From a virus, in the IMG/VR virus record IMGVR_UViG_3300049432_000028, positions 1 through 25,251 of that record: a DNA stretch of 25,251 bases. The stretch is one strand, 5' to 3'. Of the stretch, positions 1 through 25,251 are shown piece by piece. The notes beneath the pieces were generated by a model. That model was not told where the DNA came from and made no database searches. It saw nothing but the letters and a program-made list of their open reading frames with translations. How positions within the stretch are numbered: the first letter of the stretch is position 1; each line of letters starts with the position of its first letter. The position numbers and the translations under genes are program-made.

Positions 1-2
1 GA

Positions 3-245
3 GAGCGCGAGCGCCAGCTTGAGCATTTCCGCGCCCATCACCGCAAGAAGGGCGACAGGTTCAAGAGCTGGCAGGACGCATGGTCAACCTGGGCGCTGAA
101 TTCCAGGTCATTCGGAGGGCAAAATGGACGAACCAACGGCATGGGAAGACATCAACCCGGGGACGGCCTTAGCGCGACGACCCGCGCAGCTCGCGACGTG
201 TTCGGACCGCCTGAGGCCGGCGACGAACATCGAATTCCGCAATGA
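3..245 (+). CDS. Phage replication protein, C-terminal fragment
   Basis: The gene enters from the left edge of the window and is open in this frame to a TGA at 243-245, so only the last 80 residues are visible. The beginning is highly charged and contains a segment FRAHHRKKGDRFKSWQDAW followed by a TW pair. This is typical of the C-terminal tail of phage O-like or DnaD-like replication initiators in alphaproteobacterial prophages (family knowledge). These proteins bind the phage origin and help load the host helicase. The DNA-binding N-terminus lies outside the window, so the family assignment is an inference from the tail alone. The last 122 bases overlap the next gene in a different frame. 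Confidence 0.6.
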   Translation, partial: ERERQLEHFRAHHRKKGDRFKSWQDAWSTWALNSRSFGGQNGRTNGMGRHQPGDGLSATTRAARDVFGPPEAGDEHRIPQ

Positions 246-657
246 ACTGACCGCTTGCCTCATCCTCGTCGTCCCCGCCGGCATGACCGAAGAGGCGCGC
301 GGCGAATGGCTGAGGATCGCCTGGGCCACTGTCGGACACTTGCCGGCCGATCTTCTCGCTATAGGATGCGAGAAGGCCCGCGAGACGGCGGACCACCCGT
401 CGAAGATCGTCCCCATCATCATCGCCGAGACGACCGAGAGGATGGAGAGGCGCCGCGCCGCTGCCCCTACTCCTGCCCGTCCAATCGTCCCGGCCGAGCG
501 CAGAATCGAAAAGCAGGAAGCCCCGCTGACGCCGGACCAAATCATCGAAATGAACCACATCATGAAGCGCTTCGGGATCAAGACGCGCTACCGCGACGAC
601 GGATCGACGTTCCAACTCGGTCCGGACGATGCCGATCCTGTAAGGCCAAGCCATTGA
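124..657 (+). CDS. Conserved phage protein next to the replication gene
   Basis: This 177-residue protein has no function I can assign. ATG at 124 was chosen because a strong ribosome site, GGAGGG at 114-119, sits four bases upstream. The core (about residues 36-105) contains ELTACLILVVPAGMTEEARG and later HPSKIVPIIIAE, a pattern I associate with conserved proteins that follow O-like initiators in sphingomonad and rhizobial prophages. The C-terminal third is charged and probably partly disordered, with a short helix near LTPDQIIEMNHIMKRFG. Its position next to the initiator would suit a helicase-loading or replisome accessory role, but this is an inference from neighbours only. No transmembrane or signal segment is visible. 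Confidence 0.7.
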   Translation: MDEPTAWEDINPGTALARRPAQLATCSDRLRPATNIEFRNELTACLILVVPAGMTEEARGEWLRIAWATVGHLPADLLAIGCEKARETADHPSKIVPIIIAETTERMERRRAAAPTPARPIVPAERRIEKQEAPLTPDQIIEMNHIMKRFGIKTRYRDDGSTFQLGPDDADPVRPSH

Positions 658-688
658 TACTTCACATCAACCAGGGAGCGACGGGATA

Positions 689-1240
689 ATGGGGAAGGGG
701 AAGAAGAAGGGCGACGACATCGCGGCGCCGCCGCCGGAACAGGCCGCCGCGTTTCAGGTCGATACGGTATACGATCGCACGCCTTCAGGCGGCCTCAACC
801 TCAAGGGCACGGCATATCGTCGCCGGCCGATGATCGAGATATTGTTCGACACCGGCGCGCTCAGCGAATCCGAGCTGAAGGCGCTGCGTCACTATCGCCA
901 CCACGCCGACATCGCGGACCGCTCGCTCATCCGCGACAGCCTGTGCCTCCAGCGAGGGGGCAACGGCGGTGGGCCGACCATGACCACGGTCAATGCCATT
1001 CGCGTTGCGGCCGACTGCGAACGAGCAGCGGGCGAATTGCTCGACATCCTGCGTGCCGTGGTGGTTTACGACAAGTCGCTCAGCCAATGGGCGATCGATC
1101 AGGCGGGCGCGCTGGAGACGCGCCGGGAGAAGAGGGGCAAGGTCGCCGTCTCGTTCGAGCCCCGGCGAAAAGCGCTGGAGATCGCCAAGCTGGAGATCAG
1201 GATGGCGGCAAAGCGCGTGGAGGCGGAATTAGCCGCTTGA
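689..1240 (+). CDS. Conserved phage protein, possible late-gene regulator
   Basis: The 183-residue protein starts with a lysine-rich stretch (GKGKKKG) and a proline/alanine linker, followed by an all-helical core. The ATG follows a GGGAG-containing leader. The segment LRHYRHHADIADRSLIRDSLC (residues about 66-86), then a helix with two alanine-rich turns and VVYDKSLSQWAIDQAG, loosely resembles the DUF6456-type helical domains of alphaproteobacteria, which are thought to bind DNA; I hold this weakly. The gene is the last of the early block. It lies directly upstream of a TTGACA box, a dyad and a terminator-like hairpin, the position occupied by the antiterminator gene Q in lambdoid phages. There is no zinc-finger cysteine pattern like that of lambda Q, so the regulatory role is inferred from position. 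Confidence 0.6.
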   Translation: MGKGKKKGDDIAAPPPEQAAAFQVDTVYDRTPSGGLNLKGTAYRRRPMIEILFDTGALSESELKALRHYRHHADIADRSLIRDSLCLQRGGNGGGPTMTTVNAIRVAADCERAAGELLDILRAVVVYDKSLSQWAIDQAGALETRREKRGKVAVSFEPRRKALEIAKLEIRMAAKRVEAELAA

Positions 1241-1263
1241 CATTTTTACGGTACTGTGAAAAA
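1237..1263 (+). promoter_or_regulatory. Putative late promoter -35 box with dyad operator
   Basis: A perfect TTGACA sits at 1237-1242, overlapping the stop codon of the upstream gene. Directly after it come T5 (1243-1247), the near-palindrome ACGGTACTGT (1248-1257, four of five pairs symmetric) and A5 (1259-1263). No good TATAAT lies 16-18 bases downstream, so the -10 is weak or needs an activator. The dyad in the spacer could be an operator. There are no experimental data; the call rests on sequence pattern and on position at the early/late boundary. Confidence 0.35.
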
Positions 1264-1286
1264 CAAAGGACATTCTTGAATGATTG

Positions 1287-1317
1287 CGCCCGCAGCCCAC
1301 CCGGCTCGCGGGCGTTT
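1287..1317 (+). terminator. Terminator-like hairpin before late genes
   Basis: CGCCCGC at 1287-1293 pairs with GCGGGCG at 1308-1314, and the inner AGCC (1294-1297) pairs with GGCT (1303-1306) after one unpaired C. This gives an 11-pair stem with a five-base loop, followed by only three T residues. It lies about 50 bases beyond the putative promoter, so a transcript started there would end almost at once unless antiterminated. The short T tract lowers confidence that it is a strong intrinsic terminator. Confidence 0.45.
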
Positions 1318-1421
1318 CCAATTCCGGCCCAGCCGGACTCCCGCCAGCCACAGCCCCACAACCGACGCAACTTATCAGGAGCGGTTCGGCGCGCGTCGCT
1401 GGCGGGATAGTTTCAGGAGCA

Positions 1422-1568
1422 ATGCGAGTGGGTATATTCAGTGCGATGCTGGCTGGGCTCCCGCCCGCGCCGATCACGCCCTTCAACTCAACGCCCGCCG
1501 CTTGGGCGGAGCACCTTCGCCAGGAAAAGCAGAGAACCAAGGCCGGCCAGACCAAGGGCAAGCCATGA
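1422..1568 (+). CDS. Small phage ORF, 48 aa
   Basis: This short ORF starts at an ATG preceded by a clear ribosome site (CAGGAG at 1414-1419). It ends in a TGA that overlaps the ATG of the next small gene (ATGA at 1565-1568), a sign of translational coupling. The product has a mildly hydrophobic N-terminus (MRVGIFSAMLAGLPPAPI) and a basic, glutamine-rich tail (WAEHLRQEKQRTKAGQTKG). I do not recognise a family. Its place in a chain of coupled miniature genes, two of which encode membrane peptides, favours a real gene. The first 180 bases after the upstream gene (1241-1421) otherwise hold only the putative promoter and hairpin. Confidence 0.5.
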   Translation: MRVGIFSAMLAGLPPAPITPFNSTPAAWAEHLRQEKQRTKAGQTKGKP

Positions 1569-1669
1569 AGGCTCTGATCCTCGCAGCGATCATCTTCTCG
1601 GGCGCTTATCGCGTTGTCGAGACGCGCGGCTTCCTGCCGGCCAGCCAGCATTTCGGAGCCCGCCCGTGA
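1565..1669 (+). CDS. Small hydrophobic phage peptide, 34 aa
   Basis: The ATG overlaps the stop of the preceding small ORF, and the TGA overlaps the GTG start of the next one, so all three are probably translated in sequence. The peptide has a short hydrophobic N-terminus (MKALILAAIIFSGAY), long enough for a weak membrane anchor or signal-like segment, then a polar tail. There is no family I recognise. Peptides of this kind occur in phage holin or superinfection modules, but nothing in the sequence shows a specific role. Confidence 0.5.
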   Translation: MKALILAAIIFSGAYRVVETRGFLPASQHFGARP

Positions 1670-1830
1670 GCCTCCTCGTTTTCATCCTCATTGTCCTCGT
1701 TGTCCTGGCCCTCGCGCTTTACGCTTGCAGCCTTCTGTCCGGACTCGACGGCAGGATCGCCCAACTCATCCAACTGGTCTGCATCGTGATCGCCATTGTC
1801 GCGATCGTTCAGCGGGCGGGCCTCGTCTAA
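1666..1830 (+). CDS. Small two-helix phage membrane protein (Thivi_2564-like)
   Basis: The GTG at 1666 overlaps the previous stop (GTGA). The 54-residue product has two hydrophobic helices: roughly residues 3-24 (rich in V, L and I) and 33-50, joined by a short polar turn with SGLDGRIAQ. This layout resembles the Thivi_2564-type small membrane proteins often found near phage terminase genes (family knowledge, from memory). Two membrane passes and small size would also fit a holin-like or immunity peptide. Just after the stop, CCCGC (1834-1838) can pair with GCGGG (1846-1850), while an alternative pairing of 1812-1817 with 1833-1838 is exclusive with it, so weak attenuation is possible. Confidence 0.6.
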   Translation: MSLLVFILIVLVVLALALYACSLLSGLDGRIAQLIQLVCIVIAIVAIVQRAGLV

Positions 1831-1897
1831 CAGCCCGCACGGGAGGCGGGTCTAACCTCTCCCACCCGAAAACAAGAGTTCTGGAAAGGAACCGACA

Positions 1898-2446
1898 ATG
1901 GCACGACGCACGATGTTCAACGCCGCCGGGATCGCTCTCGGCACTGGCGAGCAGGCCCAGCTTCAGTCCGACAGCAAGGGCCACCTCAAGGTTTCGGGCG
2001 GCTCCGGCGTCGTGATCGACGTGACCCTGGTCGCCGATACCAGCATCTACGCCGACAATGACGTGCTGGCCATTTCGCAGATCGTGGCCGGCGTGTCCGA
2101 TGTCGAGGGCGGCGTTGTCGAGTTCGTCAGCGCCATCCTGTTCGACGGCGACGACCAGGGGACGGAAGTCGAAATCTTCCTGACCACCAGCGCGACAACG
2201 CCCGGCACGATCAATGGAGCCGTCGCCGCGGCCGATACGGTTCTCGATGACATCGTGGGCCGGGCTCACTTCGTCACCTTCAACGACCTCATCAATTCGC
2301 AGAACTGCGTCCTGACCGGGCTCGGGCAGATCATCCAGCTCCCCGCCGGCTCCAAGGACCTCTACGTCTTCGCCGTGGTCCGCTCGGGCACGCCGACCTA
2401 CACGGCCGCCGGCCTCAAGCTGAAGCTCGGCTTCAAGCGCTTCTAA
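1898..2446 (+). CDS. Conserved phage virion protein (decoration-like)
   Basis: The 182-residue protein begins with RRTMFNAAGIALGTGEQA, and after residue 20 reads SDSKGHLKVSGG, followed by a beta-rich body and the C-terminal segment TPTYTAAGLKLKLGF. I associate this pattern with a conserved structural or decoration protein that sits next to terminase in many alphaproteobacterial phages. It has few charged residues and many G, T, V and D residues, and no transmembrane segment. The ATG is preceded by GGAAAGGA. The protein at 10527-11177 has a comparable GxLKV motif near its N-terminus. The exact location on the virion is not shown by the sequence. Confidence 0.6.
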   Translation: MARRTMFNAAGIALGTGEQAQLQSDSKGHLKVSGGSGVVIDVTLVADTSIYADNDVLAISQIVAGVSDVEGGVVEFVSAILFDGDDQGTEVEIFLTTSATTPGTINGAVAAADTVLDDIVGRAHFVTFNDLINSQNCVLTGLGQIIQLPAGSKDLYVFAVVRSGTPTYTAAGLKLKLGFKRF

Positions 2447-2638
2447 GCTTCATCGGGGCACGTCTCCCAAGGCTCGACATCTGGCGGCGGGCCGATTGGC
2501 CTTGCTGGTTTCACGACTCAACGCCGTGTGCTCCGGGGCTCGTTCGGGCCTTCATAGGAAGCGGCGAAGCGGGGCAACGCCAGAACCTTTCAACCCGAAA
2601 ACAGCCCACCGCATTGCGGAGCTGAAAGCGAGGGTGCG

Positions 2639-3013
2639 ATGCAGTACGGTCCCGAACATCGCCAAGCGGTCTTGGACGGCCTCGCATCAGGGAAAAGTCT
2701 CGCCGATGTCTGCGAGGGTGACGGTCTGCCGGATCGCAAGACGATCCAGCGCTGGCAGGACGATGATGAAGCATTCGATGTCGCGGTTATGCGCGCGCGC
2801 GAGGCGGGGTTCTTAGCGCGCGCCGACGCCGCTGTCGACGCGGCGAAGAAAGCTGAGGACGCGGGGAAGGGTCGCTTAGCCTTCGACGCGGAGCGCTGGT
2901 ATCTCGGGAAGCTGTCGAACGCGTTCAGCGACAACAAGCCGCAGAGCCACAAGGTTGAGCATGATTTGTCGAACAGGGCGCGTGAGTGGCTAGGTCTGAC
3001 CCCCGCTTCCTAG
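2639..3013 (+). CDS. Terminase small subunit
   Basis: This 124-residue protein is the DNA-recognition subunit of the packaging motor. The N-terminus (residues 3-45) is a helix-turn-helix, with SLADVCEGDGLPDRKTIQRW as the recognition half. It is followed by an alanine-rich helical oligomerisation region and a short C-terminal tail that should contact the large subunit. The ATG follows GAGGG with good spacing. The gene overlaps the large terminase start by 28 bases in another frame, so translation is probably coupled. The 192 bases upstream (2447-2638) contain no gene I can support; a packaging initiation site could lie there or within this gene, but none is recognisable. Confidence 0.85.
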   Translation: MQYGPEHRQAVLDGLASGKSLADVCEGDGLPDRKTIQRWQDDDEAFDVAVMRAREAGFLARADAAVDAAKKAEDAGKGRLAFDAERWYLGKLSNAFSDNKPQSHKVEHDLSNRAREWLGLTPAS

Positions 3014-4482
3014 ACCAGTGCGCGGAGCGATGGCCTGACAAGCTTTCGCGGCTGCGCGGCGGGTTCTACAAGATCAAGGACAAGGAAGGCGCTGTCGTTC
3101 CCTTCCGCATGAACGCGGACCAGGAGCAGTATATAGCGGAGCGGCACGGCTTCGACATCGTTCTCAAGGCCCGGCAGAAGGGCTTCACGACAATCATCCA
3201 GCTGGACATGCTCGACGACTGTCTGTTTATCCCGAACACCGCCGCAGGCGTGATCGCCCACAACCTGACCGACGCGGAGGCCTTCTTCACCGACAAGATC
3301 AAATTCGCCTATGACGAACTGCCGGATGAATTTCGGGAGCATGTGCGCGCGACACAAGACAGCGCGCGGAGCCTCAAGTTCAGCAACGGCTCGTCCATCC
3401 GCGTCGGCGCCTCGCTTCGGTCAGGAACGCTCCAGCGGCTTCATGTGTCGGAATATGGGAAGCTCTGCGCCAAGTTTCCGGAAAAGGCCCGCGAGGTCAA
3501 GTCGGGCGCGTTCAACACAGTTCAGGCCGGGCAGCACATCACGGTCGAATCCACTGCGGAGGGGCACGCCGGGCACTTCTACGAGATCACTAAAGCTGCG
3601 CGTGACAGGGATAAGCAGGGCGCTCAGCTAACCGCGCTCGATTTCAAGTTTCACTTTGCTCCGTGGTGGTCCAGCGCCGAATACGCGCTCGACGCGGATG
3701 TGGTCGAGACGACGCGATTCAAGGAGTATTTTGCCAAGCTGGCTGGCGAGGGAGTTAATCTCAGCCGCGAGCAGCGGGCGTGGTACATCAAGAAGTCCGA
3801 GCAGCAGGGCGAGGACATGAAGCGCGAATATCCGTCCACACCAGACGAAGCCTTCGAAGCCTCGATCGAGGGCGCCTATTTCTCAACTGAAATGGCGAAG
3901 ATGCGGGAGCAGGGCCGGATATGCCGCATCCCGATCCTGAACAAGCCGGTTAACGTCTATTGGGATCTCGGAGTCGGTGACGCGATGGCTCTGACGTTCA
4001 AACAAACGCTCGGCGCCGAAGAGCGTGCGGTTGATTATTATGAGAACAGCGGAGAGGGCTTCGAACATTACGCCCGCGTGCTCAATGAGAAGCGGTACAT
4101 CTACGGACGCCACTATTTCCCCCATGACGGCGACCAGCGCCAGCTAGGCTTGGTGGCAAAGACCAAGAAGCAGTGGGCGGAAGAGGCCGGTATCGGCCCG
4201 ATCGATATTGTCCCGCGGATCCTCACGGAGGGGGCCGGGATCGAGGCGTCGCGGGCGTTGTTACCGAGCGTATGGATCGACGAAGAGCGTTGCGCCCGGC
4301 TGATCCAATGCCTCGATAACTACCGCAAGGAATGGGACGATAAGCTGGCGACGTGGAAGAACACGGCCCGGCATGACGAGTTCAGCCATGGCTACAAGTC
4401 GTTCGAAACGGCTGCGGTCGCGCCTAGGCCTGTGGCTCACAAGAAGATCGATTATGCTGGCGTCAATCGGGGGATTGTTTGA
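2986..4482 (+). CDS. Terminase large subunit
   Basis: This 498-residue protein is the ATP-driven packaging motor and headful or site-specific nuclease. The ATPase half shows a deviant Walker A, KARQKGFTT (61-69), with the lysine early as in other terminases; a Walker B ending in acidic E156 in LHVSEYGK; and a coupling motif VESTAEG (187-193). The nuclease half has D327 in YWDLGVGD and D381 in FPHDGD. The last motif reads HDEFSHGYKSF (463-473), where many relatives have SHGADAF, so the usual third acidic residue appears to be a lysine (K471); D464 might substitute. GTG is used as start inside the small-subunit gene. The stop overlaps the portal start (TGATG). Confidence 0.92.
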   Translation: MARSDPRFLDQCAERWPDKLSRLRGGFYKIKDKEGAVVPFRMNADQEQYIAERHGFDIVLKARQKGFTTIIQLDMLDDCLFIPNTAAGVIAHNLTDAEAFFTDKIKFAYDELPDEFREHVRATQDSARSLKFSNGSSIRVGASLRSGTLQRLHVSEYGKLCAKFPEKAREVKSGAFNTVQAGQHITVESTAEGHAGHFYEITKAARDRDKQGAQLTALDFKFHFAPWWSSAEYALDADVVETTRFKEYFAKLAGEGVNLSREQRAWYIKKSEQQGEDMKREYPSTPDEAFEASIEGAYFSTEMAKMREQGRICRIPILNKPVNVYWDLGVGDAMALTFKQTLGAEERAVDYYENSGEGFEHYARVLNEKRYIYGRHYFPHDGDQRQLGLVAKTKKQWAEEAGIGPIDIVPRILTEGAGIEASRALLPSVWIDEERCARLIQCLDNYRKEWDDKLATWKNTARHDEFSHGYKSFETAAVAPRPVAHKKIDYAGVNRGIV

Positions 4483-6527
4483 TGATCGACGTCGCCCCCG
4501 AGCTTCTGTCGTTCCTGCGCGAGGAATATGACCGCTGCCGGGATGACACGCTCGAGGATGAGCGGACGACCGCGATCGACCGCTACAATGGCGAGCCCTA
4601 TGGCGACGAGGAGGAGGGGCGCTCACAGGTCGTTGCGCGGGACACGGCCGAGACCCTTGATTACATGGTCATCTCGATCCTGCGCACCATAGTCTCGGGC
4701 GAGCGCGTCGTCGAGTTCACGCACAAGAACGCGGAAGCGGCCCACCAGGCGACCGAGACTATCATGTACCTGCTCATGGACGAGCAGGACGGCTACAGCG
4801 TGCTCCACGACTGGCTCAAGGCGGGGCTGCTCGAAAAGAACGCGGTGGCGATGACGTTCGCCGAGCCGCAGCCCAAGAAGCGGGTCGAAGGCACGATCCC
4901 GGCGGTTCTGTTCGACAAGGCGAGGCACATCGAGGCCGAAGAGACGGGCGACATCGACCCGCAAACCGAGACGCCGATCCTGAGGGTGATCGAGCTCCAG
5001 GAACAGCCGCCCAAATTCTGGGATGCCGCGGTGCCTTCGGAGGAGTTCTATTGCTCGTCCGACGCCAGGACGATCACGGAGGCGGCGGTCAAGGGCCGGC
5101 GGGTCCGCAAGTCCGTGTCCGATCTGGTCGAGATGGGCTATGATGAGGACGATTTCACGGCGGTCGGCGAGGACAGCAACGATAACGTGCTGAGCCGGGC
5201 GCGGGATGAAGACCGCAACACCTCCTTTGGCGCGAGGACCGGGCCCAATCGGCGTATTTGGTGGCACGAGGAGTTCGTGCGCTACGACGCCAATGGGGAC
5301 GGCATCGCCGAACTGCTCTACATCCAGCGCACGTCCGATTATAAGGTTTTCTCGGTCGACGAGATGGACAGTCCTGAGGATCACCCATTCGAGGACTGGT
5401 GCCCGTTCCCGATGCAGCACAGGCGGATCGGGCAATCGCTCGCCGACAAGGTAATGGACATCGAGCGTATCCGATCTGTCTTGCTTCGCCAGTCGCTCGA
5501 CGGAATTTACATAGGCAACAACCCGTCTACCTACGTGCATGAGGATGCGATTGGCGAGAACACCATTGAGGATTTGTTGACTGTCAGGCCCGGCCGACTC
5601 GTCCGCTGGAAAGGAACCACCAAACCAGAAGAACGACAGGGACACTTTGATCCCTCCTCAGGCTTCACGATGCTGGAGTTCATGAACGGGGAGCGGGAGA
5701 GCCGGACGGGCATCACCCGGCTCAACCAGGGCCTCGACGCCGACACGCTGAACAAAACGGCCACCGGCACCGCCTTAATGCAGGCCCAGGGCCAACAGGT
5801 CGAAGAATATCTGGCCCGCAACTTCGCCAACGGGCTGGCTAGGCTCATCACGAAGAAGGCGCGGCTGCTGCGTCGGTTCGGCCAGCAGATCACGGTCCCG
5901 ATCGACGGGGAATATGTCCAGGTCGATCCGCGCCAGTGGCCGGAGGACATGATCGCCCGTCCGCGCGTCGGGCTGGGATCGGGGCGCAAGGAGCAAAGGC
6001 TGGCGTTCCGGCGCGAGCTGATCGGGATGCAGGCGCAGGCATTCGAGGGCGGCATGCGCATCGTGGACGAGAAGAAGTTCTACAATTCGGCCAAGGGATT
6101 CGTCGCCGACGCCGGGCTCGGGGACGTGGGAGAGTATTTCAACGACCCCGACCAGTTGCCGCCGGCCGAGCCGAAGCCCGATCCGGCGATGGCGAAGGTC
6201 CAGGCCGAGATCGAGGCGAAGAAGATGGAGCTCGGGCTCAAGCAGCAGGAGTCCGCGGCGAAACTGTCGCTCCAGCAGGCCGAAGCATCGGCAAGGCTCG
6301 ATGCGATGCGGCAGCAGGGCGCTGCCAAGGCCCAGATCGACGCGCAGAAGGCGATATTTGAGGCCCAGATGGATCAGGCAAGGGCCAGTTTCGAGGCGTC
6401 GATCGCCGAACGCCAGATGCAGATCGATGCGATGTTGAAGATGGAGCAGATCAACGCGCAGGAGCGGCACCAAGCGAGGGTGGCGAGCATGGCGAAGAAG
6501 CGGCCCGGCGGAGACTTGAGCAAGTGA
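4482..6527 (+). CDS. Portal protein, P22/SU10-like
   Basis: The 681-residue protein forms the dodecameric ring at the capsid vertex through which DNA is packaged and ejected. Diagnostic features are YNGEPYGDEEEGRSQVV followed by a helix with TLDYMVISILRTI and VVEF (residues about 36-80), the DGYSVLHDWLKAGLLEKNA segment, and the mid-protein IGQSLADKVMDIERIRS helix. These are typical of P22/SU10-type portals. The C-terminus from about residue 560 is a long alanine/glutamine-rich coiled coil, fitting the internal barrel. I chose the ATG at 4482, which overlaps the terminase stop, over a TTG three bases upstream. A 340-residue antisense open frame inside this gene is a codon-bias shadow. Confidence 0.9.
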   Translation: MIDVAPELLSFLREEYDRCRDDTLEDERTTAIDRYNGEPYGDEEEGRSQVVARDTAETLDYMVISILRTIVSGERVVEFTHKNAEAAHQATETIMYLLMDEQDGYSVLHDWLKAGLLEKNAVAMTFAEPQPKKRVEGTIPAVLFDKARHIEAEETGDIDPQTETPILRVIELQEQPPKFWDAAVPSEEFYCSSDARTITEAAVKGRRVRKSVSDLVEMGYDEDDFTAVGEDSNDNVLSRARDEDRNTSFGARTGPNRRIWWHEEFVRYDANGDGIAELLYIQRTSDYKVFSVDEMDSPEDHPFEDWCPFPMQHRRIGQSLADKVMDIERIRSVLLRQSLDGIYIGNNPSTYVHEDAIGENTIEDLLTVRPGRLVRWKGTTKPEERQGHFDPSSGFTMLEFMNGERESRTGITRLNQGLDADTLNKTATGTALMQAQGQQVEEYLARNFANGLARLITKKARLLRRFGQQITVPIDGEYVQVDPRQWPEDMIARPRVGLGSGRKEQRLAFRRELIGMQAQAFEGGMRIVDEKKFYNSAKGFVADAGLGDVGEYFNDPDQLPPAEPKPDPAMAKVQAEIEAKKMELGLKQQESAAKLSLQQAEASARLDAMRQQGAAKAQIDAQKAIFEAQMDQARASFEASIAERQMQIDAMLKMEQINAQERHQARVASMAKKRPGGDLSK

Positions 6528-6847
6528 GCGACCTCACCGAATCCCAGCGCGTCGAGCGCGCCCATCACGCCAAGCGGGCGCTAGAGGAGTTTCTGGACCC
6601 GGCCTTTGCCGTCGTTCAGGCCGAATATGAGGCCCGGCTCAAGGCGATATGCGCCTCGAAACCATGGGCGACGAACGAGATCGCCGCGCTCGCCAATGCC
6701 TCCCGCATCGTGACGGAGGTGAGGGGCCAGGTAATTAGCTTGGTCTACGATGGCGAGAGCGCGCGGCAGGGACAACGCCGCGCCGAAGCGGTCGAGAAGA
6801 TGAGCCCGGCCAAGCGCCGGCTGCTCGACATTGGGCCATGGAGATGA
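6524..6847 (+). CDS. Conserved phage protein, 107 aa
   Basis: A GTG start overlaps the portal stop (GTGA). The product is a predicted all-helical soluble protein with many A, R and E residues (for example RVERAHHAKRALEEFLDPAF) and no cysteine cluster or membrane segment beyond a single cysteine. Its place between portal and scaffold suggests a small head-assembly factor. I recognise no family, and the role is an inference from position. It overlaps the next small ORF by 10 bases. Confidence 0.65.
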   Translation: MSDLTESQRVERAHHAKRALEEFLDPAFAVVQAEYEARLKAICASKPWATNEIAALANASRIVTEVRGQVISLVYDGESARQGQRRAEAVEKMSPAKRRLLDIGPWR

Positions 6848-7008
6848 TCCTTCGGCTTTGTTCGACCGGCAACCATAAGCGCGCCGCCGTCGCCGAAGGA
6901 AGACGAGTTGCCGCTGTCACGCTTCCCGAGCCCTGCTCATGGGAGGCAGTCGAAAAGGCCGCTATCGACGCATTCAACAAGATCACGGCATCCGCCGCGA
7001 TGGGCTGA
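6838..7008 (+). CDS. Small phage ORF, 56 aa
   Basis: This ORF starts at an ATG inside the end of the preceding gene and ends 35 bases before the scaffold start, filling the gap exactly. The product reads MEMILRLCSTGNHKRAAVAEG at its beginning and ends in an alanine-rich helix (EKAAIDAFNKITASAAM). No ribosome site is obvious, so it would depend on coupling to the upstream gene. An in-frame second ATG two codons downstream is an alternative start. No family is recognised, but the tight fit between two genes supports it being real. Confidence 0.45.
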   Translation: MEMILRLCSTGNHKRAAVAEGRRVAAVTLPEPCSWEAVEKAAIDAFNKITASAAMG

Positions 7009-7043
7009 AAAGCCCCAACGAGAAGCCTGCAAAAGGACGAGCA

Positions 7044-8051
7044 ATGACCCAGCAGACCCCAGGGGATGCAGTCGGCGCCGCCAGTGACACCGTCGTTGCT
7101 GCCGAACCGACCATCCAGGACCGTTTCGCGGCAATTTCCGGCGACGAGCAGGAAGAGAAAAAGCCCGACGAAGGCGAGGAGGCGGAAGCGCCGCAAGGTG
7201 CCGAAGCCGACGAGCTGACCGTCGAAGACGTTACCGAAGAAGGCGAAGCGGAGGCCCCCGAGGAAGGGGCAGAGCCGCCCATCGCCGCCCCGGTATCGTG
7301 GACGGCCGAGGAGAAGGAGGAGTTCGGCAAGCTTCCCCCAGCGGTGCAAAAGACCATCGCCCGCAGGGAGACCGAGCGCGAAACCTTCGTCCAGGCCAAG
7401 GCACAGGAAGCAAAGCAGACCCGCGCCACCGTGGAGCGGGAAGCTCTAACCTACGTCGACCAACTGCAGACGACTCACGCTCAGCAATTGCAGGCGCTGC
7501 TTCCTCAAATCCCCGAGAAGCCGAGCTATCAGCTTCAGGTGGACGACCCGTATCTCTACGCCGATATGATGGACGCGCACGAGCGCGCGCTTGCCCAGTA
7601 CAATTTCGCACAGCAGCAACTCCAGCAAATCGGCGCCCAGCAGGCGCAGCGCAGCCAGCAGGCGGCCACCCAAAAGGCGGCCGAAATGCGCGAAGCGCTT
7701 GTTCAGAACTTCCCCGAATTTCTTGACCCGGCCACCGGCCCGAAGCTTCAGCAGGAGCTGGAGTCCATCGCGACCGACCTGGGATATCGGATTGCGGAGG
7801 CGGACACGTCCGACATCCTCGCCATGAAGAAGGTCGCCACGTACAAGTCCAAGGCGGACAAGTACGACGCCCTCATGGCGCAGAAGATGCAACGGGTCCG
7901 CGAGGCGAAGGGCGCTCCGCGCGTTTCGAGGCCGGGGGCCGCCCAGCCGAAGGGCGCAGCCGAAAGCCAGCGCTACCAATCCGATCGCGAAGCCATGCGA
8001 GGAGGCGACAAGGACGCGACGAACCGCGTCTTCGGCCGCTTTCTCCCATAA
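7044..8051 (+). CDS. Capsid scaffolding protein
   Basis: The 335-residue protein has the profile of a phage scaffold. It has a very acidic, disordered N-terminal third rich in E, A and P (residues 45-110), followed by long glutamine-rich coiled coils (about 130-240) and a basic C-terminal tail (VREAKGAPRVSRPG onward). Scaffolds guide assembly of the major capsid protein into a procapsid and bind it through a basic C-terminal helix. It lies directly upstream of the capsid gene, as expected. The ATG at 7044 was preferred to an upstream in-frame ATG at 6939 because AAAAGGACGA precedes it and the upstream extension overlaps the previous ORF and is of low complexity. Confidence 0.8.
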   Translation: MTQQTPGDAVGAASDTVVAAEPTIQDRFAAISGDEQEEKKPDEGEEAEAPQGAEADELTVEDVTEEGEAEAPEEGAEPPIAAPVSWTAEEKEEFGKLPPAVQKTIARRETERETFVQAKAQEAKQTRATVEREALTYVDQLQTTHAQQLQALLPQIPEKPSYQLQVDDPYLYADMMDAHERALAQYNFAQQQLQQIGAQQAQRSQQAATQKAAEMREALVQNFPEFLDPATGPKLQQELESIATDLGYRIAEADTSDILAMKKVATYKSKADKYDALMAQKMQRVREAKGAPRVSRPGAAQPKGAAESQRYQSDREAMRGGDKDATNRVFGRFLP

Positions 8052-8099
8052 CCACAACAGAGCCGGGTCAACCGGCCAACCAAGAAAGAGAGCCAGGAA

Positions 8100-9056
8100 A
8101 TGGCCGTACCCTCAGGAACCACCCAGACCTACGGCGTCGTCGGACGGCGCGAGGATCTGACCGACGTCATCCACGATGTCTCCCCGACCGATACGCCGTT
8201 CATGTCGGCGATCGAGAAGGGCAAGGCCGATAACACCTTCCACGAATGGCAGACGGACGCCCTGGCTTCGGCTTCGGGCTCGAATGCGGTTGTGGAAGGC
8301 GACGACCCGGCCAACGATTCCATCACCGCGACCGTGCGGCTGGGCAATTACACCCAGCTTTCGGACAAGGTGATCCAGGTTTCGTCCACCCAGCGGGCGT
8401 CCAACAATGCCGGGCGCGGCGATGAGCTGTCCTACCAGCTCCAGAAGCGGTCCAAGGAGCTGAAGCGCGACATGGAAACCCGGTTGACGGGCAACTATGC
8501 GAGCGTCGCCGGCAACGCCTCGACGGCGCGCGAAAGCGCCGGGTTCGCGGCGTGGATTCAGACCAACGACAGCCGCGGCACCTCCGGCACCAATACCGCC
8601 TTCTCGGCCGGCATCCAGGCGGCGGCGGGCGACGGCACCCAGCGGGCCTTCACCGAGACTCTGCTGAAGGACGTGCTTCAGCTCTGCTGGGAAAACGGCG
8701 GCGATCCGACAATGGTCATGGTCGGCGCGTTCAACAAAAAGGCGATGTCGGGCTTCGCCGGCATTGCCGATGCCGTCCGCGATACCGGCAGCAAGCGGGC
8801 AACGATCATCGGGGCCGCCGATGTCTACGTGTCGGACTACGGCACGCTGAACATCATCCCGAACCGCTTCTCGCCGACCCGCTCGGCGGCGGTGGTCGAT
8901 CCGAGCATGTGGAAGCTGGCTTATTACCAGCGGTTCAAGACCGAAGACCTGGCCAAGACCGGCCACTCGGACCGCAAGATGCTCAGCGTCGAGTTCACGC
9001 TCGAATCCTGCAACGAGAAGGGCAGCGGCATCGTCGCCGACCTGACCACTTCGTAA
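8100..9056 (+). CDS. Major capsid protein, SU10-like (DUF5309 type)
   Basis: This 318-residue protein builds the head shell. The N-terminus, with REDLTDVIHDVSPTDTPFMS, then HEWQTDAL and a stretch with Y..LSDKVIQVSSTQRA, is the signature of SU10-type (DUF5309) HK97-fold capsid proteins. Later segments, including PTMVMVGAFNKKAM, VYVSDYGTLNIIPNRF and the end SVEFTLESCNEKGSGIV, match the same family pattern. It follows the scaffold gene by 48 bases, with an AGGAA site immediately before the ATG. Strong expression would be expected. A GC-rich hairpin 39 bases after the stop may reduce read-through into downstream genes. Confidence 0.93.
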   Translation: MAVPSGTTQTYGVVGRREDLTDVIHDVSPTDTPFMSAIEKGKADNTFHEWQTDALASASGSNAVVEGDDPANDSITATVRLGNYTQLSDKVIQVSSTQRASNNAGRGDELSYQLQKRSKELKRDMETRLTGNYASVAGNASTARESAGFAAWIQTNDSRGTSGTNTAFSAGIQAAAGDGTQRAFTETLLKDVLQLCWENGGDPTMVMVGAFNKKAMSGFAGIADAVRDTGSKRATIIGAADVYVSDYGTLNIIPNRFSPTRSAAVVDPSMWKLAYYQRFKTEDLAKTGHSDRKMLSVEFTLESCNEKGSGIVADLTTS

Positions 9057-9094
9057 GCGCCGGCACAGGCGCGATCGAGCTTCGGCTCAAACTA

Positions 9095-9121
9095 GGGCGG
9101 GGGTCTTTCGGGCACCCGCCC
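9095..9121 (+). terminator. GC hairpin after the capsid gene
   Basis: GGGCGGG at 9095-9101 pairs with CCCGCCC at 9115-9121 around a 13-base loop. There is no T run, so it is better read as an attenuator or mRNA-stabilising hairpin than as a full terminator. Its position directly after the major capsid gene fits the need to make far more capsid than connector protein. The ribosome site of the next gene (AGGAGG at 9131-9136) begins ten bases later. Confidence 0.45.
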
Positions 9122-9142
9122 ACCTATTCAAGGAGGCCGGAT

Positions 9143-9535
9143 ATGGCTGACCTGTCCATTCTCGACCAGTCCATCCCCGCGATCGGCAAGGTCGTGCCGG
9201 CGCTGAACCGCGACGACGCGCTGGCGCTTTTGGGTGCCGAGCAGATCGGCAAGACGCGCAAGGGCGTGGTGTCGTTGCTCCAGGAGCATATCGCCACGTT
9301 CGGGGACGAGCCCGTTGTCGAGGGCGCCGACGTTGCCGAAGCCGAAACCGCGCCTGCCGCAGAGCCCGCTTCCGACGAGCCCGCCGACATCCCCGCCGGC
9401 ATGGTCGAGATCGAGAACATCATCGAAGGCTCGGCCCTTCACCTGGGCGACACGCGCAAGCTCGCGTTCGGCGAGAGGGCCATTGTCGGGGCTTCCTTGG
9501 CCGAGACGCTGCGGGAGCGCGAGCAGGCCAGATGA
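9143..9535 (+). CDS. Conserved phage protein, 130 aa
   Basis: The ATG has a strong AGGAGG site. The N-terminal half is helical (SILDQSIPAIGKVVPALNRD, then LLGAEQIGKTRKGVVSLLQEH). The middle is an acidic alanine/proline/glutamate linker (residues 60-85), and the end reads GSALHLGDTRKLAFGERAIV. The last part resembles short phage modules with GDxRxLxxGE patterns found in small virion proteins. The domain arrangement and its place between capsid and adaptor genes suggest a head fibre or completion protein, but I do not recognise a defined family. It overlaps the next gene by four bases (ATGA). Confidence 0.65.
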   Translation: MADLSILDQSIPAIGKVVPALNRDDALALLGAEQIGKTRKGVVSLLQEHIATFGDEPVVEGADVAEAETAPAAEPASDEPADIPAGMVEIENIIEGSALHLGDTRKLAFGERAIVGASLAETLREREQAR

Positions 9536-9867
9536 AGCGCCTGCTCGACTTCGACCCTCTCTCGGGGATGCGGACCTGGCACGATTACGACGACGCGACC
9601 GAGACGACGATCATCTCCTATGAGGAGGACGTTCAGCCGGTCCTCGATTCCAACAAGGACGCGCAGAACGAGCAGCACGGCCGGATGGGGGACATGGTGC
9701 ATGTCGCATCGATCCCGCCGTCCGTTCAGATGAAGTGGTGGGTCGAGAAGGGCGTCGCGGTCTGGAATCAGGCCCACAAGCAGGCCGTGGCGCGGCTGCT
9801 CGACGATCCCGAATGGCTCTATCTGAAGCGCCGCCCGATCATGCTGGGGAGGGTCCGCAATGGCTGA
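9532..9867 (+). CDS. Conserved podovirus protein, 111 aa
   Basis: A small soluble protein that I recognise as a conserved neighbour of head-tail adaptors in podovirus genomes, though its function is not known to me. It contains FDPLSGMRTWHDYDDATETT, then HVASIPPSVQMKWWVEKG and ending WLYLKRRPIMLGRVRNG. The tryptophan/tyrosine-rich blocks suggest a compact fold. The start overlaps the upstream stop (ATGA), and the stop lies inside the next gene by eight bases, so it belongs to the same coupled chain. Confidence 0.7.
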   Translation: MKRLLDFDPLSGMRTWHDYDDATETTIISYEEDVQPVLDSNKDAQNEQHGRMGDMVHVASIPPSVQMKWWVEKGVAVWNQAHKQAVARLLDDPEWLYLKRRPIMLGRVRNG

Positions 9868-10504
9868 AGACCCGATCACATGGACGGCGCTCAAGGCCGA
9901 TATCGCGCTTTGGCTGAACCGTGACGATCTGACGACGCAAATCCCGGTTTTCATCGCCTATGCGGAGCGGCATTTCAACCGCAACGTCTTCACGCCCGAC
10001 CGGGAAGCGGCGCTCAGCATCACGGCGGACGCTCAATCCGAAGCGCTGCCCGCCGACTTCTGGGGGTTCAAGTCCGGCCCCTATATCGACGGCTCGCCCG
10101 ACACGATCCTGACCCGGCTGACGCCAGGCGATTTGCGCGCCACCTATCCCGCTGCGACAACGGGGACACCGGCCCATTTCGCGGTGGAGGGCGAGAATAT
10201 CCTGTTCGGCCCGACGCCCTCAAGCGCGGTTGCGATCAAGGGCACCTATTACGCCGTTATCGCGCCCCTGGCGTCCGGCACGGCCACGAACTGGCTCTTG
10301 ACCGACCATCCCGACCTCTACCTCGCCGGGGCGCTCCATTACGCTTGGCGCTATTGCCAGTTCAAGGAAGAGGCCAACGAGCAGCTTGCCCTCATGCAGG
10401 CGTTTATCGAGGACATCAACAAGGCCGGCAGGCGCCGTTCGGTCAATTCCGGGCCGCTCGTCGCCACGCATTCGGTCGGCCACGTCCGGCACATCCAAGC
10501 CTAA
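9860..10504 (+). CDS. Head-tail adaptor protein, SU10-like
   Basis: The 214-residue protein begins ITWTALKADIALWLNRDDL and continues with IPVFIAYAERHFNR, the pattern of SU10/P22-type adaptor proteins that extend the portal ring and join it to the tail. A beta-rich middle (AALSITADAQSEALPADFWG) and a C-terminal helical part with LYLAGALHYAWRYCQ and EANEQLALMQAFIEDIN complete the family layout. The order portal, scaffold, capsid, adaptor is as expected. It overlaps the previous gene by eight bases and is followed by a 22-base gap carrying an AGAGGG site. Confidence 0.8.
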   Translation: MAEDPITWTALKADIALWLNRDDLTTQIPVFIAYAERHFNRNVFTPDREAALSITADAQSEALPADFWGFKSGPYIDGSPDTILTRLTPGDLRATYPAATTGTPAHFAVEGENILFGPTPSSAVAIKGTYYAVIAPLASGTATNWLLTDHPDLYLAGALHYAWRYCQFKEEANEQLALMQAFIEDINKAGRRRSVNSGPLVATHSVGHVRHIQA

Positions 10505-10526
10505 AATCTGAAAGCAGAGGGCCAGC

Positions 10527-11177
10527 ATGGACAAGATGATCTACAAGGCGACGCCGCCGACCCTGGGCGACCTGGCGCACAGCGCGCCATTGTGCGACGC
10601 GGACGGCAACCTCAAGGTCGTCGCCGGGGCCGCCGGAACGCTCCCCACAGGCGCCGCCACGTCCGCCAAGCAGGACACCCAGATCACCGCCGAGCAGGCC
10701 ATTCTCGCGAAGATCATCGCCGCGCCCGCAACGGAAGCGAAGCAGGACACCGGCAACACCAGCCTCGCTTCGATCCTCGCCAAGATCATCGCGGCGCCGG
10801 CGACCGAGGCCACGCTGGCGGCGCAGAGCGCGAAGCTCCCCGCGACTCTCGGCCCCAAGACGCCCGCGCTCAGCCTTTCCGCCACTCCGGCGGTCCTGAC
10901 GCCCTACGCCAAGGCTGCGGGGCTCACGACCTCTCCCTTCGGAGCGACCGGCGCGGCGGGCGATTATCTCTCCCACGTTATCCTTCAGCCTGCCGCCGTA
11001 GGTGCGGGCACGACCACGATCTTCAACAACGCGACGGCGGTTTACGTCTACACGGCGGGGACGCTGGCCGACCTTCGCCCCATCGTCGTTCCCATCAACG
11101 CGCTTAGCGTCGGCGGGTCGTGGAACATCACCACCGGCGCCAACATGGCCGCGACCGGATTTGGCACGTTCACCTGA
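10527..11177 (+). CDS. Phage virion protein with internal repeats
   Basis: The 216-residue protein has an N-terminal DADGNLKVV motif, a central repeated helical region (residues 45-109) and a beta-rich C-terminal domain ending in TTGANMAATGFGTFT. Two 24-residue repeats end in ILAKIIAAPA, with a third degenerate copy following. Sequences of the type A(T/S)xAKQDT..T occur in trimeric phage tail or fibre-like proteins as coiled-coil spacers. A structural role near the tail is likely from position. It overlaps the next gene by one base (TGATG). Confidence 0.6.
   Translation: MDKMIYKATPPTLGDLAHSAPLCDADGNLKVVAGAAGTLPTGAATSAKQDTQITAEQAILAKIIAAPATEAKQDTGNTSLASILAKIIAAPATEATLAAQSAKLPATLGPKTPALSLSATPAVLTPYAKAAGLTTSPFGATGAAGDYLSHVILQPAAVGAGTTTIFNNATAVYVYTAGTLADLRPIVVPINALSVGGSWNITTGANMAATGFGTFT
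10659..10802 (+). repeat. Two 72-base in-frame repeats
   Basis: Codons 45-68 (10659-10730) and 69-92 (10731-10802) encode related 24-residue units ending ILAKIIAAPA, and a partial third unit follows to codon 109. In the shared part many differences fall at third codon positions (for example ATT/ATC, GCG/GCC), so the protein unit appears to be maintained rather than newly duplicated. Confidence 0.7.
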
Positions 11178-11674
11178 TGGATTTCCAGCAAATCCTCATG
11201 GCAGCGGCAACGCAGGGGGGCGGGGCTGCGGCTGCTCCCCCGCCGTCCGATCAATTCCCCGATCCGACGCTTGCGGACACCGGGAACGCGGCACTGTGGC
11301 AGTTCGATAATAGCGCCGGGATGGTTCCGGCAAACGCGGGCGCTGGGCCGGACATTGCGGTCAATAATGCCGACCTTTCCAACGACGACAACTGCGAACT
11401 TGCCGATGGCGGCGCCCATTGCACGGCACTGCTGGCGGCGTGGGCCGCGTCCACAAGCAAGACGGTCCACATCACCGCCGGCTCGTTCACATCGCCGGGC
11501 TCGGTTTTCGTGAAGTCGCGCTCCGGCTCTTTTGTTGAGTTCGCATTTTCCGGGGCAGGGACCGTATCTCATTCAGTGGTATCAGGCACAGAGCTAAACC
11601 AACCGTTCAAGATCGGCGCACCCGATGGCGCAGATGGCGGCGTTTTCACAATTACCGCCATCTCTATCCCCTAG
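11177..11674 (+). CDS. Phage structural protein, 165 aa
   Basis: A small protein of unknown function. After MDFQQILMAAATQGGG comes an alanine/proline linker and then a beta-rich domain with ALWQFDNSAGM, CTALLAAWAASTSKTVHI and a C-terminal GVFTITAISIP. It has no membrane segment and few charged residues, in keeping with a virion surface or tail accessory protein. The start overlaps the previous stop. Its stop is in the same frame as the downstream Ntn-like gene, which therefore cannot start earlier than the GTG at 11708. Confidence 0.55.
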   Translation: MDFQQILMAAATQGGGAAAAPPPSDQFPDPTLADTGNAALWQFDNSAGMVPANAGAGPDIAVNNADLSNDDNCELADGGAHCTALLAAWAASTSKTVHITAGSFTSPGSVFVKSRSGSFVEFAFSGAGTVSHSVVSGTELNQPFKIGAPDGADGGVFTITAISIP

Positions 11675-11707
11675 CCCTTCACCGGAACCTTCTGTAATAT
11701 CAACCAA

Positions 11708-12295
11708 GTGACCGCGATTAGCCTGTTCAAGACCGCCGACGCCGCGATATTGCTTACCGATCAAGCGACTATGAGCGGCGGGCGTCTCGCGATGATCGGC
11801 TCCAAAGTGGTGTCGGCGCCTCATCTCTCGATGGCGGTCGCGAGGAGCGGCGCTGTTTCCATCTACACAAGGTCTGTCATCGCGAACTGGCTGGCCGCCC
11901 GGCAGAGCCAGGCCGAAGCAATGGGCACCATCTTCGATTTGTTGGGGCTGGTGCGAGAGGACGCGGACAGGAACGGAGGGCATGTAGAGCCTGAGCCCGC
12001 CAAGCTGTTCATCGCGCTCTGGGAGCCCGAGACGAACGTCCCCGAATGCTATTTCGTCGACGAGAAGCTGGTCGGCACTCTCCATTGCGACAGCCCGCCA
12101 TCGAAGGAGCCGTTCGACGCGGAACGCGCGGCACTAATCCGGCGCATAGAGGATCAAAGGCGCGTGGGAGCCGACAACATCGGCGCCGCTGCCGAGCTGA
12201 CCATCGTAAGCCGAGACGGCATCACGAGCGAGATCATCCACTTCTGGCCTGACCGAATAGGCGAGCCGATACCGAGAATTCCCACAGGGGAATAA
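11708..12295 (+). CDS. Candidate phage Ntn hydrolase, HslV/proteasome-like
   Basis: The 195-residue product starts from GTG, giving M-TAISLF. If methionine is removed, Thr1 is exposed. Counting from it, residue 17 is Asp in TDQAT and residue 32 is Lys in IGSKVV. In HslV (TTIVSV, GDGQAT, KKV) the nucleophile Thr1, Asp17 and Lys33 have the same spacing, with one residue fewer here before the lysine. The strand pattern of the first 45 residues also matches. The HslV motif GSGG later in the chain is not evident, so the C-terminal half is divergent. GTG is the only start possible between the in-frame upstream stop and Asp17, and no ribosome site is visible. I infer an Ntn-fold amidohydrolase or peptidase of the tail module; substrate and activity are unknown. 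Confidence 0.55.
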   Translation: MTAISLFKTADAAILLTDQATMSGGRLAMIGSKVVSAPHLSMAVARSGAVSIYTRSVIANWLAARQSQAEAMGTIFDLLGLVREDADRNGGHVEPEPAKLFIALWEPETNVPECYFVDEKLVGTLHCDSPPSKEPFDAERAALIRRIEDQRRVGADNIGAAAELTIVSRDGITSEIIHFWPDRIGEPIPRIPTGE

Positions 12296-12331
12296 GCCGC
12301 CCGACTAACCGGGAGCAAGCGCGGAGAGACC

Positions 12332-13024
12332 ATGACCAATCTCCGCGCGCCGCTGGTCGGCCTTTCCTGGCTGCCCAAGTTCGCGGCCGATATCGCAGCC
12401 CTGTTCCGGCAGAAACTATCGGCCCCGTTCTGGCTCTGGAGCGCCGCGACGGCCGACTTGCCGACTGAGGCGAGCATGGGAGCGAACGAAGGCGCGCTGG
12501 CCTATGACGACACGCTGAACACGCTGACGTTCTTCAATGGCGCGGCATGGCTGGCCGCGTGGGGCATTGGAGCCTCAGCCGCCGCCGCCCGCACGAATAT
12601 GGGACTCGTGGCCGGGGGTGCGGGGGATATCTGGGTCGAGAAGGCCGGCGACACGATGACCGGCTTGCTCACGATCAGCATGGCGGGCGACGAAAAGGCC
12701 AAGTTGATGGGCTCCGCCTCGCCCAGAATCGCCGGTTACGACGCGGCGGGGACAACGGCGCAGGGCTATTTGCAGTGGAGCTCCACCTTCGCGATTCTAA
12801 ATTCGCTCGGGCCGATCGTTTTCAACGTGAACGGTACGAATACCTCCGCCGCGACGGCCAACGGCCTGAACGTCGAAAGCGGGAAGGCATATTACGCCAA
12901 CGGCACAAAGGTGGTCGGGGAACAAGGAGCAGCCGTTGCCGATGCGACCGACGCCGCTACCGCGATTACGCAGCTCAACGCCTTGCTCGCCCGCGCTCGC
13001 GCCCACGGCCTGATCGCGACATGA
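12332..13024 (+). CDS. Tail fibre-like protein
   Basis: This 230-residue protein has an N-terminal anchor-like part (LRAPLVGLSWLPKFAADIAA), then a domain with YDDTLNTLTFFNG, the tail-fibre motif AGDTMTGLLT (near residue 110), and a C-terminal segment VVGEQGAAVADATDAATAI ending ARAHGLIAT. The motif and the C-terminal pattern are common in receptor-binding and fibre proteins of alphaproteobacterial phages. It is short for a full fibre, so it may be a tip or adaptor. The ATG follows GGAGAG, and the stop overlaps the next start (ATGA). Confidence 0.65.
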   Translation: MTNLRAPLVGLSWLPKFAADIAALFRQKLSAPFWLWSAATADLPTEASMGANEGALAYDDTLNTLTFFNGAAWLAAWGIGASAAAARTNMGLVAGGAGDIWVEKAGDTMTGLLTISMAGDEKAKLMGSASPRIAGYDAAGTTAQGYLQWSSTFAILNSLGPIVFNVNGTNTSAATANGLNVESGKAYYANGTKVVGEQGAAVADATDAATAITQLNALLARARAHGLIAT

Positions 13025-14472
13025 CGCTCATCCCCTTCGCCCCGCCGCCGGGCCTGTTCACCGATGACACCGAGTTTTCGAGCGACGGAAAGTGGATAGA
13101 GGGATCGAACGTCCGCTCGTTCAGAGGCCGGATGCAGCCGATTGGGGGATGGCTGAGGCGCATCGCTTCAACGGTAGCGGGAACGGGCCGCCGCATCCTC
13201 GAATGGCGCTCGAGCGCGGGCACGACCTACGTCGCCTATGCCACGACATCGGGCCTCTACATCGAAACGGCCAGCACGCTCTACGACATCACGCCGGGGG
13301 GCGGGACGGTTTCGACAACGGCCTGGTCGCTCCAGACCTACGGCGACATTCTTCTGGCCAACTTCCCCGGCAACCCGCTCTACCAGTGGCAGCTCAACAC
13401 CGCCGTCGATGCGACCGAAGTCACGCAATCGCCGGACAACATCACCGCCATTCTGGTCACGCCCGAACGTCAGGTCCTCGCGCTCGGCTGCAATGAGGAG
13501 GTTTCGGGCACGTTCAACGGAATGTGCATCCGCGGCTCGGACATCGAGGACATCACCGACTGGACCTCGCTCACCACCAACAACGCGTTCGAACATATAT
13601 TGGAGGGCTCGGGCAAGATCATCACCGGGCGCATGGTTGGGCCTTACGTCGCGGTGTGGACCGACCGCGACCTGTTTGTCGGCCAATTCATCGGCGATCC
13701 GAGCCAGACCTACCGTTTCGAGAAAGTCGGGCAGCAGTGCGGCTGCATCGGCCTCAGCGCCGTCACCGTGGTCGACCAGACCGCCTATTGGATCGCTCCC
13801 GACCTTCAATTCTACGCATGGACGCCCGGCGCCCCGCCGAAGGTGATGGACTGCCCCGTCATCGGCTATTTCCAAGGCAATCTGAACACCACCAAATCCA
13901 TCCATTCCCGGTCCTACGCCGCCTATGTCGCCAAGTTCGGGGAGGTCTGGTTCGTCTATCCCACCGGCACGTCCTCAACGGCACAGCCGGGGGCCTACAT
14001 CTCCTTTTCAACGCTGGATGGGAAATGGTCGAAAGGCGAGCTGGCGCGCCGCGCGATGCACCAGGGCATCAACAACGTCATTGCCATCGATTCGGCCGGC
14101 AACCTCTTGAATTGCGAAACCGGGAGCTATGGGGACAGCACGTCCGCCGTCACGCTGAGCTGGTCGCTGGAAAGCGCGGATTACTACCTGAACAACGCAC
14201 AGGACCGGGTGATGATGCGGTCGGTCTGGCCGGACTTCGAGGACCAGGCCGGCAACATATCGCTTGTCCTCAAGACGCGCGAATATCCGCAAGGGGCCGA
14301 AGTGACGCAGCCGACGCTGACGCTCACGACATCGACGACCAAGAAGAATTTCCGGGCATCGGGCCGGATGATCCGCGCCATTTTCTCAGGGACGGACGGC
14401 GGGGCCAATACGGCGACATTCTGCCGCTTCGGGAAGCTGACGTTCGACGCGGTCAAGGTCGGGCAGCGATGA
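13021..14472 (+). CDS. Tail hub or DNA-stabilisation protein
   Basis: The 483-residue protein begins with GLFTDDTEFSSDGKWIEGSN and then shows repeated beta-strand blades (LEWRSSAGTTYVAYATTSGL, GDILLANFPGNPLYQW, YVAVWTDRDLFVGQF, EVWFVYPTG). This suggests a beta-propeller like those of P22 gp10-type tail hub or packaged-DNA stabilisation proteins. Such proteins close the portal-adaptor channel after packaging and carry the tail needle or fibres. Position after a fibre-like gene supports this. The assignment is from fold pattern rather than a clear sequence signature. ATG at 13021 overlaps the upstream stop; a much longer upstream frame overlapping the fibre gene is an artefact. Confidence 0.6.
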   Translation: MTLIPFAPPPGLFTDDTEFSSDGKWIEGSNVRSFRGRMQPIGGWLRRIASTVAGTGRRILEWRSSAGTTYVAYATTSGLYIETASTLYDITPGGGTVSTTAWSLQTYGDILLANFPGNPLYQWQLNTAVDATEVTQSPDNITAILVTPERQVLALGCNEEVSGTFNGMCIRGSDIEDITDWTSLTTNNAFEHILEGSGKIITGRMVGPYVAVWTDRDLFVGQFIGDPSQTYRFEKVGQQCGCIGLSAVTVVDQTAYWIAPDLQFYAWTPGAPPKVMDCPVIGYFQGNLNTTKSIHSRSYAAYVAKFGEVWFVYPTGTSSTAQPGAYISFSTLDGKWSKGELARRAMHQGINNVIAIDSAGNLLNCETGSYGDSTSAVTLSWSLESADYYLNNAQDRVMMRSVWPDFEDQAGNISLVLKTREYPQGAEVTQPTLTLTTSTTKKNFRASGRMIRAIFSGTDGGANTATFCRFGKLTFDAVKVGQR

Positions 14473-14822
14473 GCCGCTACGACGCGTTCCGGGAGCTGTT
14501 CGCGGACGCCATCGATCCGCAATTCTACACGCTGGACTATCTCGACGGGCTGGTCAGATCCGGCAAGGCCGAATGCTGGTTCTCCGATCACGCCGCCATC
14601 GTCGCCGAGCTCCGGCAATATCCGGGCGGGGCGAAGGTTATCCATGGCCTCGTCGCGGCCGGACCGATGGACGAAGTGCTGGATCTGATCGCCGCCGCCG
14701 AGAAGTGGGCCAAGGCGAACGGATGCACTCACGCGGAAGTAGAGTCGCGATCGGGCTGGGTCCGGCTGCTCAAGGATCGCGATTACGAAATCTGCCAGAC
14801 GCTACTCAGAAAGGCGCTCTAA
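14469..14822 (+). CDS. GNAT-fold-like phage protein, 117 aa
   Basis: The protein has the beta-alpha order of a small GNAT fold: AECWFSDHAAIVAELRQYPG, VIHGLVAAG, then a helix, and CTHAEVESRSGWVRLLKDRDY, which resembles the acetyl-CoA family's C-terminal strand and helix. The glycine-rich acetyl-CoA loop is not evident, so enzymatic activity is doubtful. GNAT-like proteins occur at this position before internal virion proteins in podoviruses (from memory, for example T7 gp13), where they are structural or assembly factors. It is coupled on both sides: ATG overlaps the upstream stop and its TAA overlaps the next ATG. Confidence 0.55.
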   Translation: MSRYDAFRELFADAIDPQFYTLDYLDGLVRSGKAECWFSDHAAIVAELRQYPGGAKVIHGLVAAGPMDEVLDLIAAAEKWAKANGCTHAEVESRSGWVRLLKDRDYEICQTLLRKAL

Positions 14823-15958
14823 TGGGCTTCAGTTCATCGAAAACCAAGACGACGCAGAACGTCAACCAGAACGAGACCGGCACCACCATGCCCGTCACGC
14901 CCGATTGGCTGACCGGCGCCGCACAGGACTACGTGGGCAGGATCGGCGCGTTCGGCGACATGGACCCGAATAGCTTTGTTGCCGGGGCAGCGCCGTTGCA
15001 GCAACAGGCGTGGGGCAACGCCGACAGGCTGGACGACTGGCAGCCCCTTGCTCAAGGCGCGGCTGGGATGGCGGCAGGAGCCGGGATGGCCAAACCGAAC
15101 CTTGCCGGGGCTCCTGCGGGCACTGGCGGCGGATTTCAAGGACAGGCTCCGCAGCCGGGCGGCAAGTTCAGCGCGGACGGGGCCTATGCGCCGGACAGGG
15201 GCAGCCCGTTCCCGACGCCTGCGGGCGGCTACTCGCCCGCGCCCCAAATGCCGGGCTACGCCATGCCGCGGACAGGGCAGCCGATCGGCGGCGGCAACCC
15301 GGCCCTCACGGGGGCGAGCCAGGCTGCCGCCTATTCCAACCCCTACGACCAGCAAGTGATCGGCTCCACGCTGAATAGCTTCGACATGGACGCAGGCCAG
15401 CGCCGGGCTCAGCTTGAGGCGGCGGGCGCCAGAAACCGCGCGTTCGGCGGCTCCCGGTTCGGCTTGGCGGAAGGCCAGTTCGATGCCGACACGGCAATGA
15501 ACCGGGGCGCGCTTGAGGGCGGGTTGCGGCAGCAGGGCTTCAACACCGCCAACCAGCTCGGAATGCAGGACGCCAGCGCCGGCAACACCATGAACATGTT
15601 CAACGCGGGGCAACAGGACAACGCGCTCAATCGCCAGCTGTCCGCCGCCGGGCTCATGGGCGGGCTGGCGGACAGTTACGGTTCGAATACCCGCGCCGAT
15701 CTCGGCACCATGTCCACGCTCGGTGATCAACAGCGGCAGATCGAGCAGGGCTATGCGATGGCGCCGCTCGCGCAACTGGAGGCGATGGGGCAGCTTTCCG
15801 GCATGACGCCGTACGATATTCTCGTCGGCCGCAACGTCACCGGCAATACGACCGGCACGACAACCAGCACGACGACGGGGCGCCCGAGCCTGTTCAGCCA
15901 GTTGCTCCAGATGGGCCAGGCCGGGGCCAACGCCTATGCGAGCGGAATGGGGGGCTGA
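14822..15958 (+). CDS. Internal virion or ejection-type protein
   Basis: This 378-residue protein is rich in G, A, Q and M. It has a polar N-terminus (SSSKTKTTQNVNQNETG), a proline/glycine-rich low-complexity middle, and a helical C-terminal half with YSNPYDQQVIGSTLNSFDMD followed by GARNRAFGGSRFGLAEGQF. The last part matches a conserved pattern seen in podovirus proteins thought to lie inside the head or tail and to be released with DNA. The near-absence of lysine in the second half and the many asparagines are typical of these. There is no enzymatic motif. The next gene begins one base after its stop (TGATATG). Confidence 0.65.
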   Translation: MGFSSSKTKTTQNVNQNETGTTMPVTPDWLTGAAQDYVGRIGAFGDMDPNSFVAGAAPLQQQAWGNADRLDDWQPLAQGAAGMAAGAGMAKPNLAGAPAGTGGGFQGQAPQPGGKFSADGAYAPDRGSPFPTPAGGYSPAPQMPGYAMPRTGQPIGGGNPALTGASQAAAYSNPYDQQVIGSTLNSFDMDAGQRRAQLEAAGARNRAFGGSRFGLAEGQFDADTAMNRGALEGGLRQQGFNTANQLGMQDASAGNTMNMFNAGQQDNALNRQLSAAGLMGGLADSYGSNTRADLGTMSTLGDQQRQIEQGYAMAPLAQLEAMGQLSGMTPYDILVGRNVTGNTTGTTTSTTTGRPSLFSQLLQMGQAGANAYASGMGG

Positions 15959-15959
15959 T

Positions 15960-17006
15960 ATGGGGATGTTCAGCGGCGCGGGCGGGCAGGGGTTCGACTG
16001 GGGCAGGGCCGCGCTCAGCTTCCTGGGTGCCGGACCGCAGCTTCAGCAAAACGACGCCCGCCGCGCACAGGCGGCCGCCCTGGCGTTGCGCCAGCAAGAG
16101 GCCGAGCGCGAACAGGGTCTGCGCTCCAGCTTGTTCAACAATCTCGTCAAGCAGGGCATGGATCCAGGGCAGGCCGAGCTTGCCATGTCGAACCCGGAAG
16201 CGTTCGGGACCGAGTTCAACACCCGCTTTCGCACCCGCGAGCAAGGCGCCGCGGGCGGGAGCACCTTCACGCCCAATCTGAACGGCCAGGGCGGCATGAC
16301 GCGCATGGCCCCGTCTCGCCATGAATTCCAGGGCAGCGTGTTCGATGTCGGCGGCGTGGACGCGAACGGGCATGGCGGCGCGGTCACACCTCGCCACCAA
16401 GGCGTCCAAGTCGTCCCGCTTCAGCCCGGCGGCGAGCTTGCGGGCGTCAACAGCTTCACCGGGCGCGAAGTGCCGCTAGCAGGCTCTGCACTGCAACAAG
16501 AGGCACCCCCAGGCTCTGTCATTGGGCAGATGACAACCCTTCCGGGCGGGCCTCCACTGTCCGCGCCGCGCGTCGGACAAGGCCGAGCGTCGCGCTACGG
16601 CGGCCCTGATCCTCTCAGCATTCTCCGAGCCATCCCCGGCGTCACCTTCAACAGCGGTCGTCGCACGCCGGAAGGCAACGCTGCCGTGGGGGGCGTGGAG
16701 GGATCGAACCACCTGAGGGGCGACAGCATTGACATTGGCGTCGGGACCAGCGGCCTGTCTCTTGCCCAGCTCGCGGAACGCGCCAGGCGTCTCTACGGGC
16801 AATCCGCGCGGGTTACGCCGGAGCCTCATAGAAACCACGTCCATGTCGATTTTCCCGGCTATGGAGCGGTCCCCTACCATGGCGAGCGCGGCGCGCGGGG
16901 CGCGCCACAGCGTCAGCCTGTCCGCGTCAACTCGCCCGAGCAGGCGCGCAGTTTGCCCCCCGGCACAGTCTTTGTCACGCCTGACGGGCGTAGGAAGGTC
17001 CGCTAA
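15960..17006 (+). CDS. Virion-associated M15 peptidase
   Basis: The 348-residue protein has a helical N-terminal part (1-95) like internal virion proteins, a variable middle, and a C-terminal peptidase M15-type domain (about 225-302). The zinc-site pattern is visible: H251 and D258 in SNHLRGDSIDI and H293/H295 in HRNHVHVDF, after the family's SGRRTPEGNAAVGG entry motif. M15 enzymes cut D-Ala-containing peptides or related bonds in peptidoglycan. In this position the enzyme most likely opens the wall during DNA ejection. It is the only cell-wall hydrolase I can see in the window. The stop overlaps the next start (TAATG). Confidence 0.8.
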   Translation: MGMFSGAGGQGFDWGRAALSFLGAGPQLQQNDARRAQAAALALRQQEAEREQGLRSSLFNNLVKQGMDPGQAELAMSNPEAFGTEFNTRFRTREQGAAGGSTFTPNLNGQGGMTRMAPSRHEFQGSVFDVGGVDANGHGGAVTPRHQGVQVVPLQPGGELAGVNSFTGREVPLAGSALQQEAPPGSVIGQMTTLPGGPPLSAPRVGQGRASRYGGPDPLSILRAIPGVTFNSGRRTPEGNAAVGGVEGSNHLRGDSIDIGVGTSGLSLAQLAERARRLYGQSARVTPEPHRNHVHVDFPGYGAVPYHGERGARGAPQRQPVRVNSPEQARSLPPGTVFVTPDGRRKVR

Positions 17007-19615
17007 TGCTTCGCGACCCTTGGGACGAGTTTCGGGACGCGCCGGAGCCCAGTGCGTCCACCATCGGCCCGCCCCCCCACGCGCCGCGAATCGGACAGAC
17101 CGGGCGCATTCAGGGGCCTGCTCGTCAGCCGACGCCGCGCTATGACGACGAGGCCACGCGCGCCCGCAATGAGGCCGCCGCTTCGGCCAACGCCCCGGCC
17201 ACGTCGGCCGAACAGCTCCGCGCCTTGGAACTGCAAAACCAGGAGCGCGAACAGGCCCTTGCGCGCGGCGGCTTGACGGCGGATCAGGCCAACGAGCGCA
17301 CCCGACTTCGCACCCGCCTCGAAGCGGCAACCGGTCAGTTTCGCGATGTCGCCGAACGGTATCGCGGCGGCTATCAGAACGACGATCTCGCGGGGTGGAT
17401 GCCCAGCTTCCTCAGCCCCGGCAACTCGGGTTTCGACACGGCGGCGGGCAATTTGTCCGAGCAGGCGTTCGGCGCGTTCCGCGTTCCTGGCATAGGCTCA
17501 CAGAGCGATTACGAGGGGCGCCTGTTCGCCCGCAACAACCAGCTCGACGCGCAATCGTTCGACACGTCCAACGAGGCCCGGCTGGATGCGTTGCAAGGGC
17601 GCTTGAACGCGAACCGCGAAAGCGTCGGGCTCGAGCCGATCGACTGGCGCAACATGCCCATGGCGCAGGAGCCTCCAAGTGCGGCCCCGCAAGATCACGT
17701 AACCGCTGTCGAGCCCTATGCCGGTACGCCAACCGGTCAGCAGGCGCGCGAGTTCAGCGGCGGGCAAACCCGGCTTGAGGTCGATCCCGTCCTGAGGGGC
17801 ATTTCAACTCGGCTCGGCCAGATGATGGCGCGGGGCGTTCCCGACGCGCAGATTGTTCGGTATCTTCGCGACAACGGCGTCGACCCGAGCGGCACCAATG
17901 TGCAGCAGGCGTTGCAATATCGGCGACGCCCGGAATTTCAAGCGTGGCGCCGACAGAATCCGGGCCAGCCCTATCCAATCGGGGAGAGCTTCTACACCCG
18001 CGACGTGTCGCAGACGGGAACAAGCCGCACCCTTTCGCGAGCCGCCGAATCCCCGGGCGGGGCCTATGCCGTACAGGCCGGAAACGGGCTGCTGGGCAAC
18101 AGGCTGGACGATCTCGTTGGCGCTACGGGCGGAGACGCGGATCAGGCCCGGGCCGGTATCGCTGGCCTGAGGGAGACCAACCCCACAGCTTCATTCCTTG
18201 GCGATGTCAGCGGCGCAACCATGGCCTACGGCGCCGGTGCGGCCGCTATGCGGGGCGCCGGGGTGGCGTCGCGCCTTCCGGCGTGGCTTCGCGGCCCTGT
18301 CGCGGGAGACGTGGCCTACGGGGCTTACTCTGGCACTGGCGACGGCATGGAAAACGTGCCGCTGGCAATCATCGCCAACGCGGCCGGGGGCGTGGCTGGC
18401 CGGGGCGCCATGGCTGGCGTGGGCCGGGCCGCCACCGGCTCGCGTGATGCGGCAACGCGCTATCTGGACGCCCGCGGATTTCCGCTCACCGTTGGCCAGA
18501 TTGCCGGGCAAGGCGGGCGCGTTGGGCGCGTGATCGAGAACATGGAAAACACCGCCACGAGCGTGCCCGTGATAGGCCCAACGATCACCGCTCAGCGGGC
18601 GCAGGGGCTTCAGCGGCTCAACACCGCCGCGATGGAGGACGTTGTTCAGCCGATCGGCGGGACGCAAAGTGGGGCGATGGGCGAGGTCGCCAACGAAGAG
18701 GCGCTTGGCCAAATTCAGCAAGCCTACACCCAGGCCCTTACCGGCGTTGACCTTCCTCGAGATCGGCGCATCGCCGCCGACCTCACGGCTTTGCAGCGGC
18801 GCGCGTCTCGCATTCCGAACATCGGCGCGGACGTGTCCTACATCCTGCGCGACAACATTGAGCCCCTTTTCCAGAATGGGCGGCTCAATGGCCCCAATTT
18901 CCAAGCCGCCTTGCAGACGGTGAAGGAGGCTCAATCGGCCTACAGGGGCGTTCCTCTGGGGCGCCAGGCAACGCAAGTCCTGCGCGACGCCGAGCGGGCG
19001 TTGATGAGCCTCGCCCGCCGCCATCGCCCGGATATCGTGCCTCAGCTCAACCAGGCGAACACGGCCTATCGCCGCTACTCGATCACTCGCGACGCAAGCT
19101 TGGCGGGGATGAATAATCCGGGAGGCGGCGGGGAGTTTACGGCCGCGCAGCTCGGCCGGGCGGCGAGGCAAGGGACGATCAATTACGGCGGCCGCAACCA
19201 AGCCGCATCGACGAGCCGGCCGTTCTTCGAATTGCAGCGCCATGCCCAACAGGTTCTGCCGAACAGCTATCCCGATTCGGGGACGGCGGGCCGACTGTTG
19301 GCCCCTGCGCTCGGTCTCGGGCTGGGGGGCGCTGGCGCCGGCTCAGACGCTATGGGATGGACCGACAACGGAATGAAGATGGGCCTTGGCATTGGCGCGC
19401 TCAGCCTGCCCTATACGAATCCCGGCCGGGCATTCGCCCAGACCGCGATGGTGAGGCGCCCCGATTGGCTGCGAACCGTTGGCGAAGGGATGCTTGGTCA
19501 AATCCCGGCGAATGTCCCGCTCTTGGGCGGACAGTCCGGACCCGGTGTCGTCGGCAGGATCAGCGCTCCAGCGGCCGGATATTACTACGCCGAAGATCCT
19601 TACGTCCGCCGCTAG
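17006..19615 (+). CDS. Large internal virion / DNA ejection protein
   Basis: The 869-residue protein ends the structural operon. The N-terminal third is polar and charged (helices with NQEREQALARGG, DDLAGWMPSFLSPG). The middle (about residues 400-480) is a glycine/alanine-rich, membrane-seeking stretch containing TMAYGAGAAAMRG and ANAAGGVAGRGAMAG, and another such stretch lies near 755-800. Long helical regions follow (RRIAADLTALQRRASRIPNI, LRDAERALMSLARRH). Large helical proteins with glycine-rich membrane segments at this place form the trans-envelope channel of podoviruses. No lytic transglycosylase motif is visible. The stop shares CTAG with the leftward gene beyond. Confidence 0.7.
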   Translation: MLRDPWDEFRDAPEPSASTIGPPPHAPRIGQTGRIQGPARQPTPRYDDEATRARNEAAASANAPATSAEQLRALELQNQEREQALARGGLTADQANERTRLRTRLEAATGQFRDVAERYRGGYQNDDLAGWMPSFLSPGNSGFDTAAGNLSEQAFGAFRVPGIGSQSDYEGRLFARNNQLDAQSFDTSNEARLDALQGRLNANRESVGLEPIDWRNMPMAQEPPSAAPQDHVTAVEPYAGTPTGQQAREFSGGQTRLEVDPVLRGISTRLGQMMARGVPDAQIVRYLRDNGVDPSGTNVQQALQYRRRPEFQAWRRQNPGQPYPIGESFYTRDVSQTGTSRTLSRAAESPGGAYAVQAGNGLLGNRLDDLVGATGGDADQARAGIAGLRETNPTASFLGDVSGATMAYGAGAAAMRGAGVASRLPAWLRGPVAGDVAYGAYSGTGDGMENVPLAIIANAAGGVAGRGAMAGVGRAATGSRDAATRYLDARGFPLTVGQIAGQGGRVGRVIENMENTATSVPVIGPTITAQRAQGLQRLNTAAMEDVVQPIGGTQSGAMGEVANEEALGQIQQAYTQALTGVDLPRDRRIAADLTALQRRASRIPNIGADVSYILRDNIEPLFQNGRLNGPNFQAALQTVKEAQSAYRGVPLGRQATQVLRDAERALMSLARRHRPDIVPQLNQANTAYRRYSITRDASLAGMNNPGGGGEFTAAQLGRAARQGTINYGGRNQAASTSRPFFELQRHAQQVLPNSYPDSGTAGRLLAPALGLGLGGAGAGSDAMGWTDNGMKMGLGIGALSLPYTNPGRAFAQTAMVRRPDWLRTVGEGMLGQIPANVPLLGGQSGPGVVGRISAPAAGYYYAEDPYVRR

Positions 19616-20004
19616 TTGCCGCCGATTAGCAAGCGGGCGACCGGCCAAATGACGAGAGCCGATGCGAGGCAGATGACGGCCCAACTCAAGGCAGTTCCGA
19701 TCATCGGCCGTGGTTCAAACAGCGCGGCCTCGAAGCCGCAGAGGCCATCGTCGGACCGCGCCGTCGCCGCCGACACCTGAACAGTCGCCACCACCTCCCC
19801 GTCAACCGGCGTGAACGCCTGCTCGGTATAGGCCAAGTGACCACAAAGCGCCTCAACCCTCTTTGTCGAGGGCGTCTGAGGCTGAGGCGCGATGTAGTAG
19901 GCACATTTCGTGCACGGCGGACCGGCTTCTCTTGCCCTAAGCACGACTGCCCGGATGACGCCAAGCTTGGCCGTCGCTGCCCCTATCCGCGTTCCGGTGT
20001 CCAC
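19612..20004 (-). CDS. Phage membrane protein with Cys-rich motif
   Basis: A leftward gene of 130 codons between two rightward blocks. It shows CTKCAYY (C-x2-C) near residue 30 and CGHLAY near residue 53, plus a single Cys in GLCGFEAALFEP, suggesting a zinc ribbon-like or disulfide fold. This is followed by a C-terminal transmembrane helix (ALSWAVICLASALVIWPVA). The GTG start at 20004 is uncertain; a downstream GTG at 19944, just before the Cys motif, is possible. Its stop and the convergent stop of the ejection gene overlap in CTAG. It may be a lysogeny-time membrane protein (exclusion or regulation), but this is inferred only from its opposite orientation. Confidence 0.6.
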   Translation of the reverse strand: MDTGTRIGAATAKLGVIRAVVLRAREAGPPCTKCAYYIAPQPQTPSTKRVEALCGHLAYTEQAFTPVDGEVVATVQVSAATARSDDGLCGFEAALFEPRPMIGTALSWAVICLASALVIWPVARLLIGGN

Positions 20005-20009
20005 GCCTC

Positions 20010-20038
20010 GTTCTAATCGTTTTCCCGACCTCGTTCAA
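20010..20038 (-). promoter_or_regulatory. Possible leftward promoter
   Basis: Reading leftward, TTGAAC (20038-20033) and TAGAAC (20015-20010) are separated by 17 bases. The expected transcript start is near 20003, at the GTG of the leftward gene, so the mRNA would be nearly leaderless. The -10 matches the consensus at only four positions. Overlapping on the other side is a small palindrome AGGCG-GG-CGCCT at 20041-20052, possibly an operator between the two divergent units. Confidence 0.3.
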
Positions 20039-20077
20039 CAAGGCGGGCGCCTCAAGCACGACAAAGGAGCATCCCAG

Positions 20078-20119
20078 ATGCTGAGCTATGCCCCGCACCC
20101 TTTTCGGTCATGCCGGTGA
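20078..20119 (+). CDS. 13-codon leader peptide before first lysis gene
   Basis: ATG at 20078 follows GGAG (20065-20068) at a good distance and is read for 13 codons (MLSYAPHPFRSCR) to a TGA at 20117-20119. That stop lies ten bases inside the next gene, whose own ATG at 20110 has no ribosome site. The simplest reading is that ribosomes load on the leader and restart on the overlapping ATG. The peptide has proline residues and two arginines, but no regulatory codon run is obvious. Confidence 0.45.
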   Translation: MLSYAPHPFRSCR

Positions 20120-20418
20120 CGGCTTCGCGCGAGCGCGAGCCTGAGGCGCGCAAGTTCCCGATCAGCCCCAGTTGGCTTGCCGTGGCGATAAGCCTGCTCG
20201 CGGTGTTCTGGCAGATCGCGGTGACGAGCGTGGCCGTGGCCGAGAACACGCGGCGCGTCGAATTGCTTGAGGCCGCGGATCGCCAGCGGGGAGACGCGCT
20301 GAGCCGGATCGACGCCCGCACGGCGCGGATAGAGGCGACGCTGGACATCATGCGCGGCGGACCTCCCTACCGGCCCCTGTCCGAGCCGATCGTGCCCGGG
20401 GACAGGGTCACGCCGTGA
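20110..20418 (+). CDS. Membrane-anchored coiled-coil protein (i-spanin-like)
   Basis: The 102-residue protein has a short basic N-terminus, one transmembrane helix (WLAVAISLLAVFWQIAVTSV) and a following helix with heptad character (NTRRVELLEAADRQRGDALS, then RIDARTARIEATLDIM), ending in a proline-rich tail. This layout fits an inner-membrane spanin (Rz-like) or a phage-associated membrane coiled coil. It is the first gene of a run of four overlapping ORFs. The partner could be the lipoprotein at 21122-21484. Spanin identity is an inference from topology and neighbours. Confidence 0.55.
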   Translation: MPVTASREREPEARKFPISPSWLAVAISLLAVFWQIAVTSVAVAENTRRVELLEAADRQRGDALSRIDARTARIEATLDIMRGGPPYRPLSEPIVPGDRVTP

Positions 20419-20741
20419 GCCGCGATGTCTCCCTCAAGTCCTATGTTGACGCAGGCAACCGCTGGATGCTTTTGCTCGGCCTCTCGGTCGTGGTCGGCAT
20501 GGGGACCGTAATTGCCGTCATCGACGTGAAGAACGCGAAGGCGACGACTTTGGCGCTCGGCGGCGCAGAGGAGGCGATCAAGGTCGCGGTGAAGAGCGTG
20601 GAGGAAAAGGGCGTTCACCACAATGGGCTGATCGATCGAATGCGGGAGATGTCCGCGCAGTACGTCACGCGGGGCAACGTCTACGCGGCGCTCGTTGCGG
20701 CGGGCATCTGCTCAGCCATCTGGGGAGTGTTCGGGCAATGA
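20415..20741 (+). CDS. Two-helix phage membrane protein
   Basis: The GTG overlaps the upstream stop (GTGA). The 108-residue product has an N-terminal transmembrane helix (WMLLLGLSVVVGMGTVIAVI), a lysine/glutamate-rich amphipathic middle (AEEAIKVAVKSVEEKG) and a C-terminal helix (VYAALVAAGICSAIWGVFG). The layout would suit a holin or antiholin, with the charged part on one side of the membrane. No sequence family is recognised. The stop overlaps the next start (ATGA). Confidence 0.6.
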   Translation: MSRDVSLKSYVDAGNRWMLLLGLSVVVGMGTVIAVIDVKNAKATTLALGGAEEAIKVAVKSVEEKGVHHNGLIDRMREMSAQYVTRGNVYAALVAAGICSAIWGVFGQ

Positions 20742-20980
20742 GCGAGCGCAACCAGCAGCTCACGGCCTATCTGGCGACCTTGGCCGCACTCGTCACGGTC
20801 TTCATCGCGGCCTTGGTAGCTGGAGCGGTGGCCCCGGGCGTCATCGGCAAGATCGAGGCTTTCGGGCTCGGCACGATCACGGGCGGCCTGATCGGCGTCC
20901 TCCGCCTTCCGCAGCAGCGGTCGGTCACGGTCGACAACCCGCCGCAGAACCCCGTCCAGACAGAGGACGCCAAGCCATGA
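20738..20980 (+). CDS. Holin-like membrane protein, 80 aa
   Basis: This small protein has two hydrophobic helices (about residues 8-32, with TLAALVTVFIAALVAGAVA, and 38-56, with IEAFGLGTITGGLIGVL) and a polar proline-rich tail. This is the arrangement of class II holins, which form membrane lesions at the end of the lytic cycle and time host lysis. It sits in the middle of the membrane-protein cassette and is coupled on both sides by ATGA overlaps. Assignment is by topology, since holins rarely share sequence. Confidence 0.6.
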   Translation: MSERNQQLTAYLATLAALVTVFIAALVAGAVAPGVIGKIEAFGLGTITGGLIGVLRLPQQRSVTVDNPPQNPVQTEDAKP

Positions 20981-21096
20981 AGCTCACCATCCTGCTCGCC
21001 GCCATCACCGCCGCGCTCCTGTGGCCAAGGAAGCCGCAGACGGTGGGCGGGCGCATCTGGGCCGCGCGCCAGCGGCGAAGGTGGAAAGGGCTGTGA
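20977..21096 (+). CDS. Small membrane peptide, 39 aa
   Basis: The ATG overlaps the stop of the holin-like gene. The peptide has a single hydrophobic segment (MKLTILLAAITAALLWP) followed by a strongly basic tail (RIWAARQRRRWKGL). It may be a membrane-anchored accessory to the holin or an antiholin; nothing specific can be claimed. Its coupling and position in the cassette are the main reasons to accept it. Confidence 0.5.
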   Translation: MKLTILLAAITAALLWPRKPQTVGGRIWAARQRRRWKGL

Positions 21097-21121
21097 ACAA
21101 CCAACACCAAGGAGAGACGCG

Positions 21122-21484
21122 ATGAGACTGTTCCTGATCCCGCTGGCGGCACTGTCGCTGTCCAGTTGCGCCGGGCTAGGCGCGCTAATGTCCGGCCCGC
21201 CCGCACCGCTTTCCCGCACCACGATCGACGACCGCGCGCTGGAGACGGCATGGAAAACGTTCGACGTGGCGCTGGACGCGATCAACCTCCTGACCGACCG
21301 GGGCATCATCGTACCCGGCACGCCGCGCGCCAGATCGATCGCCACTGCCATTCGCCGCGTCAACACGGCGCTGGCCTCCGCCGAACGCTTTGCCGCCGCT
21401 GGCTCGGCAACCGACTACGCCACGGCCCTTCGCGAGGCGATGGCCGGCGTCGCTGAAATCCGCACCGCATTGGGGAGCAGCTAG
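21122..21484 (+). CDS. Phage lipoprotein (possible o-spanin)
   Basis: The N-terminus is a bacterial lipoprotein signal: MRLFLIPLAALSLSSC with Cys16 as the lipid-attachment residue. The mature part is a helical domain of about 100 residues (ALETAWKTFDVALDAINLLT, then SIATAIRRVNTALASAERF). AAGGAGAGACGCG before the ATG supplies the ribosome site. In a lysis cassette an outer-membrane lipoprotein would fit the o-spanin that disrupts the outer membrane with an inner-membrane partner (20110-20418). It is longer than typical Rz1 proteins and lacks their proline-rich tail, so other roles are possible. Confidence 0.6.
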   Translation: MRLFLIPLAALSLSSCAGLGALMSGPPAPLSRTTIDDRALETAWKTFDVALDAINLLTDRGIIVPGTPRARSIATAIRRVNTALASAERFAAAGSATDYATALREAMAGVAEIRTALGSS

Positions 21485-21516
21485 GGGCGGCCGCCGCACC
21501 GCCTGAGCACCGCCCC
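21485..21516 (+). repeat. 32-base repeat, copy 1
   Basis: The unit begins with GGGCGGCCGCCG and ends with GAGCACCGCCCC, around an eight-base core. It begins at the stop codon of the lipoprotein gene. GGGGCGG (21484-21490) can pair with CCGCCCC (21510-21516), so the RNA forms a hairpin. Copy 2 follows after 36 bases. Confidence 0.65.
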
Positions 21517-21552
21517 AAATCGGTGAATTATCATTAGTTTTCAATAACGGGA

Positions 21553-21584
21553 GGGCGGCCGCCGAAAGCGGAGAGCACCACCCC
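21553..21584 (+). repeat. 32-base repeat, copy 2
   Basis: The same left arm (12 of 12 bases) and right arm (11 of 12) as copy 1 flank an unrelated eight-base core. It is followed by TTTT, so it may act as a weak terminator or as a protein-binding site just before the ribosome site of the 21603 gene. The 36 bases between the copies are AT-rich compared with the surroundings. Confidence 0.65.
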
Positions 21585-21602
21585 TTTTCAGGAAGAAACA
21601 CC

Positions 21603-21878
21603 ATGAGCATCGGCAACATCGTGGACACCATCCAGAACGTCCTGGCAGCCGCGCAGCGCGTCACCGCCGCCATCCCCGGCCTTCAGGGCGTCTCGGGCAT
21701 GATCGGCACCGCCAACGCGCTTTCCGAGGTCGGCGAGAAGCTGGTCGGCGTGATCGACGGGCTGACCTCTTCGGCGCCCGATGCGCGGACGCAGGAGGAA
21801 ATGCAGACCACGCGCGCCGCATTGGCCGCCGCCGTCAGCAAGAAGGCCGTTGACACCGCGAATCGACTGGACGGGTGA
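21603..21878 (+). CDS. Conserved phage protein in lysis region, 91 aa
   Basis: The ATG is preceded by AGGAAGAA. The product is helical and alanine-rich, with a mildly amphipathic N-terminus (IGNIVDTIQNVLAAAQRVTA) and GVSGMIGTANALSEVGEKLVG in the middle. There is no clear membrane helix or signal peptide. It lies after the repeat pair and is coupled to the next small ORF through GTGA. No family is recognised. Confidence 0.6.
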   Translation: MSIGNIVDTIQNVLAAAQRVTAAIPGLQGVSGMIGTANALSEVGEKLVGVIDGLTSSAPDARTQEEMQTTRAALAAAVSKKAVDTANRLDG

Positions 21879-21967
21879 TCGATCCCGCGCTGTCCAACCT
21901 CGCGCTATGCTCGGCCTTCTTCCTGTTGCTGTGGGGAGTGGGGAGGAGGTTGGTGGGGAGGCCCTAG
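21875..21967 (+). CDS. Small single-helix membrane peptide, 30 aa
   Basis: The GTG overlaps the upstream stop (GTGA at 21875-21878). The peptide has one hydrophobic helix (LSNLALCSAFFLLLWGVG) and a basic end (RRLVGRP). Its TAG overlaps the stop of the leftward RecA-like gene in a CTAG. Two independent overlaps at its ends make a real gene likely despite its size. It could be a lysis inhibitor or accessory. Confidence 0.5.
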   Translation: MIDPALSNLALCSAFFLLLWGVGRRLVGRP

Positions 21968-22434
21968 AAGGGCGGGTCGCCTTGAGTCGGGCAGCCTGCT
22001 TCCCGCCAGCGCTTATCGGCTTCAGCCATGCTCGCCTTTTGCGCCAGCGAGTGCTCGTCCAGCTCATACTCGGCGCACGTCAGCATCGTCTGCCAGATGA
22101 ACTCGATGCGCTCGCGCTCGGTCTCTAGGTCCTGATACTGGTCCTTTGGCTGCCAGCCTTCGACGTCGTTCAGCATGTCTTCGGTTGGCGTGGCCATGGC
22201 TCGGAACATGTCCTGCGCGCGCTGGATGAAGGTGCGCCAGTAACCGTCTACATAGCGATCAACCTCGTCGGCGCTGAGTTCCCGTTCCTCGATTAGTAGC
22301 CGCTGGCGGCACAGTTCGCGCGCGACCGTCTCCGTCATCGTCTCGGGTCTTGGGGCGCCATGGGCCGCAGCGCCCTTGCCGAATGCGCGGTTGATTTGCT
22401 CCAGCGCGGCGTCGAGCGCGGCCTGTTTTTCCAT
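21964..22434 (-). CDS. Small protein with RecA-like N-terminus
   Basis: The 156-residue product starts MEKQAALDAALEQINRAFGK, strikingly like the N-terminal helix of bacterial RecA (typically xKxKALDAALxQIxxAFGKG), which packs on the neighbouring subunit in the RecA filament. After the AFGKG block the sequence leaves RecA completely: there is no Walker A, and the rest is helical and acidic (ARELCRQRLLIEERELSADE, WRTFIQRAQDMFRAM, ending AGCPTQGDPPF). The leader carries AGGAG before the ATG. One inference is a RecA-binding phage protein that mimics a filament end; another is coincidental helix similarity. It is the first-transcribed of no larger unit, standing alone after a 170-base gap. Confidence 0.6.
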   Translation of the reverse strand: MEKQAALDAALEQINRAFGKGAAAHGAPRPETMTETVARELCRQRLLIEERELSADEVDRYVDGYWRTFIQRAQDMFRAMATPTEDMLNDVEGWQPKDQYQDLETERERIEFIWQTMLTCAEYELDEHSLAQKASMAEADKRWREAGCPTQGDPPF

Positions 22435-22478
22435 CGTTCGATCCTACTCCTAAACGCTTGCGCTTGCCACAGAAAACA

Positions 22479-22513
22479 CCGCGATAGTCGATTGAAGCGC
22501 GAAGCGCCGAGAC
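22479..22513 (-). repeat. 35-base repeat, copy A
   Basis: This copy matches 23662-23696 at 25 of 35 positions with no gap: ten conserved bases at one end (CCGCGATAGT on the top strand), eight at the other (GCCGAGAC), and scattered matches between. Read leftward both encode VSALR-x-S-x-x-YRG. It lies 45 bases upstream of the RecA-like gene. The rest of the gap (22435-22604) also holds three short stems with GAA loops at 22497-22507, 22529-22539 and 22551-22561. Confidence 0.5.
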
Positions 22514-22604
22514 GCGCAGCAAGGCTCGGCCCGAAGGGCGAAAGCGGCGGTGCCGAAGGCAATCGCCATGAACCTATGTCCTGCCAAGCCCTCTACCTGA
22601 CTGG

Positions 22605-22934
22605 TTATGGGCGAGGAGGATCGGGAATGAGGGGAATTCGCGGGAGGCCGAGCAAGGTATCTTCCGCCAGCTTCCTGTACTGGTCGCGCTCATAGCGGAG
22701 GGCGACGATCTCGGCGTCTTCCGTGTAGATGCGACCGGCGAGCAGCATACAGGCGCGAGTCGCGATCTCGTTGGCGTCCCTGTCCGCTTTCTCTGGGTCG
22801 ACGCGCCCAAACTCCTGTTGAGCGAAGGCGGCGCAGCTCTGAACGAGCGCCCTGACCCGCACGTCGCGCTCGTACAATTCGCGCGGCGCCTTGATCGCCG
22901 CTCCGGCTGATTCTCTGGCTTGCTCGTATTCCAT
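22605..22934 (-). CDS. Phage accessory protein, 109 aa
   Basis: The ATG at 22934 follows a strong AGGAGG site on the leftward strand. The product is helical and charged (EYEQARESAGAAIKAPRELY, VRALVQSCAAFAQQEFGR, then IVALRYERDQYRKLAEDTLL), with a proline-rich end (IPLIPDPPRP). There is no recognised domain. It resembles small soluble early phage proteins of unknown use. A gap of 80 bases upstream (22935-23014) contains two stems with TTC loops (22976-22986 and 22997-23005) but no gene. Confidence 0.65.
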   Translation of the reverse strand: MEYEQARESAGAAIKAPRELYERDVRVRALVQSCAAFAQQEFGRVDPEKADRDANEIATRACMLLAGRIYTEDAEIVALRYERDQYRKLAEDTLLGLPRIPLIPDPPRP

Positions 22935-23014
22935 CTCATCCTCCTACATGGCTTCGCAACCTAGGTGCGGGCGATGCCCTTCGGGCCGCTCTGCCAGCCT
23001 TCGGCCTCAGCCGC

Positions 23015-23290
23015 CTAAGTGGCGTCTTCGCTCTTCGAGTGGCTGCCGCTATCGCAAGGCCCCTTCAATTCTGTTGCGGATTCGCGGAGGGCGCGCAGCC
23101 CCGCCGAAGTCAGCCGCGAATAATGATCGCGCTCTTTCTCGATCAGCCCCATGGCGAGTAGGCGCTTGCGGGCGCTGGCTTTCATTGGGGCGCCGCGCAG
23201 CGCATCGCGAAGACCACGAAGAAGAACTCCGGTCAGCAGCGGGGCGATAGCTTCGCGACGACGGGCGGCTGCGCGCGGTCTCAGGCGCAT
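23015..23290 (-). CDS. Small basic phage protein, helix-turn-helix-like
   Basis: This 91-residue protein starts at an ATG (23290) inside the end of the upstream gene (10-base overlap). It is basic at the N-terminus and contains a winged-helix-like stretch: APMKASARKRLLAMGLIEKE followed by HYSRLTSAGLRALRE, similar to small phage DNA-binding proteins where the second strand reads "Y.LT..G...L". The C-terminal tail is serine-rich. It could regulate transcription, but the domain is incomplete compared with known regulators, so I keep this tentative. Confidence 0.6.
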   Translation of the reverse strand: MRLRPRAAARRREAIAPLLTGVLLRGLRDALRGAPMKASARKRLLAMGLIEKERDHYSRLTSAGLRALRESATELKGPCDSGSHSKSEDAT

Positions 23291-23466
23291 TGGACCGCCC
23301 CCCGTGCCAGCTTGGCGATGGTCCGTGCCTCCGCAATTCCGATTTCGACGCGGGCTCGTCCGTTCGCCTCCATTACCCGGACAAGTCCCTCCCATGCAGA
23401 GGCCACCGCCTCCGCATCGTCGCTCAGCGCCTGCGCGGGAAATTGGATTATATTGCCCGAAGTCAC
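23281..23466 (-). CDS. Small phage protein, 61 aa
   Basis: A GTG at 23466, overlapping the upstream stop (GTGA) and preceded by GAGGA, opens this gene. The product begins TSGNIIQFPAQALSDDAEAV and is helical afterwards (WEGLVRVMEANGRARVEIGI). The NIIQFP opening is a familiar pattern in small alphaproteobacterial phage and host proteins of unknown function. It is coupled to both neighbours and has no domain I can assign. Confidence 0.6.
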   Translation of the reverse strand: MTSGNIIQFPAQALSDDAEAVASAWEGLVRVMEANGRARVEIGIAEARTIAKLARGAVQCA

Positions 23467-23597
23467 AGCTCGTCCTCATCATCGTAGTGCATCTCGACTG
23501 CCCCGCACCCAAAGCAGCGGCGCCGCTTCATCGGCCAACCAAGCCAGACGAAGGCGGACCAAACCGACCAATTGTGCCGATCACAGCTATTGCTCAT
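23463..23597 (-). CDS. Zinc-finger miniprotein, 44 aa
   Basis: The ATG at 23597 follows AAAGGAAG. The product has C5-x2-H8 (CDRH) and C28-x2-C31 (CFGC), the spacing of a small treble-clef or ribbon zinc site, between aromatic segments (WSVWSAFVWLGWP) and an acidic tail (DDEDEL). Such miniproteins are common in phage accessory regions and usually bind nucleic acid or host protein; the partner is unknown. The frame is open for another 62 codons upstream (to 23783) and contains the VSALRVSVNYRG segment, so a longer 106-residue form cannot be excluded. The stop overlaps the next start. Confidence 0.55.
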   Translation of the reverse strand: MSNSCDRHNWSVWSAFVWLGWPMKRRRCFGCGAVEMHYDDEDEL

Positions 23598-23619
23598 CCC
23601 GTGCTTCCTTTCGTTCGCA

Positions 23620-23796
23620 TCATAAGCAGATTGCAGCTGACTTGCGGTCAGATAATATCTGCCGCGATAGTTGACACTCACCCGCAGGGCCGAGACCACT
23701 TGGGCTCGGGCTTTGCTGAGTGGCGACGGTTCGCGCAGCGAAATCGCCCGACCTCTCTTCGCCCATCCTTTGTGGTGGATCATAGGTGAGGGTCAT
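23620..23796 (-). CDS. Doubtful 58-aa ORF coupled to the J-domain gene
   Basis: ATG at 23796 overlaps the stop of the J-domain gene (ATGA). The 58-residue frame has no recognisable feature (MTLTYDPPQRMGEERSGDF at the start). A competing frame, in line with the zinc-finger gene, covers the same DNA and carries the repeat-encoded VSALR motif. I cannot decide which, if either, is translated; the region 23598-23792 may also be a leader. Confidence 0.25.
   Translation of the reverse strand: MTLTYDPPQRMGEERSGDFAARTVATQQSPSPSGLGPAGECQLSRQILSDRKSAAICL
23662..23696 (-). repeat. 35-base repeat, copy B
   Basis: Partner of 22479-22513; 25 of 35 positions match. It lies 65 bases upstream of the zinc-finger miniprotein start. 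Read leftward it encodes VSALRVSVNYRG against VSALRASIDYRG in copy A; most differences in shared residues are synonymous (GCG/GCC, CTT/CTG, CGC/CGG, GGT/GGC), which favours a coding origin over a protein-binding site. Confidence 0.5.
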
Positions 23797-24371
23797 GCGG
23801 ACAGCCTCAGCGCTTGAGCGCGCGCGGCATTGAGTCGAGCCATGGCCGCTTCGCTCCCGCCAGTGTCGGGATGGGCAGCGCGGGCCTTCTCGCGATAGGC
23901 GCGCGTAACCTCATCGGAAGATGCACCCTGGCGCACGCCGAGTACCTGCCACCATTGCTCGGGCGCGGGCGCGGGCAGGGCCTCGAAGCCGGTGAAGGCG
24001 CGCTCCAGCATATCTGACGCGCCCCAACGCTCGATCCCCCGCAGCGCTTCGGCGGTCTTGCTGATCGCGCGCATATTGTCGTGGACCTCGCCATACTGAT
24101 CGCAGGCAAATACGACATCGCGCCCCTTCCGCTTGAAGTAGACGGCCACGCCAGGGTCGTAGATCGCGCGCCTGACGAGGCTTGGCGAGCCGTCCTTGTT
24201 GAGCGGCTGATTGGTCGAGACGATGATCTCCTTGCCCCCGAGACGCCGAATTTCCTCCAGCATCTCCCGGCGGGCCTGTTGCGGCGGCACCTTGAACGGC
24301 CCGTTTTTGCGGAGATACTCGCGCGTGCGCTTCCAGCCTGCCGGCCACTGGAGAGGGTATGCTTCAACCAT
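23793..24371 (-). CDS. Phage J-domain protein
   Basis: The 192-residue product has a C-terminal J domain (about 139-188): QWWQVLGVRQGASSDEVTRA followed by AYREKARAAHPDTGG, with the HPD signature at 167-169 that stimulates the ATPase of DnaK-type chaperones. The N-terminal part (AYPLQWPAGWKRT, then IIVSTNQPLNKDG and VAVYFKRKG) resembles a module found with J domains in alphaproteobacterial phages. I infer that it recruits host DnaK to a phage target, perhaps for replication or assembly. ATG at 24371 overlaps the upstream stop by eight bases; an in-frame extension upstream is low complexity and rejected. Confidence 0.82.
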   Translation of the reverse strand: MVEAYPLQWPAGWKRTREYLRKNGPFKVPPQQARREMLEEIRRLGGKEIIVSTNQPLNKDGSPSLVRRAIYDPGVAVYFKRKGRDVVFACDQYGEVHDNMRAISKTAEALRGIERWGASDMLERAFTGFEALPAPAPEQWWQVLGVRQGASSDEVTRAYREKARAAHPDTGGSEAAMARLNAARAQALRLSA

Positions 24372-24615
24372 TGCCCGCCTCCGTCTTGAGGACGAAGTGC
24401 TTCTTGAGGAAGGCGAGCTGCCGCGTGTCCCACTCTCCCCAAGCATACTCGGCGGACATAGCGTAGTCAGACGGGTGAATGGTCTCGGGGTCGTCGCCTT
24501 CGCTCACCATCCGCCGATACATCACCTCATAGGGATCATCGAACGGCGGGCGCTCGACCTTCCAGCCATGGCCCTCCAGGAGAGCCTGCGCGTCTTCCAG
24601 CTTGTTCGTCGCCAT
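24364..24615 (-). CDS. Phage accessory protein, 83 aa
   Basis: The first gene of the leftward cluster. ATG at 24615 follows GGAGGTGA, an almost perfect ribosome site five bases away; an upstream in-frame extension to 24741 lacks such a site and reads into the junction. The product contains LEDAQALLEGHGWKVERPPFD, then YEVMYRRMVSEGDDPE and YAWGEWDTRQLAFLKKHF, with several aromatic residues and no cysteine. I recognise no family. It is coupled to the J-domain gene and probably co-transcribed from the junction gap. Confidence 0.65.
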   Translation of the reverse strand: MATNKLEDAQALLEGHGWKVERPPFDDPYEVMYRRMVSEGDDPETIHPSDYAMSAEYAWGEWDTRQLAFLKKHFVLKTEAGNG

Positions 24616-24764
24616 CAAATCACCTCCAAAGTTTTCCACGCGCCGAGCTAACCCGCTGAGAGCGTTGCGTCCGGTTTCCCGTGAACAAATGGCGAAACCG
24701 ACGTTTTTCTGCGGGCTGAAGGATAACGCCATCTTTACCAAGGGTGCCCATAAGCCGTTCCGCC
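24616..24764. other. Prophage-host junction gap
   Basis: No gene is supported in these 149 bases between the leftward phage cluster and cheA. They should contain the promoter of the leftward cluster and, if the phage inserted here, the right attachment site. GGTTTC (24675-24680) and GAAACC (24696-24701) are inverted around a 15-base centre and are the clearest symmetric feature. Neither a core att sequence nor a tRNA can be named without the left end. Confidence 0.4.
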
Positions 24765-25251
24765 ATGGACGAGCTGATCAACGATTTCATCGCCGAGACG
24801 CGCGACATGCTGCAGTCGCTGTCGGGCGCGATCGTCGCCTGGGAGGCGGAGCCGCACGACCGCACCCGGCTCGACGAGATTTTCCGCTTCGTCCACACCG
24901 TCAAGGGCAATTGCGGCTTCTTCGAGCTGCCCAGGCTCGAGCGTTTGAGCCACGCCGCCGAGGGCGCGCTGGCCGAGGTCCGCGCCGAAACGCGAGTCCC
25001 CGACACCAGGCTGGTCAACGCCGTGCTGGCGGTGATCGACCGGATCGGCGAGCTCGTCCTCGCGCTCGAATCGGGCGAATCGCCGGCCAGCGAAGATGAT
25101 TGCGACCTGATCGCGGCGCTCGCCAGCGACGACCTTTCCTCCGCCGCGCGGCCCGAGGCGGCCGCCGCGGCCGAGTCCGAAGCGCCCAAGGCGGTGCGGT
25201 CGATCCGCCTCTCGGTCACCCTGCTCGACCGGATGATGAACGGCGTCTCCG
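24765..25251 (+). CDS. cheA: Chemotaxis histidine kinase CheA, N-terminal part
   Basis: The first 162 codons are visible before the window ends. The sequence MDELINDFIAETRDMLQSLS and the phosphotransfer motif FRFVHTVKGNCGFFELPRLE are those of a CheA Hpt (P1) domain; H44 in VHTVKG is the phosphate-accepting histidine. CheA receives signals from chemoreceptors and phosphorylates CheY and CheB. An acidic alanine-rich linker follows (about 118-145), and the region beginning SIRLSVTLLDRMMN opens the dimerisation or P3 part. Gene style and GC content fit a bacterial chromosome rather than phage. The upstream 8-mer GCCCATAA resembles the -10 of sigma-28 promoters, but no -35 is found. Confidence 0.9.
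   Translation, partial: MDELINDFIAETRDMLQSLSGAIVAWEAEPHDRTRLDEIFRFVHTVKGNCGFFELPRLERLSHAAEGALAEVRAETRVPDTRLVNAVLAVIDRIGELVLALESGESPASEDDCDLIAALASDDLSSAARPEAAAAAESEAPKAVRSIRLSVTLLDRMMNGVS

Follow-up and report, generated by a model that had tools for sequence, protein, structure and literature searches.

A RecA-like N-terminal segment on a small viral protein and its recurrence on unrelated phage proteins

The virus record IMGVR_UViG_3300049432_000028 of IMG/VR, whose 25,251 bases were analysed as a whole and are referred to here as the window, encodes a small protein (P0001) that begins with a near copy of the N-terminal oligomerization helix of RecA and its FGKG turn, followed by an unrelated body. 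We propose, at close to even confidence and from sequence comparison, that P0001 is a fusion between this helix and a small helical protein of a sphingomonad family, which would dock on RecA, cap it or bring its own body there, and so lower or redirect RecA activity. The simplest reading would be a docking or capping tag. At least two other phage proteins, unrelated to P0001, carry a RecA piece of this kind, which suggests that phages may use it as a tag to grip or block RecA.

The plus strand of the window carries a structural cassette (terminase-like protein, portal, major head protein and virion structural protein) and the minus strand a group of small genes at one end, among which is the P0001 gene. 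Its coordinates had been given correctly by the first-pass annotation and the gene is read on the minus strand, from 22434 to 21964 (Table 1). Its GC content by codon position (0.68/0.43/0.78) resembles that of the neighbouring genes. For the SOS box, the window has 14 matches with one mismatch where 18 would be expected, and none near the gene is conspicuous; the promoter scan around the gene gave nothing exceeding chance. No full-length homologue of P0001 was found in 50,697 phage records, IMG/VR and GTDB contigs, and none came up in the 42 virus records to which related genes for capsid, portal and DnaJ-like proteins led; residues 96-156 gave no significant match in Pfam, PHROG, NCBIfam and PADLOC. 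The single-sequence AlphaFold model of P0001 (pLDDT 50) is too poor to place the helix as free or buried. Elsewhere in the window, a 356-residue protein with a C-terminal Peptidase_M15_3 or endolysin-like domain (15936-17006, plus strand) adjoins the virion genes, and a phage protein ends with a DnaJ domain (23793-24446, minus strand; PF00226, E=1e-7; phrog_9210) and has relatives in many viral contigs and alphaproteobacterial genomes. This DnaJ-like gene occurs in two orders and is therefore not host-specific, so that a host assignment based on it was dropped; from the RecA match and the body family, the host probably belongs to the sphingomonad bacteria.

Table 1. Positions of P0001, of its parts and of the other phage proteins bearing a RecA-type N-terminal segment
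Feature	Record	Coordinates	Strand	Description or basis
P0001, 156 aa, RecA-like N-terminus	window	21964..22434	minus	ORF with ribosome-binding site, coding-like GC by codon position
RecA N-terminal-helix segment, residues 1-21 (MEKQAALDAALEQINRAFGKG)	window	22372..22434	minus	recA identity and RecA-N profile
Linker, residues 22-31, at the position of the RecA beta polymerization motif, AAAHG instead	window	22342..22371	minus	
Body domain, residues 32-95, distant member of a small Sphingomonadales family	window	22150..22341	minus	profile without P0001
C-terminal extension, residues 96-156, without recognised similarity	window	21967..22149	minus	
AGGA Shine-Dalgarno-like element, 7 nt upstream of the first ATG of P0001	window	22442..22445	minus	read from the sequence
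L317	IMG/VR contig 3300042503_001098	789-1379		DUF7004, RecA-N as first 19 residues
L318	IMG/VR contig 3300044624_002454	2869-3459		DUF7004, RecA-N as first 19 residues
L319	IMG/VR contig 3300031857_000987	3001-3579		DUF7004, RecA-N as first 19 residues
gp3 (L306)	Microbacterium phage vB_MoxS-R1	1255-1827		regulator, RecA-type segment after predicted HTH

The segment is identical at 17 of 21 residues to the RecA of Allosphingosinicella, Sphingomonas deserti, S. parva and Marinicauda. At the DNA level, 53 of its 63 nucleotides agree with the closest recA, and the best local match (48 of 54 nucleotides) has a Smith-Waterman score of 78, with no unrelated stretch of the window scoring above 39. 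When the whole of P0001 was compared with 17 alphaproteobacterial genomes, nearly all of sphingomonads, the best match was its N-terminal segment, in a frame fitting RecA. We found that P0001 starts, like the N-terminal domain of RecA (residues 1-33 in E. coli), with the helix KQ.ALDAAL.QI.RAFGKG in its sphingomonad version, and that the likeness ends at residue 21-23 in shuffle comparisons of both DNA and protein, any similarity past residue 23 being no better than in shuffles. The NCBIfam RecA model (TIGR02012) covers P0001 at model positions 1-23 only (E=0.084). Unlike RecA, P0001 has no beta polymerization motif (S-V/I-M-R/K-L-G), ATPase core, Walker A or C-terminal domain, an unrelated body coming after the segment, and no PF00154 match was obtained anywhere in the record. 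The first-pass annotation had read residues 2-21 as the first helix and turn of RecA with no RecA core behind them, and both parts of this reading are confirmed, the former by the residue identity and by a profile score of 35.1 bits.

The body of P0001 belongs to a different kind of protein. Its C-terminal 129 residues, used as query, found two small relatives in 399 Sphingomonadaceae genomes (without Pfam or PHROG match for the two), and a search with a three-row alignment found the body family in 59 of the 399 Sphingomonadales genomes. With a profile of 19 members from which P0001 was left out, P0001 scores 22.2 bits (E=1.4e-5), and the best of 2000 shuffles reaches E=0.32; the alignment that had led to the family, however, contained P0001. 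The family pattern (xERIARVLxGQRLS...WR.....A.AVLRTLREPDxAM) is matched by P0001 weakly, yet above all shuffles. The sequence comparison thus describes P0001 as a weak but significant family member with an N-terminal extension. In the 19 members that were read, the protein starts only a few residues ahead of the domain and the RecA segment is absent, whereas P0001 does not start at the domain and has about 31 residues in front of it, with the RecA piece within; for this reason the RecA piece looks like a graft. The family itself, as sampled in L287-L305 from Sphingomonadales genomes, is widespread and its proteins are small (about 80-100 aa, MDIS...ERIARVLAGQRLS...LREPDxAMAxAGD..VW..M).

Such a segment is not confined to P0001. 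A second pattern, written without the GKG turn and searched in viral contigs, was found in 12 of them: seven encode RecA, one has an internal match in L309 that was rejected as chance level (15 bits), one holds a copy of a Microbacterium regulator and three encode DUF7004 proteins (L317-L319). The latter begin with MDRQEALDAALAQIERNFG or MDRQTALDTALAQIERNFG (tag consensus MDRQ[ET]ALD[AT]ALAQIERNFG) and continue as DUF7004 (PF22539, E=2e-46, residues 43-197); seven other DUF7004 homologues from viral contigs (L320-L326) lack the RecA segment and begin with the domain. Comparing L317 with L319, the 19 tag codons comprise 7 identical, 10 synonymous and 2 non-synonymous ones, and the last 150 codons 48, 48 and 54 respectively. 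The protein sequence of the tag is therefore held more tightly than that of the body (10 synonymous to 2 non-synonymous in the former, 48 to 54 in the latter), and this codon comparison supports selection of the tag at the protein level for DUF7004. In the structure model of the tagged protein the DUF7004 core is confident, and the tag appears as a helix joined to it by a linker, both of them at low confidence; a fold search with this model gave no match.

The regulator is gp3 of vB_MoxS-R1, an inducible Microbacterium prophage (PMC9030533). Its residues around 80-110 (KREKDLDEALAQIDRQFGAGGTMTLA) include the RecA-like stretch REKDLDEALAQIDRQFGAGGTMTL, which shows 68% identity over 25 residues with the N-terminus of RecA of the actinobacterial type (E=0.004 when used as query on the phage collection). 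The result is independent of this query because the segment is also found by the Pfam RecA model (E=0.009) and by a comparison of full-length gp3 with the PDB, in which 10 of the 11 hits are RecA, among them an alignment to residues 5-35 of the chain family 1ubc (the RecA of M. smegmatis, a name that PMC4957752 gives to 1ube and 1ubf). The Pfam HTH match of gp3 lies below cut-off. The adjacent gene encodes an IrrE/ImmA-type peptidase and is followed by an integrase. A second virus record (L314) contains the same protein, in identical copies only. Part of the beta polymerization motif is retained in gp3, in contrast to P0001.

Scored with a RecA-N profile, the proposed RecA-N-tagged set comprises P0001 at 35.1 bits, DUF7004 proteins at 33.6 and 30.5 bits and gp3 at 32.3 bits. 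All three kinds thus have a segment of at least 30 bits and no RecA core, and the records of P0001, of the DUF7004 subgroup and of gp3 contain no RecA family match over cut-off. The three bodies have different family assignments or none, and for P0001 and gp3 the RecA type that the segment resembles is that of the presumed host clade. What began as an isolated curiosity is now a small pattern that recurs, which strengthens the interpretation. It is possible, although we lean somewhat against so broad a statement, that phages have repeatedly taken the RecA N-terminal oligomerization helix, in a version fitting the host clade, and attached it as a portable tag for docking on RecA to small proteins and regulators that are otherwise unrelated; such proteins would be natural counterparts of the designed RecA N-terminal peptide inhibitor, and the tag might allow a prophage regulator to sense RecA directly. 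As the RecA-N segment is searchable by profile, the tagged set can be enlarged.

A short, alanine-rich segment picked by a reader seeking oddities among many sequences could be an amphipathic helix that resembles RecA by accident. We consider this very improbable in view of the specificity of the match. The value of 35.1 bits was obtained with a profile of 59 RecA N-termini from which the query was excluded, and the best unrelated ORF reaches 23.3 bits (out of 3.67 million residues, some of them from hits that had been pre-selected in about 300 genomes). A related profile that included the query segment (A2) gave one match each in 141 of 145 Sphingomonadaceae genomes at E<=0.003, all with frame lengths fitting RecA, and no non-RecA match at this threshold in these genomes, which share the alanine-rich composition. 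The check whether P0001 matches RecA N-termini no better than random alanine-rich helices do was thus run, and P0001 passed it (35.1 against at most 23.3 bits, with A2 finding RecA alone). Moreover, the exact pattern AL..QI..R..FGKG matched 44 stretches in 2.9 million viral contigs, and the motif is regarded as RecA-specific because all the ORFs recovered from them (43/43) are RecA, full-length or truncated by a contig end; two further unrelated phage cases at 30-34 bits also speak against accident. It is somewhat less improbable, while still quite unlikely, that the segment binds a partner other than RecA or pairs P0001 only with itself, its RecA resemblance having been selected for other reasons. 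The case for RecA is a case from sequence, and weaker look-alike helices (12-23 bits) do exist in chromosomal proteins and antisense frames; against this, they are more than 10 bits weaker, and the match in P0001 takes in the FGKG turn, which is characteristic of RecA. Extra matches were seen in 43 genomes of the order of Marinicauda and rejected: the second-tier ones that were read score 23 bits or less and seem to be helices and antisense shadow frames, together with one recA cut by a contig end. The apparently non-coding shadow frames with QIDRAFGQGAA (L327-L332, from genomes of this order; 18-23 bits) recur in many genomes and are the strongest chance look-alikes of RecA-N. Tails of cyanophage proteins with YGKGAIM were also discarded (12-18 bits, not significant); these are lysine-rich proteins, such as Syn33 gp186 (L342, 817-1290) and S-TIM4 ORF_186 (L343, 484-1473), with ALDKVKAEIEKQYGKGAIM-like stretches that recall the RecA helix and a GKG-A-I-M turn in about 22 cyanophage records.

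The first-pass annotation had also suggested that the segment was captured from a host recA, which is partly supported: sphingomonad recAs match the segment most closely and do so in the correct frame and position, whereas the DNA identity compared with the expectation from phage codon usage gives p values of 0.16 (best recA) and 0.05 (mean), in a test biased by the fact that its recA set was itself chosen by a DNA pattern. Capture from a host recA is plausible, and DNA does not separate it from convergence at the protein level because the identity is not clearly above phage codon usage. If captured, the segment could be a recent recombination relic, formed when a host recA contributed its 5' end, with the start codon and about 21 codons, to a phage gene by an in-frame join; the segment would then serve only as a start and neutral extension, without RecA-directed function. 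That the P0001 segment is known from one record only leaves room for such a functionless join, and the 84-89% DNA identity to recA in the right frame, the abrupt end of homology and the missing beta motif agree with it. In addition, recA 5' fragments do move, since one of them adjoins a tyrosine recombinase on a plasmid: the Acidiphilium multivorum plasmid NZ_CP041717.1 carries, directly upstream of the recombinase gene, an unannotated recA 5' fragment of 96 aa (L307, 1462-1752) cut at Walker A (GPESSG), possibly a recA-targeting element or a relic in its own right. We nevertheless regard a relic as rather unlikely for P0001, given that two more unrelated phage proteins bear such segments, that the change in the DUF7004 tag is mostly synonymous and that the DNA upstream of the P0001 segment has no recA similarity comparable to that of the segment. 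An att-like copy, by which an element inserting into the host recA would restore its 5' end, could account for the exact 18-nt run common to the segment and a recA (L188), and yet appears extremely improbable: the window genes that were scanned include no recognised integrase, an att role requires identity of DNA and not of protein, and the DUF7004 tag diverges in DNA and not in protein.

We therefore return to the docking or capping tag. RecA subunits join through their N-terminal domain, which has a helix and a beta motif (S-V/I-M-R/K-L-G), the latter pairing with the neighbouring core (PMC4957752). The helix of P0001 would dock on RecA at the surface where the helix of the next subunit normally sits; P0001 might bind free RecA or the end of a RecA filament, where it would cap RecA or deliver its own body domain, and RecA activity (repair and SOS) would be lowered or perhaps redirected during infection. 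Counted against this are the missing beta motif that pairs with the neighbouring core, the lack of an SOS box signal near the gene and the fact that no homologue of P0001 bearing the segment was found. The tag is preferred as the best explanation because a synthetic 29-mer peptide based on the same segment of E. coli RecA, the N-terminal domain, is reported to inhibit filament assembly (Cline et al. 2007, as summarised in the review PMC11442139). The principle would be the same, that is, an isolated RecA intermonomer segment acting in trans; as the review presents it, the 29-mer was designed and tested, whereas P0001 is natural, fused to a domain and known from sequence. RecA is likewise the presumed target of the S. 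aureus phage protein Gp16 (PMC12817073) and of P1 Ref, F PsiB, RecX and DinI, none of which is described, in the accounts consulted, as copying the RecA N-terminus; P0001 has no family match to any of them in Pfam, PHROG, NCBIfam and PADLOC. The open papers searched contained no natural copy of the polymerization element on the RecA side. With respect to ImmR/ImmA and IrrE modules, gp3 is similar in that a regulator gene lies beside a Peptidase_M78 gene and differs in having a RecA-type segment after its predicted HTH; P0001 is not of this kind.

The BRC repeats of BRCA2 mimic the oligomerization motif of Rad51 and follow the same principle, the partner carrying a copy of the recombinase's own polymerization element, although they are eukaryotic, based on a short FxxA motif, arranged as repeats and not homologous to P0001. 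Copying such an element is established for BRCA2 and Rad51 and has been done artificially for RecA. If the tag binds RecA, it would give phages a compact route to control recombination and SOS, and would provide a hypothesis linking the Microbacterium prophage regulator, encoded beside an ImmA-type peptidase, to RecA.
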